A DNA stretch of 64,000 nucleotides. Origin: Parabacteroides sp. AD58 (GTDB lineage Bacteria; Bacteroidota; Bacteroidia; Bacteroidales; Tannerellaceae). The notes beneath the pieces are model-generated. The model did no database searches. It was not told the origin of the DNA and was given only the letters and a program-made list of their open reading frames with translations. Below are positions 1-64,000 of the stretch, one piece after another; within the stretch, counting starts at the first letter, position 1; each line of letters begins with the position of its first letter. The position numbers and the translations under genes were made by a program. Location: NCBI RefSeq assembly GCF_023744375.2, contig NZ_CP146284.1:1240001-1304000 (forward strand), written 5' to 3'.

Positions 1-156
1 CAAAGCCAAATCGGCCGAAGTCAACAAAGAAGTTACATTGACAGAAATATTACCACCATTACGTTCAGCCCAGCCTTTCGTCCACAAATAACCTGCAACT
101 TCGGCTATACGACCTATTTCTTCCATTAAAGCGACATTGCTTCTTAATTGTTCCAT
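1..156 (-). CDS. rhaD: Rhamnulose-1-phosphate aldolase, N-terminal part
   Basis: Only the first 52 codons lie in the window; the gene runs off the left edge. The peptide starts MEQLRSNVALMEEIG and contains AEVAGYLWTKGWAERNGGNIS, the conserved N-terminal substrate loop of class II aldolases of the RhaD type. The enzyme splits L-rhamnulose 1-phosphate into dihydroxyacetone phosphate and L-lactaldehyde in the cytoplasm. The metal-binding histidines lie outside the window. It is the last visible gene of the rhaB-rhaA-rhaT-rhaD series, which supports the name. A hairpin and a short repeat array separate it from rhaT. Confidence 0.85.
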   Translation of the reverse strand, partial: MEQLRSNVALMEEIGRIAEVAGYLWTKGWAERNGGNISVNVTSLLTSADLAL

Positions 157-191
157 TTTCAATCAGTTTATAGTTTTTGCATTTATCTTTT

Positions 192-228
192 ATCCCGTCT
201 GTTTTTAACGACAGACGGGATCTTTTTT
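192..228 (+). terminator. Hairpin with T-tract between rhaT and rhaD
   Basis: An 11-bp perfect inverted repeat (ATCCCGTCTGT at 192-202 and its complement at 211-221) with an 8-nt loop is followed by T6 on the plus strand. Both flanking genes are on the minus strand, where the hairpin has no T-tract after it. It could therefore be an mRNA processing or stability hairpin between rhaT and rhaD, or a terminator for antisense transcription. Confidence 0.5.
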
Positions 229-231
229 CAT

Positions 232-315
232 ATACGCCAGTTTTTATTCAAAATACGCCGGCTTTTTACTAAAATACGCCAGCTTTTCCATAAAATACGC
301 CGGCTTTTTGGCCCT
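232..315. repeat. Four 21-bp direct repeats between rhaD and rhaT
   Basis: The element ATACGCC begins at 232, 253, 274 and 295, an exact 21-bp step. Each unit continues with AGTTTTT, GGCTTTTT or AGCTTTTCCATAAA, so the copies are close but not identical. The array fills most of the rhaT-rhaD gap. A shadow reading frame through it gives a heptad-like peptide, an artefact of 21 being a multiple of 3. Related repeats with 22-23 bp steps occur in other gaps of the window. Confidence 0.85.
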
Positions 316-326
316 TGTCAAAAGCC

Positions 327-1349
327 TTATAAATTGGGGAAAATTAGTGAAAGGATTAATACACACATTCCCAAAATCAAAACGACAATCGTTTTTCGGT
401 CAACGCCTTGCCATTCCTTCAATAAGATTCCCCAAATATTACTAAAAATCACATTTAACGACATCAGAATACTCCATGAAAAAGCCAACATCACCGGAGA
501 ATCGGCAAAGAAACTCTTCCCCATTCCCAAACCGAAGAATTGTGAATACCATAAAAGTCCGGCTAAAGCACAAAATAAGACATTATTCCACAAAACTCCA
601 GTCGAAACTGAAAAATATTCACCTCCAGTATGATTTCGCTTATTCTGAAACAGACAATACACGGCATTCGTCAGAAACCCACCGGTAGTTACCAGCAAGA
701 TAACAGGATTAAGCACAAACAATTCGTTAGCGCCACGGCTTCGTACGAAATCGGAAATGGGAGAACCCGCTTCCAGCCCTAAATTAAAACAGGCACTCAT
801 AACACCGGCCAATAAAGCCACGGCCAGTCCCTTGGTCAGTGCAAAATCTTTAACAGCCGCTTTTTTCTCCTCGTCTGTCATGTTCCGGGCCCGTAAGCTT
901 CCGGCATATCCGATAATGGCAATACCCGCCAAGGTGATACAAACGCCTAATAACAGGATAAGACCTTCGCCATGCAGTAAATCTTGTCCACCTAAAATGG
1001 CCGGAAAGAGTGTACCGAATCCGGCACAGGTTCCCAAAGAGATACTCTGTCCTAAGGCCACTCCAAGATATCGCATGCTCAGACCGAAGGTCAATCCTCC
1101 AACGCCCCACAGCATACCATATACAATCGCCTTCAAACTGCCCTCCATCTGAAACAGATCCATCAGTCCAATTCCTTCTGGAAGAGCTAAAAATGTACCT
1201 AACAGCGGAAAAACCAGCCAAGCAAAGATACCCTGAACGAGCCAGAAACTTTCCCAACTCCAAGATTGAATCTTGTTGATTGGAACATACGAACTGCTCT
1301 GTCCCAGACTACCTATAGCAATGATCAGCAAGCCAACAAGAATATCCAT
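327..1349 (-). CDS. rhaT: L-rhamnose/proton symporter RhaT
   Basis: 340 residues, close to the 344 of E. coli RhaT. About ten hydrophobic segments fill the protein, starting with MDILVGLLIIAIGSLGQSSS and the conserved SWESFWLVQGIFAWLVFPLL. RhaT brings L-rhamnose across the inner membrane with a proton. Its ATG follows the rhaA stop by 2 bp, so the two are translated from one message. No alternative family fits as well. The shorter frames inside it on both strands are shadows. Confidence 0.93.
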   Translation of the reverse strand: MDILVGLLIIAIGSLGQSSSYVPINKIQSWSWESFWLVQGIFAWLVFPLLGTFLALPEGIGLMDLFQMEGSLKAIVYGMLWGVGGLTFGLSMRYLGVALGQSISLGTCAGFGTLFPAILGGQDLLHGEGLILLLGVCITLAGIAIIGYAGSLRARNMTDEEKKAAVKDFALTKGLAVALLAGVMSACFNLGLEAGSPISDFVRSRGANELFVLNPVILLVTTGGFLTNAVYCLFQNKRNHTGGEYFSVSTGVLWNNVLFCALAGLLWYSQFFGLGMGKSFFADSPVMLAFSWSILMSLNVIFSNIWGILLKEWQGVDRKTIVVLILGMCVLILSLIFPNL

Positions 1350-1351
1350 AA

Positions 1352-2611
1352 TTATCCTCGCTTACTGGTTACATCGGCTTCATATTTCTCAATGTCTGCC
1401 ATATAACTTTCACCTACGGGAACATCATTCTTCAGGCAGAACATATCCCAGACAGCATTCCAGGGCAAGCTTTTGGCTTCTTCCTGCAAAGCCAAGCGCT
1501 GGAACAGCAGATCTTTCTCTTCATATTCCTGCAATAATGCCGAAGGTTCCAACAATGCCTGTAACAATGCTTTCTGAGTAGCCCGGACACCAATGACATA
1601 TGCCCCGATCCGATTAATGGTTGCATCAAAATAATCCAGACCAATATGGATTCTATTCAAGGCATTCGAACGGACCAGCTCACGCGAAAGATCCAGCAAT
1701 TCATCATTCAGGATGACTACATGGTCACTGTCCCAACGTACCGGGCGACTGACATGCAGCATAATCTCGGGAGTGAACAACAGCAAAGAAGATATTTTAT
1801 CAGCAATGCTTTCCGACAGATGGAAATGTCCTGTATCCAAAGTCACTATCTTCTGATTCTTCACCCCGTAACCCAAATAAAAGTCATACGAACCGACCGT
1901 ATAATTTTCCAGGCCAATACCAAAAAGTTTTGCTTCGATACAATCTTTCATATTTTTATAGTCAACGGAAAATATCTCATCCAATGACCGTTCCAAAATC
2001 TGGCGATATTTCAACCGGCTGGCAGGAACTTCCTTGCTACCATCATGAATCCAGAGGTTCATGATACACGGATCTTCCTGGAATTTACCCATCTCTTCAC
2101 TAATCCAGCGACAACGCTTGGTATGTTCAATCCAGAAATTACGGATCTCATCCTTCGGATTGGCCAATGTCAGGTTTCCACTTTTCGGATGAGAGAACGA
2201 TGTACTGTTAAAATCCAGCTTCATGCCCTGTTCTTTCGCCCATTCCATCCAGCTCTGGAAATGACAAGGTTCTATTTCATCCCGGTCGACTACCTTTCCT
2301 TGAAAATCACCATATATTGCATGCAGACTCAAGCGGTGTTTCCCCGGAATTAATGATGTAGCCTCTATAATATCAGAACGGACTTCGTCAATGGTTCGCG
2401 CCCGACCCGGATAATTACCAGTCACCTGAATACCACCGGTCAATGCACCAGCCTGGTTTTCAAATCCCATGACATCATCTGTTTGCCAGCAATGCAATGA
2501 CAAGGCTATCTGCTGAAGCTGAGCCATCGCTTTTTCTGTATCCACACCTAAAGAAGCATATCTTTCTTTTGCAATTTCGTAACTCTGTCTTATATTTTTT
2601 TCGTTCGTCAT
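1352..2611 (-). CDS. rhaA: L-rhamnose isomerase
   Basis: 419 residues, the same length as E. coli RhaA. It converts L-rhamnose to L-rhamnulose, a metal-dependent reaction in the cytoplasm. Recognisable RhaA blocks include SLHCWQTDDVMGFE near the N-terminus, LSLHAIYGDF, LDFNSTSFSHPKSGN, TLDTGHFHLSESIADK and HVSRPVRWDSDHVV, which carry the Mn/Zn ligands. The gene lies 7 bp downstream of rhaB and 2 bp upstream of rhaT, so it is the middle of a tight operon. Confidence 0.96.
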   Translation of the reverse strand: MTNEKNIRQSYEIAKERYASLGVDTEKAMAQLQQIALSLHCWQTDDVMGFENQAGALTGGIQVTGNYPGRARTIDEVRSDIIEATSLIPGKHRLSLHAIYGDFQGKVVDRDEIEPCHFQSWMEWAKEQGMKLDFNSTSFSHPKSGNLTLANPKDEIRNFWIEHTKRCRWISEEMGKFQEDPCIMNLWIHDGSKEVPASRLKYRQILERSLDEIFSVDYKNMKDCIEAKLFGIGLENYTVGSYDFYLGYGVKNQKIVTLDTGHFHLSESIADKISSLLLFTPEIMLHVSRPVRWDSDHVVILNDELLDLSRELVRSNALNRIHIGLDYFDATINRIGAYVIGVRATQKALLQALLEPSALLQEYEEKDLLFQRLALQEEAKSLPWNAVWDMFCLKNDVPVGESYMADIEKYEADVTSKRG

Positions 2612-2618
2612 GATGAAA

Positions 2619-4100
2619 TTATTTTGAGGTTAAACTTAAAAACTTCTTATAAGCCCGTTCATAGGTTGAAAAAGGAACTTGGGGAACAAACACTTTGGGT
2701 GCCGCACTCGACAGAATCAACCGCCTCATTTCCCAACGGTCATGAATGAAACCTGCAGTCCGAGCCTGTATCAATCCGTTGCCCACAGCCGTTGCTTCAG
2801 AAGGGCCGGCAACTACGGGCAATTGTATTACATTTGCTATCAATTGATTCAAGAAATCATTCTTTGCTCCTCCACCGATAACGTGTAGCCGATGAATAGG
2901 AAATGGAGCGACGTGTTCCAAAAAGCCAAGTACTTTACGGTAACTAAAAGCCAGGCTTTCAAAGATACACCGGACATACTGACCCACTGAAGAAGGCTTT
3001 TGCTGACCGTTTTCCTGACAATACTGACAAATAGCATTTCGCATATCCAGGGGATTTGAGAAACAAGGGGCATTCGGATTTACCAAATTCCGGAAAGGAG
3101 TAGCCTTCTCCATCAAACTCAACAGCTCAGCATATGAATAATCATTGCCTTCCCGCTTCCACTCTTCCCGACAACGTTCCAATAGCCACATGCCTGTTAT
3201 ATTCTTCAAGAAACGGATCGTTCCATCAATACCACCTTCATTGGTAAAATTTTCCTGAAAAGATTCTTCCGAGATAATGGGTTCGTCGGTTTCAATACCC
3301 ATCAGGCTCCATGTTCCACTACTCAAATAAGCAAAATTCCGGTCTGTTGTCGGTACAGCAGCCACAGCCGAAGCGGTATCATGCCCGGCTACAGCAACAA
3401 CAGGAACAGGCCCGACACCAGTTTCTCTACCTAATGATTCAGTGAGCGTACCAACGACTGTTCCTGGATATACAATTTTCTCAAAGAGAGACGGAGAAAC
3501 GCCGGCAGCAGACAACAAATCCGGATCCATTGTTTTCGTATACGGATTTACCAATTGGGCAGTAGAAGCATCTGTATATTCACAAACCCGGTTGCCTGTA
3601 AGTAAATAAGAAAGCAAATCCGGAATAAACAACGCTTTGTCGGCTTGCTCCAGCGGTGAATATTTTTCCTGTTTCATCTGATAAAGCTGAAACAGGCTAT
3701 TGAAGTTCATTATCTGAATACCAGTTTTCTTATATACATCCTGTTGCGATATCTGCTGCTGGAAAAAATGTTCGGGTACGCCTTCCGTAAAAGGATCCCG
3801 ATAGGCACGAGGTAAACTCAACAAAACCCCGTCTGCACCCAGCAATCCAAAATCAACTCCCCAGGTATCAATACCGATTGATCTCAACGAAATCTTTTCT
3901 TTTCCACAATAACATAAAGCTTCCTTCAGTTCCTGATATATATGGTAGATATCCCAATAATAGCGGCCTTGTATTTCCAGAATCTTATTTGAAAACCGGT
4001 GAATTTCCTTCATTTCAAATTGATCTTTTAAAATAGTCATTAAAACAGCCCGGCCACTCGTAGCACCTATGTCGAATGATAAAAATGTGTTTACTTCCAT
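2619..4100 (-). CDS. rhaB: Rhamnulokinase
   Basis: 493 residues of the FGGY kinase family. The N-terminal SFDIGATSGRAV is the phosphate loop, SIGIDTWGVDFGLL follows near residue 75, AVAGHDTASAV is the mid-protein domain signature with the likely catalytic Asp, and GGGAKNDFLNQLIANV is the C-terminal adenosine-binding motif. It phosphorylates L-rhamnulose at O1. First gene of the minus-strand rha operon; its promoter faces that of the AraC-type regulator. Confidence 0.95.
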   Translation of the reverse strand: MEVNTFLSFDIGATSGRAVLMTILKDQFEMKEIHRFSNKILEIQGRYYWDIYHIYQELKEALCYCGKEKISLRSIGIDTWGVDFGLLGADGVLLSLPRAYRDPFTEGVPEHFFQQQISQQDVYKKTGIQIMNFNSLFQLYQMKQEKYSPLEQADKALFIPDLLSYLLTGNRVCEYTDASTAQLVNPYTKTMDPDLLSAAGVSPSLFEKIVYPGTVVGTLTESLGRETGVGPVPVVAVAGHDTASAVAAVPTTDRNFAYLSSGTWSLMGIETDEPIISEESFQENFTNEGGIDGTIRFLKNITGMWLLERCREEWKREGNDYSYAELLSLMEKATPFRNLVNPNAPCFSNPLDMRNAICQYCQENGQQKPSSVGQYVRCIFESLAFSYRKVLGFLEHVAPFPIHRLHVIGGGAKNDFLNQLIANVIQLPVVAGPSEATAVGNGLIQARTAGFIHDRWEMRRLILSSAAPKVFVPQVPFSTYERAYKKFLSLTSK

Positions 4101-4209
4101 GATAATTTATCCGTTACTTGAAGTTTTTTCTTATTTTTGGACAAATTTATCCGGTTTCCGGAGAAAACATATATAGATATTGATTTTAAACCTTTCAATT
4201 CTGATACAA
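4101..4209. promoter_or_regulatory. Divergent rhaB / rhaR promoter region
   Basis: A Bacteroidota -7 box for rhaB, TAAATTTG, reads on the minus strand at 4149-4142. One for the regulator, TATTTTTG, reads on the plus strand at 4132-4139, so the two promoters overlap. Between them and the -33 region of rhaB sits a perfect small palindrome, TCCGG-TTT-CCGGA, at 4150-4162. No good TTTG -33 box is seen for rhaB, as expected for an activator-dependent promoter. Start points are inferred. Confidence 0.6.
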
Positions 4210-5115
4210 ATGAATACTCAGATAAACAATCAGCTATGTTATTTGACATACAGTGCCAATGATGAAGCTTGGGGAACCATTATTACGACAGCTGGTTTCC
4301 AACGGATTTCACCGCACGCCGTATATCCACCATCGCAACATCCCAAGAGTTATAACTTCTGTCCGCAAAACGGACGCATTCTAAATGAATATCAGTTTGT
4401 CTATATTGTAAAAGGTAGCGGACAATTCGTTTCTAACCATAAAAAGAAGCAGGCTGTCAAAACCGGAGATCTGTTAATCCTCTTTCCGGGTGAGTGGCAC
4501 AATTACTACCCGGATGTGGATTCCGGCTGGGATGAATATTGGGTAGGATTTAAAGGCGCTTATATGGATTACCTGATGAACAAACACTTCTTTTCTCCGG
4601 AAAATCCTGTTTTAGAATTAGGCATCAGCTGTTCTCTCGTCAGTTTGTATGAAGATTTGCTGCAAACAGCCAACAACGAAAAAGCAGGTTTCCAAATTAT
4701 GCTGGCAGGTATCTTGCAACACATCACCAGCACGATCTACTACAAGAATAAAAACCAGTCATTTGCGGATGCCTATATTCTGGAGAAATTGGCAGAAGCC
4801 CGCAGAATCATGAAAGCTGAAATTGAACATCCTTCATCTCCGGAAGACATAGCGGCTCAATTAGGATTAAGCTATTCCTGGTTTCGCCGGACATTCAAAG
4901 ACTATACAGGTGTTTCACCAGCCCAATACCAGATTCAGCTACGTTTAATCCGGGCCAAAGAGTTATTAAGTCAGACTTCTCTGAATATTACAGAAATTGC
5001 CTATCAGTTACATTTCGAAAACGGCGGACAATTTTCTACCTTTTTCAAGAAAAGAGAAGGACTGACACCGAAAGAATACAGAGACTGGATTTCTGCTGCT
5101 AACTCAAAAGAATAA
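4210..5115 (+). CDS. rhaR: AraC-family regulator of the rhamnose operon
   Basis: 301 residues from the ATG at 4210; an upstream TTG at 4180 in frame is less likely. The N-terminal half is a cupin-like ligand domain (VKTGDLLILFPGEWHNYYPD), and the last 100 residues hold two helix-turn-helix units, with SPEDIAAQLGLSYSWFRRTFKDYTG and TEIAYQLHFENGGQFSTFFKKREG. Divergent orientation next to rhaB makes it the likely L-rhamnose-responsive activator, as known for the Bacteroides thetaiotaomicron rhamnose locus. The symbol rests on context. Confidence 0.85.
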   Translation: MNTQINNQLCYLTYSANDEAWGTIITTAGFQRISPHAVYPPSQHPKSYNFCPQNGRILNEYQFVYIVKGSGQFVSNHKKKQAVKTGDLLILFPGEWHNYYPDVDSGWDEYWVGFKGAYMDYLMNKHFFSPENPVLELGISCSLVSLYEDLLQTANNEKAGFQIMLAGILQHITSTIYYKNKNQSFADAYILEKLAEARRIMKAEIEHPSSPEDIAAQLGLSYSWFRRTFKDYTGVSPAQYQIQLRLIRAKELLSQTSLNITEIAYQLHFENGGQFSTFFKKREGLTPKEYRDWISAANSKE

Positions 5116-5167
5116 ATCAGCAGCCAATCCGAGCTTCGATACGACCTATTATTTATTAGGAATTAAA

Positions 5168-5668
5168 ATGAACAATTTTGCTGCCATTGATTTTGAAACG
5201 GCCAACCGTGAACCTTCCAGCGTTTGCAGTGTTGGCATTGTCATTGTAAAAGACGGGAAAATACAGGAACGGCTGTATCGTCTGATCCACCCGATACCCA
5301 ACTATTATAGCTATTGGAATACTAAAATCCATGGATTAACCGCAGTTGATACAGCCCAGTCACCAGCATTTCCTGAAGTCTGGGCTGAAATAGCACCACA
5401 TATCGGCGATCTCCCACTCGTTGCTCATAACTCACCATTCGATGAGGGTTGCCTGAAAGCTGTTTTTCAGAAATATGAAATGGATTATCCCAATTATACT
5501 TTTCTATGCACCTGCAGAGCTTCCCGACGTGTATTTGGGAAAAAGTTACCCAACCATCAGCTGCAAACAGTTGCAGCCCATTGTGGTTACGACCTGAGAC
5601 AACATCATCATGCGCTGGCAGATGCAGAAGCCTGTGCATGGATTGCCTTACAAATCATCAACCCCTAA
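5168..5668 (+). CDS. DnaQ-like 3'-5' exonuclease
   Basis: 166 residues with all three exonuclease motifs of the DEDDh superfamily: AIDFETA at residues 6-12 (Asp and Glu of motif I), VAHNSPFDEGCL near residue 86 (motif II) and HHALADAEACA near residue 146 (motif III, His-x4-Asp). It should remove nucleotides from 3' ends using two metal ions. It is a free-standing domain without a polymerase or BRCT part, so it may act in repair or nucleotide clean-up. It ends 14 bp from the convergent MATE gene. Confidence 0.85.
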   Translation: MNNFAAIDFETANREPSSVCSVGIVIVKDGKIQERLYRLIHPIPNYYSYWNTKIHGLTAVDTAQSPAFPEVWAEIAPHIGDLPLVAHNSPFDEGCLKAVFQKYEMDYPNYTFLCTCRASRRVFGKKLPNHQLQTVAAHCGYDLRQHHHALADAEACAWIALQIINP

Positions 5669-5682
5669 TGCCGGATCCCTGT

Positions 5683-7035
5683 TCAGACGCTGAGTAACTT
5701 CCGGGACGATAATTTCTTTTTCCAGCGGGACAAATAGATAATACATATCAATAAGGACACAGTTGTAGCTAATGGTGATGCATATCCCATCCAGACAAGT
5801 GATGTCGTATCAATATGACTGAATAACCAGGATAACGGAATACGGAACACAAAGGTGGCAATCAGACTGTGCAGCATGGGGAACCAGGAATTTCCCTGTC
5901 CGCTAAAATAGGAGTTCATGCAGAAAACAAAGCTCACCAAAATACAATCAATGCTGTAGCCTCGTAAATAATCTGCCCCCATCGCAACGACAGCCTCATT
6001 TCCAGTAAATATACGAATCAATGTTTCCGGGAGAAATTGAGAATAAATACACATAGAAACGCCAAAAATCAAGGCCATGCCTATTCCGGCATACAGACAA
6101 CGATTCATACGCTCTATCAGTCCGGCTCCGTAATTCTGCGCCGTCATGGCAGCAACAGCCGACGAAATAGCTACTGGCGGCAACATGGCAAAAACGATTA
6201 TCTTTTCCACCACACCCAAAGCAGCCGACGCAATGACACCCATCTGGTTTACAAGTATTGTTATTATCAGAAAAGAGATATTCACCAACGCATCTTGTAA
6301 CGCTATCGGAGCTCCCAAGGTAACAATACGTTGCGATAAAATACCATTTAAACGGATATCTTTTCGGGTAAATGGAAAACTGAAGCCTCTACGATGCAGG
6401 AACCATAAGGCCGTCATGAAACTAATTCCTTGAGATGAAACTGTTGCCAATGCAGCACCTGCTGCCCGTAAATGTAAACCGCCAACCAGTAGAAAGTCTA
6501 ATAGGATATTTATGACACAAGCCAATGCCACAAAATAAAGAGGTGTACGAGAATCTCCTAACCCTCGTAAAATGCCACATACCACATTATAACCTATAAT
6601 AAAAGGTATGCCTAATGAACAAATCAGCAAATACGCCCGTGTGTCTCGCATGGCCTCAACTGGTGTATGCATAACAGAAGCAATCGGATTATGACACACC
6701 GACATTATGCAAGTAAGTATGATGCCAATCATAGCAAACAACCAGACGGACGAGCCTATAATAGCAGCCTGCTCCTTATAATTTCGGGCACCGGTAGCAA
6801 TACCTATAAGGACTGTTATTCCGGTTGTCAATCCTAAGATGATGCCGGTAACGGTTTGCATAACCTGGCTGCCGATGGCCACACCCGACACACTTGCCGC
6901 ATCATCAAACTGCCCAACCACAAAAAGATCGGCTCCACCATATAAGGCTTGCAACACGTTTGCCAACAAATACGGCAAAGCAAATTGGAATAATACGTTA
7001 ATCACATTTCCTTGCGTCAAGTCCAGCTCTTTCAT
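5683..7035 (-). CDS. MATE-family efflux transporter
   Basis: 450 residues from the ATG at 7035; a TTG nine bases upstream is also in frame. Twelve hydrophobic segments in two halves. It opens with LDLTQGNVINVLFQFALPYLLANVLQALYGGADLFVVGQF, characteristic of the DinF/NorM-like MATE family, and repeats the pattern near residue 230. It exports an unknown cationic compound, driven by sodium or protons. It is single-gene, preceded by a strong promoter and an unusually long, hairpin-rich leader, which suggests control by its substrate. Confidence 0.9.
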   Translation of the reverse strand: MKELDLTQGNVINVLFQFALPYLLANVLQALYGGADLFVVGQFDDAASVSGVAIGSQVMQTVTGIILGLTTGITVLIGIATGARNYKEQAAIIGSSVWLFAMIGIILTCIMSVCHNPIASVMHTPVEAMRDTRAYLLICSLGIPFIIGYNVVCGILRGLGDSRTPLYFVALACVINILLDFLLVGGLHLRAAGAALATVSSQGISFMTALWFLHRRGFSFPFTRKDIRLNGILSQRIVTLGAPIALQDALVNISFLIITILVNQMGVIASAALGVVEKIIVFAMLPPVAISSAVAAMTAQNYGAGLIERMNRCLYAGIGMALIFGVSMCIYSQFLPETLIRIFTGNEAVVAMGADYLRGYSIDCILVSFVFCMNSYFSGQGNSWFPMLHSLIATFVFRIPLSWLFSHIDTTSLVWMGYASPLATTVSLLICIIYLSRWKKKLSSRKLLSV

Positions 7036-7167
7036 ACATCTCAAGTTATTAATAAAAACACATGAGCAAACAGAAAGCCGGATAAGCTGATTGGTTTTAC
7101 CCAGTCATCTTATCCGGCTCCTATCTCGCCCTCCGATGAGGATTACAAAACGCTCCTTTTTCTTATG
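7036..7167 (-). promoter_or_regulatory. Structured leader of the MATE gene
   Basis: About 130 nt lie between the predicted start point and the MATE start codon. The leader holds an 11-bp perfect stem (AGCCGGATAAG at 7119-7109 with its complement at 7086-7076, 22-nt loop) followed by TTTCTGTTT, and before it a GC-rich segment with CCTC-ATCG-GAGG and a GGAGCG/GGCGAG stretch. This looks like an aptamer-plus-hairpin layout. I could not match it to TPP, FMN, SAM, preQ1, fluoride or cobalamin riboswitch signatures. Confidence 0.5.
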
Positions 7168-7172
7168 TCCTG

Positions 7173-7204
7173 CAAATGTATAATGAATCGAGGAAGTAAT
7201 CAAA
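7173..7204 (-). promoter_or_regulatory. Promoter of the MATE gene
   Basis: On the minus strand TTTG (7204-7201), 20 bp, then TACATTTG (7180-7173): an exact match to the Bacteroidota housekeeping consensus. Transcription should begin near 7167. Confidence 0.8.
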
Positions 7205-7236
7205 TAATCCAGTTGGTTTCTTTCAGTCCATTTTAT

Positions 7237-8379
7237 TTAGAAACCGACTTGTTTCTGCTGTTCCTTATTATAACGATCACCTATTATAGGTATCGTTGCC
7301 ACTGTATTTTCCAAATCCATCCATTCTTCAGGCCGTAGTTCAAAATCCAATGTACGAAGATTTTCTTCTAAATGAGCTAATTTAGTAGTTCCCGGAATTG
7401 GTACAACCGATGGTGATTTTTGCAATAACCAGCCCAAAGCTACTTGCGAAGAAGTCATGCCTCGCGTCCGTCCGAATTGCTGTAACTCATTCACAATTCT
7501 TAAATTGGACCGAATGGCTTCCGGAGTAAAACGAGGAAGCGTCTGACGATTATCATTCTGAGTATCGAAACGGGTATATTCATTAATACACCCACCTAAA
7601 AATCCCCGATTCAGCGGACTGTAAGGAACGAAACCAATTCCTAATTCCTGACACACATCCAATACTCCATTTTCTTCAACCAACCGATGCATCAGATGGT
7701 ATTCACTTTGAATGGCGGTCAGCGGACAAACAGCATGAGCCTTCCGAATCGTATCCGCACTCACTTCACACATACCCCAATGCAATACTTTTCCTTCTTT
7801 TATCAAGTCCGAGATTGTTCCAGCCACATCTTCTACAGGCACCGTCGGATCAAAACGATGTTGATAAAACAAAGAAATACAGTCTATACGCAGGCGTTTC
7901 AATGAGTCTTCACAGAACCGCCGAATAGTAGCTGGACGACTATCCTGCCGTCCAGTTGCTTTTCCGTCAATCACTTCATGACCAAATTTTGTCGTCACAT
8001 TCACTTGTCCTTTAAAAGGTGCAAGTGCTTCTCCAGCTAACAACTCATTGTTAAGAGGACCATAAATAATAGCTGTATCAAAAAGAGTGACTCCACGATC
8101 TACAGCTTGATGTATCAGACGGATACATTGATTCTTATCCGGATGCTGACTCCGGTTATAAGTCATACCCATCAACCCTAATCCTAAAGCTGAAACTTCT
8201 AACGCATTTTCTCCAGAACCTAATACACGATGAGTAGAAACAGAAATATTTTCCTTACTTTCAACGTGATTCAATGAGACAGCAGATGGTGTTATTGCCT
8301 GTATTTGCTCATTTGCTGAAGAAATACTCCATGCTGCTCCCAAAGTCATAGATGTCTGTAAAAATCCCCGGCGATTCAT
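7237..8379 (-). CDS. Aldo/keto reductase with twin-arginine signal
   Basis: 380 residues. The N-terminus NRRGFLQTSMTLGAAWS is a twin-arginine (Tat) signal, then a linker to about residue 50 and a full aldo/keto reductase barrel. The catalytic tetrad is present: Asp101 and Tyr106 in DTAIIYG, Lys131 in TTKFG, His174 in YQHRFD. It would reduce an aldehyde or ketone with NADPH. The Tat signal implies folding with cofactor before export to the periplasm. It sits 16 bp after an SDR gene in one operon; the substrate is unknown. Confidence 0.88.
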   Translation of the reverse strand: MNRRGFLQTSMTLGAAWSISSANEQIQAITPSAVSLNHVESKENISVSTHRVLGSGENALEVSALGLGLMGMTYNRSQHPDKNQCIRLIHQAVDRGVTLFDTAIIYGPLNNELLAGEALAPFKGQVNVTTKFGHEVIDGKATGRQDSRPATIRRFCEDSLKRLRIDCISLFYQHRFDPTVPVEDVAGTISDLIKEGKVLHWGMCEVSADTIRKAHAVCPLTAIQSEYHLMHRLVEENGVLDVCQELGIGFVPYSPLNRGFLGGCINEYTRFDTQNDNRQTLPRFTPEAIRSNLRIVNELQQFGRTRGMTSSQVALGWLLQKSPSVVPIPGTTKLAHLEENLRTLDFELRPEEWMDLENTVATIPIIGDRYNKEQQKQVGF

Positions 8380-8395
8380 ATGGCTTTCAGTTTAA

Positions 8396-9148
8396 TTAAT
8401 GTATAGAAAATGCACCATCAACCAAAAGGGCATGTCCATCTACGAAACTTGCCTGCGGACTGCATAACCATAAAACTGCATTTGCGATTTCTTCCGGTCG
8501 TCCCATTCGTCCAGCTGGAATATCCCGCAACAATTCCTGTTTTAGAGAAGGATTGCGACGTATTAATTCTTCGGCCATCGGAGTAAGAATTACTCCGGGA
8601 CATATAGCATTAATCCGTATTCCTTTAGCTGCATAATCAATGGCAGCTGTACGTGTCAAGCCTATTACCGCATGTTTACAAGCTATATAAGCCGCCTGAC
8701 CAGGAAATCCGGTTACTCCTCCTTGCGAAGATGTATTGACAATGGCTCCTTCATTTTGTTTCAGCATCAGTTGAATTTCATAACGCATACAATTCCATAC
8801 ACCTTTCAAATCGACAGCGACAGTGCGTTCAAATTCCTCATCAGTTATTTCTGCCATCGGACGTTGCGGTGTTTGTATGCCCGCATTGTTTAAAGCTGCA
8901 TCTAATCGTCCATAACGAGTTGAAACCCAATCTAACATTTCCTTAACGGCCTGCACATCCGAGACATCACAACAATAAGATTCGGCAAGAAAGCCTTTCT
9001 CTTTCAATTCTAAAGCCTGCTCAGAAGGTTCTTTAATATCTGCCAGGACTGTTGTATAACCAGCCTGTGCAAAAGCCTTCGCACAAGCCAATCCTATACC
9101 CATCGCAGAACCCGTTACAAGTGCTACTTTTGTTTCTGTTGTTCCCAT
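8396..9148 (-). CDS. SDR-family oxidoreductase
   Basis: 250 residues, a classical short-chain dehydrogenase. TGSAMGIG at residues 12-19 binds the cofactor, NNAG stands at 87-90, and the catalytic set is Ser141, Tyr154 and Lys158 (YIACK). The acid at the end of the second strand (VLADIKE) favours NAD(H). First gene of a two-gene operon with the aldo/keto reductase, and downstream of an AraC-type gene with likely binding sites in its promoter. Confidence 0.9.
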   Translation of the reverse strand: MGTTETKVALVTGSAMGIGLACAKAFAQAGYTTVLADIKEPSEQALELKEKGFLAESYCCDVSDVQAVKEMLDWVSTRYGRLDAALNNAGIQTPQRPMAEITDEEFERTVAVDLKGVWNCMRYEIQLMLKQNEGAIVNTSSQGGVTGFPGQAAYIACKHAVIGLTRTAAIDYAAKGIRINAICPGVILTPMAEELIRRNPSLKQELLRDIPAGRMGRPEEIANAVLWLCSPQASFVDGHALLVDGAFSIH

Positions 9149-9178
9149 CTTCTATTCATTTAATTGATTTTTCGAGAA

Positions 9179-9250
9179 CAAAAATACAAGTGATATACGT
9201 TAACAACTTTTCTGTAAAGTTCAAATGATTTTTCTCTGAAGCCCAAATGA
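9179..9250 (-). promoter_or_regulatory. SDR operon promoter with 22-bp-spaced direct repeats
   Basis: On the minus strand TATTTTTG (9186-9179) is a -7 box, but no TTTG is found at the -33 place (about 9207-9210). Directly upstream are two direct half-sites, read on the plus strand, TCTGTAAAGTTCAAATGA at 9211 and TCTCTGAAGCCCAAATGA at 9233, 22 bp apart and identical at 13 of 18 positions. This is the arrangement used by AraC-family activators, and such a gene lies next door. Confidence 0.6.
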
Positions 9251-9283
9251 AAGAATGATGTTTTCAACAAAAACAAGAACCAT

Positions 9284-10108
9284 TTATTCTACCAACATTT
9301 CAGTTGGAGTAAGGCCATACATTTCTTTATAGATACGGGAAAAATGAGATAAATTCTTAAAGCCTACATCCATGCACACTTCCGATACTTTCTTTTTCTT
9401 GCTACTTAATTGCTCATAAGCGGCTTCCAGCCTGCGCTTGATAATCCATTTTTGAGGAGAAAGATTACTATACTTCTTAAAGTCTCTCTTGAATGTCGAA
9501 AGACTTCTGCCCGTATAACCGGCCATTTCTTCCAAAGAAAGATCATTCATGTAGTTATGTTCCATAAAATCCATGAGATCTATTTTCCATGGATCTACAA
9601 AATCAAATAAGGAAGCATATAAGTTTATGTCGGTATTCAATAATATATACAAACCTTCCACCATTTTGAGCTGCAGAACTTCTTCAGCAGGTTGTACTGT
9701 TGAATCAAAATAAGGTAAAATTGATTCAAACAAGCTTTTAATGTCGGGGCGTCCAGCCGGTAACATATATAAACTGCTTTTGTCTCGTTGTGCATATCGA
9801 GGAAGCTTGTTTTTATCCAGTTTCTGATAAAACATCCGCAAAAAATCCCTGGAAAATTTGAGTACTACCGAACGATAAGGAACTCCTTCTTTTACTCGTT
9901 TCTGCAGTAACATCCGATTATCACGGCGCATAAAAGCACATTCATTCTGATGTAATATACTTTTCTTACCATATTGATCTATTTCCAATTCTCCAGAGCA
10001 AAGATATAACAGAGTATGTTCACTATTTGCATGTGAACACTCACAGTTATCAGTAAAATAACTGGCTATAAAAACATTTGAATAATTATGTACCTTCAAC
10101 TCTTCCAT
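9284..10108 (-). CDS. AraC-family transcriptional regulator
   Basis: 274 residues. The C-terminal hundred residues hold two helix-turn-helix units (LEEMAGYTGRSLSTFKRDFKKY and VSEVCMDVGFKNLSHFSRIYKEMYG). The N-terminal part resembles the ExsA/cupin-like sensor type (HTLLYLCSGELEIDQYGKK). It precedes the SDR-aldo/keto reductase operon in the same direction and likely activates it; the two direct repeats in the intervening gap support this. The inducer is unknown. Confidence 0.87.
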   Translation of the reverse strand: MEELKVHNYSNVFIASYFTDNCECSHANSEHTLLYLCSGELEIDQYGKKSILHQNECAFMRRDNRMLLQKRVKEGVPYRSVVLKFSRDFLRMFYQKLDKNKLPRYAQRDKSSLYMLPAGRPDIKSLFESILPYFDSTVQPAEEVLQLKMVEGLYILLNTDINLYASLFDFVDPWKIDLMDFMEHNYMNDLSLEEMAGYTGRSLSTFKRDFKKYSNLSPQKWIIKRRLEAAYEQLSSKKKKVSEVCMDVGFKNLSHFSRIYKEMYGLTPTEMLVE

Positions 10109-10199
10109 AAGCTACCGATCGTCTTGACATTAAAGACAAATTTAGAAAAAGGAAAATAAGTTTATTTTGCTATAAAGTTCATAATTCCTGACTTGAATG

Positions 10200-10958
10200 T
10201 TAATGGTCTGTTTGCGACAAAAACCAGTTTAACAGCTCCCGGTTTGCTTCCCCATCTATCTGCAAATCATGCTGTACTTCAAAAAGATCTAACGAATAAG
10301 ATGTTTCTCCACAGACATCAACGCCGATAACCTTTTCCTGCCGGAAGATAATAGCCAGCAGCTGCTCCAATTCTGCTAATGAAAACTTTCCTTGATCCCA
10401 ATTCGTAACAGCGGCTTTCTTATTCAGTATATCTTTATCAACAGAAACGTAAACGGGCTCGTTAACATGCTCTCGTGAAAAGTTACGCCATGTTTCTTCG
10501 TGGGAGAAGCTTGCCTCGCTGTAACACTTTACCCGAGAAGAATAAGCCTCAGGTATGGCCTGTATAAGACGTTCGTCTGCCCCGACAATCAATACCTTCT
10601 GAAGAAAAAGATTCGTATCAATAACCTCCTTTACCCATGAACCACATGAAAGCATTTCTTCAAATAAGGAAGGCTGCATATCCGGATGATGATCAAAGAC
10701 AACCAAGGAAAAAGGCTGTTTGATTTTGTCGGTCCAGAACTTACTGACATAATGATAATTCCCGGAATCAATGAAATGAATACCATCTGGAGCAAATGGA
10801 TCCATTCGTTGCCTTAGTTTCAAGGCGGCTTCTTCATCGCAATAGCAATCCGTACCATTTAAGTCTGTACAATCAAGCCACTGGAAACGCTGATTCCGAA
10901 TAAAACGCTCCTGTTCGTACACATGCGTGAAATTCATCAAAAGAATATTCGGTTTCAT
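10200..10958 (-). CDS. Arginase-fold (ureohydrolase superfamily) protein
   Basis: 252 residues. The metal ligands of the arginase/agmatinase family are all recognisable although overall similarity is low: a first His near residue 69 (GNYHY), DHHPD at 89-93 matching DxHxD, and SVDKD at 172-176 matching SxDxD. It should bind two manganese ions. The substrate loop of true arginases is not recognisable, so the activity is open: another guanidine or amide hydrolase, or a deacetylase-like enzyme. Neighbours are a flavin reductase and an alcohol dehydrogenase on the same strand. Confidence 0.75.
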   Translation of the reverse strand: MKPNILLMNFTHVYEQERFIRNQRFQWLDCTDLNGTDCYCDEEAALKLRQRMDPFAPDGIHFIDSGNYHYVSKFWTDKIKQPFSLVVFDHHPDMQPSLFEEMLSCGSWVKEVIDTNLFLQKVLIVGADERLIQAIPEAYSSRVKCYSEASFSHEETWRNFSREHVNEPVYVSVDKDILNKKAAVTNWDQGKFSLAELEQLLAIIFRQEKVIGVDVCGETSYSLDLFEVQHDLQIDGEANRELLNWFLSQTDH

Positions 10959-10981
10959 CTTATTATATGCCTATTACAAAA

Positions 10982-11011
10982 TATGCCTGCAGTTTTGTTT
11001 CTACAGGCATA
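10982..11011 (-). terminator. Terminator after the flavin reductase gene
   Basis: TATGCCTG at 10982-10989 and CAGGCATA at 11004-11011 form a stem that extends inward with one mismatch; TTTT follows on the minus strand. It separates the flavin reductase from the arginase-fold gene. Confidence 0.65.
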
Positions 11012-11018
11012 GGATTCA

Positions 11019-11579
11019 TTACTTCAAAGATTTTCCTTCCGAAAATGCATTTCCAACCTTCTCTCCAATCACCAGATAATGATGATGAATCGGATCATAA
11101 GTAATTGGTTTCAGTTTAGACGGATCAATCTTTCCATCTTCAGACAAGATTGAGTCGTCTGCCGATACATTGACAATACGTCCTACCAAATGGCAAGTTT
11201 CGGGATCATACGACACCAGCTCACATTCCAGAGTCATAGGTAACTCGTTTATTACCGGAGCATTGACAAATTCAGCCTTCGTCGTATGAAAACCCGCTTT
11301 CATTACTTTATCCGGTTCTTTCTTACCCGATACGAGACCCACATAATCACAGGCCTTTACCTGATCAGCTGTCGCCATACTTATTGTAAAGGCCTTAGAT
11401 GTAAGAATATTATGTGTCGTCTGATGCTCTTTAGCCAGACAGAGACACACCATATCGTCCGTATAAATACCACCCCAGGCTGCATTCATGGCATTAGGTT
11501 TTCCTTCTTCATTATAAGCTGCCACGATGAAAACCGGCATAGGATACAACCATGTTTTAACACCAAAATTCGTTCTCAT
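11019..11579 (-). CDS. Flavin reductase-like protein (FMN-binding split barrel)
   Basis: 186 residues. The PMPVFIVAAYNEEGKPNAMNAAW and TTHNILTSKAFTISMA segments are typical of the flavin reductase-like family, which binds FMN in a split barrel. Such proteins pass electrons from NAD(P)H to FMN or act as flavoprotein reductases on small molecules. 37 bp separate it from the upstream alcohol dehydrogenase, so the two may be co-transcribed. The natural acceptor cannot be told from sequence. Confidence 0.85.
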   Translation of the reverse strand: MRTNFGVKTWLYPMPVFIVAAYNEEGKPNAMNAAWGGIYTDDMVCLCLAKEHQTTHNILTSKAFTISMATADQVKACDYVGLVSGKKEPDKVMKAGFHTTKAEFVNAPVINELPMTLECELVSYDPETCHLVGRIVNVSADDSILSEDGKIDPSKLKPITYDPIHHHYLVIGEKVGNAFSEGKSLK

Positions 11580-11616
11580 CTCTATTTCTCCTTTCTTTTT
11601 CTGGTTATATATATTT

Positions 11617-12654
11617 TCAACATCCTTCGATTGCCACCTTGATTACGCCATCTTTCCGATTCTCAAAGATGTGATAGGCTTCTTCTATTTCACGCAACGG
11701 AAAACGATGCGTAATTAAAGGTGTTGTATCTATCTTCCCTTCCGCGATCAAACGCAGGATTTCCGCACAATCGCATCCGTCAACTCCGCCGGTCTTGAAG
11801 GTAAGATTCTTTCCATACATGTCTGGCAACGGTAATACCTGTGGACGATCGTACAAGGCAACGACCGTTACTATGGCATTCGGTCGGGCACATTTCCACG
11901 CCAACGTAAAAGAATCATCAGATCCGGCTACTTCAATCACCACATCGGCTCCTCCATGCTCACTTTGCTCACCAACAAACGACTGACAATTGTCTGGTTC
12001 AACAACAAGTACCTCCGGATAATGTTCCTGCACAAAACGAATGCGTTCTTCCGATTTCTCACAAACGATAATCCGGCGCGGATGTTTCAACATCACACAA
12101 AGCAGCGTACAGATACCCGTTGGTCCTGCTCCGATGATCAGAACCGTATCTTCCGGTTTGATTTCCGAAATACGGGCAGCCCAAAATCCAGTGGCTAAGA
12201 TATCACCTACAAACAAAGCCTGTTCATCAGTTACTTTATCCGGAATACGATTCAGGCCCTGATCGGCATACGGCACCCGAACATATTCAGCTTGTCCGCC
12301 ATCAATACGGCAACCCAATGCCCAGCCCCCGTTCGGATCCTCACAGTTATTGACATAACCATGACGACAAAAGAAACAATGACCGCAGAATGTCTCGACA
12401 TTTACCGTTACCCGGTCACCCGGTTTTACCGAAACCACATCCGAACCTACTTGTTCCACGACACCGACCATTTCATGTCCAACCGTAATGCCTGGAACAG
12501 CCCGCGGAACGCTTCCATGTTTGATGTGTAAATCGCTGGTACAAATACTTCCCAACGTAACACGGACCAAGGCATCCCGGCTATCTTGTATTTGAGGCTT
12601 CGGCTTCTCACACAAGGCAAATCTGCCTTGCTCCAAATAAGTATAAGCTAACAT
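11617..12654 (-). CDS. Zinc-dependent alcohol dehydrogenase (MDR family)
   Basis: 345 residues. The catalytic zinc ligands are Cys38 (SICTSD) and His60-Glu61 (GHE); the structural zinc site is Cys90, 93, 96 and 104. GAGPTG near residue 172 is the Rossmann loop, and the acid after the second strand (VCEKSEE) suggests NAD. This is the medium-chain dehydrogenase family with a sorbitol/threonine dehydrogenase-like layout. It oxidises or reduces an unidentified alcohol in the cytoplasm. Confidence 0.9.
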   Translation of the reverse strand: MLAYTYLEQGRFALCEKPKPQIQDSRDALVRVTLGSICTSDLHIKHGSVPRAVPGITVGHEMVGVVEQVGSDVVSVKPGDRVTVNVETFCGHCFFCRHGYVNNCEDPNGGWALGCRIDGGQAEYVRVPYADQGLNRIPDKVTDEQALFVGDILATGFWAARISEIKPEDTVLIIGAGPTGICTLLCVMLKHPRRIIVCEKSEERIRFVQEHYPEVLVVEPDNCQSFVGEQSEHGGADVVIEVAGSDDSFTLAWKCARPNAIVTVVALYDRPQVLPLPDMYGKNLTFKTGGVDGCDCAEILRLIAEGKIDTTPLITHRFPLREIEEAYHIFENRKDGVIKVAIEGC

Positions 12655-12740
12655 AATTACATTTTCTTATTTGTATCCTACGAACAAAGATAATACAGCT
12701 ACACGGATAATACAACTCTTTATTACTTTCCTGGATAAGC

Positions 12741-12806
12741 CATGAGACCTAAAAATAATTCTCGTGAGTTTCGTTTTCGATTCTCACGAGAATTACTTTC
12801 AAATCC
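12741..12806. repeat. 22-bp repeat units behind the lipocalin gene
   Basis: CATGAG, CGTGAG and CACGAG stand at 12741, 12763 and 12785, exactly 22 bp apart, within units that share TTCTCGTGAGTTTC / TTCTCACGAG. The last two units are inverted to each other and so form the terminator stem of the lipocalin gene. CTCGTGA-TTTC also occurs in the 43351-43562 array. Confidence 0.6.
12757..12794 (-). terminator. Terminator of the lipocalin gene
   Basis: A 12-bp perfect stem (AATTCTCGTGAG at 12757-12768, complement at 12783-12794) with a 14-nt loop is followed by TATTTTT on the minus strand. Confidence 0.8.
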
Positions 12807-12815
12807 CGTTAGATT

Positions 12816-13352
12816 TTACTTCGCAGTTTGCTGGTCAACAAAAACCAGGCGATCGGTATCATAACCTCTGGCTTGTAATTTACGGAGCAATTCATCCCGG
12901 AGCGTATCGGGTATTGTCTTGTTGCGGCTCATAATCCAAAGATATTTATCCGAACTGCTCCCAATCAATACATATTGATAGTCGGGATCTATTTCCAACA
13001 CATAATAATCGGCATAGAACCAAAGGAAAAACGATACTTTCAGTTTTCCGGGATCATTCGGATCAGGTTGCTTGGCTTTTCCCTTGATCTGTTTCAGTTC
13101 TCCGTCCTTCCAACCTTCATTCAGTACTTCTATTTTTCCATCTTCCCGCAAAGAATATGTTGCCGAAACATGAGTCATTTCCTTCTCAAAACGATGATCA
13201 TAACGGGCTATTTCATACCAGCGCCCCATAAAACGATTCAGATCTAACGACTGTACTGTATGGTTATCAATCGTATCCATCGGATTACTTTTAGAAAAGC
13301 CACAGGCACTTATGCTGAAGCAAGCACAAAATAAAAGAAGCAGATTTTTCAT
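12816..13352 (-). CDS. blc: Outer-membrane lipocalin (Blc-like lipoprotein)
   Basis: 178 residues from the ATG at 13352 (a TTG two codons earlier is also open). The signal peptide ends in the lipobox FSISAC, so the mature protein is lipid-anchored. NRFMGRWYEIARYDHRFE is the lipocalin GxW motif, and the barrel continues with YVLIGSSSDKYLWIMSR. Bacterial lipocalins bind fatty acids or lysophospholipids at the outer membrane and help with membrane stress. Single-gene unit with its own terminator. Confidence 0.9.
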   Translation of the reverse strand: MKNLLLLFCACFSISACGFSKSNPMDTIDNHTVQSLDLNRFMGRWYEIARYDHRFEKEMTHVSATYSLREDGKIEVLNEGWKDGELKQIKGKAKQPDPNDPGKLKVSFFLWFYADYYVLEIDPDYQYVLIGSSSDKYLWIMSRNKTIPDTLRDELLRKLQARGYDTDRLVFVDQQTAK

Positions 13353-13394
13353 AAGCAATGATTTAAACAGGATTCAGTACTGGCAAATATAAAA

Positions 13395-13430
13395 AAAGAT
13401 CTTGCTACTTCATCCTGTAACAAGATCTTT
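13395..13430 (-). terminator. Terminator of the tRNA-Cys pair
   Basis: A 10-bp perfect stem (AAAGATCTTG at 13395-13404, complement at 13421-13430) is followed on the minus strand by a T-run. Confidence 0.85.
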
Positions 13431-13436
13431 TCTTAG

Positions 13437-13508
13437 AGGTTCCTGGCGGATTCGAACCGCCGTAAACGGTTTTGCAGACCGCTGACTAAGCCACTCATCC
13501 AAGGAACC
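13437..13508 (-). tRNA. tRNA-Cys (GCA), distal copy
   Basis: Seven-base-pair acceptor stem GGTTCCT/AGGAACC, anticodon GCA in the loop CTGCAAA, a normal TTCGAAT T-loop and a U discriminator, which is the identity base for cysteine. CCA is not encoded. It appears to be a duplicate of the copy at 13552-13623. Confidence 0.96.
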
Positions 13509-13551
13509 AATTATATTTTAATTTACACAAAAGACTATCACCTCAAACTGG

Positions 13552-13623
13552 AGGTTCCTGGCGGATTCGAACCGCCGTAAACGGTTTTGCAGACCGCTGA
13601 CTAAGCCACTCATCCAAGGAACC
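13552..13623 (-). tRNA. tRNA-Cys (GCA), proximal copy
   Basis: I see no difference in the mature sequence from the distal copy, including anticodon GCA and the U discriminator. The two genes are 43 bp apart and share one promoter and one terminator. Confidence 0.96.
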
Positions 13624-13661
13624 AAATCACCAACAACCCTGTTGTTTTTCTTTTGCGATTG

Positions 13662-13693
13662 CAAAGGAACGAAATTGTTTTGAATCTGCCAAA
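13662..13693 (-). promoter_or_regulatory. Promoter of the tRNA-Cys pair
   Basis: On the minus strand TTTG (13693-13690), 20 bp, TTCCTTTG (13669-13662), which differs from TAnnTTTG at one place. Confidence 0.65.
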
Positions 13694-13805
13694 TTTTTCC
13701 TTGATATTTTTATCTACTGACTCATTCTACGCTCTTTTTGTAGCTTTTAGCATTTTGCAGGCTCAACGGTTCTGAACTGATAAAAGCATTATACTAACCC
13801 GATTA

Positions 13806-13837
13806 TTTGAATAAGTAGAAAAAAAAGAGTTAATTTG
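13806..13837 (+). promoter_or_regulatory. Promoter of rfbC-rfbB
   Basis: TTTG at 13806-13809, 20 bp, TTAATTTG at 13830-13837, one mismatch to the consensus, 32 bp before the rfbC start codon. Confidence 0.65.
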
Positions 13838-13869
13838 CAATCGTATATTTTTAATGGATAAAAAGAATC

Positions 13870-14427
13870 ATGACTTATACAGAAACGGAAATTCCAGGCG
13901 TGTGGATCATTGAACCGAAAGTATTCAAAGACGCCCGCGGTTATTTTATGGAAGCATTCAAACAAGAAGAATTTGACGCGCATATTGGTCCTACCCGCTT
14001 TATACAGGATAATGAATCCTGCTCATCTAAAGGTGTATTACGCGGACTGCATTATCAGCAGGCTCCTTATTCACAGGCCAAACTGGTACGCGTCATTAAA
14101 GGATGTGTGCTGGATGTAGCTGTCGATATCCGAAAAGGATCTCCAACATTTGGTAAACACGTAGCCGTAGAGCTGTCAGACGAAAACAAACGTCAGCTTT
14201 TTATTCCACAGGGTTTTGCCCACGGATTCCATGTCTTGAGCGATGAAGCCATCTTTACATACAAAGTGGATAATCCATATACGCCATCGGTAGAGAGAAG
14301 CATCCGGTATGATGACCCCGACATTCAGATTAACTGGGGAATTCAATCACCTGAGGAAGTCAATCTTTCAGAAAAAGACATGAAAGCTCCGTGGCTGAAA
14401 GACGCCGATATTAATTTCACCTTTTAA
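13870..14427 (+). CDS. rfbC: dTDP-4-dehydrorhamnose 3,5-epimerase
   Basis: 185 residues, the usual RmlC length. FKDARGYFMEAF, RGLHYQ with the catalytic base His61, FIPQGFAHGFHVLSD and TYKVDNPY with the acid Tyr131 are all present. It inverts C3 and C5 of dTDP-4-keto-6-deoxyglucose on the way to dTDP-L-rhamnose. Twelve bases separate it from rfbB. rfbA and rfbD are not in the window, so they must be elsewhere. Confidence 0.96.
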   Translation: MTYTETEIPGVWIIEPKVFKDARGYFMEAFKQEEFDAHIGPTRFIQDNESCSSKGVLRGLHYQQAPYSQAKLVRVIKGCVLDVAVDIRKGSPTFGKHVAVELSDENKRQLFIPQGFAHGFHVLSDEAIFTYKVDNPYTPSVERSIRYDDPDIQINWGIQSPEEVNLSEKDMKAPWLKDADINFTF

Positions 14428-14439
14428 GAAACAATCCAG

Positions 14440-15585
14440 ATGAAGACTTATTTAGTGACAGGTGCCGCCGGTTTTATCGGTGCCAACTTTATCAAATATA
14501 TGCTGGCTAAGTACGACGATATCCAAATTGTTGTACTTGATTTGTTAACGTATGCCGGCAATTTAGGAACCATTGCCAGCGACATCGACAACAAGCGTTG
14601 CTTTTTTGTCAAAGGAAATATCTGCGACCGCGAATTGGCTGATCAGCTGTTTGCCAAATACGCATTTAATTATGTAGTCAATTTTGCCGCTGAAAGTCAT
14701 GTAGACCGTAGTATTGAGAATCCGCAGCTCTTCCTGCAAACCAATATCTTAGGTACACAGAATCTGCTGGATGCTGCCCGCCAAGCCTGGACAACAGGCA
14801 AGGATGCGACCGGATATCCGACATGGCGTACCGATGTTCGTTTCCACCAGGTTTCTACCGATGAAGTATATGGCAGCTTAGGTGCTACCGGATATTTTAC
14901 GGAAACGACACCTCTTAATCCGCATAGTCCGTACAGTGCTTCCAAGACGAGCGCAGATTTGTTTGTACAGGCTTATGCCGATACCTACAAAATGCCAGTC
15001 AGCATTACACGCTGCTCCAACAATTACGGTCCTTATCATTTCCCTGAAAAACTGATTCCGCTTATTATCAAGAATATTCTGGAAGGAAAGAAACTGCCGG
15101 TTTATGGAGACGGTTCGAATGTCCGCGACTGGCTGTATGTAGAAGACCATTGTAAAGCCATCGATCTGGTGATCCATAAAGGCAAAGCCGGTGAAGTTTA
15201 TAATGTAGGCGGACACAACGAGAAGACCAACCTGGAAATTGTTAAATTGACTATTCGTACCATCCGCCAGTTAATGGAAGAGGAACCTCAATATCGGAAT
15301 GTACTGAAGAAAAAGGAAATGGGTGCAGACGGACAGCTTTCTATTGACTGGATCAATGATGACCTGATCACATTCGTCAAAGACCGCTTGGGACATGACC
15401 AGCGATATGCCATTGATCCTTCCAAAATCCAGAGAGAACTGGGTTGGCTTCCGGAAACCAGCTTCGAGACAGGTATTGTCAAGACTATCCGCTGGTATCT
15501 GGAAAACCAGGCATGGGTGGAAGATATCACCGGAGGCGATTATATGCAATATTACGAACGGATGTATAAAGGACGCGAACTCTAA
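14440..15585 (+). CDS. rfbB: dTDP-glucose 4,6-dehydratase
   Basis: 381 residues, an extended SDR. GAAGFIGANF at residues 8-17 binds NAD, QVSTDEVYGSL carries the Thr-Asp-Glu set, and YSASKTSADLFVQAY has the catalytic Tyr and Lys. CSNNYGPYHFPEKLIPLII is diagnostic for RmlB. It makes dTDP-4-keto-6-deoxyglucose, the substrate of rfbC. It is somewhat longer than the E. coli enzyme (361), the extra residues lying around DAARQAWTTGKDATGYPTW. Confidence 0.96.
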   Translation: MKTYLVTGAAGFIGANFIKYMLAKYDDIQIVVLDLLTYAGNLGTIASDIDNKRCFFVKGNICDRELADQLFAKYAFNYVVNFAAESHVDRSIENPQLFLQTNILGTQNLLDAARQAWTTGKDATGYPTWRTDVRFHQVSTDEVYGSLGATGYFTETTPLNPHSPYSASKTSADLFVQAYADTYKMPVSITRCSNNYGPYHFPEKLIPLIIKNILEGKKLPVYGDGSNVRDWLYVEDHCKAIDLVIHKGKAGEVYNVGGHNEKTNLEIVKLTIRTIRQLMEEEPQYRNVLKKKEMGADGQLSIDWINDDLITFVKDRLGHDQRYAIDPSKIQRELGWLPETSFETGIVKTIRWYLENQAWVEDITGGDYMQYYERMYKGREL

Positions 15586-15597
15586 AAACAAATTACC

Positions 15598-16485
15598 ATG
15601 GACTTCCGATTAAAGGTGTTTTACAGTGTAGCTACCAATCTGAGCTTTACCAAGGCTTCGCATGAGCTGTTCATCAGTCAGCCGGCTATCAGCAAGCATA
15701 TCCGGGAACTGGAGCAACGTTTTGAGACACCTTTGTTTGAACGTAATGGAAACAAAATACAACTGACGCGTGCGGGAGAATTACTGCTCTCGCATGCCCA
15801 GTCGCTGTTGGCAGCTTACCGGCAGTTGAACTTCGAAATGAATCTGCTGACCAATCATTTTTCCGGAGAACTCCGTTTAGGAGCCAGTACTACGATTTCG
15901 CAGTACGTATTGCCTCCGTTGTTGGCTAAATTCATGAAGAAATTCCCAGACATCAAGCTGTCTCTTTTAAACGGGAACAGCAATGACATCGAGCGCGCCC
16001 TAACTGAAGGAAAAATAGATGTAGGACTCGTGGAAGGCTGTGCTCATTTAAATACCCTGCACTACGAACCGTTTATGAAAGACGAGCTCGTTGTGATTAC
16101 GCATACCTCTTCTTCTTTGGCTATCCACGACAAGCTTACGCTCGACCAATTCCGTTCACTTCCCTTTGTATTGCGGGAAAACGGTTCCGGTACCTTGCAG
16201 GTTTTGGAATCAGTTCTGTCTGATCATAAAATAAAATTATCACAGCTGAATATCCTAATCCAGTTAGGAAGTACGGAAAGCATCAAATTATTCCTGGCCA
16301 ATTCAGATACCCTCAGTGTTGTATCCATCCGTTCCGTAGCCCGTGAAATCGTAGCCGGAGATTTTAAAGTCATTGATGTTCCGGACTTAAAGATGGAACG
16401 CGAATTCAGTTTTGTACGGCCTTTAGGACGGAACAGCGGATTAGACGAGAACTTTATCCGCTTTGTCCTCCGTAACGCCACGTGA
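15598..16485 (+). CDS. LysR-family transcriptional regulator
   Basis: 295 residues. The first 60 are a winged helix-turn-helix (NLSFTKASHELFISQPAISKHIRELE) and the rest is the two-lobed effector domain. It starts 12 bp after rfbB but more probably serves the following exporter gene: in E. coli a LysR regulator (YeiE) likewise adjoins yeiH. A separate promoter before the yeiH gene fits that. Effector unknown; sulfur compounds or amino acids are possible. Confidence 0.88.
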   Translation: MDFRLKVFYSVATNLSFTKASHELFISQPAISKHIRELEQRFETPLFERNGNKIQLTRAGELLLSHAQSLLAAYRQLNFEMNLLTNHFSGELRLGASTTISQYVLPPLLAKFMKKFPDIKLSLLNGNSNDIERALTEGKIDVGLVEGCAHLNTLHYEPFMKDELVVITHTSSSLAIHDKLTLDQFRSLPFVLRENGSGTLQVLESVLSDHKIKLSQLNILIQLGSTESIKLFLANSDTLSVVSIRSVAREIVAGDFKVIDVPDLKMEREFSFVRPLGRNSGLDENFIRFVLRNAT

Positions 16486-16520
16486 TATAACCTGAAGTTA
16501 TAAGCTATAAAAATTTACCG

Positions 16521-16552
16521 TTCGCTTTTATGAATAAGTTACTGTACCTTTG
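16521..16552 (+). promoter_or_regulatory. Promoter of the YeiH-type gene
   Basis: TTCG at 16521-16524 (one mismatch to TTTG), 20 bp, TACCTTTG at 16545-16552. Confidence 0.65.
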
Positions 16553-16590
16553 TCTCCCGAAAACAAGTAACATCATAAAAGTAAAAAGAT

Positions 16591-17637
16591 ATGTTTAGCG
16601 AAAAAAGAGGAAACGTACTTCACGGAATTTTGCTGATCGCCCTATTCTCCTGCTCAGCATTCTACATTGCAGAATTTGATTTCATCAAGAATCTTTCTTT
16701 CAGTCCACTGATCGTAGGTATCATCTTGGGTATGCTGTATGCTAACAGCCTGCGAAACCATTTACCGGAGACTTGGGTTCCGGGTATTCAGTTTTGTACC
16801 AAACAAATCCTGCGTGCCGGTATCGTACTCTACGGATTTAAACTGACTTTCCAAAGTGTCCTGGCCATCGGTCTGCCGGCGATCCTGATTGATTCCATCA
16901 TCGTTATCGCTACAATCCTGTTGGGAATCTTCCTGGGCCGCGTATTAAAAATGGATAAAGACCTGGCCTTGCTGACATCAACCGGTAGTGCCATTTGTGG
17001 AGCAGCAGCTGTCCTCGGTGCCGAACCCGTAGTCAAAAGCGAAGCACATAAAACGGCCGTTGCTGTATCTACCGTAGTTATCTTCGGTACCATCTCTATG
17101 TTTATCTATCCGGCCTTATATCGTGCCGGCATCATCGACCTGACTCCTGAACAGATGGGTATTTACACCGGTTCTACCTTACACGAAGTAGCACACGTAG
17201 TAGGTGCAGGAAACGCGATGGGAAAAGAAATCTCTGATGCAGCCATCATTGTAAAAATGATCCGTGTCATGATGTTGGCGCCGGTATTGGTAGTGATGAG
17301 TTTCATGCTGGCCCGTACGGCTGTTAAAGCAGTCAGCAATGCAGGCAAGGCAACCAACGAACGACGCAAGATCACCATTCCCTGGTTTGCCTTCGGTTTC
17401 CTGGCAGTTATCGGTTTCAATTCATTGGATCTGCTGCCGACTCCGGTTGTTACGACCATCAATAACATTGATACATTTATGCTGACGATGGCTATGACGG
17501 CACTCGGAACTGAAACCAGCATCGAGAAATTCAAGAAGGCCGGAGCCAAACCCTTCCTGCTGGCAGCCCTGTTGTATATCTGGTTACTTGGCGGTGGCTA
17601 CTTGCTGGCTAAATATGTGACACCTATTTTAGGATAA
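16591..17637 (+). CDS. yeiH: YeiH/UPF0324-family membrane protein, putative exporter
   Basis: 348 residues, as long as E. coli YeiH, with about ten hydrophobic segments. Family blocks include FSPLIVGIILGMLYAN, KQILRAGIVLYGFKLTFQ, TSTGSAICGAAAVLGAEPVV and YTGSTLHEVAHVVGAGNAMG. The family is annotated as a putative sulfate or small-anion exporter, but transport has rarely been shown. The adjacent LysR gene probably controls it. Confidence 0.9.
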   Translation: MFSEKRGNVLHGILLIALFSCSAFYIAEFDFIKNLSFSPLIVGIILGMLYANSLRNHLPETWVPGIQFCTKQILRAGIVLYGFKLTFQSVLAIGLPAILIDSIIVIATILLGIFLGRVLKMDKDLALLTSTGSAICGAAAVLGAEPVVKSEAHKTAVAVSTVVIFGTISMFIYPALYRAGIIDLTPEQMGIYTGSTLHEVAHVVGAGNAMGKEISDAAIIVKMIRVMMLAPVLVVMSFMLARTAVKAVSNAGKATNERRKITIPWFAFGFLAVIGFNSLDLLPTPVVTTINNIDTFMLTMAMTALGTETSIEKFKKAGAKPFLLAALLYIWLLGGGYLLAKYVTPILG

Positions 17638-17662
17638 ACAGTCTGTTACAAGAGATATTCAG

Positions 17663-17704
17663 AAAAGGGGAATAAGGGACAAAACAACCTTTATTCTCCT
17701 TTTT
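17663..17704 (+). terminator. Terminator after the YeiH-type gene
   Basis: An imperfect 16-bp stem (AAAAGGGGAATAAGGG at 17663-17678 against CCTTTATTCTCCTTTT at 17688-17703) is followed by a short T-run. Confidence 0.75.
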
Positions 17705-17747
17705 GAACAATAAAACTACCAAACGAACCATTTAAGTTCCATAAAAC

Positions 17748-17781
17748 TGTTCCGGCATATTAATAAATTGACATACCTTTG
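17748..17781 (+). promoter_or_regulatory. Promoter of the CDP-alcohol cluster
   Basis: TACCTTTG at 17774-17781 is a consensus -7 box; the -33 place holds TGTT near 17748-17751, a weak match. Transcription should start near 17787. Confidence 0.6.
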
Positions 17782-17795
17782 TAAAACTTCAAGTC

Positions 17796-17840
17796 GGCCA
17801 AAATTCAGATAGTAACTATCTATGATTTTGGTCTTTTTTT
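17796..17840 (+). terminator. Terminator-like hairpin in the leader of the CDP-alcohol cluster
   Basis: GGCCAAAAT (17796-17804) pairs with ATTTTGGTC (17825-17833), with an inner GATAG/CTATC helix, and T7 follows directly at 17834-17840. It lies between the promoter and the start codon at 17858, so it would stop most transcripts before the first gene unless relieved. Either an attenuator or the end of a roughly 55-nt small RNA. Confidence 0.65.
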
Positions 17841-17857
17841 ACGTTAAAAGGAAAGTT

Positions 17858-18556
17858 ATGGATTATGCAATTATAGCTGCTGGCGAAGGTTCTCGCTTAG
17901 TACAAGAAGGTATTAAATGGCCCAAACCGCTTGTCCGGTTAAACGGCATACCTCTAATCGACAGACTAATCAACATATTCTTGAAGAATGATGCATCTTC
18001 AATCCGCATCATTGTCAATGAAGAGATGACTGAAGTTCAAGAACATCTGAAAAGACTGGAACTGCCGGTTCCTTTTCATCTGCTGATTAAGTCGACCCCC
18101 AGTTCAATGCACAGTTTCTATGAATTAAGCCGTCATTTTGGAACAGAAGAACTTTGTCTCACAACGGTTGATACGATCTTCCTTGAAGATGAATTTTCCC
18201 AATATATTCGTGAGTTCCAATTAGCTTCGGAATTAGACGGACTGATGGCCGTTACCGATTATATCGACGACGAAAAGCCGTTGCATGTAAAAACTGACGG
18301 CAACATGTTCATCCAGGCATTTCTGGATCAGACAGAAACGCCTCAATATGTCTCTGGTGGAATCTATTGCCTGAGACGTCCGGCCATTCAGGTTTTATCC
18401 CGCTGCATCGAGCAGGGCATGTCGAGAATGCGTAACTACCAGCGCCAACTCATTGCAGAAGGACTGGCGATCAAAGCGTATCCTTTCAGTAAAATCATTG
18501 ATGTTGATCATGCCGACGACATCCGAAAAGCCGAACAGTTTGTAACATCCAAATAA
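17858..18556 (+). CDS. Sugar-phosphate nucleotidyltransferase-like protein
   Basis: 232 residues from the ATG at 17858, preceded by AAAAGGAAAG. The N-terminal AIIAAGEGSRL with KWPKPLVRLNGIPLIDR is the nucleotide-binding signature of the NTP-transferase family, and DVDHADDIRKAE near the end is the usual C-terminal metal motif. It would join a sugar or polyol phosphate to CTP or another NTP. As the first gene before a CDP-alcohol phosphotransferase, it most likely makes the CDP-activated head group. The polyol is unknown. Confidence 0.85.
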   Translation: MDYAIIAAGEGSRLVQEGIKWPKPLVRLNGIPLIDRLINIFLKNDASSIRIIVNEEMTEVQEHLKRLELPVPFHLLIKSTPSSMHSFYELSRHFGTEELCLTTVDTIFLEDEFSQYIREFQLASELDGLMAVTDYIDDEKPLHVKTDGNMFIQAFLDQTETPQYVSGGIYCLRRPAIQVLSRCIEQGMSRMRNYQRQLIAEGLAIKAYPFSKIIDVDHADDIRKAEQFVTSK

Positions 18557-18570
18557 AAGATTACAAAAAC

Positions 18571-19428
18571 ATGGAGGAAATGACCATTGCCGGTATCCGT
18601 CGGGGAAACCGTCTTTCGCCCAACCATATCGGAAACGATGCGGCCATCTTCAGTCTGACTGCAGAACACTTAAGGGAATCAGGTTGCCAAGTCAACGAAT
18701 ACATTGAATCAGACTTATTATTGCATGACCTGAAAGAGAAGGCCATCTTCAATATGGTCCGTGACTGGAAATCGATTTACAAACTGCAGGAACTGGAAGA
18801 TCAGGGACATATTGTAATCAATTCGGGTTACGGGATTGAGAACTGTACACGCGAGAAGATGACGCGCCTTCTGCTTGACCATCATATTCCGCATCCTACC
18901 AGTTTATTCCTATCAACTCAGGCAGATCCGACTGAAGCAATTGAAGAAGCTGGACTGGATCATTGCTGGATCAAACGGGGCGACTTCCACGCGATCCATC
19001 GCGAAGATGTAACGTATGTACGCAACCGGGAAGAAGCTAAAAGCATACTGAAAGAATATGCCATCCGTGGGATTCCATCGGTGGTTATCAACGAACATCT
19101 TGTAGGCGACCTAGTGAAATTTTACGGAGTTACCGGAACGGATTTCTTTTACTGGTTCTATCCTTCCAACAGGCATTACAGTAAGTTCGGATTGGAAACC
19201 ATCAACGGGACAGCCCATGGCATTCCGTTCAGTCAGGACGATATGCAACAAATCTGTAATGAAGCAGCCCGCGTTCTGAACGTCCATATCTACGGAGGCG
19301 ACTGCATCATATCGGAAGAAGGAGAAATCCATATCATCGATTTCAACGATTGGCCCAGCTTTGCCCCATGCCGGGAAGAAGCGGCGCCTTATATCGCCCG
19401 TCGGATTTACGAATTAATCACGAAATAA
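18571..19428 (+). CDS. ATP-grasp-like protein of the CDP-alcohol cluster
   Basis: 285 residues. The order of elements suggests an ATP-grasp ligase: a short N-terminal domain, SGYGIENCTREKMTRLLLDHHIPHPTS at about residues 89-115, a lysine-bearing strand in HCWIKRGDFH, the hinge region GIPSVVINEHLVGDLVKFYG, and the metal-binding end IHIIDFNDWPSF near residue 255 in place of the usual DxNxxP. It would couple an acid to an amine using ATP. Divergent from named families; the assignment is by pattern only. Gaps of 14 and 23 bp to its neighbours indicate an operon. Confidence 0.65.
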   Translation: MEEMTIAGIRRGNRLSPNHIGNDAAIFSLTAEHLRESGCQVNEYIESDLLLHDLKEKAIFNMVRDWKSIYKLQELEDQGHIVINSGYGIENCTREKMTRLLLDHHIPHPTSLFLSTQADPTEAIEEAGLDHCWIKRGDFHAIHREDVTYVRNREEAKSILKEYAIRGIPSVVINEHLVGDLVKFYGVTGTDFFYWFYPSNRHYSKFGLETINGTAHGIPFSQDDMQQICNEAARVLNVHIYGGDCIISEEGEIHIIDFNDWPSFAPCREEAAPYIARRIYELITK

Positions 19429-19451
19429 ACCGGAAGACAAATCATATAATC

Positions 19452-20384
19452 ATGGCAACCCAAACAAAACAAAAACCGACCCTCGAATCGACACTCAAGT
19501 CGATGGATACTGAGGAGTTTATCGATATACATTTTTACCGGCCAATCGGATACCGATGGGCTTTGTTCTTCAACAAATTGGGTATCTCACCCAACACTGT
19601 TACCATTGCCAGTATCTTTATCGGAGCGGCAGCTGGTATCTGTTTTTATCCGCATAACCTGACGATGAATATCATAGGTATGCTACTGCTGATCTGGGCC
19701 AATTCGTATGATAGCGCCGACGGTCAGCTGGCACGAATGACGGGTAAGAAGACTCCGCTCGGACGTATCTTGGATGGAACAGCAGGCGATATCTGGTTTA
19801 TCTCCATTTATGCGGCTATTTGTGCACGACTCACACCACAATGGGGCATCTGGATCTGGATTTTCGCCTTGTTAACCGGTTTCTTCCACAGCAAACAGGC
19901 GGCGATGGCCGACTATTACCGGAACATTCATCTGCTCTTCCTGAAAGGAAAGGCCGGAAGCGAGCTGTCTCATTCACCTGTTCTGAAAGAGAACTACAAA
20001 AAGATGAGCTGGAAAAAAGACTTCATCTACAAGTTGTTCGAAACCTTCTATATCAATTACACCGTCGGACAGGAGCGGCTGACACCGAAGTTCCAGCGTA
20101 TGATGCAGATCATTCGTCAGGATTATCATGACCAGGCTCCTGAATGGTTTCGGACAGCCTTCCGGGAAAAGAGTCTGCCGCTCATGAAATATACCAATAT
20201 GCTGTCGTTTAATACGCGTGTCATTGCTTTGTTCGTCTCCTTGTTCATCGATATGCCGTGGCTTTACTTCACTTTCGAGATCATCGTTCTGAATGCGATG
20301 CTGGTCTATATGATCAGGCGTCACGAACACATTTGCCAAGGGTTTACCCAAGAATTAAAAGAGCGTTGTCAAACAAACTCATGA
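19452..20384 (+). CDS. CDP-alcohol phosphotransferase-family membrane enzyme
   Basis: 310 residues from the ATG at 19452. About six hydrophobic segments surround the family motif. The motif reads DSADGQLARMTGKKTPLGRI, then LDGTAGD: the first part fits Dx2DGx2ARx8Gx3D, but the last Asp is four residues after its partner instead of three. The enzyme would move a phospho-alcohol from a CDP carrier to an acceptor in the membrane. It has a long N-terminal lead (residues 1-35) and a cytoplasmic-looking insertion at about 155-235. Product unknown. Confidence 0.82.
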   Translation: MATQTKQKPTLESTLKSMDTEEFIDIHFYRPIGYRWALFFNKLGISPNTVTIASIFIGAAAGICFYPHNLTMNIIGMLLLIWANSYDSADGQLARMTGKKTPLGRILDGTAGDIWFISIYAAICARLTPQWGIWIWIFALLTGFFHSKQAAMADYYRNIHLLFLKGKAGSELSHSPVLKENYKKMSWKKDFIYKLFETFYINYTVGQERLTPKFQRMMQIIRQDYHDQAPEWFRTAFREKSLPLMKYTNMLSFNTRVIALFVSLFIDMPWLYFTFEIIVLNAMLVYMIRRHEHICQGFTQELKERCQTNS

Positions 20385-20393
20385 TAAAAAAGA

Positions 20394-21125
20394 ATGGTTA
20401 TGCTTACAACAGATAAGATAAAAGGAATCATCTTCGATTACGGAGGAACCATCGACAGCAACGGCCTGCACTGGGCTGAAGTCATCTGGAAAGCTTATGA
20501 AGCAGAAAAAGTAACAGTCGGGAAAGCCGACTTCCGAAACGCATTCGTTTACGGCGAACGGACGATGGGGAAAAATCCACTGGTCAAACCCGAACATACG
20601 TTCCTCGATATGCTGCGTATCAAGATCGACCTGCAACTGGAATGGCTGAAAGATGAAGGATTCATCTCTCCTGCCAACGCCTCTCCGCAGAAGAAGGAAG
20701 ATATTGCCCGATGGAGTTATGCCTATGCACGGAAATATATCGACACGGCTCGCCCCATTCTGGAACAATTGGCACAAAGATATCCGTTAGTCCTGGTATC
20801 GAACTTCTACGGAAACATCGCATCCGTCCTGAAAGACTTCCGGCTGGATCATCTTTTTCAGACGATCATTGAATCGGCTGTCGTAGGAATCCGAAAACCG
20901 GACCCGGCTATTTTCCAGTTGGGTATAGACGCCTTGCACGCAAAAGCCGATGAGATCGTAGTTATAGGCGATTCATACGATAAAGACATCGTCCCGGCAA
21001 CGACCTTAGGTTGTCAGACGATCTGGTTGAAAAGTATCGGCTGGAATCCGTACACCGGCAAAGAAACCGCCGATGTCGTTATCACCGATTTCCAGGAACT
21101 AAAAACGGTCTTCTCCCTCCGATAA
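20394..21125 (+). CDS. HAD-superfamily phosphatase-like protein
   Basis: 243 residues. Motif I reads IIFDYGGTID: the nucleophile Asp is present but the second Asp, normally the acid/base, is Gly. Motif II is LVLVSNF, motif III is the Lys in IRKPDP, and motif IV is VVIGDSYDKD. With a cap of about 90 residues it resembles subfamily I HADs. Nine bases after the CDP-alcohol gene, it probably dephosphorylates that enzyme's product, as PgpB- or PIP-phosphatase-type enzymes do. The missing acid/base may mean slow or altered chemistry. Confidence 0.8.
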   Translation: MVMLTTDKIKGIIFDYGGTIDSNGLHWAEVIWKAYEAEKVTVGKADFRNAFVYGERTMGKNPLVKPEHTFLDMLRIKIDLQLEWLKDEGFISPANASPQKKEDIARWSYAYARKYIDTARPILEQLAQRYPLVLVSNFYGNIASVLKDFRLDHLFQTIIESAVVGIRKPDPAIFQLGIDALHAKADEIVVIGDSYDKDIVPATTLGCQTIWLKSIGWNPYTGKETADVVITDFQELKTVFSLR

Positions 21126-21163
21126 AGGCATCAAGAACAAATCCTCTCTATATAAGATAAATC

Positions 21164-21199
21164 CGGACTGATTGGCATTCTCCCATCAGCCCGTTTTTT
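21164..21199 (+). terminator. Terminator of the CDP-alcohol cluster
   Basis: CGGACTGATTGG (from 21164) pairs with CCCATCAGCCCG with two mismatches and is followed by T6 at 21194-21199. Confidence 0.75.
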
Positions 21200-21255
21200 A
21201 TGTCTTCTTCCGAAAGACTAACTCTTTTCCAACGGGAAACTAATCACAAGCATCC

Positions 21256-21363
21256 GACTTATTATCATTCCGACGGTCGGAGGAAGGATATCCTTCGATC
21301 AGCGGAATAGTTTCCTCCGATCGTCGGAAAGTCATCCTCCGGCTGTAGGAAAGATAATAAGTC
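21256..21363. repeat. Inverted-repeat-bounded array of four 22-bp palindromic units
   Basis: Perfect 11-bp inverted repeats (GACTTATTATC at 21256-21266, complement at 21353-21363) enclose four units whose AGGAA/CGGAA core stands at 21281, 21303, 21325 and 21347, an exact 22-bp step. Single units are near-palindromes such as TTCCTCCGATCGTCGGAA. The whole segment also reads as one long imperfect hairpin. It lies in the 372-bp gap between the CDP-alcohol cluster and holB; nothing else is seen there except the terminator and the holB promoter. Confidence 0.8.
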
Positions 21364-21426
21364 GTCAGTTTGCTGCTAATGCCTCGGCAGACAAGCCTTA
21401 GTCTTCTGCCGGGAAGAACAGACAAG

Positions 21427-21458
21427 CTTGGTATTCTCCACAAAATAATGTACCTTTG
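21427..21458 (+). promoter_or_regulatory. Promoter of holB
   Basis: CTTG at 21427-21430, 20 bp, TACCTTTG at 21451-21458; 39 bp before the start codon. Confidence 0.7.
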
Positions 21459-21497
21459 TTTGCCTGCATGGGTAAGAATTTGTAAAACGGGGAAGAT

Positions 21498-22622
21498 ATG
21501 TATTTCAAGGATATCATCGGACAAGAGGAAATCAAGAAGCATTTGATACAGACGGTACAATCGGGAGTATTGCCTCATGCCCAGTTGTTTACCGAACAAG
21601 GCGGAACGGGGGCCTTTGCGTTGGCACTGGCTTACGCCCGTTACCTGAACTGCCCGAACCGGACGGATACCGACGCTTGCGGACATTGTCCGTCATGCTT
21701 GAAATACGATGAACTGGCTCATCCCGACCTGCACTTTGTCTTTCCGATCGTAGCCAAGAAAGAGAAGAAAAAAGAAATCTGCGACGACTACCTGCAGGAA
21801 TGGCGGGCTTTTCTGCACGAACATACCTATTTCAACCTGGATCAATGGCTGGACTTCATAGATGCCGGCAATTCGCAGGCCCTCATTTACTCGAAAGAGA
21901 GCGATGAAATCATCCATAAACTGAGTCTGAAAATCTATGAAGCCGAATATCGGGTCTTATTGGTCTGGCTTCCGGAAAAGCTGCACTTGAGTTGTGCCAA
22001 CAAACTTCTGAAGATCATTGAAGAGCCGCCAGCTCATACAATCATTCTGATGGTATCAGAACAGCCGGATCTGATTCTCGGAACCATTCAGTCGCGTACG
22101 CAGCGCATAAATATCCCGCGGATTCTGCCGGAAGACTTGGCAAAAGCCATGCAAAGCCGCTACGGTCTGTCAGCCGAAGATGCCCACTATGTCTCGCATT
22201 TAGCCAACGGAAGTTTTCTGAAGGCGGTCGAAGCCATCAGTGTCAACGAAGAAACACAATTCTTCCTCGAGCAATTCAAGACCGTGATGCGAAACTCGTG
22301 GGCCCGTAATGTAAAGGCCATGAAGGAACAGGCCGATGTACTGGCCTCAATCGGAAGGGAAAAACAAAAGAATTACTTAGCTTACTGCCAACGGCTGGTG
22401 CGTGAAAACTTTGTCTATCGTTTCCAGGCACCCGAACTGAACTACATGAACCGGGATGAGGCGGCTTTCGCCGTCAAGTTCTCCCCTTACGTCAACGAAC
22501 GCAATGTCATTGACATGATGGACGAACTGGCGAAAGCTGAGCTGCACATCACCCAAAACGTCAATCCCAAGATGGTCTTCTTCGACCTTGCCTTGAAAAT
22601 AACGGTATTGATCCGCCGCTGA
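21498..22622 (+). CDS. holB: DNA polymerase III delta' subunit
   Basis: 374 residues of the clamp-loader AAA+ fold. MYFKDIIGQEEIKKHLI opens the domain; the Walker A loop is degenerate (QGGTGAFAL, no Lys), as usual for delta'. A four-Cys zinc module follows (CPNRTDTDACGHCPSC). Sensor motifs lie in CANKLLKIIEEPP and ILGTIQSRTQRI. The protein helps load the sliding clamp at the replication fork and is stand-alone in its transcription unit. Confidence 0.9.
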   Translation: MYFKDIIGQEEIKKHLIQTVQSGVLPHAQLFTEQGGTGAFALALAYARYLNCPNRTDTDACGHCPSCLKYDELAHPDLHFVFPIVAKKEKKKEICDDYLQEWRAFLHEHTYFNLDQWLDFIDAGNSQALIYSKESDEIIHKLSLKIYEAEYRVLLVWLPEKLHLSCANKLLKIIEEPPAHTIILMVSEQPDLILGTIQSRTQRINIPRILPEDLAKAMQSRYGLSAEDAHYVSHLANGSFLKAVEAISVNEETQFFLEQFKTVMRNSWARNVKAMKEQADVLASIGREKQKNYLAYCQRLVRENFVYRFQAPELNYMNRDEAAFAVKFSPYVNERNVIDMMDELAKAELHITQNVNPKMVFFDLALKITVLIRR

Positions 22623-23651
22623 TCAGACGGTCTTCGTATGATCAGCCGGATATACAATTCCTAACTGACGGCGAACCTCGTCGATAATCTCGATCGTAAT
22701 CAGGGAATTTTCGTGACTGTTTATTTCTGATTCCAGCTTTCCGGCCTGCACCAGACTGATAAACTCGGCCACTTCATAATAATACTCGTCTTTGTCCGTT
22801 ACAGCCGAAATATCTTCAACCGGTGTCAACGGGCCTTTTCCCGACGAAGCTACCGGGCGGGCCTGCCAGGTGACGCGACTGATCTGGTTGATCTTATCCA
22901 GCATGAAATTCCCGTCCTCCCCTTCTATTTCCGTCGGTAAAGACGAATTGGCAATCTTCGAATACAGAATCGTTGCATTCATCCCTTCATATTCAAAGTT
23001 CACGGCACCTTGTCCGTCGGTTCCGGTAGAAAGGACAACACCCGAAGCACTTACCTTCTTCGGCCTACCGAACAAGACCACCATCGGATAGACCGTATAA
23101 ACGCCGATATCCATCATCGCTCCATTCGACAACTCAGGTTTAAAGGCATTCAGAACAATTCCTTCCTTAAACTTATCATAACGGGAAGAATACTGGCAGT
23201 AAGAAGCGAAGTAACGCCGGATCACACCAGCCTTCGGCAACGCCTCACGCAATACCTGGAAGTTTGGAGTCAGAGTCGGTTTCATGGCTTCCATCAAAGT
23301 AACACCATATTGGCGGGAAGCGGCGATCATCTGTTTCACTTCGTAGGCATTCGAAGCCATCGGCTTTTCACACAAGACATGTTTCCCATGCTTCATGCAC
23401 AAGATACTTTGAGCCGCATGTAGATAATTCGGAGTGGCAATATAAACGGCGTCGATCAGCGGACTTGCCGCCATCTCTTCCAGCGAAGTAAATGTATAGG
23501 GAATATCATACTTGGCCGCAAACTCATTTGCTCTCTCCTGCGTACGAGAACAAACAGCCGTCAGTTCGAAGCGCTCGTCCTGCTTTGCTCCGGCAATCAC
23601 CCAGTCGGTTATAAAATTCGTACCAACGACACCAAAACGAATCTTATTCAT
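22623..23651 (-). CDS. Gfo/Idh/MocA-family oxidoreductase
   Basis: 342 residues from the ATG at 23651; an earlier frame start at 23699 would add a hydrophobic stretch and is less likely. FGVVGTNFITDWVI binds NAD(P), and CEKPMASNAYEVKQMI carries the EKP motif with the key Lys. The C-terminal half has the usual sheet domain (SNGAMMDIGVYTVYPMVVLFG). It oxidises or reduces a sugar or related polyol; substrate not known. It ends head to tail with holB with no gap. Confidence 0.9.
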   Translation of the reverse strand: MNKIRFGVVGTNFITDWVIAGAKQDERFELTAVCSRTQERANEFAAKYDIPYTFTSLEEMAASPLIDAVYIATPNYLHAAQSILCMKHGKHVLCEKPMASNAYEVKQMIAASRQYGVTLMEAMKPTLTPNFQVLREALPKAGVIRRYFASYCQYSSRYDKFKEGIVLNAFKPELSNGAMMDIGVYTVYPMVVLFGRPKKVSASGVVLSTGTDGQGAVNFEYEGMNATILYSKIANSSLPTEIEGEDGNFMLDKINQISRVTWQARPVASSGKGPLTPVEDISAVTDKDEYYYEVAEFISLVQAGKLESEINSHENSLITIEIIDEVRRQLGIVYPADHTKTV

Positions 23652-23699
23652 AGATACAACAATTAATAGGATTTTACAGACAATGACATACAAGAACAA

Positions 23700-23743
23700 G
23701 TAAACCAGGCTTTAGACAGGATCTATCTAACAACCTGGTTTAC
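23700..23743 (-). terminator. Terminator of gcvT
   Basis: GTAAACCAGG (23700-23709) and its complement (23734-23743) form a 10-bp stem in the 123-bp gap below gcvT. The T-tract on the minus strand is poor. Confidence 0.6.
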
Positions 23744-23774
23744 CTATTTTCACCGTATCTTATCGTCAAACTGA

Positions 23775-24860
23775 TTATTTACGGAAAGGAGCTTTCACTA
23801 CCTGAGCCTTTAAGTTACGGTTACGAACCTGAATATAAATCTCAGAACCGACCTTCGAATAAGCAGTCTGAACATATCCCATACCGATACCTTTCTTCAA
23901 TACCGGCGACATCGTTCCGGAAGTAACCGTACCAATGACTTTGCCTTCAGCATCCACGATGGGATAACCATGACGAGGAATACCTTTGTCTACCAATTCA
24001 AAGGCACACAACTTACGGGTAACGCCTTCTTTCTTCTGACGCTCCAGTTCAGCCCGGTTCGTGAAGTTCTTGCCATCGACAAACTTCGTGATCCAGCCTA
24101 AACCAGCTTCAATCGGAGAAGTTGTATCATCCAGGTCATTGCCATACAGGCAGAAGCCCATTTCCAGACGAAGTGTATCACGAGCACCCAAACCAATCGG
24201 CTTGATTCCTTCCGGCTTGCCAGCTTCAAAGATGGCATTCCAGATCGTCATCGCATCACTCGGATAGAAGTAAAGCTCAAAGCCGCCAGCTCCAGTATAA
24301 CCTGTATTCGAAATGATCACCTGCTTACATCCGGCAAATTCACCTGTCGTAAAGGCATAATACGGAATAGCCGACAAATCAACCGGAGTCAGACGCTGCA
24401 ATACCTGCAAAGCCTTCGGTCCCTGAATAGCCAACTGAGCAATGTTGTCAGAGGCATTTTCCAATTCGGCGCCTACTGTATTATGGCTGACACACCAGTT
24501 CCAGTCTTTTTCAATGTTGGCCGCATTTACTACCAGCATATATTTCTCCGGCTCATAATGATAAACCAGCAAATCATCAACGATACCGCCCTGTTCGTTC
24601 GGGAAACAAGTATATTGTGCCTTACCGATAGGAAGAACAGAAGCATCGTTGGAAGTAACCGACTGAATAAACGCCAAGGCATTCGGGCCTTTTACCCAAA
24701 ATTCACCCATGTGAGATACGTCAAACACACCGACACCGTTTACAACCGTCATGTGTTCGTCGATAATACCTGTATATTCAATCGGCATATTGTAGCCTGC
24801 AAATTCATGCATCTTAGCACCCAGTGCAATATGCACGTCTGTAAAAGGAGTTGTTTTCAT
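23775..24860 (-). CDS. gcvT: Glycine cleavage system T protein (aminomethyltransferase)
   Basis: 361 residues, as E. coli GcvT (364). [26 protein letters not shown], the folate-site Asp in this region, [16 protein letters not shown] and [31 protein letters not shown] are family hallmarks. It passes the aminomethyl group from lipoyl-H protein to tetrahydrofolate, releasing ammonia. The H and P genes are not in the window. pepT lies 47 bp upstream on the same strand. Confidence 0.96.
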
Positions 24861-24907
24861 TCTTTCACGATTTAGATTTATTCTAATAGATAATATTGTT
24901 TACAAAA

Positions 24908-26128
24908 TTACTTCGTTGCCACCAATTCTGCAATCTTGACAACCGTTTCCATGCTCTTCTGCAAAGAAGGAATAGGAATATATTCATAACGTCCGTGGAA
25001 ATTATGACCTCCGGTAAACAGATTCGGACAAGGCAAGCCCATAAACGACAGGCGTGCGCCATCGGTTCCGCCACGAATCGGCTTGATCTGCGGTTTCACA
25101 CCGACAGCTTCCATCGCTTCCGAAGCCAGATCTACGATGTATTTCTTCGGTTCCACGATTTCGCGCATGTTATAATACTGATCGTGCATTTCCAAAGATA
25201 CCATGCCCGGATACTTTTTATTCAGCTGTGCGGTGATCTGCTCCAACAACTGCTTCTTCTGTTCGAACAACTCACGGGAATGATCCCGGACAATGTACTG
25301 CAAAACGGCTTGTTCCACACTACCGACCATCGTAGTCAGATGGAAAAATCCTTCATAACCGTCGGTTGTTTCCGGACGTTGGTTGGCCGGCAACTGCGAA
25401 GCAAACTCGACCGCCAGCAAAGAAGCATTCACCATCTTGTCTTTTGCTGTTCCCGGATGTACATTCCGTCCGCTGAAAACTATTTTAGCTGCTGCCGCAT
25501 TAAAGTTCTCGTATTCCAACTCTCCGATTTCTCCTCCATCAACCGTATAGGCAAATTCACAACCGAACTTTGCTACATCAAAATGATCGGCTCCGGCACC
25601 AATCTCTTCATCCGGCGTAAAACCAATCCGAATCTTGCCATGCTTGATCTCCGGATGTTCCTTCAAATAAGCCACGGCTGAGATAATGGCAGCCACTCCG
25701 GCCTTATCATCGGCGCCTAATAAAGTCGTTCCGTCGGTAACAATCAAGTCCTGTCCGATGTATTGTTCCATTTCCGGAAACATACGCGGTGAAAGAACAA
25801 TATTCTCGGCTTCATTCAATACGATGTCGCCACCTGCATATGCAACGATCCGTGGTTTAACCCCTTCGCCCGACATATCAGGACTTGTATCCAAATGAGA
25901 AATAAAACCAATTGTCGGCACTTCATTATTTCCCATATTCGACGGTAAAGTTGCCATCAAATAACAATTATCGTCCAGTGAAATGTCTTCCAGGCCCAGA
26001 GTTTCCAGTTCTTTTACCAGTGCTTCTGCAAACACACGTTGTCCGGAAGTACTCGGCGTCACACCTGTTTCTTCATCCGACTGGGTGGCAAAAGTTACAT
26101 ATTTTAGAAATCTATCTACTACTGTCAT
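24908..26128 (-). CDS. pepT: Peptidase T (tripeptide aminopeptidase)
   Basis: 406 residues, close to E. coli PepT (408). Zinc ligands are in [10 protein letters not shown] and [11 protein letters not shown], the catalytic Glu pair in [11 protein letters not shown], and [12 protein letters not shown] belongs to the lid domain. It releases the N-terminal residue of tripeptides in the cytoplasm. Together with gcvT it may form a small amino-acid-use operon. Confidence 0.95.
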
Positions 26129-26290
26129 CTTTATTCGGTATTAAATATTTATCGATTTTCATTATCAGGGCTAAAATTAGAAAAAGCGGATGAATTAACC
26201 AAATAAACCGAATGACAGCTCGAGCGAAAAGAGGAAAATTAAGAAAAGATAAAGGAAGGCAACAGAAAGCGGACAAACTGATACAAACAA

Positions 26291-26320
26291 AAAAAGGATC
26301 TTCAGCTGAAGATCCTTTTT
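26291..26320 (-). terminator. Terminator of the tRNA-His pair
   Basis: A 30-bp perfect palindrome: a 13-bp stem with a short loop, A5 on one side and T5 on the other, so it can work in both directions. It lies 8 bp below the tRNA. Confidence 0.88.
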
Positions 26321-26327
26321 ATTGCAG

Positions 26328-26402
26328 GGTGAAAGATGGGGCTCGAACCCACGACCCTTGGAACCACAATCCAATGCTCTAACCAACTGAGCTACATTCA
26401 CC
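26328..26402 (-). tRNA. tRNA-His (GTG), distal copy
   Basis: Anticodon GTG in the loop TTGTGGT. The extra 5' G (G-1) is encoded and pairs with C73, the identity pair of tRNA-His. T6-T67 in the acceptor is a mismatch present in both copies. Confidence 0.95.
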
Positions 26403-26435
26403 ATATTAATCTTAAATGAACCTCGCCGCCTGCGG

Positions 26436-26510
26436 GGTGAAAGATGGGGCTCGAACCCACGACCCTTGGAACCACAATCCAATGCTCTAACCAACTGAGC
26501 TACATTCACC
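26436..26510 (-). tRNA. tRNA-His (GTG), proximal copy
   Basis: I see no difference in the mature region from the distal copy, with G-1 and C73. The pair shares a promoter at 26550-26580 and a terminator at 26291-26320. Confidence 0.95.
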
Positions 26511-26549
26511 ATATTGGTCTTCAGCAGACGCTGTTTCTTTAAGACGGTG

Positions 26550-26580
26550 CAAAGGTAAGTATATTTTTTAATTCTGCAAA
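26550..26580 (-). promoter_or_regulatory. Promoter of the tRNA-His pair
   Basis: On the minus strand TTTG (26580-26577), 19 bp, TACCTTTG (26557-26550): a full consensus match. Confidence 0.8.
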
Positions 26581-26595
26581 TATTTCGCGTATTTT

Positions 26596-27765
26596 TTATT
26601 CTAATACATGCTCCGAAATCCAAACCAAAGACAAAATAAACACGGTAAGCCAGACAATCCCATAACTGCCATAAAGCAGAAATGTCTTAAGGACAGCTTT
26701 GCCCCAACTGCTCCGTGAATAAACCCGGCGAACAGCCATGATGCTATATACCAGGAAGTAAATCCATAAAAGCCCATAGAGTGTTCCCCAATGACAACCT
26801 AACCACCAAAGGAATAGCATGACCGCCATAATAATCAGCAATACCGAATGCAGATGCAAGGCAAATACCAAATGTGACATGTAGCCTAACTTCTCTTTTC
26901 GGAAAGACAACTTCAACAGCAGGGCAAAGACCGGAATCAGAAGTAAGGCAATCAATGGCCAATTAGAGGAATACCAGGAAACCAGACGGTTGTATTTCCA
27001 TTCCGAGCGCAGATCTTTCAGCTCCCGCTTTTGTTGCTTGGCTACATCAACACGTGCCTGGTGAAGCGAATCTTTTTCCAACACAAAAATGGTGTCCGAT
27101 TTCTCCCAGGCCTGAAAGTCTTCCTGAAAAACCACTTGGGCCAACTGTATCCGAAACGTATCCTTATAAGGAGATTCCAATGTACGGAGCACAGGCTTAT
27201 ATACTGACAGCATAGCCGTATCTGTTACAGTCCAGATAATCGTATCTTCCAGACCAGACTGAGCCATAACGGTTTCATACGAAGTCCTATTTCCCGCTTC
27301 TTCCGCATTTTTCAGGATCTCCCATTCTGCCATTTTCTCGGTATGTGTCTGCATCTCTTTCCAGTCATCGAGCAGCGAAAAGGCAAAGATGAAGAACAAA
27401 CAAGATAAGAACATGAACAGGCGCAACGGATGCACATACGAATTAATCTTTCCGGCATTAAACTCGCGGGTCAAGAAGCCCGGACGACGGAATAAATAAT
27501 ATAAGGTGAGCCAGACTTTACTGTCGAACTGATAGACATTCTCAACGTATTGCTGCAGGTATTTCCAGAAAGGTTGCTCGATATCCAACGCATACTGGCC
27601 ACATTGCGAACAATACATTCCTTTCAGTTTCTTTCCGCAGTTCTTACAATAGGAATAAGCCGGAGTCCGTTTCCGACGGACACGTTTCAGGCGACGGTAT
27701 TCAATCTGACGGGACAATGCCTCTTTCCGCTTCCGGATTTTCTCTTTCCAAATAGCTAACTTCAT
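26596..27765 (-). CDS. DUF3667 membrane protein, second copy
   Basis: 389 residues. A zinc-ribbon-like module (CKNCGKKLKGMYCSQCG) stands near residue 40, followed by the DUF3667 core TREFNAGKINSYVHPLRLFMFLSC, a soluble stretch of about 130 residues with many charges, and a C-terminal group of four hydrophobic segments. The function of the family is unknown. The upstream gene is a clear paralogue: the first 120 residues are nearly the same, while the periplasmic-looking middle differs strongly. Confidence 0.85.
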   Translation of the reverse strand: MKLAIWKEKIRKRKEALSRQIEYRRLKRVRRKRTPAYSYCKNCGKKLKGMYCSQCGQYALDIEQPFWKYLQQYVENVYQFDSKVWLTLYYLFRRPGFLTREFNAGKINSYVHPLRLFMFLSCLFFIFAFSLLDDWKEMQTHTEKMAEWEILKNAEEAGNRTSYETVMAQSGLEDTIIWTVTDTAMLSVYKPVLRTLESPYKDTFRIQLAQVVFQEDFQAWEKSDTIFVLEKDSLHQARVDVAKQQKRELKDLRSEWKYNRLVSWYSSNWPLIALLLIPVFALLLKLSFRKEKLGYMSHLVFALHLHSVLLIIMAVMLFLWWLGCHWGTLYGLLWIYFLVYSIMAVRRVYSRSSWGKAVLKTFLLYGSYGIVWLTVFILSLVWISEHVLE

Positions 27766-27780
27766 TTCACTTTCCTCCCT

Positions 27781-29010
27781 TTACATATACTCTGTAAAAT
27801 CCACATGGAACAGATGGACGGCACACCAAACTAAAGTACCGATAAACACACTGCCTAAAATTACCATATAAAGCACATAAAGCAAACCCGTTTTTATGAA
27901 TGCTTTCACCCAACCGGTCTGTTCATAAACCTGATGAATAGCAATCCACATATACAACAGGAAAAGATTCATCAGACCGAGTGATACTTCCTTCGTATAA
28001 GGAGTCTTGACATAATAAGCCCACAACAGATTTACCGCTACCAGCAACAATAGCACGGAATGCAAATGCAGGGCAAAGGCATAATGTTTCATATAAGTCA
28101 TTTTCTCTTTTCGGAAGAACAGCTTCAGCAAAAGGGCAAAGACCGGAATCAAGAGCAGCAGGATAATAGGCAGATAAGTTGAGTACCACGACACAAAAGC
28201 GCCGAAGTTCATCTCTGTCTCGATCTTATTCAGTTCTTTTTTCACCTCATCTGGTTCTGAACCGAAATAAGTCTCGTCTTCAGCCAAAGCATATACGCTA
28301 TCTTCAGCCGTTATCGGTAACAGATATCCTTTCTCCAGCAGGATTTTCGGAACCGAAAAACGCAAGGTATCACCCAATTCTGACGGCAACGGCTTGCTTA
28401 CGCGTCGCATCGTCTTCTGCATGACCGAATCTCCACAGAAATAAATGGTGGTATCTACAGCAGCGGCACGATCCTCAGCACTCAAATCGTCATACCAGAA
28501 ATCTATTACATCTTCTGATAATTCCATCTGAGTAATCACATCACCGGCAGATACTTCAGATGGTTCTCCTACTTCTCCTTCGACAGACCAATTTATACTA
28601 TCCAGCGAACTGGGGATCAAGGCAAAGAAAAACAGGAAAAACAAGCACGACAGAAACATGAACAAACGCAACGGATGCACATAAGAATTGATCTTACCAG
28701 CATTGAACTCACGCGTCAGAAAACCGGGACGGGTAAAGAGATAATATAAGGTAAGCCAAACCTTGCTGTCGAATTGATAAACATTCTCGAAGTATTGAAG
28801 GATGTATTTCCAAAAGGGTTGCTCGATATCCAAGGCGTATTGCCCGCACTGGTAACAATACATGCCGTCCAGTTTGGTTCCGCAATTCTTACAATAGGTA
28901 TATTGGGGAGTTTTCTTCCGCCGTACACGCCTCAAACGCCTGTATTCGATCTGGCGGAGAATTTTCTCTTTGTGCTTTTGCAATTTAGAGAAGAGCGTTT
29001 TGCCTTTCAT
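27781..29010 (-). CDS. DUF3667 membrane protein, first copy
   Basis: 409 residues from the ATG at 29010 (an upstream TTG is in frame). Same layout as its neighbour: basic N-terminus, four-Cys ribbon (CKNCGTKLDGMYCYQCG), TREFNAGKINSYVHPLRLFM, acidic middle domain with unrelated sequence, and four C-terminal membrane segments. The two genes are 15 bp apart and arose by tandem duplication; the conserved ends and diverged middle suggest selection on the soluble part. Confidence 0.85.
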   Translation of the reverse strand: MKGKTLFSKLQKHKEKILRQIEYRRLRRVRRKKTPQYTYCKNCGTKLDGMYCYQCGQYALDIEQPFWKYILQYFENVYQFDSKVWLTLYYLFTRPGFLTREFNAGKINSYVHPLRLFMFLSCLFFLFFFALIPSSLDSINWSVEGEVGEPSEVSAGDVITQMELSEDVIDFWYDDLSAEDRAAAVDTTIYFCGDSVMQKTMRRVSKPLPSELGDTLRFSVPKILLEKGYLLPITAEDSVYALAEDETYFGSEPDEVKKELNKIETEMNFGAFVSWYSTYLPIILLLLIPVFALLLKLFFRKEKMTYMKHYAFALHLHSVLLLLVAVNLLWAYYVKTPYTKEVSLGLMNLFLLYMWIAIHQVYEQTGWVKAFIKTGLLYVLYMVILGSVFIGTLVWCAVHLFHVDFTEYM

Positions 29011-29059
29011 TGTTAAAATCAACTTAGATTTATATTTTCATGGTAACCAATACATGAAA

Positions 29060-29120
29060 AAGTTTTAATCGGCAATCTTTCCATACTCTCTTTACACAGA
29101 AAAATCACCGATTAAAACTT
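29060..29120 (-). terminator. Terminator of folD
   Basis: A 13-bp perfect stem (AAGTTTTAATCGG at 29060-29072, complement at 29108-29120), followed by TTTT on the minus strand. Confidence 0.75.
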
Positions 29121-29134
29121 ACTACAGCTCGTAT

Positions 29135-30022
29135 TTACTTATAAATCTCTTTTTTTCCTGCCAGCAAGGTGTTTCGCATCAGTGAAATAATCGTCATCGG
29201 TCCTACTCCGCCCGGAACCGGACTAATATACGAACATTTTGGAGCGACTTCATCGAATTTCACATCTCCGCAAAGACGGAAACCACTCTTACGGGTTGGA
29301 TCAGGCACACGTGTTGTACCAACATCCACAACCACTACTCCTTCTTTCACCATATCGCCCTTCAGGAATTCAGGAACACCCAAAGCTACGATGATAATAT
29401 CTGCCTGCAGACACATCTCTTTCAGATTCTTCGAGCGGCTGTGGCAAACCGTTACCGTACAATCACCAGGATAAGCCTTCTGCATCATCAGCGAAGCCAT
29501 CGGCTTGCCTACAATATTACTACGTCCTAATACGACACAATGCTTTCCTTGGGTTTCAATATGATAACGCTTCAGCAACTCCAAAATACCGGCCGGTGTA
29601 GCTGAAACGAAGCAAGGCAGACCAATCGACATACGTCCGACATTGATCGGATGGAAACCGTCCACATCCTTGCGGTAATCAATAGCTTCGATCACCTTCT
29701 GTTCAGAAATATGTTTCGGCAAAGGTAACTGGACAATAAAACCATCTATATCCGGATCATTATTCAGTTCATCCACCTTACGAAGTAATTCTTCCTCCGT
29801 TACATCCGCTTCGTAACGGATCAAGGTTGACTTGAAGCCAATCTCACCACAAGTCTTCACTTTGCTGGCCACATACGTCTCGCTCCCGCCATCATGTCCT
29901 ACCAGAATCGCAGCCAAATGCGGTACTTTGCCACCTTCTGCCTTGATGCGGGCCACTTCTTCGGCCATCTCCTGCTTCATCTGGGCAGCAGTAGCCTTTC
30001 CGTCTAACAATTTATATTCCAT
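29135..30022 (-). CDS. folD: Methylenetetrahydrofolate dehydrogenase/cyclohydrolase
   Basis: 295 residues. Family motifs are [18 protein letters not shown] with the catalytic Lys, [30 protein letters not shown] for the NADP site, and [12 protein letters not shown] near the end. It interconverts methylene- and formyl-tetrahydrofolate. It follows ffh by 14 bp, so the two are co-transcribed, an arrangement with no functional link that I know of. Confidence 0.97.
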
Positions 30023-30036
30023 GATATCTGATTAAT

Positions 30037-31377
30037 TTATCTTCTGAATCCAAATCCCGGCATTTTCGGGAGTTTCATATTTCCAGACTTCGCATTGGTC
30101 AGCATACGCATCATCTTGCGAGTCTCGTCAAACTGCTTCAGCAATTTATTTACTTCCTGGATGGAAGTACCACTACCTTTGGCAATACGCTGACGGCGCG
30201 AACCATTCAGGATAGCCGGGTTTTTCCGTTCTTCAGGAGTCATTGAATAGATAATCGCTTCAATACTCTTGAATGCATTATCATCGATATCCACATCTTT
30301 CAGGGCTTTTCCAACACCCGGAATCATGGATGCCAGTTCTTTCAGGTTACCCATCTTCTTGATCTGCTGGATCTGGGCAATAAAATCATTGAAGTCAAAC
30401 TGATTCTTGGCGATTTTCTTCTGCAGACGCTTAGCCTCTTCTTCATCATATTGTTCCTGGGCACGTTCTACCAACGAAACGATATCACCCATTCCCAAGA
30501 TACGATCGGCCATACGTTCAGGATGGAATATATCCAGCGCATCCATCTTTTCACCGGTTCCGACGAATTTAATCGGTTTGTCTACAACTGTACGGATAGA
30601 CAATGCCGCACCTCCACGAGTATCACCATCTAACTTAGTCAAGACAACGCCGTCGAAGTCTAACCGATCATTGAATTCCTTCGCTGTATTGACAGCATCC
30701 TGACCGGTCATAGCATCCACAACAAACAAAGTTTCATTCGGATTGATAGCAGCCTTGATTGCGGCGATTTCCTTCATCATCTGCTCGTCGATAGCCAGAC
30801 GACCGGCTGTATCGACAATCACCAGGTCATTGCCTTTAGCCTTTGCTTCCACAATGGCATGCTGGGCAATTTCAACCGGATTCTTATTTTCTTCTTCCAG
30901 ATAAACCGGTACACCAATTTGTTCTCCCAGCACCCGTAACTGCTCGATAGCTGCCGGACGGTAAACGTCGCAGGCAACCAGCAACGGTTTCTTGTTTTTC
31001 TTGGTCTTCAACATATTGGCCAGCTTGCCTGAGAATGTGGTTTTACCTGAACCTTGCAAACCCGACATCAGGATAACAGCCGGACGGCCTTCCAGATTCA
31101 GTTCTGCAGTAGTTCCACCCATCAACTGAGCCAGTTCATCATGGACGATCTTTACCATCAGCTGGCTTGGTTTAACCGAAGTCAGCACATTCTGTCCTAA
31201 AGCCTTTTCCTTTACTTTATCCGTAAACGTCTTGGCAACCTTATAATTAACATCGGCATCCAATAACGCACGACGTACATCCTTTAATGTTTCCGCAACA
31301 TTGATTTCGGTGATTTTACCCTCACCTTTCAGCAACTTAAACGAACGCTCGAGGCGTTCACTCAGATTGTCAAACAT
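30037..31377 (-). CDS. ffh: Signal recognition particle protein
   Basis: 446 residues from the ATG at 31377; the frame opens ten codons earlier. It has the N domain ([17 protein letters not shown]), the GTPase G domain with [15 protein letters not shown] and TKLDGD, and the methionine-rich M domain ending in [13 protein letters not shown]. It binds signal sequences and 4.5S RNA and delivers ribosomes to FtsY at the membrane. Confidence 0.97.
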
Positions 31378-31458
31378 ATAAATATCTATTTTTCGATTAT
31401 CCAACAAAAATGCGTTTCAGGAAAGACCTTCATCCGCTTCTATTTCATTAATAGGGAA

Positions 31459-31466
31459 CAAAGGTA
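31459..31466 (-). promoter_or_regulatory. -7 box of ffh-folD
   Basis: TACCTTTG on the minus strand, 82 bp before the ffh start codon. No clear -33 box at the usual distance. Confidence 0.55.
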
Positions 31467-31482
31467 CAAAAAAACACAAAAT

Positions 31483-31526
31483 CATGCCTACCTTTTCCTA
31501 AATTCATGCCAGCCTTTCTACAAAAA
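31483..31526. repeat. Two 22-bp direct repeat units upstream of ffh
   Basis: CATGCC stands at 31483 and 31505, CCTTT at 31491 and 31513, both pairs 22 bp apart. The second unit, with GCCAGCCTTTCTAC, resembles the GCCAGCTTTTCCAT units at 232-315. It lies in the 345-bp gap between ffh and the GLUG gene. Confidence 0.55.
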
Positions 31527-31617
31527 GTCGAACATTCAAAATCAGAAAACAGATTCAGTAAGAACAGACGAATATATAAATTCATACAAATCAATGAAAA
31601 TTGAAAATTAATAAATA

Positions 31618-31685
31618 GGCACGGATTTCGCGGATTAACAAGGTAAATATTTATTTTAAACCGTGTTTTCCGTGAATTCCGTGCC
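31618..31685. repeat. Imperfect inverted repeat with CACGGA motif
   Basis: GGCACGGATTTCGCGGA (31618-31634) pairs with TCCGTGAATTCCGTGCC (31669-31685). It is followed by TCAATCGTCAATTATCAATTGTCAATT-like sequence. It stands 38 bp below the GLUG gene, and could end its transcript; repeats of this type recur between genes in Bacteroidales genomes (recollection, not tested). Confidence 0.55.
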
Positions 31686-31722
31686 TAATATTTATTGTCT
31701 GTCAATCGTCAATTATCAATTG

Positions 31723-33954
31723 TCAATTCAATCGTAGTTTGTACGCCTTGTCTCCTACCCGCACGATGTAGATGCCGGGTTGCAGGCCGTGGTATTGCTT
31801 CAGGCCTATCTGCTCTTCGTTCATCACTACCGCGCCGCTCATGCTGACGATGATGACTTGCTCGCGCTGCGGGGTCTGGACATAGAGACTTCCATCCTTC
31901 GTATAGACCTTCACGCCCTCAATAGATTCGATTCCTGTCGGGTCTTCCTTTTCTTCAGCTCCCTGGGCCTTGATGTAGATGTGGGTCCAGATATTATTAA
32001 TAGAATATTCGCCAGGTTGCGTGCCTTCCTTCAATTCTTCCCAATAGCCATAGTAGCTGCGTTTGTAATAGACTTTGAAGTTATCGAAGGTATAGTTGGC
32101 TGTGTCTTTCTCGACATAAAGGCTGATAGAACCGCCTTCGCGCACCACATTCTTGCTGGTGGTGACTTCCACCCCGTCGCACACGTCTTCTACATAGATG
32201 TTGTAATAGCTGATGGGATCTACATAATTGGGATCACGATGACCGCACTCCGTACAATAGCCATTCACATAGTGGTGCCCAGTGGCAGGAATACCCTCCG
32301 TCTTTGTCTGCTCCACGACCCATTCCTCAGTGAATGTCGCTGTATAGGTCATTTCGCCCATTTCAGTACAAGTAGGGGCTTTGGTTTGCTCGCTTGTCAC
32401 GGTCGCAGTCGCAGTCTCGGTATGCGATGCGTCATTTTTACATACCCGCTTAGCTGTGCAAGTCGTGTTGTCATCGCTCCATGTGTAAACAGGTTCGCCC
32501 CAGTTGTGGCCAAGGGCAGAAATTGCCACTTCCGTGATTTCATTCTTACCCTCAGCATCACTGAAATGCTTACCGCACCTTTCGCAAGTCCAATATTCAA
32601 TGTTACCATCCTCGATACACGTGGCAGCTTTCTTTTCTGTCTTGGTCAACTGATGACTACCGTAATAATCTTCACAGATGTTTCCCAGCACCACAGAGCT
32701 TTCTTCTCCTGTTACACCAGAATCAAGATTTCCTTCTCCTGCGGCGTTCAAGCCAGGATTCTTTTCTTTGTCAAAGGAACAGTCCGTAAGAGTACCTCCG
32801 GAATAAGCGCCGATAAAACCGCCAGCCTCATAATCAGAAGATGCAGAGGTTACAGTACCCGCCGCATGACAGGCAGTTGTGATTACATCACTGTTGTCTT
32901 CGCCCATAAAGCCGCCGACTTTCGGATCCCATCCGTCAACGCTGCTATCCACATCTCCGTAGGCAACACAGTTATTGAACTCGCCATATTCTGCATAGCC
33001 GACAAAACCTCCCAGCCTCCAATCATTTCCGCTCACATCTACATCAGCAGAACAATTGGTATAGGTAGAAACACCGACAGCTTCATTTAAAACAGTGCTA
33101 GTTGTATATCCCACAAATCCGCCTAACCCCCATCTGCCGGATACCGTACCCGATGTAGTGCAATTTTCAAAAACAGAACCGTTGTCATTCCCTACAAAAC
33201 CACCGCTGTTGCTTGCACCGGAAATAGAAACATTCTCTGCATGACAGTTTATCGCTTTTACCCAGCTTGCATATCCGAGCATACCACCGATTTTGTTGTT
33301 ACCATAGGTACTGTTTACTTCAACAGAACCGGACACGCGAATATTTTCAAACACAACCATGGAGTTTTCATTTCCTATAATATCACCTCCCAAGATACCA
33401 CCACTACACTCCATCAGTCCGTCTTCGCTCAAATAAACAGTCGCACCAGAAATAGTTAGATCTTTTGCCCCCACTATGTTTCCTGCTTGTCCATTTCTGA
33501 TACTTCCAAAAAAACCCGCACTGTTCTGATCTCCTCTTTCATCTACAACCATTCCGCTAATGGTCTTATTACTTCCGTCAAGATAGCCCCAAAAACTTTT
33601 CTCGATAGAAGTACCGTTAGACATCCATTTGTAAATTCCGATAGGAACCCAACGGTAGGCGCTCAAATCAATGTCAGCTGTCAGAATAAAATAGTTCCCT
33701 TGATACGAAGTTCCTTCGCTGACGTCTTTGGATAGCTTGGCAAGCTGCTCCGCAGTGGCGATCTGATACGGTTCATCTTCTGTTCCGGCACCTCCGGCAA
33801 AACTACTGGCGGCATAATCCGTCCAAACACCCTCTGGAGTCCCTGCTTGCCCCCAGCCCACTGTTGGGATCAAAAAGCCTAAACATACCAAAAGCGGGAA
33901 CAACCGCAAGGAAAGTACCCGCTTCTTTACCATTTGTAAAAATCTTTTCTTCAT
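31723..33954 (-). CDS. Secreted GLUG-repeat surface protein with sorting-like C-terminus
   Basis: 743 residues. A signal peptide (to about residue 36, ending VGWGQ) leads into an adhesin-type start (EDEPYQIATAEQLAKLS, then YFILTADIDLSAYRWVPIG). Five or more GLUG-type repeats with GGFVG follow at about 190-400. Two Cys-rich modules (CERCGKHF, CTECGHRD) and TATFTEEW-type repeats lie at 440-570. The last 70 residues (VYTKDGSLYVQTP to YIVRVGDKAYKLRLN) look like a type IX secretion or por-type sorting domain. Probably an exposed adhesin; ligand unknown. Confidence 0.75.
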   Translation of the reverse strand: MKKRFLQMVKKRVLSLRLFPLLVCLGFLIPTVGWGQAGTPEGVWTDYAASSFAGGAGTEDEPYQIATAEQLAKLSKDVSEGTSYQGNYFILTADIDLSAYRWVPIGIYKWMSNGTSIEKSFWGYLDGSNKTISGMVVDERGDQNSAGFFGSIRNGQAGNIVGAKDLTISGATVYLSEDGLMECSGGILGGDIIGNENSMVVFENIRVSGSVEVNSTYGNNKIGGMLGYASWVKAINCHAENVSISGASNSGGFVGNDNGSVFENCTTSGTVSGRWGLGGFVGYTTSTVLNEAVGVSTYTNCSADVDVSGNDWRLGGFVGYAEYGEFNNCVAYGDVDSSVDGWDPKVGGFMGEDNSDVITTACHAAGTVTSASSDYEAGGFIGAYSGGTLTDCSFDKEKNPGLNAAGEGNLDSGVTGEESSVVLGNICEDYYGSHQLTKTEKKAATCIEDGNIEYWTCERCGKHFSDAEGKNEITEVAISALGHNWGEPVYTWSDDNTTCTAKRVCKNDASHTETATATVTSEQTKAPTCTEMGEMTYTATFTEEWVVEQTKTEGIPATGHHYVNGYCTECGHRDPNYVDPISYYNIYVEDVCDGVEVTTSKNVVREGGSISLYVEKDTANYTFDNFKVYYKRSYYGYWEELKEGTQPGEYSINNIWTHIYIKAQGAEEKEDPTGIESIEGVKVYTKDGSLYVQTPQREQVIIVSMSGAVVMNEEQIGLKQYHGLQPGIYIVRVGDKAYKLRLN

Positions 33955-34096
33955 ACGTGTTTCTAAGTTTAATTGTTAGTATTCTGTTTTAAACCCAGAA
34001 ACAAAGCGTAAGAGAAAGAATACCTTCTTTCAAAGACCGCTTGTTTCTGTGGTTTTATTCTCTTCTTCGTTTTGAAGAGCAATCACCCTCCGCCCT

Positions 34097-34200
34097 AAGG
34101 GAGAGTCTCCCTTAACTCTAAGGGAAGATGTCTCTCAGCCCGAAGGAAAAGCGTCCATCAACCCGGAGGGAGGTTCTCCCTTAGAGCTGAGGGACGTTTT
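34097..34200. repeat. Five units with exact 23-bp period
   Basis: The core AAGGGA/AAGGAA/GAGGGA stands at 34097, 34120, 34143, 34166 and 34189, an exact 23-bp step. Units are partly palindromic, for example TCCCTTA-ACTC-TAAGGGA, and the sequence between cores drifts. The last unit runs into T6, so the array end may double as a plus-strand terminator. It fills the gap between the GLUG gene and the HU-like gene. Confidence 0.8.
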
Positions 34201-34207
34201 TTGACAA

Positions 34208-34927
34208 CTATTCATTGACAAGCGTCAACGGATAATCGAGCGTCTTGGGGACTTTCAGCTTGGCATTCGAACTGCTATATTGCGTCGTAATGCGCAGGGT
34301 GTAAGGCCCGTCCAGCAAACCGGTCGGGATCTGGATAATCAGTTCGGACGGCATGTTCTTGATGATCTGGTAGTCGGGCAGTTTCTCGGCCGACTGTGAT
34401 TCGCTGATCAGGTAAACACCCACGGCCTCGTCGGTGCCACCCACCTTGAGGTTGCGTCCCTTGATGACAAAGCCGAACCCGGGAGAGGCTGTACCGTCTT
34501 TCAGACCGGTCTTCTTGTCTTCCACTTCGATCACGTACATGATATCCGCCTTTTCGCCCAGTATTTCGACCTTCGTCTGGGCAATTTCCTCACGCAAAGT
34601 CTTGCCTTGCTGGAAATTCACCTTGATGGAATTCTTTTCCTTGTTCCAGGTACCCCCGTCGATCACCCCCTGAAACGAAGGCGAAGCGTAGAACAGCCCC
34701 GTGTTGACGGTGTAGCCATTGAGGAGGCTTTCCATAATGATCCGGTTGTAGAGGGTCACCGCATGGTTGAGGGTTTCTTCTTTCAGACCCGTGATTTCGT
34801 GCATCATCCGTTCGAGGATGTCTTTCTCGGTTAAACTACCTGCCGATTCCAGCACCAGGATTTTGTCGTCTTTGTTGTCGGTCGTGACGGTATTGTCGGC
34901 CAACCAACCTTTCAATACATTTGCCAT
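34208..34927 (-). CDS. HU-like DNA-binding protein with DUF4469 domain
   Basis: 239 residues. The N-terminal 125 residues match the HU-like DNA-binding domain common in Bacteroidota (LTEKDILERMMHEITGLKEETLNHAVTLYNRIIMESLLNG). The C-terminal part, from about 135, is the DUF4469 immunoglobulin-like domain (PGFGFVIKGRNLKVGG to GPYTLRITTQYSS). Role unproved; chromatin or nucleoid protein is the usual guess. Its message has a leader near 290 nt with a tetranucleotide repeat and a terminator-like hairpin. Confidence 0.82.
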   Translation of the reverse strand: MANVLKGWLADNTVTTDNKDDKILVLESAGSLTEKDILERMMHEITGLKEETLNHAVTLYNRIIMESLLNGYTVNTGLFYASPSFQGVIDGGTWNKEKNSIKVNFQQGKTLREEIAQTKVEILGEKADIMYVIEVEDKKTGLKDGTASPGFGFVIKGRNLKVGGTDEAVGVYLISESQSAEKLPDYQIIKNMPSELIIQIPTGLLDGPYTLRITTQYSSSNAKLKVPKTLDYPLTLVNE

Positions 34928-34961
34928 GGCATTTTAATTTTAAGAATGAATAAAAACGCAA

Positions 34962-35025
34962 AAAGCCCGGCCGGCTTCATCGGCCATGGGATACATCCCA
35001 CGGCAAATGAAACCAGCCGGGCTTT
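34962..35025 (-). terminator. Long hairpin with T-tract just before the HU-like gene
   Basis: On the minus strand AAAGCCCGGC (35025-35016) pairs with GCCGGGCTTT (34971-34962), and the stem continues inward through TTCAT/ATGAA to TGGGAT-GT-ATCCCA, close to 28 bp in all. TTTTTGCGTTTTT follows. It lies 34 bp before the start codon and so inside the leader, if the promoter at 35224-35253 is used. Confidence 0.75.
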
Positions 35026-35050
35026 CGCTCGAACTATTTCTCTATTATAG

Positions 35051-35114
<64 letters not shown>

Positions 35115-35223
35115 ACACAATTATCTCGCACCACCAAATCATTAGCGGTAAAAGATGTTAATCTTCGAGGAATATTTGTGGTATTCAAAAGCGGCATTGT
35201 CATTTTCTTTTTGTTGTCTGTCG

Positions 35224-35253
35224 CAAATATAAGGTTTTATCAGAGAAGGCAAA
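35224..35253 (-). promoter_or_regulatory. Promoter of the HU-like gene
   Basis: On the minus strand TTTG (35253-35250), 18 bp, TATATTTG (35231-35224). The spacing is one base short of usual. Transcripts would cross the GCTT repeat and the long hairpin. Confidence 0.6.
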
Positions 35254-35316
35254 AAAACGAGAGAAAAAATGTGTTCCGAAAAACGGAACTTGCCGGAAAA
35301 AGAAAAGACATAAAAA

Positions 35317-35341
35317 AAGAGGATTCAATGTGAATCCTCTT
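35317..35341 (-). terminator. Terminator of the initiator tRNA
   Basis: An 11-bp perfect stem (AAGAGGATTCA at 35317-35327, complement at 35331-35341) with a 3-nt loop, followed by a T-run on the minus strand. Confidence 0.88.
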
Positions 35342-35347
35342 CCTTAG

Positions 35348-35419
<72 letters not shown>

Positions 35420-35457
35420 ATCACACCTTGTAATCATTGTTTCTTGATTACGGGTGC

Positions 35458-35488
35458 AAAAGTAGAAAACATTTTTTACTTTGTCAAG
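35458..35488 (-). promoter_or_regulatory. Promoter of the initiator tRNA
   Basis: On the minus strand CTTG (35488-35485), 19 bp, TACTTTTG (35465-35458). Confidence 0.7.
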
Positions 35489-35574
35489 TATTTCACGTAT
35501 TTTTTCTTCTCATCCACCGCAATCAAGAAATCAACAACCATGCTATCAAACACTTATATCCGTGTTAAATATTA

Positions 35575-35883
35575 TCAATAATCAGGATATTCATCCGATT
35601 CATACAAATGCAAGCGGTTTTTCAGTCTGAAGATCTCATCTTGCAGTTGTTCAACCCGCTTTAACAGATGGTGAATGGCATCTATACCTTCCAGATTAAT
35701 GGACAGATCATAATACATCCGCGTGTATTGTTCAACATCTTTCAATTGTGAAACTGGCAAGTATGATTCATCATTCACAACATTTAAATCAATCAGTCCG
35801 CCTTCATCCAGCAACAGGATAAACTCCGGATCGATATGACATTTCTGGCAGTATTCACTGACAATAACATATTCTGTATCCAT
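35575..35883 (-). CDS. cbpM: Chaperone modulator CbpM
   Basis: 102 residues, like E. coli CbpM (101). An N-terminal MerR-like segment (VSEYCQKCHIDPEFILLLDEGGLIDL) is followed by a helical C-terminus with a coiled-coil look (HHLLKRVEQLQDEIFRLKNRLHLY). CbpM binds and restrains the J-domain protein CbpA. The gene follows cbpA by 17 bp, which confirms the pair. Confidence 0.85.
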   Translation of the reverse strand: MDTEYVIVSEYCQKCHIDPEFILLLDEGGLIDLNVVNDESYLPVSQLKDVEQYTRMYYDLSINLEGIDAIHHLLKRVEQLQDEIFRLKNRLHLYESDEYPDY

Positions 35884-35900
35884 AATTCCTACGTATTAAG

Positions 35901-36800
35901 TTATGAAAGATGTTGTATCTGACGGAACAGGTTCTTCTGTTCTTCGCTCAAGTTTGTCGGAATGTTGACGGTATAGGTAACAATCAAATCACCAAACGAA
36001 CCCTCCTGCTTGTAGACAGGGAATCCTTTTCCTTTCAAGCGGACTTTCGCATTATTCTGCGTACCCGGCTTGATTGCCAACTTAACCTTTCCATTCAACG
36101 TATCTACAATCTGTTCTCCCCCCAAAATGGCTGTGAACAAATCCAGTGATACGGTAGTGTACAAATCATTGCCCTCACGTTTAAACTGAGCATCCGGTGT
36201 AATGACAAAAGTAATGTACAAATCACCTGCCGGACCACCATTTACACCCGGTCCACCTTGGCCAGCCAACTTAATGGTCTGCCCATCGGCTACACCTGCC
36301 GGAACCGTAATCCGCAGATTCTTTCCATTTACTGTCAGAATCTGTTTATGCGTTTCTGCAGCCTCACGCAAAGTCAGATGTAACTCAGCCGTATAGTCTT
36401 GTCCACGAAATCCATAATTGGCTTGCCGCCTGCCGCCTCTACGCGAACCGAACAATGATTCAAAGAAATCAGAAAATTCGCCCTCATTCTCTCCTGAAGA
36501 TGACCAGAACGAAGTATGGAATCCTCCATTCTGCTGATTACCATAAGCCTGCTTTTGAGCTTCATATTCATCGGCATGTTTCCAGTTTTGGCCATATTCA
36601 TCATATTTTTTCCGTTTTTCGGGATCACTTAAGACCTCGTTGGCTTCATTTATTTCCTGGAACTTCCGATGTGCATCCGGATCATTCGGATTCAAATCCG
36701 GATGATACCGACGAGCCAGCTTCTTGAAAGCCTTTTTAATGTCTTCCTGAGAAGCATCTTTGCTCACACCAAGAATGTTGTAATAATCTATATAAGCCAT
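35901..36800 (-). CDS. cbpA: DnaJ-class co-chaperone CbpA
   Basis: 299 residues from the ATG at 36800 (a TTG two codons earlier is not needed). The J domain, residues 1-70, has the HPD motif in [10 protein letters not shown] Gly/Phe-rich linker follows and then the C-terminal substrate domain ([30 protein letters not shown]). There is no zinc-finger region, so it is CbpA type rather than DnaJ. It stimulates DnaK. Confidence 0.9.
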
Positions 36801-36890
36801 ACTCAAATCAATTATTTATTAAATAACTTCTACAAGAAATATTCCAAATGCATCGTCCGGCCGTATAAATATCGTTAAAGAGGACCAGCT

Positions 36891-38207
36891 TCAGGCTTTA
36901 TACTTAATCCAACGGATAATTTCTGCCACAGACGGCTTCTTTCCGTACATCAATATGCCCGTCCGATAGACCTTGCCGGAAACCCAAACACATCCATAGG
37001 CGGTCACAAACAGCAAGACCAACGAGAGAATGTGCTCCCACAAAGGGATGTCATAAGGCAGACGCACCATCATCACGATCGGCGACGTGAAAGGAATCAG
37101 TGAACACCAGAAAGCCAACGGGCCGTCAGGATTCTCCACACTGTAAATACCGGCATAGAAACCGAACAGGATAAAGATCATCATCGGAGTCATAAACTGG
37201 TTGGCATCTTCCGGCTGGTTGATGGCACTACCGATAGCCGCAAACAGAGAAGCATACAAAATATAACCACCGATAAAGTACAGCAGGAAGTTGATGCCCA
37301 AGGTAGCAATCGGAATAGAATGAATGATATCCTGTATCTTCAACACCGTCGGATCAACCGAAGTCATCATAGCCGCCTGATTCATGTTGCCCGACATCAT
37401 CATGTCGGCCGTTTGTGTAGCATCTCCGCCAAAGAGGAACAAACTGCCTGATACCAGCACTGTCGTCAAGACAGCCCACAGAAAGACCTGAGTCAACCCG
37501 ACCATGCCGATACCGACAATCTTACCCATCATCAGCTCAATAGGTCTCACCGACGAAACCATCAGCTCGACAATACGGTTGGTCTTCTCTTCCATCACGC
37601 CCTGCATCACCATCGAACCATACATCAGGATAAACATATAAATCAGGAAGGTAGACACAAACCCGATCACAGTCATAACCTCTACAGAAGAACTGCTTTC
37701 CGAGCCATCATCATCCCACTTGACTGTCTGGACATCGAACGATACCTTACAGTCATCGATGATTTGCTTCAAATCCGGTATCTGATAGGAATCCAGCTTT
37801 TCCTGTTCCAGCATAGCCGACAGCTGACTGTTTACTTCCCGCTTCAATCCCATTGGAATCTGTTTCTTGGAATACAAGGTGGCTGCATGAGGCTGTTTCA
37901 GCAGATCATCCGTAATAAAGAGAAATGCTTCCACTTCCTTGTCATCACTCTTCCGGTATTCTTCCATGTCGCCTTCTGCCGGAACAAACCGGTATTCATC
38001 GGTATTCTTGAATGCCGGGGCATATTTACCGACCTGGTCCAACACCACAATATTCTTCACCTCATCACTTTTCAGGTTTGCCAACCAAAGCGGCACAAAC
38101 ACCATGGCCGCAAAAAGAACAGGCGCCAAAAAAGTCAATAAAAGGAAAGACTTCTTACTTACACGCTGTAAATACTCACGTTTGATGATTAGTCCTAATT
38201 TACTCAT
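36891..38207 (-). CDS. ABC transporter permease (NatB-like)
   Basis: 438 residues. One membrane segment near the N-terminus (FLLLTFLAPVLFAAMVFVPLWLA), a large extracytoplasmic domain to about residue 175, then six membrane segments, with MEEKTNRIVELMVSSVRPIELMMGKIVGIG typical of ABC-2/NatB permeases. The start overlaps the end of the ATPase gene by 8 bp. The pair exports sodium or another small substrate. Confidence 0.88.
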   Translation of the reverse strand: MSKLGLIIKREYLQRVSKKSFLLLTFLAPVLFAAMVFVPLWLANLKSDEVKNIVVLDQVGKYAPAFKNTDEYRFVPAEGDMEEYRKSDDKEVEAFLFITDDLLKQPHAATLYSKKQIPMGLKREVNSQLSAMLEQEKLDSYQIPDLKQIIDDCKVSFDVQTVKWDDDGSESSSSVEVMTVIGFVSTFLIYMFILMYGSMVMQGVMEEKTNRIVELMVSSVRPIELMMGKIVGIGMVGLTQVFLWAVLTTVLVSGSLFLFGGDATQTADMMMSGNMNQAAMMTSVDPTVLKIQDIIHSIPIATLGINFLLYFIGGYILYASLFAAIGSAINQPEDANQFMTPMMIFILFGFYAGIYSVENPDGPLAFWCSLIPFTSPIVMMVRLPYDIPLWEHILSLVLLFVTAYGCVWVSGKVYRTGILMYGKKPSVAEIIRWIKYKA

Positions 38208-39144
38208 GATCGGTTGATGTTAAAGGATGATTGGCTACTACTTGAATAAAAATATCGTGCATTGACGGAATTTCTTCCTGGAAAGAAACAATCTCCAGCT
38301 GATCGGCCAGCTGACGGAGCAACTCGGAATTGGTAACTCCTTTCTGCTTTTTTATACGGATTTCCAATTCACCGCCTGTCAGTTCTTTCCGGCCTTGCTC
38401 TTCAAACAGGGAAGAATTCAGTGTCGGCAAGGCTTCCGCCCCCTGTTTTACCCGTAAGGCATATTGATAAGACTTGAACTGCTCGCGAACTTCCTGCACT
38501 GAACCATTCAATACTACATGCGAATGATTGATCAGTGCGATATGGTCACATATTTCTTCTACCGAACCCATGTTGTGGGTTGAGAAAATAATCGTATGTC
38601 CTTTATCTTTCAGTTCAAGGATTTCCTGTTTCAGCAATTCTGCATTCACCGGATCGAAACCACTGAAAGGTTCGTCCAAAATCAGAAGCTTGGGCTCATG
38701 AACAACTGTTATAATAAACTGAACCTTCTGTTGCATTCCTTTAGACAGTTCTTCCAGTTTCTTGTTCCACCAGGGCATGATGTCAAACTTCTCAAACCAG
38801 GCTTGCAGACGTTTCTTGGCTTCCTGATAGGAAAGACCTTTCAGCTGAGCCAGATAAATAGCCTGCTCTCCTACTTTCATTTTCTTGTACAAACCGCGTT
38901 CTTCCGGTAAATAGCCGATCTGATAAATATCATCCTGCACAGAGGGGCGACCGTTGAACAATACAGTACCGCTGTCGGGTGCCGTAATACGGTTAATGAT
39001 TCGGATCAGTGTTGTTTTTCCGGCTCCGTTCGGCCCCAACAATCCGAATATCTGACCTTCTGGCACTTGAATGCTGACGTGGTCGAGCGCCAGATGATTG
39101 GCATATTGCTTGACCACCTCTTGGGTCTCTAATAAATACTCCAT
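38200..39144 (-). CDS. ABC transporter ATP-binding protein (NatA-like)
   Basis: 314 residues. Walker A is GPNGAGKTT, the signature LSKGMQQKVQ, Walker B LLILDEPFSGFDP, and the switch His lies in IIFSTHNM. A C-terminal part after residue 220 is typical of the NatA/multidrug type. It drives the permease encoded next. dnaG lies 39 bp upstream on the same strand. Confidence 0.93.
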   Translation of the reverse strand: MEYLLETQEVVKQYANHLALDHVSIQVPEGQIFGLLGPNGAGKTTLIRIINRITAPDSGTVLFNGRPSVQDDIYQIGYLPEERGLYKKMKVGEQAIYLAQLKGLSYQEAKKRLQAWFEKFDIMPWWNKKLEELSKGMQQKVQFIITVVHEPKLLILDEPFSGFDPVNAELLKQEILELKDKGHTIIFSTHNMGSVEEICDHIALINHSHVVLNGSVQEVREQFKSYQYALRVKQGAEALPTLNSSLFEEQGRKELTGGELEIRIKKQKGVTNSELLRQLADQLEIVSFQEEIPSMHDIFIQVVANHPLTSTDHE

Positions 39145-39183
39145 CTTTATCTTTTACTTTTATAGTTTATTCTTCTCTATCCA

Positions 39184-41298
39184 TTACATTTTCAATACAA
39201 TCCGCTCTCCTAATTCTTTCGAAAGGACCTTTTTGATTTCATTCAGCTGGGCAATTTCTTTCATGATTGCCAGAATCTGCTCAGAATCAGCAGACGAAAG
39301 CTGCTTCAACTGTTCTTGTTTATCCTTTATCCGACGCAGAATGTAGGCCTCTTTAAAGGCAAATAAATCACGTACCACCAACTGATCCAGTTTATCTTCT
39401 TCCTGCTCTACTTCCCGGAACTTGAAATGATATTTGCTCAACTGGTATTTCTCACTCATCAGATTGGCTGCTATCCGGCTCACCAACGGATCGGGATGCG
39501 CCAGGAAGTAACGATGGGCAATAAACGATTCCTCACCACAGCGATTGGCAGCCTCATCCAGCATCTGCTTGAATATCGGTGTATAAAACGACAAATCATC
39601 CCGTTCCAGATCATCCCGAATAAATTCAGCTACCCGGATCACGACATGTTCTTTCGTCTCTTCATCCACATAATCATATAAAATCCGCTCTCCATAACGT
39701 ACGACATAGCGCAATAAAGCAATTTCAAATGCTTCATACGGCGAACGCTGCCGGCTGACTACCTGCGTCTCTTCCACCGGAGCCGAAGGCGGCATCTCCG
39801 GCATTTCGCTGGAACTTGGATAATCTTCCTCTGGAGGTGGCGGAAAATCAGGAGGTAACTGTTCGGAAACAGCCTCTGCCTCAGCCACCGGCTTTTCCTG
39901 TATCGGCTCCGAAGCTCCCGTAATTGAATAATCAGGAGGCAAAATCTCTGTAGCAGCCCGGTTTGTGACAGGTAACGGCTGAGCCTGTTCGTTCTTCGAC
40001 AAGCGCAATTTGTTCACCTGATTCAGAACAACCTGCTCATCAATCTCCATCATGGCACTGCATTCCCGGATATAAATCGTACGGGTTATATCATCGGGTA
40101 CAATCGAAATGGTCCGGATAATATCCCCAATCAAGGCAGCCCGTTTGACCGGATCGTTCCCTGCATCTGCCAACAGCAGTTTCGTCTTGAAGCGGATAAA
40201 ATCGGTTTCGTGCTGACGGATAAATTCAGCAAACTCCGTTGCTGTATGCGAGCGGGCAAACGAATCGGGATCTTCTCCGTCGGGCAACAAGACGACTTTT
40301 ACGTTCATCCCTTCGTCGAGCAACAAATCAATACCACGAATGGCTGCTTTAATACCGGCAGCATCGCCATCATATAATACCGTAATATTATTGGTAAACC
40401 GATGAATCAGGCGAATCTGTCCATGTGTCAAGGCGGTTCCCGACGAAGCCACCACGTTTTCGACACCCGACTGGTGCATGGAGATCACATCCGTATAACC
40501 TTCCACCAGATAACAGCGGTCGGCTTTCACAATGGCCTGCTTGGCAAAATAAATACCATACAGTTCATTGCTTTTATGATAAATCGGACTTTCGGGCGAA
40601 TTGACATACTTGGCTGTCTTCTCATCTTTCTTTAAAACGCGTCCGCCAAAAGCAACGACTTTTCCACTCAATGAATGGACCGGAAAGATAACACGTCCGC
40701 GGAAACGGTCGTTCACATTCCCGTTCTCGTAGGCAATTACGAGTCCGGTTTTCTCCAGATATTCTTTCTTATATCCCTTCCGTATGGCTTGCTGGTATAA
40801 AGCGTCCCGCTGGTCCAGACTATATCCCAACTGAAACTTCCGAATGGTTTCTTCGCGGAAACCACGCTCGATGAAATACCGCATGCCGACTGTCTTACCT
40901 TCCACATGTTCATGCAGCATCTGCGAGAAATACTGCTGTGCCCAGGCATTCACAATGAACATACTTTCGCGGTCGCTGCGGATGCGTTTCTCTTCATCGC
41001 TCAATTCCCGCTCCTGTATCTCTATATTATATTTCTTCGCCAGGAAACGAAGCGCGTCAAAATACCCCAGCTGCTCATGCTTCATAATGAAATGAACAGC
41101 CGTTCCACCTTCTCCACAAGCAAAACATTTACATATATTCTTAGCCGGAGAAACATAAAACGACGGAGACTTATCATCGTGAAAAGGACAAAGCCCTACA
41201 TAATTAACTCCTCTCTTCCGAAGTGTAACGAATTCAGAAACTACGTCCACTATGTTCGCAGCATCCAATATCCGGTCTATGGTAGGTTGATCTATCAT
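39184..41298 (-). CDS. dnaG: DNA primase
   Basis: 704 residues. Zinc site CPFHDDKSPSFYV to CKCFACGEGG at about 38-65, the primase core with FRGRVIFPVHSLSGKVVAFGGR, and the Toprim motifs LVEGYTDVISMHQSG and TVLYDGDAAGIKA. The C-terminal 250 residues, with a Pro/Glu-rich linker (about 465-515), form the helicase-binding part, longer than in E. coli DnaG (581 in all). It lays RNA primers at the fork. Confidence 0.96.
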   Translation of the reverse strand: MIDQPTIDRILDAANIVDVVSEFVTLRKRGVNYVGLCPFHDDKSPSFYVSPAKNICKCFACGEGGTAVHFIMKHEQLGYFDALRFLAKKYNIEIQERELSDEEKRIRSDRESMFIVNAWAQQYFSQMLHEHVEGKTVGMRYFIERGFREETIRKFQLGYSLDQRDALYQQAIRKGYKKEYLEKTGLVIAYENGNVNDRFRGRVIFPVHSLSGKVVAFGGRVLKKDEKTAKYVNSPESPIYHKSNELYGIYFAKQAIVKADRCYLVEGYTDVISMHQSGVENVVASSGTALTHGQIRLIHRFTNNITVLYDGDAAGIKAAIRGIDLLLDEGMNVKVVLLPDGEDPDSFARSHTATEFAEFIRQHETDFIRFKTKLLLADAGNDPVKRAALIGDIIRTISIVPDDITRTIYIRECSAMMEIDEQVVLNQVNKLRLSKNEQAQPLPVTNRAATEILPPDYSITGASEPIQEKPVAEAEAVSEQLPPDFPPPPEEDYPSSSEMPEMPPSAPVEETQVVSRQRSPYEAFEIALLRYVVRYGERILYDYVDEETKEHVVIRVAEFIRDDLERDDLSFYTPIFKQMLDEAANRCGEESFIAHRYFLAHPDPLVSRIAANLMSEKYQLSKYHFKFREVEQEEDKLDQLVVRDLFAFKEAYILRRIKDKQEQLKQLSSADSEQILAIMKEIAQLNEIKKVLSKELGERIVLKM

Positions 41299-41324
41299 CT
41301 TTTACTGTTTCCTTATTTTATAGA

Positions 41325-41373
41325 CAAATGTACGATATTATTTGACAAACAAACCGTTTTAATATTACTTTTG
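41325..41373. promoter_or_regulatory. Divergent promoters of dnaG and the DUF5106 gene
   Basis: On the plus strand TTTG at 41341-41344, 21 bp, TACTTTTG at 41366-41373. On the minus strand TACATTTG at 41332-41325. The two promoters overlap back to back, so they may compete. Confidence 0.65.
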
Positions 41374-41421
41374 TCGGAACTATAAACATACAAGCAAAAA
41401 CAACATATAAACTCGACTTCT

Positions 41422-42345
41422 ATGAATAAGCTATTACCCCTATTAATCGGGATTGTCGGCCATTTGTTTATTTCCTCTGATTTAATGGCCCAGTCGGCAA
41501 CAAACGGCTTTACACTTCCTGCCATTCCGGATACACTTCAGACAGTTGAGTCGCGTTCTTCTTATCTGGTAGCGCACTACTGGGACCGTTTCTCGTTTGC
41601 CGACAGCCTGCAATTCATGAACCAGCCGGAAATGGTCGAGCAGGCTGTGGTCGACTATGTAGATCTTTTCCGCCTGGTTCCGGCAGCAGAAGCCGAAAAC
41701 TCGTTGTCGGCTCTGATGGATCAGGCATCCGTTACTCTCAACGGATTCTTATTCTTTTACAATACTTTGGAGAAATATCTTTACGATGCGACTTCGCCGA
41801 TGCGGAACGAGGCACTTTTTATTCCGGTTCTCCAAAAGATGATGGCTTCAAACAAGCTGAGTGATGACGACAAGCTGCGACCTGCCATGCTGTTGAAGTC
41901 GGTCAGCAAAAACAAAGTAGGCAGTATGGCAGCCGACTTCAGTTATACGAAGCCCGATGGCAGCCGGCACCGGCTTTCCGAACTGCAGACTCCACTCATC
42001 CTGCTCCTTTTCTTCGATCCGGAATGCGACGATTGCCATCAGGTCATTATGCGACTGGAGAAAACTGATGTGCTTAACCTGTTGACTGCCGACAGGCAAT
42101 TAACCGTTTTGGCCGTTTATCCGGGAGAAAACAAACGCTTATGGCAAACCATGGCACAGCATATGCTTCCGACATGGGAAATAGGAATGGACGAATCACA
42201 GACGATCTACAACAAAGAGCTGTATGATATTCTGGGTTTCCCGTCCATGTATCTGTTGGACCAGCACAAAACTGTCATACTCAAAGATGCCAGTCTGACA
42301 GCTTTAGAAGAATACTTCGGGGCCAACGAAAATACACATAAATAG
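41422..42345 (+). CDS. DUF5106/thioredoxin-like periplasmic protein
   Basis: 307 residues. A signal peptide ends near LMAQ (residue 24). Residues 35-160 fit the helical DUF5106 region common before thioredoxin-like domains in Bacteroidota. The rest has a thioredoxin fold with an active-site-like Cys202-Asp-Asp-Cys205 (FFDPECDDCHQV) and the cis-Pro region GFPSMYLLD. It may reduce or form disulfides in the periplasm. The CDDC pair is not the common CxPC, so redox behaviour is uncertain. Confidence 0.8.
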   Translation: MNKLLPLLIGIVGHLFISSDLMAQSATNGFTLPAIPDTLQTVESRSSYLVAHYWDRFSFADSLQFMNQPEMVEQAVVDYVDLFRLVPAAEAENSLSALMDQASVTLNGFLFFYNTLEKYLYDATSPMRNEALFIPVLQKMMASNKLSDDDKLRPAMLLKSVSKNKVGSMAADFSYTKPDGSRHRLSELQTPLILLLFFDPECDDCHQVIMRLEKTDVLNLLTADRQLTVLAVYPGENKRLWQTMAQHMLPTWEIGMDESQTIYNKELYDILGFPSMYLLDQHKTVILKDASLTALEEYFGANENTHK

Positions 42346-42347
42346 GT

Positions 42348-42379
42348 ATTGTAAAACGACGAAGGTCTTTCTACTTTTG
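42348..42379 (+). promoter_or_regulatory. Promoter of the cation efflux gene
   Basis: ATTG at 42348-42351, 20 bp, TACTTTTG at 42372-42379. Confidence 0.65.
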
Positions 42380-42420
42380 CTTGGGTCAGAAACAAATATA
42401 TAATATTAAACAAACGAGAA

Positions 42421-43332
42421 ATGGCAAACCATCACGAACATTCACATCATCACGAGCACCACTTAGTGCCGGCTTCCCTGAACAAAATATTCATCTTTTG
42501 CATCGCGCTTAACTTGCTGTTCGTCATAATCGAAGCTGGCGTCGGATTTATCTACAATTCATTGGGATTACTGTCTGATGCCGGTCACAACCTGAGCGAT
42601 GTATTCAGTCTGCTGCTCGCACTCGTGGCGTTTCGGATGGCAAAGCTCCATGCCACCCATCATTTTACCTATGGATACAAAAAAGCGACCATTCTGATTT
42701 CATTAGCAAATGCCATGATATTGCTGGTTGCCGTAGGTGCCATTCTGATTGAAAGTATTTATAAACTAAAAAACCCTGAGCCAGTATCGGGCGAAGCCAT
42801 CAGCTGGACAGCAGGTATAGGTATTCTCATCAACGGACTGACTACCTGGCTATTGATGCGAGACCGGAAGAAAGACCTGAATGTACAAGGAGCATTTCTC
42901 CACATGATGATGGATACATTGGTTTCCGTAGGAGTTGTAATCTCAGGTATTTTAATCAGTTTCACCGGCTGGAACTGGATTGATTCGATTATCAGTCTGC
43001 TCATTGCCGCAGTCATTCTTATATCTACTTTCGGACTATTGAAAGAAAGTCTCTTCCTTTCTATGGATGCTGTCCCGGCTTCAGTTCATCTGGAAACCAT
43101 CCAGCAGGAAATCGAAGCTCTTCCTCAAGTAAAAAGCTGGCATCACCTGCATATCTGGGGAATCAGTACTACCGAAAATGCGGCCACGGTCCATATTGTT
43201 TTGAACAATATTGCAGAAATGGAGACGGTCAAACCCCGTATCAAGCAGATTTTCAGCTCTGCCGGAATCTCACACAGCACCATCGAGTTTGAATCGGCCT
43301 CCTGCCAGTGCCATGAACAGGAATGCTCATAA
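42421..43332 (+). CDS. Cation diffusion facilitator (zinc efflux)
   Basis: 303 residues. The N-terminus is His-rich (NHHEHSHHHEHH), six membrane segments follow, and the zinc site residues are in GLLSDAGHNLSDVFS (HxxxD) and HMMMDTLVSVG. A C-terminal cytoplasmic domain starts near residue 215 and ends with a CQCHEQECS metal-binding tail. It exports Zn2+ (perhaps Co2+ or Cd2+) in exchange for protons, as CzcD and ZitB do. Confidence 0.92.
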   Translation: MANHHEHSHHHEHHLVPASLNKIFIFCIALNLLFVIIEAGVGFIYNSLGLLSDAGHNLSDVFSLLLALVAFRMAKLHATHHFTYGYKKATILISLANAMILLVAVGAILIESIYKLKNPEPVSGEAISWTAGIGILINGLTTWLLMRDRKKDLNVQGAFLHMMMDTLVSVGVVISGILISFTGWNWIDSIISLLIAAVILISTFGLLKESLFLSMDAVPASVHLETIQQEIEALPQVKSWHHLHIWGISTTENAATVHIVLNNIAEMETVKPRIKQIFSSAGISHSTIEFESASCQCHEQECS

Positions 43333-43350
43333 TTCAATTCTTTCTATATG

Positions 43351-43562
43351 ACCTCTTGATCATAAACTCGTGACTTTCTAATACGAATCTCGTTACTTTT
43401 TAATTGTTTGACAGTAGTCGTAAAGCTTTTCCATATATGTGGTAAAGCTTTTTGACCTATATGAAAAAGCTTTACCACATCTGTCAAACAATTACTTTCT
43501 AACGTGAATCGAATTAATTTCTAATGAGAATTGAATTAATTTCTAACGACAATCTATTTCTG
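43351..43562. repeat. Array of nine to ten 22-bp units with changing sequence theme
   Basis: Units start at 43373, 43395, 43417, 43439, 43461, 43483, 43505, 43527 and 43549, exactly 22 bp apart. Flanking units carry ACTTTCTAA, ACTTTTTAA or AATTTCTAA; the inner ones carry GTCGTAAAGCTTTT, GTGGTAAAGCTTTT and the inverse AAAAAGCTTTACCAC. ATTGTTTGACAG and its complement CTGTCAAACAAT bracket the inner part, giving a long hairpin. The array lies between two convergent genes and could work as their shared terminator. AGCTTTTCCATA also occurs in the 232-315 array. Confidence 0.85.
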
Positions 43563-44993
43563 TTGCCCGTCTTTTCCATCTAAAACTGATACCAATCCCG
43601 GTTCACGCACCTCAGTTCCTTTGGCACGCGTCAGGTTATCGCCTAATTCCTTACGCTTTTCGTCGGCGATCTTCATCAGCTTGACGGCCCGCTCCGGATA
43701 CTGATGCAACACATTGTAACGCTCTCCGGGATCACGACGCAAATCATACAGCTCGCTAGCACGCAGTTCGACCGTTGCCAGGTTACCGGGTTTTCCGTCG
43801 TTGCCCGGGGCATAAGCTCCGTAGGTTACATACTTATGTGGGAAAACCAGTTTAAATTCACCATCGGTAACTGCCTCCAAATCATTCCGATTATAATAAT
43901 ACACAAACGATTCCCGTGGATTTGCCTGTTCATCACCTTCAATCAAAGGCAGGATACTGACACCATCAATCTTCCTGGGAGGTAACGATGCTTCAGCAAT
44001 CTCGGCAAAAGTAGGAAGCAAATCAATGTTCGAGGCCAGTTTGTTGCAAATCGTTCCGGCTTTCGTATGGCCTTTCCAATACATAATACAAGGGACACGG
44101 TTTCCACCGTCGAAAGTTGTGGCCTTAGCTTCCCGCAATCCGCCAGCCGAACCGGCATGATTTCCGTAATTCGCCCACGGACCATTGTCGGAAGTAATGA
44201 CAATCAGTGTCTGTTCTTCCAAACCCAGTTCCTTCACCGTCTTCCAGACTTCACCAATACTCCAGTCTATTTCCATCATCACATCCCCAAAAAGGCCCTG
44301 CTCACTCTTACCTTTAAATTTATCAGATACAGCTAGAGGGACATGAGGCATACTATGTGCCAGGTAAAGAAAGAAAGGCTTATTCTTGTTCTTCCGGATA
44401 AACTGAACGGAACGCGTCGTATAGTCGGTAGTAAAACAGCTTTGGTCTGTATTGTAACCTACCACCTCATTCCCGTCGTAAGTAGGAAGATCCGGGAAAT
44501 TGAATATCTCACCCTGCTGCGGATGAAACGGCCACATGTCATTCGAGTAAGGCAAACCATAATATTCGTCAAAGCCATTCTGTAACGGAAGAAAAGCACG
44601 CTGGCTTCCCAAATGCCATTTTCCGAAGATAGCCGTACTATATCCTTTCTGCTTTAAGACTTCACCCAATGTCATTTCATCCGGATGAATTCCATAATCG
44701 GAATCAGGACCGGGAGCACCTGAAAAGCCAATACGGTTCGGATAGCAACCCGTCAGCAATCCGGCCCGCGAAGCTCCGCTGATAGGCTGGGCAGCCAGGA
44801 AATGCGTAAAGCGGACTCCCTGCGCCGCCAGTAAGTCAATTTGCGGTGTCTTGTAACCATAAGCTCCGTTACAAGAAAAGTCACCGTACCCCACATCATC
44901 CAGATTCACCAGAATAATATTCGTATAATCCGCCGCTAACACTGGTATCATTCCGGCAGAAAGCAACGTACCCAAAAGCCATTTCCTATTCAT
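43554..44993 (-). CDS. Secreted sulfatase (arylsulfatase family)
   Basis: 479 residues. The signal peptide ends near residue 20 (VLAAD). Metal ligands are in VNLDDVGYGD; the formylglycine site is Ser72 in SGASRAGLLTG, a Ser-type motif with Ala in place of the usual Pro, so maturation needs an anaerobic radical-SAM enzyme. YNTDQSCFTTDYTTRSVQFI and ITSDNGPWANYGNHAGSAGGLR are further family marks. It removes sulfate from a host or plant glycan. It stands alone, outside any glycan-use operon. Confidence 0.92.
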   Translation of the reverse strand: MNRKWLLGTLLSAGMIPVLAADYTNIILVNLDDVGYGDFSCNGAYGYKTPQIDLLAAQGVRFTHFLAAQPISGASRAGLLTGCYPNRIGFSGAPGPDSDYGIHPDEMTLGEVLKQKGYSTAIFGKWHLGSQRAFLPLQNGFDEYYGLPYSNDMWPFHPQQGEIFNFPDLPTYDGNEVVGYNTDQSCFTTDYTTRSVQFIRKNKNKPFFLYLAHSMPHVPLAVSDKFKGKSEQGLFGDVMMEIDWSIGEVWKTVKELGLEEQTLIVITSDNGPWANYGNHAGSAGGLREAKATTFDGGNRVPCIMYWKGHTKAGTICNKLASNIDLLPTFAEIAEASLPPRKIDGVSILPLIEGDEQANPRESFVYYYNRNDLEAVTDGEFKLVFPHKYVTYGAYAPGNDGKPGNLATVELRASELYDLRRDPGERYNVLHQYPERAVKLMKIADEKRKELGDNLTRAKGTEVREPGLVSVLDGKDGQQK

Positions 44994-45039
44994 GATATAT
45001 AGATTTTACGTTAATAATATAATGTATATTCTTCTTTTG

Positions 45040-45192
45040 CATACGAAAGTAAAAAAGTATTCGAATAAAAGCAACAAACATACAATCACCATCCAGCTCA
45101 ATGAGGGAGTAAAATCCGGGAAAGTCAACTTCGAAGTTACCAATTTATGGATTGCTCCAAACAAAGGCCTGCCCTACTCTTACGACATTTAA
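45040..45192 (+). pseudogene. Possible gene remnant, unidentified
   Basis: In the 314-bp gap between the sulfatase and carbonic anhydrase genes, a plus-strand frame carries HTITIQLNEGVKSGKVNFE and TNLWIAPNKGLPYSYDI, which has ordinary codon use and a protein-like composition, in contrast to the AT-rich sequence before it. I do not recognise it. It may be the tail of a lost gene, or chance. Confidence 0.25.
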
Positions 45193-45241
45193 GCAATTCG
45201 TTATAAGTAACGTCAACTCTTTTCTTATATATTCAATAAGC

Positions 45242-45279
45242 AAGGCTGTCTGAAAACAAACCTATAATCAGACAGCCTT
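45242..45279. terminator. Inverted repeat below the carbonic anhydrase gene
   Basis: A 12-bp perfect stem (AAGGCTGTCTGA at 45242-45253, complement at 45268-45279) with a 14-nt loop, followed by ATTCTTTT on the plus strand. It probably ends the carbonic anhydrase message although the T-tract is better on the other strand. Confidence 0.6.
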
Positions 45280-45307
45280 ATTCTTTTATCCTCTATAAAC
45301 AGAACTG

Positions 45308-45847
45308 TTACAACTGAGTCAGTTCCCCGGTAACAGAATTCATGATAAAACCACGCACCACAATATCAGAAGGAATCAACGGATGATGCTGTACCAGCTC
45401 AACAGACTCGTGAACAGCCTTCTCGGTATCGTCGAATCCACTCAGCCACGATTCGAAATCTATCCCGCAATAACGCATCATATCAATATGGTCTTTCGAT
45501 ATGCCGCGTTCCATCATATGATGAATCATCACGTCGCTGTCCATGTGTTGAACACCGCAATCAGTATGACCAATAATCATCACTTCCTTTACTCCTAATT
45601 CATAAATTGCCACCAATAAACTACGGATTACACTATCGAACGGTTGAGAAATTGTTCCTCCAGCATTCTTAATGATTTTAACATCACCGTTCTTCAACCC
45701 TAATGCTGCCGGCAGCAGTTCTGTCAATCGCGTATCCATACACGAAACAATGGCAATCTTCTTATCCGGATATTTGTTGGTTATATACTTTTCGTATCCT
45801 TTCCGTTCCACAAATTCCCGGTTATACTTTAAAATATCTTCTAACAT
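45308..45847 (-). CDS. Beta-class carbonic anhydrase
   Basis: 179 residues. The zinc ligands are Cys36 (CMDTR, with the Asp38-Arg40 pair), His94 and Cys97 (HTDCG). It converts CO2 to bicarbonate in the cytoplasm, useful for carboxylation in a CO2-dependent gut anaerobe. The short length fits the plant-type beta subfamily of small proteins. Single-gene unit. Confidence 0.93.
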   Translation of the reverse strand: MLEDILKYNREFVERKGYEKYITNKYPDKKIAIVSCMDTRLTELLPAALGLKNGDVKIIKNAGGTISQPFDSVIRSLLVAIYELGVKEVMIIGHTDCGVQHMDSDVMIHHMMERGISKDHIDMMRYCGIDFESWLSGFDDTEKAVHESVELVQHHPLIPSDIVVRGFIMNSVTGELTQL

Positions 45848-46037
45848 GGATTTTTCGTCTGTTTGATTCTACAATAAGTATGAGGTGAAAACCGTTCAAA
45901 ATTAGCGAGATTTCAGCTTGACTGTATTTCTTCTGTACTAAAACATTTTAACGGCCATATTTTTTGCCTTAAATCAAGAAAACTTTTTTACCATAAAAAA
46001 AACACGAAACAAGCATACATCATATAAAAATCAGTCG

Positions 46038-46045
46038 TACTTTTG
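46038..46045 (+). promoter_or_regulatory. -7 box before the structured RNA
   Basis: TACTTTTG matches TAnnTTTG. No TTTG at the -33 place. A transcript from near 46052 would run to the terminator at 46459, about 408 nt. Confidence 0.5.
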
Positions 46046-46344
46046 TGTCGTAAAACATAACCGTTAAGCACAAAGGAAAAGTTAGAATAGGTTTCTTTCA
46101 TAACAACAATGAAGCGTCATTGCAAAGAACCAGTCAAGGATAGCTTAGAAATTCTGAGTTGATTCTTGACTTTAGTAAAGAGCAAAAAGATTGTTTAGGA
46201 TAATTGACAGGAGAAAGAAGATTCGGAAAGGTTTTTAGTAGGTAGGTTTTCGATTTTAATATTGGTTGATTCATATTGTATTTTAGGTTTTATTTTGACT
46301 GAATCTTCTTTACAAACGTCAAAAGGTTGTTTAAAATTAAAAGT

Positions 46345-46443
46345 ATGAAAAGGTTGGTTTCAAAATGGATGAAACTCTCTTCCAGCTGGTTGACAGTAAT
46401 CGGCAGACTGGAACTGATGAAATGGGGATATGGCAGTTATTGA
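46345..46443 (+). CDS. Possible 32-residue peptide in the structured RNA
   Basis: An ATG frame of 33 codons ends inside the terminator stem. The peptide is basic and amphipathic, starting MKRLVSKWMKL and ending MKWGYGSY. It could be a small protein, a leader peptide or chance; helices GTTTCA/TGAAAC and TTCCAG/CTGGAA within the same sequence argue that RNA structure may be what is selected. Confidence 0.3.
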   Translation: MKRLVSKWMKLSSSWLTVIGRLELMKWGYGSY

Positions 46444-46459
46444 TCATATCCCTTTTTTT
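46425..46459 (+). terminator. Terminator of the structured RNA
   Basis: An 8-bp perfect stem (GGGATATG at 46425-46432, CATATCCC at 46445-46452) followed by T7 at 46453-46459. Confidence 0.85.
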
Positions 46460-46618
46460 ATTTATGCCTTTCTTACCGAATACAGTTACCAGCCATTCAA
46501 ATTCTCTGAATTACAGATGATGCCAAGCCCATTTTTGATAAATCTTCTATCAAATTTATAAAGTCCAATTTCTTTATTTTCCATTTCTTTGTATAGAATC
46601 ATCTAATCGTATACTCAT

Positions 46619-49390
46619 ATGAAAAAATTCTGTCTGCTTATCGGTTGGCTAATTTATAACTGCATCAGTTATGCTGCCCCACTAAAAGTATATCATCTGA
46701 CTTGCGAACATATCCAAAATCCATTGGGAACCGACCAGCTACAACCGCGGCTAAGCTGGAAGCTGGAATCAGACGAGCGAAATCAATACCAGTCTGCTTA
46801 CGAGATTCTGGTTTCGACCGACCGAGAAAAACTGGAAAAAGGGAAAGCTGATATCTGGAACAGCGGACGGATAAAAAGCGATGAAACCATTCTGATTCCC
46901 TACACTGGAAAGAAGCTGAAATCATTTACCCGTTATTATTGGAAAGTGAGGGTTTATAACCAACAGGGAGAAGCATCCGATTGGAGTGAAACGGCCTGGT
47001 GGGAAACCGCCATGTTAAAAGCCGACGATTGGAAAGCAGCGTGGATCTATGATGGAAGCCAGGCTCCGTCTGATCCGAATGACTTCTATAAAGACAATCC
47101 AGCTCCCCTATTCCGGAAAACCTTCCAAGCCAAAACAGGAATTCTATCAGCCCGCTTGTACATAGCCGGTATCGGATATTACGAAGCCAGCCTGAATGGT
47201 CAACGGATCGGTGACAGATTGCTGGATCCCGGATGGACGAACTATGACAAAGAAATTCTATACAGCACGTATGATATTACCGACATGATTCAAACTGGGA
47301 CAAATTGCCTGGGCGTTGTGTTGGGTAATGGCTTTTATAATCCGATTCCCATGCCGATATTCAAGAATCTGCGTGAATATCTGACGATCGGTCAACCCTG
47401 TTTGAAAGCCCAATTACTGATCACTTATGAAAATGGAAAACAAGAATGGATTTATTCTGATTCCAGTTGGACCTATGCCGATAGTCCTGTCCTGCGTAAT
47501 AATGTTTATTTAGGCGAGAAATACGATGCCCGAAAAGAAATCAGAGATTGGGATAAGCCTACTTACAATGATGATCAATGGAAACAGGCAGTTCCTGTAC
47601 CAACACCGCCACAAGGAAAACTGACAGCTCAAATGCAACCACCCATCCGTATCCGTGAAATCATACATCCAACCCGTATGACGGAAACACGACGAGGAGA
47701 ATTTGTCTTTGACCTCGGGCAAAACATGGCGGGAGTTGCCCGAATTAAAGTAAAAGGCCCGAAAGGAACACGTGTTACCATCCGGTATGGAGAAGATGTC
47801 TATTCCGATGGAAGCCTTAATGTGATGACATCTGTTGCCGGACAACATAAAACTGTCTGGAATGCCAATCAGGAAGCGGCCGGAGCTCCACCTACTGCCT
47901 GGCAGGAAGATACCTATATATTAAAAGGAGAAGGTGAGGAAATCTGGATGCCGCGATTCACCTTCCACGGATTTCGATATATTGAAATTACAGGCTGGCC
48001 CGGAAGACCTACATTAGATAACATTGAAGGAATCCGATTAAGTGCAGACCTGCAAACCACAGGGCAGTTCACCTCATCAAACGAATTGCTTAATCGCTTA
48101 CACCGGGTTTTGGACTATACATTTCTCAGTAACGTCTTCAGTGTAGAATCAGATTGCCCGGCTCGTGAAAAGTTTGGATATGGTGGTGACATCGTAGGTG
48201 TTTCACGTACATTCTGTTATTTCTATGACATGCATAATTTCTATGCAAAAGCGATTCGGGACTTTGCCAACGATCAACGTCCTTTAGGAGGATTCACGGA
48301 AACAGCACCTTATAATGGTATAGCCGATCAAGGTTTGGGAGACGGTTCCGGTCCGATTGGCTGGCAACTGGCGTTTGCATTCCTGCAAAAACAGCTTTAC
48401 GAATATTACGGAGACAAACAAATCATAGAGAATTATTATCCTCAACTCAAAAGGCAAGTAGACTTCCTGGCGTCAAAAGCGGAGAACTATATTATTGACC
48501 GTTGTATCAACGATCACGAAAGCCTGGACCAGCGTATTCCAGCCTTGTTTGCCACGGCACACTTTTATCACCACGTCCTTTTGATAACGGAATTTGCCCA
48601 ACTGACAAATCGGAAAGCCGACCAGCAGCAATATGAGTCACTTGCTCGGCAGATCAAAACAGCATTCATCCAAAAGTTTGTTCAAACCAGCACAGGAAAG
48701 ATTGGCAACGGAACACCTGCAGAACAGGCCTTCGGTTTATACTACGGACTTATCCCTGAAGACATAAGAACAAAAGTAATCCAACAATTACTTCAGGCCA
48801 TTTCCGACCGGAACAACCACATAACCTCTGGTATTTTCGGTACACCGATCGTCCTTACCGTCTTAAGTGATTTGAACTTAAATGACATCGCCTATCAGAT
48901 GGCTACACAAACAGATTTTCCAGGCTGGGGCCATATGTTATCTTCCGGCGCAACAACTTTATGGGAAACATGGAAGTATTCAGACAACGTATTCTCTCAT
49001 AATCACCCGATGTTCGGTAGTGTCGGCGAATGGATGTATCAGTCACTGGCTGGAATTAAAGCTTTGTCTCCCGGGTTTAAACAGATAAGTATTCATCCTC
49101 AGGCAAGTGGTGATCTACAATGGGTTAATAGTAGCTATGAATCATCACGCGGGAAAATCACCTGTCAATGGAAAAAAGAAAATGGAACTTATACGCTTCA
49201 GGTACATATTCCCGCCAATACAAAAGCTCAAGTATTTATTCCTAATAAATCTTCATTCATAAAAGAAAGCGGAGAAAGTATCGCTTCTTCTTCCCTCATA
49301 CAAATCATACGGGAAGAATCGGACCACTGCTGGATAGAAATTCCATCCGGAACCTATTTGTTCAGTTGCCCAATTCCACCAAAGAACTAA
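46619..49390 (+). CDS. Secreted alpha-L-rhamnosidase (GH78)
   Basis: 923 residues. The signal peptide ends near residue 20 (ISYAAP). Domains in order: a fibronectin-like N-terminus, a carbohydrate-binding domain (LYIAGIGYYEASLNGQRIGDRLLDPGWTNY is split over about 178-207), a beta domain with FDLGQNMAGVARIKV, the helical catalytic barrel, and a C-terminal beta domain. Asp512, Glu517 and Asp524 in DCPAREKFGYGGD have the spacing of the GH78 acidic set; Glu783 in TTLWETW is the likely second catalytic residue. It frees L-rhamnose from pectin or glycosides, which the rha operon can use. Confidence 0.94.
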   Translation: MKKFCLLIGWLIYNCISYAAPLKVYHLTCEHIQNPLGTDQLQPRLSWKLESDERNQYQSAYEILVSTDREKLEKGKADIWNSGRIKSDETILIPYTGKKLKSFTRYYWKVRVYNQQGEASDWSETAWWETAMLKADDWKAAWIYDGSQAPSDPNDFYKDNPAPLFRKTFQAKTGILSARLYIAGIGYYEASLNGQRIGDRLLDPGWTNYDKEILYSTYDITDMIQTGTNCLGVVLGNGFYNPIPMPIFKNLREYLTIGQPCLKAQLLITYENGKQEWIYSDSSWTYADSPVLRNNVYLGEKYDARKEIRDWDKPTYNDDQWKQAVPVPTPPQGKLTAQMQPPIRIREIIHPTRMTETRRGEFVFDLGQNMAGVARIKVKGPKGTRVTIRYGEDVYSDGSLNVMTSVAGQHKTVWNANQEAAGAPPTAWQEDTYILKGEGEEIWMPRFTFHGFRYIEITGWPGRPTLDNIEGIRLSADLQTTGQFTSSNELLNRLHRVLDYTFLSNVFSVESDCPAREKFGYGGDIVGVSRTFCYFYDMHNFYAKAIRDFANDQRPLGGFTETAPYNGIADQGLGDGSGPIGWQLAFAFLQKQLYEYYGDKQIIENYYPQLKRQVDFLASKAENYIIDRCINDHESLDQRIPALFATAHFYHHVLLITEFAQLTNRKADQQQYESLARQIKTAFIQKFVQTSTGKIGNGTPAEQAFGLYYGLIPEDIRTKVIQQLLQAISDRNNHITSGIFGTPIVLTVLSDLNLNDIAYQMATQTDFPGWGHMLSSGATTLWETWKYSDNVFSHNHPMFGSVGEWMYQSLAGIKALSPGFKQISIHPQASGDLQWVNSSYESSRGKITCQWKKENGTYTLQVHIPANTKAQVFIPNKSSFIKESGESIASSSLIQIIREESDHCWIEIPSGTYLFSCPIPPKN

Positions 49391-49783
49391 TCAAGCATTC
49401 AGGATTTGCCAGAACCGTTCGGGAAGACAAATATTCCCAACGGAAATGGCATCCCGAAACAAAGGAGCAATTTCCTCTGGCTTAAAACCGGCAATGCCAC
49501 AACCTATCTCAGTTACCAAGAATGTGTATTCAGGATGAGCTTTGGCAAAAGCTATAAATTCATCTACATACGGACGAATAGCCTCTACTCCACCATGCAT
49601 CGTTGGAATACCATAAGTCTGACCTTGCAAGCCTGTGCCTTGTCCCCAGACAGCACCCCATTTCCGATATGCCAATAAAGCAGCACCACCGCCGTGTTGT
49701 CCTTCCAGATTACTGCCAAACACAAAGATTTCATTCGGCTTCAGTTCCTGAATCCAATTACTTGTTATGCGTTGAGTATCCAT
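49391..49783 (-). CDS. Macro-domain-like small protein
   Basis: 130 residues. IFVFGSNLEGQHGGGAALLA and GLQGQTYGIPTMHGG resemble the ADP-ribose-binding loops of macro-like proteins found in phage and bacterial genomes (the A1S_2505-like group), and TEIGCGIAGFKPEEIAPLF matches the later strand and helix. It may bind or hydrolyse an ADP-ribose derivative. It is single-gene and convergent with the rhamnosidase (the stops touch). Confidence 0.7.
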   Translation of the reverse strand: MDTQRITSNWIQELKPNEIFVFGSNLEGQHGGGAALLAYRKWGAVWGQGTGLQGQTYGIPTMHGGVEAIRPYVDEFIAFAKAHPEYTFLVTEIGCGIAGFKPEEIAPLFRDAISVGNICLPERFWQILNA

Positions 49784-49845
49784 ATATTTAAGTTTATAAG
49801 TTTTTGAGCCCTTCTGCTTTCAGCCAGGTACATCTATAACAAAAA

Positions 49846-49893
49846 AGTATGTTACAAATATAGCCAATCCAAGCATACTATTTGTAACATACT
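49846..49893 (-). terminator. Terminator of the DUF1080 gene
   Basis: A 15-bp perfect stem (AGTATGTTACAAATA at 49846-49860, complement at 49879-49893) with an 18-nt loop, followed by T6 on the minus strand. Confidence 0.85.
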
Positions 49894-49938
49894 CTGAAAA
49901 AGATTCAACAGCCGCACCTGACGGCTGCCTCATCTGAT

Positions 49939-50694
49939 TTATAAATTACGAATCCAAATATTCCGATAAGCAACAGGAACACCATGATCCTGCAACAAAA
50001 GCGGCAAACGTCCGTGAGGCTTGTATGTCGGGAAACCAATATATGGAGTATTTCCTTTCAAAATATAATTGTTCTGAACTAAAATACCGTTTAATACCAC
50101 TGTGATCATAGCCGGAGACTCCATTACACCATCTGTCCCAAAACGAGGAGCTTTCCAATAGATATCATATACCTGCCATTTTTCTGTTCCAGTGAATGCA
50201 TTAGCAGCCGGAGCCTGCTGTTTATAAATACTTCCAACCATACCATTGACATATGTCGGATTATCTTCGCCGTCCAAGACTTGTACTTCATAAATACTCT
50301 GTAAGAAGATACCACTATTACCTTTCATCTGTAAAGTATTATTAGGACCTGGCTTCGGAGTCTTGAATTCAATATGCAGCTGGCAATCTCCAAAATATTC
50401 TTTTGTCTGAATTGTGCCAGTTCCAGGAACGACAACCATAGCTCCGTCTTCTACTTTCCATTTGGCATCTACTTCCTTTCCGTCTTTATCCAAAGAAACC
50501 CATTTAGACAAATCTTTACCATCAAACAAGACGATCGCATCTGAAGGCGGATTTCCTGGTTTGTCACCCGGTTGAACTTTAGGAGGCTGCGGAGAATACC
50601 ATTCTGTACATTCTGGAGCAACATGTCCTCCTTCTTGCGCACTCATTGTCGTAAAAGCGCAAATCAAGCTGATTAGCATAAGTACTTTTTTCAT
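49939..50694 (-). CDS. Secreted DUF1080 (3-keto-disaccharide hydrolase-like) protein
   Basis: 251 residues. The signal peptide ends near residue 19 (TMSAQ). The rest is one concanavalin-like DUF1080 domain: AIVLFDGKDLSKWVSLDKDGK, GTIQTKEYFGDCQLHIEFKTP, GNSGIFLQSIYEVQVLD and GRLPLLLQDHGVPVAYRNIWIRNL. Some members of this family cleave 3-keto glycosides made by Gfo/Idh/MocA oxidoreductases; whether this one does is not known. Single gene with a strong terminator. Confidence 0.9.
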   Translation of the reverse strand: MKKVLMLISLICAFTTMSAQEGGHVAPECTEWYSPQPPKVQPGDKPGNPPSDAIVLFDGKDLSKWVSLDKDGKEVDAKWKVEDGAMVVVPGTGTIQTKEYFGDCQLHIEFKTPKPGPNNTLQMKGNSGIFLQSIYEVQVLDGEDNPTYVNGMVGSIYKQQAPAANAFTGTEKWQVYDIYWKAPRFGTDGVMESPAMITVVLNGILVQNNYILKGNTPYIGFPTYKPHGRLPLLLQDHGVPVAYRNIWIRNL

Positions 50695-50821
50695 ACAATA
50701 AAATATTTAGTTAGCAATAAATTAAATAATAAATTCCGTTTTTATAAGGCATTTTTCATGGAATCTGATAACAAAATAATACAAAACTTTCCAAATAGCC
50801 AAATGTTTTCTACACGATTGA

Positions 50822-52837
50822 TCATTTACTTTTTTTCTTTTTTCCCTTCAAGCGCAATTTCTCTGCCAAGAGAGAATGACGTTCTGCCATGTCCTCATCG
50901 CCAGCTAGATGAAATAAATCAGCTAGATATTCATGTGTTGCAATATGTTCCGGCTTTACTTGAGATGCTTTAATAAAATCGGCTAATGCTTCTTCATAAT
51001 GTCTTTGATAGTAAAATGTCTTTCCCCGGTTATAGCGAGCCTTGAATGACTGCGAATCTAAGGTTATTGCCTTATTAAAGCAGACCAACGCTTCATAGTC
51101 GTCACCCATATCGAATAATGTCACACCTTTTCGTACCCAGGCATCCACATAAGTCGGATTCATCTTAAGAGCTTTATTAAAACACCGGAGACCTGCTTCC
51201 AAATCATGAACCTTGGTGACACATTCATTCCCCATCAGATAATATTCGTGAGCATATTCTTTCATAACAGCTCTCATCTCATGCAGTTCTTCCTGTAATG
51301 CCTTGATTTTCTCCTTTTGGTTCACAAGTCGTTGAAGCTTCAAACGGATCAAGCGCTGCACGGAAGGACTATCCATTTCATTCCGCTTTTTGAGAGCTGA
51401 AGCAAATGCCTCAACAGCTTCCTGCATGTTCCGTTTATCAAAGCTCTGCGCGGCTTTTACATAAAGCATCTCAGCTTCACTTTCCCGAAGGCTTTGTTCT
51501 ATAAGCCGACGATCATTGAACTGACGACTGAAATCTACTATTTCTTTTCTGATAAAAATATTCCGAAGAACAACAGGTGCTTTCAATACTAAACCCTCAA
51601 GAGAAGTGCACCGGCTCAAAGCCACATAAGTCTGACCTCCGGCAAAAACGCCACCACTCAGGTCCACAACAACACGACTGAAAGTCAAGCCCTGACTCTT
51701 GTGTACCGTAATTGCCCAAGCCAGACGAATAGGAAGCTGTTCAAACGTACCTATAACTTCCTCTTCAATCCGTTTCTCTTTCTCATTATATTTATACTTA
51801 CAATTCTCCCACGAAGAACGTTCTACCAGATATTCTTTCCCATTCTCCAAAAGGACATATACATTCCCATCTTCATCAATACCTGAGACCATGCCAATCG
51901 TTCCATTCACCCATCGCTTGTCCCGATCATTCTCTATAAAAATTACTTGGGCTTTTTCCTTAATAGAAAGATTCAAGGCTGTAGGCAATGAAGACTCCGG
52001 AAAATCCCCATTAATTACTCCTTTCGAAACAAACTCTTCACCAGGCAGTTCTTCCAGTTTCCGCTCATTAATATAATCAACCTGATCACGTCGGGTTGCC
52101 AAAGTAATGTACATATCTTCATTCTTCGGTTCAAACTGCGGAAAACAACGTTCATTCAGAACATTTAAATCCAACGGACGCACCACGTTTGTCCGAATCT
52201 TATCTAAAATATCAATAAATACCGGATCGCGCTGACGATAAACTTTCTGTAATTCAATTGGGACCAGATGAATCTCATGGAACACACGAGCAGAAAAGAA
52301 AAAAGGATTCGGATAAAAAAGATTCAAGATTTCACGCTGATCAGACGGAACAACAGGTTCTAACTGGAAAACATCACCTACAAAAAGAAGCTGTTTACCA
52401 CCAAAAGGCAAACGCATGTTACCCGAATATACCCGCAAGATCCGATCGACACAATCAATAATATCAGCCCGCACCATTGAAATTTCATCAATGATTACCA
52501 ATTCGACCTCCTCTATAATCTTCTTCCGCTCTTTATTATATTTGAAGAAGTCAAAAATCCTTCCATTCTTCAAACTCAAGTCCGGATCGTCAGGTAACAT
52601 CGGGCGAAAAGGCAGTTTGAAAAATGAATGCAATGTCATTCCTCCTGCATTAATGGCTGCAATACCAGTCGGTGCCAGTACAACATGTTTTTTCTTTGTA
52701 TGCTGACAGATGTACTTCAAGAACGTAGATTTTCCCGTTCCGGCTTTCCCTGTAAGAAAAACAGACTGACGAGTATATGAAATCAGCTGAAGGGCTTCTT
52801 GAAATTCCTTATTGTTCGTGTCTATAGTAAAATCCAC
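50822..52837 (-). CDS. PIF1/RecD-like helicase with C-terminal TPR repeats
   Basis: 671 residues from a GTG at 52837; a TAA lies five codons upstream in frame and no ATG comes between. Walker A is TGKAGTGKS at residues 29-37, Walker B IIDEIS, and AWAITVHKSQGLTFSRVVVDLSGGVFAGGQTYVALSRC holds the last helicase motifs. Residues 510-660 are three to four TPR units (ALKMNPTYVDAWVRKGVTLF, AITLDSQSFKARYNRGKTFY). It likely unwinds DNA 5' to 3'; the TPR tail would bind partner proteins. Confidence 0.88.
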   Translation of the reverse strand: MDFTIDTNNKEFQEALQLISYTRQSVFLTGKAGTGKSTFLKYICQHTKKKHVVLAPTGIAAINAGGMTLHSFFKLPFRPMLPDDPDLSLKNGRIFDFFKYNKERKKIIEEVELVIIDEISMVRADIIDCVDRILRVYSGNMRLPFGGKQLLFVGDVFQLEPVVPSDQREILNLFYPNPFFFSARVFHEIHLVPIELQKVYRQRDPVFIDILDKIRTNVVRPLDLNVLNERCFPQFEPKNEDMYITLATRRDQVDYINERKLEELPGEEFVSKGVINGDFPESSLPTALNLSIKEKAQVIFIENDRDKRWVNGTIGMVSGIDEDGNVYVLLENGKEYLVERSSWENCKYKYNEKEKRIEEEVIGTFEQLPIRLAWAITVHKSQGLTFSRVVVDLSGGVFAGGQTYVALSRCTSLEGLVLKAPVVLRNIFIRKEIVDFSRQFNDRRLIEQSLRESEAEMLYVKAAQSFDKRNMQEAVEAFASALKKRNEMDSPSVQRLIRLKLQRLVNQKEKIKALQEELHEMRAVMKEYAHEYYLMGNECVTKVHDLEAGLRCFNKALKMNPTYVDAWVRKGVTLFDMGDDYEALVCFNKAITLDSQSFKARYNRGKTFYYQRHYEEALADFIKASQVKPEHIATHEYLADLFHLAGDEDMAERHSLLAEKLRLKGKKKKSK

Positions 52838-52871
52838 AATATTATGAGTTTAGTTGACAAGTAAAAAATAA

Positions 52872-52905
52872 CAAGGTCTCAAGTATAACAAACCCTGAAA
52901 CCTTG
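52872..52905 (-). terminator. Terminator of the SGNH hydrolase gene
   Basis: CAAGGTCTCA (52872-52881) and TGAAACCTTG (52896-52905) form a 10-bp stem with one mismatch; TTATTTTTTAC follows on the minus strand. Confidence 0.75.
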
Positions 52906-52927
52906 TAGACCAAATCTTGTTAACTCT

Positions 52928-53602
52928 TTATTTAACAACTTTCTGTAAAGCCTCTTGTACCAATTTTTCCATGACTTTATAACCTTCCAAAGTTGGATGC
53001 ACACCGTCTTTTGAATATTTCTCAGGCAAACCATCTCGTTCATCTTTCATTGCTGAATGATAATCTACATAGAGAATATTATGAGCATCGGCATACGCTT
53101 TCATCTTCGCATTCAATGCCTTGATTCCTTCTGCCGGTTTCAACTCCGGACGCCATCCAAACTGATAAGCAGGTAAAGTGGAACATAATATTACCTTGAT
53201 ATCATTAGCCTGAGCTAACTGAATCATAGAAACTACATTATCAAATGTCTGTTCAGGAGTCACAGCATAATCATTATGGGCTAAATCATTTGTTCCAGCC
53301 AAAATAACAACGGCCTGAGGTTTCAGATTAATAACGTCCTGACGGAAACGCATTAACATCTGAGCAGAAACCTGTCCTCCGATTCCTCTTCCTACATAGC
53401 CGTTCTTCGTAAAGAAATCCGGATCAGCCACTGGCCAGCCGTCGGTAATAGAATTTCCCATAAACACAGCTTTTACAGGTTGCTGAATAGAAGCATTAGC
53501 CTCCTGATATCTTCCAAAATTAGCCCAATCTTTCAATGGCTCTTGAGCTGCTAACTGCAAGCAGCCCGCTATACACAAGGCTGCAATAAATAAATGTTTC
53601 AT
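52928..53602 (-). CDS. Secreted SGNH/GDSL hydrolase
   Basis: 224 residues from the ATG at 53602; the frame opens ten codons earlier. Signal peptide to about residue 19 (LQLAAQ). Block I is MGNSITDGW with the nucleophile Ser, block II GRGIGGQVSAQ with the oxyanion Gly, block III AGTNDLAHN, and block V DGVHPTLEGY with the catalytic Asp and His. It probably removes acetyl or other ester groups from a glycan. It is 39 bp from metF on the same strand. Confidence 0.92.
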   Translation of the reverse strand: MKHLFIAALCIAGCLQLAAQEPLKDWANFGRYQEANASIQQPVKAVFMGNSITDGWPVADPDFFTKNGYVGRGIGGQVSAQMLMRFRQDVINLKPQAVVILAGTNDLAHNDYAVTPEQTFDNVVSMIQLAQANDIKVILCSTLPAYQFGWRPELKPAEGIKALNAKMKAYADAHNILYVDYHSAMKDERDGLPEKYSKDGVHPTLEGYKVMEKLVQEALQKVVK

Positions 53603-53641
53603 GATGTTATTATTTAAAGAAAACTTTGTCAACTAATTCAT

Positions 53642-54592
53642 TTAATAAATTTCTTTCGCCACCCGACGCACACTTTCTGAAGCCATCATCGTATAAAAAT
53701 GCAAGCTTGGAACACCGTGGGCAATCAAATCCTTACACTGCTGAATACACCACTCTACACCAACTTCCTTCGCTTCATCATCAGTTTTGCACTTCCGTAA
53801 TTCGGCAGCAAATGGCTCAGGAATATCGGAACGGAACACACGAGGAAGCACCGTCAATTGGTTTCGGAACACAATAGGTTTAATTCCTGGTATAATCGGT
53901 ACATTTATCCCTTCTTTTCGGCAACGACTCTCAAAAGCATAGAACTTTTCATTGTCAAAGAACATCTGCGTTACTAAGTAACTGGCGCCATTCTTTACTT
54001 TTTCCTTCAAGTAATAAATATCAGAATCCATATTGGGCGCTTCTTCATGCTTTTCAGGATAACAAGCCATACCATACGAAAATGGCGTATCAATGCCTTC
54101 AATCCGTGAACCGTCTAATGCAATTCCTTCATTAAAGCGGTTTACCTGCTGCTGCAAGTCGGTAGCATGCTCATGATACTGTTCCGGATGCTGTTCGACT
54201 TCCAATGTTTTAATATCACCCCGCAAAAGCAGTAGATTATGCACACCTAAAAAATTCAAATCGATCAACGCATATTCTGTCTCATCTTTTGTAAAGCCCT
54301 TACATATAATATGAGGCACAGCCGGTATTCCATATTTATTTTGAATAGCAGAAGCGATAGCCACTGACCCCGGACGTTTACGGATGTTCACCTTTCGCAG
54401 ACTTCCATCTGGCTGAGGCTTGTAAATGTATTCGCTATGATGTGAAGTTATATTGATATACTTCGGATCGAACTCGCGCAGCTTATCAATAACTTGATAA
54501 ACTTTCTGTATACTATTACCTTTCAATGGAGGCAGAATTTCAAAGGTAAATGCTGTCCCTTGATGGTTATTAATCAAATCTACTACGTTCAT
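53642..54592 (-). CDS. metF: Methylenetetrahydrofolate reductase
   Basis: 316 residues. The family core is present: FTFEILPPLKGNSIQKVYQVIDKL, NITSHHSEYIY, VPHIICKGFTKDE, LLLRGDIK and the C-terminal RSDIPEPFAAELRKC. It reduces methylene-THF to methyl-THF with FAD, for methionine synthesis. The SGNH gene downstream is probably co-transcribed by chance. Confidence 0.95.
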   Translation of the reverse strand: MNVVDLINNHQGTAFTFEILPPLKGNSIQKVYQVIDKLREFDPKYINITSHHSEYIYKPQPDGSLRKVNIRKRPGSVAIASAIQNKYGIPAVPHIICKGFTKDETEYALIDLNFLGVHNLLLLRGDIKTLEVEQHPEQYHEHATDLQQQVNRFNEGIALDGSRIEGIDTPFSYGMACYPEKHEEAPNMDSDIYYLKEKVKNGASYLVTQMFFDNEKFYAFESRCRKEGINVPIIPGIKPIVFRNQLTVLPRVFRSDIPEPFAAELRKCKTDDEAKEVGVEWCIQQCKDLIAHGVPSLHFYTMMASESVRRVAKEIY

Positions 54593-54720
54593 CTTCTCTT
54601 TTTTTTCACAAAAATACGAATTTGTATCCGTTTTCAGCTACATCGTAAAACAAATTCCTATAAAATGCCCAAAGACTTAAAAAACGTAAGCGAAAAAGAA
54701 CAATTTATACTATTTAATAA

Positions 54721-54728
54721 TACCTTTG
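54721..54728 (+). promoter_or_regulatory. -7 box of ilvE
   Basis: TACCTTTG, 25 bp before the start codon. The -33 region is a weak match. Confidence 0.6.
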
Positions 54729-54753
54729 CAACAAAATCAAATACTAAGAAATC

Positions 54754-55773
54754 ATGGAAAATTTAAACTGGTCTGAACTTGGGTTCGGTTACATCAGAAC
54801 GGATTATAACATCAGATGTTATTATCGGAATGGAAAATGGGGAGAATTAGAAGTTTGTTCTTCTGAAATATTGAATATCCACATGGCTGCTACTTGCCTG
54901 CATTACGGACAGGAATCATTCGAAGGCTTGAAAGCTTTCCGCGGAAAAGACGGAAAGATTCGTGTCTTTCGCATGGATGAGAATGCAAAACGTATGCAAT
55001 CTTCCAGTAGAGGAATTAAAATGGCAGAATTGCCAATTGAACTCTTTGAAGAAGCAATCCGCAAAGTCGTAAAACTGAATGAACGCTTTGTACCTCCATA
55101 TGAAAGCGGTGCTGCTTTATATATTCGTCCGTTGATGTTGGGCTTGGGTGCACAAGTTGGTGTAAAGCCAGCTCCTGAATATATGTTCGTCGTATTCGTT
55201 ACACCAGTTGGTCCGTATTTCAAAGGAGGCTTCCAGCCGTCTAAAGTTTGCATCTTGCGTGAATATGACCGCGCTGCTCCTAACGGCACAGGTACGATCA
55301 AAGTCGGTGGTAACTATGCAGCCAGCTTGGTAGCAGGCGAAATTGCGCATTCCAAAGGATATGCAGCTGTGTTGTATCTGGATCCGAAAGAAAAGAAATA
55401 TCTAGACGAATGCGGTCCAGCCAACTTCTTCGGAGTCCGGGGAAACAGTTATATCACTCCGAAATCTCATTCTATCCTGCCGTCTATCACGAACAAGAGT
55501 TTGCAACAGTTGGCAGCAGACATGGGTCTGACAGTAGAATGCCGCCCTGTTCCGTTAGAGGAGATCGCAACATTCGACGAAGCAGCAGAATGTGGTACAG
55601 CTGCTGTGATCGCTCCGATCTCACAGATTGACGACTTGGATGAAAACAAATCGTATGTTATCGCTAAAGATGGCAAACCAGGTCCAGTTTGTGAAACATT
55701 ATATCATAAATTGCGTGCTATCCAATATGGAGACGAACCTGATAACTACGGCTGGATCACCATCATTGAATAA
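54754..55773 (+). CDS. ilvE: Branched-chain amino acid aminotransferase
   Basis: 339 residues, PLP fold type IV. HYGQESFEGLKAFRGKDGKIRVFR, YIRPLMLG, the PLP Lys in GTIKVGGNYAAS, and ECGTAAVIAPI are hallmarks of the long (group II) subfamily. It catalyses the last step of leucine, isoleucine and valine synthesis or the first of their breakdown. Single-gene unit. Confidence 0.95.
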   Translation: MENLNWSELGFGYIRTDYNIRCYYRNGKWGELEVCSSEILNIHMAATCLHYGQESFEGLKAFRGKDGKIRVFRMDENAKRMQSSSRGIKMAELPIELFEEAIRKVVKLNERFVPPYESGAALYIRPLMLGLGAQVGVKPAPEYMFVVFVTPVGPYFKGGFQPSKVCILREYDRAAPNGTGTIKVGGNYAASLVAGEIAHSKGYAAVLYLDPKEKKYLDECGPANFFGVRGNSYITPKSHSILPSITNKSLQQLAADMGLTVECRPVPLEEIATFDEAAECGTAAVIAPISQIDDLDENKSYVIAKDGKPGPVCETLYHKLRAIQYGDEPDNYGWITIIE

Positions 55774-55842
55774 TTCTTTTTCTACTAGAGGAAATCATAT
55801 GTTTTCGGTTTTGTGCCGAAACAACTATATTTAACAAACTAC

Positions 55843-55884
55843 AGAGGCATGAGATTAATTTATTCCATGCCTCTGTTTTTTTAT
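55843..55884 (+). terminator. Terminator of ilvE
   Basis: An 11-bp perfect stem (ACAGAGGCATG at 55843-55853, complement at 55868-55878) followed by T7. A smaller hairpin, TTTCGG/CCGAAA, stands before it at 55804-55824. Confidence 0.85.
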
Positions 55885-56023
55885 CAACGAATGCAGAAAT
55901 CGCAAATCAACTTTTGTCTTCATTTCCTATATACACAACGGATTTATCCCAACAGATAGTAAAAAAGACACGATTCACCGAAATTAGTAAACCGTGTCTT
56001 CATAATATTCACTTTTGAAATGC

Positions 56024-58129
56024 TTAATCCCAAGCCGGTGGCTCAACACCCATCAAGTTCTTAACGAAGAAGTCGTGCATCTTGTGCATTTCAAACGGAC
56101 CACCCAAACTATGTGTCTTACCCGGCAAATAGAGCTGATCGAAATTCTTATTTGCCTTCATCAACTCACTTACAACCTGCAACGTAGAAGCCGGATCGAC
56201 ATTATCATCCAATTCTCCATTGATCAACAGGAGTTTTCCTTTCAAGCGCCAAGCATTATCCACATTTGATGAGGCACTATAAGATTCATCGATTGGATAA
56301 CCCATCCATTGTTCATTCCACCATACTTTATCCATCCGGTTATCATGGCAACCACACAGAGCTACAGCAACCTTATAGAAATCATTATGGAACAGCAAAG
56401 CCGCCATAGCATTCTGACCACCAGCAGACCAGCCATAAATACCGACACGATTGATATCCATATACGGATATTTGGCAGCTGCAGCTTTAATCCAGGCAAT
56501 ACGATCAGGGAAACCTGCATCTTTCAGATTCTTCCAGCAGACATCGTGAAAGGCTTTAGAACGGTTGGCCGTACCCATTCCGTCAATCTTAACCACGATG
56601 AATCCCAGTTCAGCCAATCGGGAACAAAGATGATCGGTCGCCCGGAAATATTTCTCAACATGCGAGTCATGTGGTCCTGCATAAATCATCTCTACAATCG
56701 GATATGAACGGGAAGCATCAAAAGTAGAAGGACGGATGATCTTACCCCAAATATCAGTCTTTCCGTCACGTCCTTTAGCATGGAAAACTTCGGGTAATTG
56801 CCATCCATATTCTACTAATTCACTTATATCGCTCTTTTCCAGCGAAGCCACCACAGATCCATCTGATACTTTCCGCAACACAGATACATAAGGCATGTCT
56901 GCACGCGAATATGCATCTACAATATATTGATGATCGGCCGACAAAGTCACCTCATGATTGGCATTCTCAGGTGTTAAGTCTTTAAAACCTGTACCGTCCA
57001 AATTAATCCGGCAAAGATGTAAATGATACGGATCTTCGTCAGCATGGAAACCAGAAGCCCGGAAATAAATTACTCCCGCATTTTCATCTATGTATTCCAC
57101 GTTTCGAACAACCCATTCACCTTTCGTTACCTGACGGATCACTTGCCCGTCATTGCCAAACAGATAAAGATGACGCCAACCGTCGCGTTCGGAAATCCAA
57201 AGCATCTGTTTCCCGTCCTGCAAATCATAGCGGAAACGATTATTATAATAGAAGAAGGTTGGAACCTGTTCATCCACTAAATGTGTAATCTTACCATTTT
57301 CGGCATTAACCTCACCTACGATATAGCGCTGATGACCACGCTGGTTAAACTCGAACGTAAACGCCCTACTGTCACTCCGCCAACCTGTCAAATATAAATC
57401 AAACTGGTTCTCATATAAATTTGTTTCCAATGGAATTTGTTTTTTCTTTTCCCAATCGAACAAGACAGGAACTGATACTGGCAAAACATCTCCCGGCTTG
57501 GCATAATTCCGCCATTGCAAGATTGGTTGTAACTGAGTAGACGGGCGTGATTCCAACAACGGAATGCGTCGTTCTTCCACTTCCCGAGTTTTGACTGTAG
57601 CAATTTTCTTTGAATCCGGAGACCACATAATCCGGCTTCCATAGGTATAATTCCGGATACCGTCCATCGTCAGTGCCGTTACTTCCTCCTTATTCTTCCG
57701 ACTACGGACATAGAGGTTATTATCCTGGATATACGCTTCCCACAAACTATCAGGCGATGCAACCGGTTTATCGTTCTTTCGCCAAAAATCCCACCGAGGT
57801 CTCTCTTCTTCCTTCATCAGCTCATCTACTAAAGGCTTATTCTTACCTTTTAAGTAAACAGCCAGACCCTGTTTATCCACCGCTTTATTTTTCTTTCCAG
57901 TTTCAGCATCCACCAAATAAAAGACGGTACCTGTCTTTTCCCGATTCTGATACCAAAAGAAATGTGAATCACCCAACCAATGCGGCTTGACTGCAGAAGA
58001 ATACACCTTGTTTTCCAACTTCAAGATTGTATCAGACCGCTGATAATCCGCTTTTGTCACTTGGGCCTTTGCTGCAGCCCACGGAAGTAATAGTGACAAG
58101 CAACATACATAAAAAATACGTTTATTCAT
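56024..58129 (-). CDS. Dipeptidyl peptidase IV-like S9 protease
   Basis: 701 residues. Signal peptide to about residue 22. The beta-propeller domain runs to about 470 (SRIMWSPDSKKIATVKTREVEERRIPL), and the alpha/beta hydrolase domain has Ser568 in GWSAGGQ, Asp641/642 in GELDDNVDP and His673 in GKTHSLGG. It removes N-terminal dipeptides after Pro or Ala in the periplasm. Last gene of the six-gene minus-strand operon with SusC/SusD, 29 bp from the SDR gene. Confidence 0.93.
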   Translation of the reverse strand: MNKRIFYVCCLSLLLPWAAAKAQVTKADYQRSDTILKLENKVYSSAVKPHWLGDSHFFWYQNREKTGTVFYLVDAETGKKNKAVDKQGLAVYLKGKNKPLVDELMKEEERPRWDFWRKNDKPVASPDSLWEAYIQDNNLYVRSRKNKEEVTALTMDGIRNYTYGSRIMWSPDSKKIATVKTREVEERRIPLLESRPSTQLQPILQWRNYAKPGDVLPVSVPVLFDWEKKKQIPLETNLYENQFDLYLTGWRSDSRAFTFEFNQRGHQRYIVGEVNAENGKITHLVDEQVPTFFYYNNRFRYDLQDGKQMLWISERDGWRHLYLFGNDGQVIRQVTKGEWVVRNVEYIDENAGVIYFRASGFHADEDPYHLHLCRINLDGTGFKDLTPENANHEVTLSADHQYIVDAYSRADMPYVSVLRKVSDGSVVASLEKSDISELVEYGWQLPEVFHAKGRDGKTDIWGKIIRPSTFDASRSYPIVEMIYAGPHDSHVEKYFRATDHLCSRLAELGFIVVKIDGMGTANRSKAFHDVCWKNLKDAGFPDRIAWIKAAAAKYPYMDINRVGIYGWSAGGQNAMAALLFHNDFYKVAVALCGCHDNRMDKVWWNEQWMGYPIDESYSASSNVDNAWRLKGKLLLINGELDDNVDPASTLQVVSELMKANKNFDQLYLPGKTHSLGGPFEMHKMHDFFVKNLMGVEPPAWD

Positions 58130-58158
58130 ACATGTTTTTCTATTAGAATTACTTACAA

Positions 58159-58950
58159 TTAAACACTTTCATACAATCGTTTTATAACAGGTACTTTCAG
58201 GATTAATAATAACACCCATACGGGAACAAATGTACACAATACAACTGTAAATTTCGTAAAAAAACCCGGTATACAGCTATATTGCTTCCGAAATAATGCC
58301 CGCAAAGCCACAGCTACTGTCTCCCGAGGAGACTGCATCACCCCAAATCTCCTAAGCCATTTTCTCTTCTGCTCGCTTAGATGATACAAAGGCGTATCCA
58401 CGGCACCGGGGAATAAAGCCGTGACTCCCACTCCATACCGCTTAAATTCATACCAAACCGATCGGGAAAAAGACTTCAGGAAAGCCTTTGTTGCCGCATA
58501 ATGCGAAATCGTCGGATAAGGCATCCAGGCTGTTGAGGAAGAAGTTATCAAGATATATCCTTTCTGTCGTTTCTGCATATCCTCACCAAAGAGACGGATT
58601 AACTTAACAGGAGTTGTACAATGCAAACGAACAATCTGTTCTAACCGTTCAAGTGGAGTCCGCACCAAGGTAGAAAAAAGAAGCATACCCGCATTACTTA
58701 CCAGAACTTCCACCTCAAGTCCCCAAGAATTTACCATTCGGTAAACTCCTTCAGCTGCGTCAGAAACTGTTAAATCAATATCTATCACCCGAACATCCAC
58801 CTGATATTGCAAACAAAGCATTTCAGCAACCAGCCGGTTCTCATCCGGCTGGTTACTGACTACTATAATACCATATCCACGTTCAGCCAACTGCCGGGCG
58901 AACTCCAAGCCTAATCCCGACGAAGCACCTGTTATTACGGCATAACTCAT
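58159..58950 (-). CDS. SDR-family oxidoreductase with C-terminal membrane segment
   Basis: 263 residues. TGASSGLG at 8-15 binds the cofactor, VSNAG stands near 89, and the catalytic set is in LITSSSTAWMPYPTISHYAATK. The tail FTVVLCTFVPVWVLLLIL is a probable membrane anchor, as in DltE/YqjQ-like ketoreductases. Its ATG overlaps the stop of the metalloprotease gene by 4 bp, so the two are translationally coupled. Substrate not known; its presence in a protein-handling operon is odd. Confidence 0.85.
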   Translation of the reverse strand: MSYAVITGASSGLGLEFARQLAERGYGIIVVSNQPDENRLVAEMLCLQYQVDVRVIDIDLTVSDAAEGVYRMVNSWGLEVEVLVSNAGMLLFSTLVRTPLERLEQIVRLHCTTPVKLIRLFGEDMQKRQKGYILITSSSTAWMPYPTISHYAATKAFLKSFSRSVWYEFKRYGVGVTALFPGAVDTPLYHLSEQKRKWLRRFGVMQSPRETVAVALRALFRKQYSCIPGFFTKFTVVLCTFVPVWVLLLILKVPVIKRLYESV

Positions 58951-60071
58951 GTAACTATATCCAGCTGTATATTATCTTTTGCTTCTTTTAAGTAAGGAAT
59001 TTGCACTTCATAGACAGGCAAAAAATCGTAATACTTTTCTTCTGAACTGACTATTTCTAATAAGACAACCCCGTATTTATAATCTCCATTTGTTCCTGTA
59101 AACAATGATTCGGGATTTAGCTGAATGCATCCGTCTTCATCCGTTGTATACGATGACACACTATTATTTTCAACAGTATACGAATACATTACTGATCCAT
59201 ATATATTCACTTTTGCATTACTAATCGGCTGTTCACCTTTTAACATCTTTAAAGTCAGCGTCTCCGGGAAAGGAGGTTCCTCTAACGGACAAAAGCCAGG
59301 CTCGCCTCTTACCAAATCTTTATTCCTATTTATAAGTAATTGTGCATATTCAGACCATGAATCGCCACCCCAACAAACATTCATAATACATTTTACCGGA
59401 GAAAAAATTAAATTACAAATAGGATTCGTTTTTACTTCCATGGCATAGATATCAGGAACGCCTCTGGCATGACCCAATTCATGAGTTATGGCTTCAGATG
59501 TTTTATATTTACTCAAAATATCATAGACAGTCTTTCCGTCATCAGCTGCACTTAGGCCATTATCAAACAGACAAACTATCTCCTGCCCCCAACCAGTCCA
59601 ATCTGAATGAACCCGTTCACCCGCATAATCGCCAATACAACCATCAATGATTAAAAGGTATGGATAATCACCTCGATATGTTAGGCCGTTCACAAATACA
59701 TCTTCTGAAGAAGAATCATAAACATTCGACTCGTCAAATATCGGATTAAATTTTATATCCGCATCAAAAAAGTTAATGCCATTTTTCCCCTTGTATAAAG
59801 CTGCCACATCGTCAAAACGCTCCTGCAACTTCTTTTTCACAATATCAGCATCAGAAAAATACAATTTATAAGTTGCCCTATCCAGCATCACTTTCACATC
59901 AAAACTCCAGACATCACGTTCAGAAGCTATATCTGATTCGTCGTCAGCAGTGACCTCCTTCTGATCTTCAAATTCATCTGTTTCTTTTGAACAAGAAGCC
60001 ATAAAAAAGCTACCAAGTACAAAACTCAAAGCACACAAGAATTTGAGTCTTAAAAATAAATTCCTAATCAT
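58947..60071 (-). CDS. Zinc metalloprotease lipoprotein (HExxHxxGxxD)
   Basis: 374 residues. The lipobox ends at Cys27 (FMASC), so it is anchored, probably exposed on the cell. After an acidic stretch, residues 55-245 form the peptidase domain: His197-Glu198, His201, Gly204 and Asp207 in HELGHARGVPD match the metzincin motif with Asp as third ligand, and Met230 in KCIMN could be the Met-turn. The last 90 residues look like a beta-sandwich (NAKVNIYGSVMYSYTVENN). I cannot place it in a named family. Confidence 0.78.
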   Translation of the reverse strand: MIRNLFLRLKFLCALSFVLGSFFMASCSKETDEFEDQKEVTADDESDIASERDVWSFDVKVMLDRATYKLYFSDADIVKKKLQERFDDVAALYKGKNGINFFDADIKFNPIFDESNVYDSSSEDVFVNGLTYRGDYPYLLIIDGCIGDYAGERVHSDWTGWGQEIVCLFDNGLSAADDGKTVYDILSKYKTSEAITHELGHARGVPDIYAMEVKTNPICNLIFSPVKCIMNVCWGGDSWSEYAQLLINRNKDLVRGEPGFCPLEEPPFPETLTLKMLKGEQPISNAKVNIYGSVMYSYTVENNSVSSYTTDEDGCIQLNPESLFTGTNGDYKYGVVLLEIVSSEEKYYDFLPVYEVQIPYLKEAKDNIQLDIVT

Positions 60072-60137
60072 CTGTCTCTATTTTTATTATCCAAACCCAT
60101 TTGTATTGATATAAAACTCTATCCATGCGACAAGGAC

Positions 60138-61502
60138 TTAATCCAAAGCCTGTTGATTACTGTATGTACGTTGTATATGATAGTCACCCCAACTATAGGT
60201 TCCTGTATAATCCAAATAAATCTCATTCGTTGCCGGATCATAAGTACTCATATTATTGGCAGTAGTCACAGGTTCCCAGCCAGCACCTTCTCTTGCCCAG
60301 CCAGCTAGAATTTCTACCACTTTCTTTCCATTACCGGCATCCTGATCCGTAATCTTTATAATGGGAGAACATTGTTCAAACATAGTTCCACCCCAGCCCG
60401 GACACAGGATAGCGTCATTATCTGTTATTACATTGAATGCGGCGACAATCGTACTCTCCGTGAAATTTTCTAAAGCATCTATCCGAGAATACAACGCAGT
60501 ACTATACGTCGTTCCTGGAGTTGTTGACAATCCAGTCTCTCCAGCACTAATTGTATTATCCCAGCGACCCGTCCATTTAGACGCTTGTTTAATTCTGAAA
60601 TAGCAAACAGCTCCGTCTTCCATCGGTATCTGATCATTTCCACTGCTAACAATCCTAACTGGCAACAAATAGTATTTACCACCATTAATTTTATCCAAAG
60701 CATCAAGAGCTACCGTTATGTTGAATTTCTTACTTTCTTCTCCTTCACTCATTGATACTTCAGGTATGGTATAACTACCTTCTGGAAGCATTTCATAATC
60801 TGTTCCATATTGTTCATTATAAGCAATCAATAAAGCAGGATCAGCCTCTGATACAAAGTTAAAATCAAATGTCGTATTTGTAAATGGTATATTTATTTCC
60901 ATTGGCAGTGACAATTCTTTCTCTCCTGCATTTCTAAATGGATCAAAAGCATAGTCCGTAACAGAACCCTTATTCACCAATTCCACATTAGGTACAACCA
61001 AATCGATACTCAAAAATAAACTGCTCTTTGTTTCATTCACCTGTACAAGTGAATTTTCCTGGGTTGTAATCCGGATTGGAATAATATATTTCCATTGCGG
61101 ATTCTCAGCTGCTAATCGCCGTACTTCATTCAAATCGATATGAACGGTATTTTTAGCAATCGTCTCATCAGCATCCATATGAATCTTATCCGAGTCGAAA
61201 GAATAAGCAGAAGAAGGATAAGCTTTCATAGACTCTGTGTCTACACCTGAATTTTCTGATAAAGAAATATCAGAGTCAAAATACACATCTACTTCCTGAT
61301 CCAAATATCCACTTTTATTAACATACACATCGTATGTCAATTCGCTCTCACCAAAATCAAATGTCGAATAAACAATCTCTCCCGTTTTGGATAGATAGAC
61401 TTTTGATTGCACCTGCTCCAAATTTTCTTGATTTATACCGTCATTTTCACAGGCAAAACCGGCTATCAAGAATAACAAATAAATTATATTTTTTATTTTC
61501 AT
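60138..61502 (-). CDS. DUF1735-domain surface lipoprotein
   Basis: 454 residues. Lipobox LIAGFAC with Cys18. Two DUF1735-like beta domains follow (about 30-165, and 170-315 with YNEQYGTDYEMLPEGSYTIPE), then a C-terminal domain of the DUF4361 kind (SKWTGRWDNTISAGETGLSTT). Such lipoproteins stand after SusD in many loci, where they act as surface binding proteins like SusE/F. It is 26 bp below susD. Confidence 0.85.
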   Translation of the reverse strand: MKIKNIIYLLFLIAGFACENDGINQENLEQVQSKVYLSKTGEIVYSTFDFGESELTYDVYVNKSGYLDQEVDVYFDSDISLSENSGVDTESMKAYPSSAYSFDSDKIHMDADETIAKNTVHIDLNEVRRLAAENPQWKYIIPIRITTQENSLVQVNETKSSLFLSIDLVVPNVELVNKGSVTDYAFDPFRNAGEKELSLPMEINIPFTNTTFDFNFVSEADPALLIAYNEQYGTDYEMLPEGSYTIPEVSMSEGEESKKFNITVALDALDKINGGKYYLLPVRIVSSGNDQIPMEDGAVCYFRIKQASKWTGRWDNTISAGETGLSTTPGTTYSTALYSRIDALENFTESTIVAAFNVITDNDAILCPGWGGTMFEQCSPIIKITDQDAGNGKKVVEILAGWAREGAGWEPVTTANNMSTYDPATNEIYLDYTGTYSWGDYHIQRTYSNQQALD

Positions 61503-61528
61503 AACTTTCTAATTTAGAATACAACTAA

Positions 61529-63385
61529 TTACCAACCCGGATTTTGTTTTAATTTCAAATTCTTCGTCATAGAAGACTGAGGTATCGGTTGTAAATATTG
61601 TTTTTCCAAAAATACGCGTGTTTCGAAAACCGTTCTCTTATAATATTCCGCACGCATATTATTTAAAGAAGAAATATTTACATTCATTCCATAAGCATTA
61701 CCATGATTTGTTTCGGTTGAAATCATCCACCGGTTACAATCAAACCACCGTACATTTTCAAAGGCAAATTCAACCTGACGTTCCCGTCTAATTAAGAAAG
61801 TAGCCAAATCTTTATCTGTAGTAACCGTCGGATAGACACTTTCAATATCAGGAACACCGGCACGTTTACGAACCATATTCCAATAAACTAAGGCATCAGC
61901 CGTTTCACCTAATTCAATCTTCGCTTCAACGTAATTCAATAAAATTTCTGCATATCTAAAATTAGGCCAGCAGCGCCGCCACTGTAACGCGTACGGATTC
62001 GTAACAGATGAAGAAGGATGGGTAAATTTAGTTACCAAATAACCTGTTCTGTTATAATCCGAGTTTGAAGAGCCTTCTGTACCATACTTATTCAGATAAA
62101 TAGGAGCATCTGTTGAAGTATTGGGCCAGACACCTTCATTATAAGCAACACTGGCATAAAAGCGGGGTTCGCGATCTTTATACATATTATAGGCTTCTCC
62201 GGTATATCCACTATTTGTCGTATTAAATGTAGGTACCGTAAATATTGAAAAACCTTCCTCTGTATATCCGCTTGTTTCATCTATAATCGGACTTCCGTCT
62301 TTCTGATAACCAGTTATAGGATACCGTCCGTTACTCATGGCATAGGCATCTACCTGTTGTTGTGTAACACAAGCCGTTGCATGTCCTTTGAATCTTTCAC
62401 CATTAGGAGCAGGAGTTAAATCAAGGAAATAAACATCATCTCCCAAATCTTTTGCATCAAGCAGTTCCATATTCCAGTTTTCAGTAAATACCTTTTTGTA
62501 TGCAATACCCTTTTTGCATTCTTCTTCAGAATCGCTGGTATAAAGTCCATAAGGCATGGTACCCGATTCACACATGTCTATAATTTCCTTAGCGGCATCA
62601 GCAGCAATACGCCATTTCTCCGGATCAGCCTTTACTGAGAACAACGGTGTTCCATCTTCTTTCGTTACAGAAGCATAGTAAGGATTTCCATTCATCAATT
62701 TACTGGCCGAATAGAGCAACATCCTTGATCTGTAAGCCAATGCTGCAGCTTTCGTGGGTTTACCTGCATAAATCTCTTCCTGCTTGGCTGGCAGATCAGC
62801 AGCAACTTCCCGTAAACTTTCTGTAATCCAGTTGACACAGTCTTCCCAAGAATCACGCTCTCTATAAATTGTTTCATTCACGTCTATAACCTCATCCTTA
62901 ACCAAAATAATAGGACCATAAAGCATTGCCAACCAATAATGGCACATGATATTCACATATCTGGCTTCAGCTGTCCATAAAGCTATTTCATCTTCCGACA
63001 ATTCTGCACACTCACCCACATGCTGCCGAAAGACATTACTCTCTCGAATACCTCTATATAATGGTGTCCAGAAATTGATTGCAGGAGAAGCTGCTGAATG
63101 CGATCCATTTTGCATGACGGCATAAGCACGTACAGCACCCCATTCTGCTTCATCACTGGCTGGAGTAAAAGGCCAGCCATAGGTACTATATGTCTGCATA
63201 CAAAGATTATCCCATTGGTGTGGTAAATAGCTTAATACATTTGCCAAATATTGTTCGGTTGAAGATCTTTTCTCAAAAACACCTTCAATTGTCTGCATGT
63301 CATCAGGCTGCTTATCCAAGTAATCATTGCAGGAAACCAGTCCTAAACAACACATAAAATATATAAAAAATTTCGATTTCATCAT
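61529..63385 (-). CDS. SusD/RagB-family nutrient-binding lipoprotein
   Basis: 618 residues. Lipobox GLVSC with Cys20, then NDYLDKQPDDMQTIEGVF, typical of SusD starts. The TPR-like helices and the C-terminal VRWFDCNRWMIST and FLEKQYLQPIPQSSMTKN blocks fit the family. It sits as a lid on the SusC barrel and holds the ligand. The pair may import peptides here, since two peptidases belong to the same operon. Confidence 0.93.
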   Translation of the reverse strand: MMKSKFFIYFMCCLGLVSCNDYLDKQPDDMQTIEGVFEKRSSTEQYLANVLSYLPHQWDNLCMQTYSTYGWPFTPASDEAEWGAVRAYAVMQNGSHSAASPAINFWTPLYRGIRESNVFRQHVGECAELSEDEIALWTAEARYVNIMCHYWLAMLYGPIILVKDEVIDVNETIYRERDSWEDCVNWITESLREVAADLPAKQEEIYAGKPTKAAALAYRSRMLLYSASKLMNGNPYYASVTKEDGTPLFSVKADPEKWRIAADAAKEIIDMCESGTMPYGLYTSDSEEECKKGIAYKKVFTENWNMELLDAKDLGDDVYFLDLTPAPNGERFKGHATACVTQQQVDAYAMSNGRYPITGYQKDGSPIIDETSGYTEEGFSIFTVPTFNTTNSGYTGEAYNMYKDREPRFYASVAYNEGVWPNTSTDAPIYLNKYGTEGSSNSDYNRTGYLVTKFTHPSSSVTNPYALQWRRCWPNFRYAEILLNYVEAKIELGETADALVYWNMVRKRAGVPDIESVYPTVTTDKDLATFLIRRERQVEFAFENVRWFDCNRWMISTETNHGNAYGMNVNISSLNNMRAEYYKRTVFETRVFLEKQYLQPIPQSSMTKNLKLKQNPGW

Positions 63386-63394
63386 GCTAATACT

Positions 63395-64000
63395 TTAAAA
63401 ATTAATATTTAACCCTAAGTTCACTGTTCGCATTAAAGGATAACCGCGACCATCTTGTGAACCAGTCTCCGGATCCCAGTATTTAATATCTGGTGAAAAA
63501 GTCAATAAATTTTCTCCACTCAGGAATATGCGCAAAGAACGAAGTAATAATTTATCCGTAGCCGATTTTGGCAAACTATATCCTATTTCCGCATTTTTCA
63601 AGCGCAGGAAAGCTCCACTCCGCTGCCACCAGGTAGAATTCTGGTAATTACTACCATGCCATCCTTCACTATATAACAATGGTAATTCAGCATCAAAATT
63701 CTGTTTTTCCGGATCAAAGAATTTTCCATCCAAAGCAGCCAAGAAAGAAGTCTGACCAATATTCGGATAATTAAACGGGAAATAAGCACCACCTAAGAAA
63801 AATGTCGTATTGGCTATACCCTGGAAGAATACAGACAAGTCAAATCCTTTATAATTAGCACTCAGGCCAAAACCATATACAATTTCTGGAATATCAGAAT
63901 ATCCAATAGGAACTTCATCGTTTGTATCGATAACACCATCGCCATTAATATCTTTATATTTAATGTCACCCGGCTTCAAATAAGATACACCAAATTGAGA
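63395..64000 (-). CDS. SusC/RagA-family TonB-dependent transporter, C-terminal part
   Basis: The last 201 codons; the gene continues beyond the right edge. GDIKYKDINGDGVIDTNDEVPIG and GFGLSANYKGFDLSVFFQG, followed by RLKNAEIGYSLPK and the final strand with a terminal Phe (NLGLNINF), are typical of the C-terminal barrel of SusC proteins. The frame is open across 64000, and the TTG at 63979 is not a true start. First gene of the operon, 9 bp upstream of susD. Confidence 0.93.
   Translation of the reverse strand, partial: SQFGVSYLKPGDIKYKDINGDGVIDTNDEVPIGYSDIPEIVYGFGLSANYKGFDLSVFFQGIANTTFFLGGAYFPFNYPNIGQTSFLAALDGKFFDPEKQNFDAELPLLYSEGWHGSNYQNSTWWQRSGAFLRLKNAEIGYSLPKSATDKLLLRSLRIFLSGENLLTFSPDIKYWDPETGSQDGRGYPLMRTVNLGLNINF

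What the first reader, a model, noticed from the sequence alone, without database searches (positions are those of the whole stretch)
43351..43562. 22-bp-period array whose sequence theme changes while the period holds
Nine or ten units are placed exactly 22 bp apart, yet two unrelated themes occur (ACTTTCTAA units outside, GTNGTAAAGCTTTT units inside), with the inner part inverted to give a long hairpin. Between the first and last ACTTTCTAA units the phase shifts by 11 bp, one helical turn. A fixed two-turn period with drifting sequence suggests selection or a copying process acting on length: a protein lattice on one DNA face, or template-switch expansion. It is contiguous with no spacers, so not CRISPR.
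Basis: seen in the sequence. Interest (0 to 1): 0.75.

Follow-up and report, generated by a model that had tools for sequence, protein, structure and literature searches.

The report
Dispersed two-turn palindrome lattice elements
The odd repeat is one copy of a family of non-coding elements scattered between genes in bacteria related to Parabacteroides, in which the spacing of small DNA palindromes stays almost fixed while the letters of the palindromes differ between families and species.

Summary
The array is real: 113 of 199 positions match at lag 22, reached in 0 of 1000 shuffles. It is not a one-off but one copy of a dispersed intergenic element with seven short dyads, one every 11 bp: three AAAGCTTT boxes and four A(C/T)ANNT(G/A)T-like boxes. 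The closest held genome, G400 (92% DNA identity over one gene), has 44 copies found, 40 of them exactly 122 long. A letter-free detector of dyads every 11 bp finds 43 clusters in 673 kb of G400, all in these copies; the other periods from 8 to 15 give 0, or 1 at period 14. The same geometry recurs with other letters: three more families in G400, one with a second copy in this window (21256-21372), and more in relatives. At one orthologous site two species carry same-length elements with different letters. An ISAs1-family IS sits in these elements in 10 of 10 paired insertions, across three letter families. Perfect long hairpins are avoided; no terminator pattern; no Y1/RAYT match in G400. Best reading: a REP/BIME-like dispersed element whose conserved property is a lattice of dyads on one DNA face, probably read by a dimeric protein. 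The protein is inferred, not shown.

The parts
43333..43553 (.). Gap between convergent genes (CDF cation exporter 42421-43332 +, sulfatase-like gene 43554-44993 -) that holds the element
   Evidence: ORFs; TIGR01297 over its cut-off for the exporter; for the sulfatase only matches below the models' own cut-offs, best NF010322 arylsulfatase; periodicity
43385..43506 (+). Core element as modelled (122 nt), matching model R1 on both strands
   Evidence: 132.7 bits (+) and 114.9 bits (-), the only two matches in the window at E up to 1; the window copy is one of the 21 model sequences, so it matches by construction
43422..43429 (.). A box 1, AAAGCTTT dyad
   Evidence: Sequence; 41 of 41 at every letter in length-122 copies (40 of G400 and the window)
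43444..43451 (.). A box 2, AAAGCTTT dyad
   Evidence: Sequence; outer six letters 41 of 41, centre G 40 and C 37 of 41
43466..43473 (.). A box 3, AAAGCTTT dyad
   Evidence: Sequence; 40 or 41 of 41 at each letter
43411..43418 (.). B dyad 1 (ACAGTAGT)
   Evidence: Sequence; centre 11 bp before that of A box 1; columns
43433..43440 (.). B dyad 2 (ATATATGT)
   Evidence: Sequence; columns
43455..43462 (.). B dyad 3 (ACCTATAT)
   Evidence: Sequence; columns
43477..43484 (.). B dyad 4 (ACATCTGT)
   Evidence: Sequence; columns
43402..43414 (+). Inner end AATTGTTTGACAG
   Evidence: Conserved in the 21 aligned copies; TTTTTTGAC-type end also seen in several G401 copies
43481..43493 (-). Inner end, inverted copy (CTGTCAAACAATT)
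43373..43394 (+). Left outer 22-bp unit (ACTTTCTAAT...)
   Evidence: a comparable outer unit in G400 copy L061/L126 and, by reading, in some G401/G430 copies
43494..43553 (+). Right outer units, about 2.7 copies of a 22-bp unit
   Evidence: the orthologous G400 contig C55 begins with an ISAs1 IS end 12 bp from the shared AACGACAATC
21256..21372 (.). Second element in the window, another letter family (CCTCCGNNCGGAGG-like dyads at 22 bp, ends CGACTTATTATC / GATAATAAGTCG)
   Evidence: Tandem repeat; G400 ortholog C14:85208 at 81% and five further places at 69-80% (two with E 0.005-0.01); core alignment gapless. Against: it scores only 17/35 with the 11-bp detector, its G400 ortholog 22

Best explanation
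The feature is one copy of a dispersed, non-coding intergenic element about 122-166 bp long. SHOWN by sequence: the core is a lattice of seven short dyads, one per 11 bp (four B and three A boxes, B to B 22 bp), so the dyads lie on about one face of the double helix; tens of copies per genome in G400; several letter families share the geometry; some orthologous copies persist between species; an ISAs1-family transposon sits in elements of three letter families. INFERRED: the lattice is a cooperative docking array for a dimeric DNA-binding protein (an architectural or nucleoid-type protein, or the enzyme that once spread the element). On this reading dyad geometry is selected because neighbouring dimers touch; letters can change as long as all boxes change together (by conversion between copies or by change of the protein); and the IS is drawn to the bound or bent DNA. 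The copies would have spread in the past by transposition or recombination and are now mostly inherited vertically.
For: 44 distinct copies in G400, counted by me from 88 strand matches; 40 of 44 have length 122, one 123, one 144 (+22), two are cut by an IS (119). A rescan of 672,738 bases of G400 around the copies gave the same 88 matches and a break between intact copies (79 bits or more) and the two IS-cut ones (57 or less). A boxes 37-41 of 41 at each letter, box 1 41 of 41 throughout, while columns outside fade to background about 20 nt beyond the modelled 122 nt. Letter-free dyad detector: 43 clusters at period 11, all 43 within R1 copies, 0 in shuffled sequence; the other periods from 8 to 15 give 0, or 1 at period 14. 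Other letter families in G400: ACGATCGT/CACNNNNGTG at 22 places, TTAATTAA/TCACNNNNGTGA at 17 places (two of them halves of one IS-split element), the 21.3-kb type at 6 (counted after merging strands). In relatives: B dyad often GACNNNNGTC, with A boxes such as AAACGTTT, AACGCTTGTT, CAAGCTTG, ACAGCTGT (read). G424: of 18 loci, 14 hold its main family; 13 of these have six dyads with all gaps 22 bp, one has five. Orthologous site L167/L178: 0 gap columns through element and flanks, core 42/79 identical against 459/560 in flanks, all A and B boxes of one family in one species and of another in the other. Inverted word matches within a copy below expectation (21 vs 33.3, P 0.002), direct ones not (21 vs 22.2, P 0.41), in 36 copies. 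IS: 10 of 10 TSD-paired insertions lie in or at the edge of elements of three letter families.
Against: No binding protein was identified and no experiment supports binding. The letter change at an orthologous site rests on one clear case; L174/L176, L225/L179, L240/L231 and L255/L183 keep their letters, and two families could have inserted at the same site. Core identity 0.53 in that case lies within the range of non-orthologous cross-family pairs (mean 0.33, maximum 0.57). Model and detector were developed on G400 copies, and the genome-wide search scored only the 94 best candidates per genome, so weak or decayed copies may be missed. In relatives the detector at 22 or more finds 54 clusters in 77 loci picked by R1: G401 13 in 17 loci, G430 6 in 10, G414 3 in 9, G407 8 in 9, G418 1 in 1, G424 16 in 18, G405 7 in 10, G404 0 in 3. 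Divergent-gap enrichment in G400 (16 of 34, P 1e-4) is not repeated in six other species (13 of 53 placed copies, background 0.40), so no consistent regulatory position is seen.
Confidence: 0.45

Rival explanations
1. A REPIN/MITE-like mobile element: the dyads and ends are signals for a transposase, and the geometry is what that enzyme needs. Copies are parasites or relics without host function.
For: Tens of dispersed intergenic copies; palindromic with inverted ends; several families per genome, as REP families do; BrickBuilt in Porphyromonas gingivalis combines a 23-nt tandem array with MITE ends (PMC4596501: abstract and passages); a RAYT-like subclass (2.6) mostly of Bacteroidetes is flanked by atypical secondary structures with copies elsewhere in the genome (PMC6006769, passages), not compared with this element. 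G401 and G430 have both R1 matches and a PF01797 gene.
Against: PF01797 has no match in 12 of the 14 genomes with R1 matches, G400 among them; none of the 12 PF01797 loci fetched carries an R1 match at E up to 1 (R1 is one letter family, flanks 1.5 kb). Conservation fades outwards without a step and no target duplication of the element was seen; empty sites were not compared.
Confidence: 0.3
2. A mutational by-product: replication slippage or template switching in these genomes prefers steps of about 21-22 bp, and palindromic arrays are its residue.
For: Other intergenic arrays peak at 20-22 bp (2, 6, 5 gaps) and 41-42 bp (4, 2) against about 0.1 in shuffles, 0 at 23-25 bp (333 gaps, 67,340 bases, near elements or in the window); one 22-bp outer unit differs between window and G400; five of six TRF rows in the window have period 21-22, two of which are the elements themselves.
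Against: Dispersed copies of one sequence do not arise by local slippage; dyads every 11 bp and a nearly fixed unit number are not expected; among the arrays four of six at 21 bp, both at 20 bp and two of four at 41 bp share motifs, so fewer independent events stand behind the peak.
Confidence: 0.13
3. An RNA-level element: a bidirectional terminator or mRNA-stabilising hairpin.
For: Convergent position in this window and strong predicted folds on both strands; in G400, 15 of 34 placed copies lie in tandem and 3 in convergent gaps, so about half do follow a gene.
Against: No intrinsic terminator pattern in 43200-43700; no concentration at gene ends: 3 of 34 convergent where gap length predicts 17% (P 0.26) and 16 of 34 divergent; within-copy pairing is lower than between copies (0.681 vs 0.702; 499 of 500 shuffles at least as high); the five Rfam matches in the window are tRNAs.
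Confidence: 0.07

Closest known systems
BrickBuilt MITE of Porphyromonas gingivalis (Klein et al. 2015, PMC4596501; abstract and passages seen)
   Same: Contiguous tandem array with about a two-turn unit (23 nt) inside a dispersed intergenic element with small inverted ends, 19 copies in one strain, same order of bacteria
   Different: BrickBuilt is a minisatellite (18 full repeats in one copy) with leader, tail and ends like GAGACCTTTGCA matching IS5-family IS; here the core has an almost fixed number of dyads, no leader or tail was recognised, and several letter families share one geometry
REP / BIME / REPIN repeats, mainly of Proteobacteria
   Same: Short palindromes dispersed between genes, several families per genome, targets of specific IS elements (PMC1525189, abstract)
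   Different: REPs are 20-40 bp palindromes tagged GTAG or CGTC (PMC3733652, abstract and passages); here 8-10 bp dyads lie on an 11-bp grid, no RAYT is found in G400, and perfect long pairing is avoided
CGTC-tagged REPs, reported also from Bacteroidetes (PMC3733652, passages)
   Same: Dispersed palindromes without a dedicated transposase
   Different: 8-9 bp stem with 4-5 nt loop, mostly head-to-head dimers; no 22-bp lattice in the passages seen
TnpAREP subclass 2.6 of Bacteroidetes and its atypical flanking structures (PMC6006769, passages)
   Same: Bacteroidetes, structured repeats dispersed in the genome
   Different: Defined by an adjacent Y1 transposase gene; none was found in 12 of 14 genomes with R1 matches. 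The structures themselves were not compared
Operators bound cooperatively by ribbon-helix-helix repressors such as Arc or MetJ (recalled, from no call)
   Same: Tandem dyads within about one helical turn, cooperative dimers
   Different: Single operators of a few boxes, not dispersed elements with tens of copies

Membership tests
REPIN / RAYT-mobilised REP | RAYT (Y1 transposase) in the genome | tested here: not met
   PF01797: 0 matches in G400 and in 12 of 14 genomes with R1 matches; present in 8 of 38 genus genomes, including R1-positive G401 and G430. Draft assemblies could miss a gene
REPIN / RAYT-mobilised REP | REP copies flanking the RAYT gene | tested here: not met
   No R1 match at E up to 1 in 12 PF01797 loci; R1 covers one letter family
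MITE | Sharp terminal inverted repeats and target duplication | tested here: inconclusive
   Inverted ends exist but conservation fades without a step; empty sites not compared
MITE | Parent IS with the same ends | not tested
   The one IS studied (ISAs1 family, ends CAGGGCTGACGC) has different ends and sits inside or beside elements
BrickBuilt | 23-nt unit with consensus AGAYCATARTATCCTCTCRTRTG, leader and tail | tested here: not met
   Unit is 22 bp and the letters differ by reading (against the consensus); no alignment was run
CRISPR array | Unique spacers between repeats | tested here: not met
   Units are contiguous
Intrinsic terminator | GC-containing hairpin followed by T run | tested here: not met
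   0 found in 43200-43700, simple pattern scan
Cooperative dimer-binding array | Protein bound in register on the dyads | not testable with these tools
   Geometry fits; binding needs an experiment

The most novel reading that the evidence does not exclude
A geometry code: Parabacteroides-type chromosomes carry several independent sets of landing arrays that share one physical design (a dyad every 11 bp, seven dyads) but use different letters, each set read by its own member of a dimeric protein family. Whole arrays switch letter set at a fixed chromosomal site without a change in length, and an IS family homes to the array by its shape or bound protein rather than by sequence.
Probability: 0.22. 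Interest if true: 0.88.

Novelty: new variant of a known kind. Interest (0 to 1): 0.7.

Why it matters
Dispersed palindromic repeats are common, but their function and upkeep are open questions. Here spacing is conserved far better than letters, several letter families coexist in one genome, and one IS uses three of them as targets. This makes it directly testable whether such repeats are kept for a protein lattice or merely copied, and it suggests a letter-free way (dyads every 11 bp) to look for them elsewhere.

Tried and rejected
Hairpin RNA or terminator: thought unlikely as a general function. RAYT/REPIN: no match in G400 and no linkage in 12 loci. CRISPR: no spacers. A scan for GA(C/T)NNNN(A/G)TC in register three or more times: 0 hits in 672,738 bases of G400, because B boxes vary there; replaced by the letter-free detector. 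Divergent-gap enrichment: seen in G400, not in six other species, and not evident in 6, 7 and 4 placed loci of the other three G400 families (1, 2 and 1 divergent); not used as evidence of function. Letter change for L150/L181 was dropped: only one flanking side aligns; L180/L203 did not align as one gap, and L242/L259 share genes but, from the gene order, not the same gap. The end alignment was four bases out of register on one side and was redone. Paper searches (open-access library only): listings showed no description of this lattice in Parabacteroides; PMC5771137 was seen in passages and adds only BrickBuilt. Rows dropped before counts: five near-duplicate copies (36 of 41 used), 9 of 84 ends with IS sequence, and copies of length other than 122 or 144, copies without a called gene on both sides (34 of 44 counted), two non-colinear pairs. 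Genes in relatives were called by a simple ORF rule of my own, not by an annotation.

Full report
WHAT IS THERE. The gap 43333-43553 lies between a CDF cation exporter (42421-43332, +) and a sulfatase-like gene (43554-44993, -), convergent. Matches at lag 22 are 113 of 199 (z 8.8, 0 of 1000 dinucleotide shuffles); lags 21 and 23 are near background. The inner part is a core of three AAAGCTTT boxes (43422, 43444, 43466) alternating with four looser dyads (43411, 43433, 43455, 43477), hence one dyad every 11 bp. Outside are looser 22-bp units of the ACTTTCTAA type.

IT IS DISPERSED. No whole genome is held for the window. DNA searches led to the genus of G107; the closest held genome is G400, 92% over the sulfatase gene. 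The gap sequence matched many places in G400 and 7 of 38 genus genomes. A covariance model from 21 copies gives 88 strand matches in G400, which I count as 44 distinct copies, and matches in 14 of 38 genomes (only the 94 best candidates per genome were scored). Searching 672,738 bases of G400 around the copies gave the same 88 matches and nothing new; that is about 16% of the genome, chosen around copies. Lengths: 40 of 44 are 122, one 123, one 144, two (119) cut by an IS. Of 58 copies fetched from six relatives (G401, G404, G405, G407, G414, G430), 46 are 122; three are 100 and one 144 (one unit less or more); the other eight are 118-121.

WHAT IS CONSERVED. In 41 aligned copies (40 of G400 and the window) the A boxes have 37-41 of 41 at each letter, box 1 41 of 41 throughout. 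Conservation fades outwards with no sharp edge, to background about 20 nt beyond the modelled stretch. A detector that knows no letters, only seven 10-bp dyads every 11 bp (23 or more of 35 pairs), finds 43 clusters in the G400 sequence, all within R1 copies, none in shuffled sequence; the other periods from 8 to 15 give 0, or 1 at period 14. In 233,626 bases of 33 other fetched loci it finds two: L016 (a GAGGTACCTC array at 22 bp) and L025. In relatives at 22 or more it finds 54 clusters in 77 loci picked by R1, none in the three of G404. In 200,000 bases of Parabacteroides distasonis TSDC17.2-1.1 records there are eight clusters at 21 or more for period 11 and 1-5 for the other periods from 8 to 15; three outside listed genes stand out by eye (L293:5087, L293:26285, L295:8929), so this is suggestive only.

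MANY LETTERS, ONE GEOMETRY. G400 also has a family with ACGATCGT and CACNNNNGTG (22 places), one with TTAATTAA and TCACNNNNGTGA (17 places, some partial and two of them halves of one IS-split element) and one with CCTCCGNNCGGAGG (6 places, two weak), of which the window holds a second copy at 21256-21372. By the detector the ten ACGATCGT-family loci fetched score 25-28 of 35, the third family 22-23 with two loci below 21, the fourth 22-25 in G400 but 17 for the window copy. Relatives carry further families, with a B dyad often GACNNNNGTC (read). In G424, 14 of 18 loci hold its main family; 13 of these have six dyads with all gaps exactly 22, one has five.

HISTORY. Five colinear orthologous pairs were compared. 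Four keep their letters: L225/L179 and L240/L231 with 0 gap columns, L174/L176 with 2, L255/L183 with 86, all outside the core. One, L167 (G401) against L178 (G414), aligns with 0 gap columns from the upstream to the downstream gene, keeps its outer AAAGCTCCCTA, but has AAANNTTT/ACCNNGGT boxes in one species and AACGCTTGTT/ACANNTGT-type boxes in the other; core identity 42/79, outer part 50/83, flanks 459/560. For scale, non-orthologous cross-family pairs average 0.33 with a maximum of 0.57. Beside the ortholog of the window's second element G400 has one extra 22-bp unit while the core is gapless. Two IS-flanked half elements in G400 each occur joined to two different continuations (L145/L205 and L146/L153): recombination between copies, or misassembly.

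THE IS. An ISAs1-family IS (transposase NF033564, 336.5 bits) has 28 end matches in G400, 27 distinct flanks. Ten insertions can be paired by 9-10 bp target duplications (eleven pair rows; two share end C31), and all ten lie in an element or at its edge: eight in the AAAGCTTT family, one in ACGATCGT, one in TTAATTAA (edge cases assigned by reading). Of the unpaired ends, C65a and C26 lie in or at elements, C55 lies at the outer unit of the window's own orthologous locus, C25 and C65b carry TAACGA-type ends and are only probable, C6 shows no element. IS insertion into REPs is known elsewhere (PMC1525189, abstract).

HAIRPIN OR PROTEIN. Complementarity within a copy is lower than between copies for the global hairpin (0.681 against 0.702, 499 of 500 shuffles at least as high; 41 copies, near-duplicates included). 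The six three-letter words next to the A boxes match less often in inverted position than expected (21 vs 33.3, P 0.002) but not in direct position (21 vs 22.2, P 0.41) in 36 copies. So short dyads are kept and perfect long hairpins are avoided; the effect is modest. There is no terminator pattern in the window gap. In G400 placed copies are 16 divergent, 15 tandem and 3 convergent; gap length predicts 18, 65 and 17%, so divergent is in excess (P 1e-4) and convergent is not depleted (P 0.26). In six other species 13 of 53 placed copies are divergent, 30 tandem and 10 convergent against a length-weighted background of 0.40, 0.44 and 0.16; three further copies overlapped an ORF and two could not be placed. 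No consistent position relative to genes results.

OTHER TANDEM ARRAYS. With elements masked, other intergenic DNA (333 gaps, 67,340 bases) has gaps with repeats at lag 20 (2), 21 (6), 22 (5), 41 (4) and 42 (2) against about 0.1 per lag in ten shuffles; other lags from 8 to 60 have 0-2. Some are related: L136, L144, L149 and the window at 246 share a GCCGGC/GCCAGC-TTTT motif, L148 and L165 share TGTTGATAA, L144 and L155 resemble each other. The preference for 20-22 and 41-42 bp is therefore real in this sample but rests on fewer independent arrays.

KNOWN RELATIVES. The nearest described thing that I found is BrickBuilt of Porphyromonas gingivalis, a 23-nt tandem array in a MITE (PMC4596501, abstract and passages); that paper also mentions 22-, 23- and 41-nt tandem repeats in strain W83. 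A Bacteroidetes subclass of TnpAREP has atypical flanking structures (PMC6006769, passages). The element works like a REP/BIME-class repeat but fails the RAYT tests made here, so I do not file it there.

CONCLUSION. The protein lattice is my best reading (0.45), a transposase-defined mobile or relic element is next (0.3), a mutational by-product third (0.13).

Noticed in passing
window 21256-21372: A second element of the same general design in the window, with other letters; its G400 ortholog has one more 22-bp unit just outside the core.
   Followed up: partly
window 232-309, 9208-9250, 31478-31518: Three further 21-22 bp tandem arrays whose letters differ from the element; arrays like the first (GCCGGC/GCCAGC-TTTT, 21 bp) also occur in G400 loci L136, L144 and L149.
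   Followed up: partly
L131:4744, L135:1326, L144:1492, L155:449: Intergenic tandem arrays of 41-bp period in G400, the same length as 41-nt repeats mentioned for P. gingivalis.
   Followed up: no
G400 IS ends (L127, L144-L146, L152, L153, L156, L158, L204-L222): An ISAs1-family IS lies in elements of three letter families, with 9-10 bp target duplications.
   Followed up: yes
L145/L205 and L146/L153: The same IS end plus about 40-70 bp of element is joined to two different continuations: recombination between copies or misassembly.
   Followed up: no
window 35055-35114: Perfect TGCT x 15 tetranucleotide run inside a 115-aa ORF (34986-35333); a possible slippage-prone site.
   Followed up: no
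window 13436-13623 and 26327-26509: Neighbouring pairs of tRNA-Cys and tRNA-His genes.
   Followed up: no
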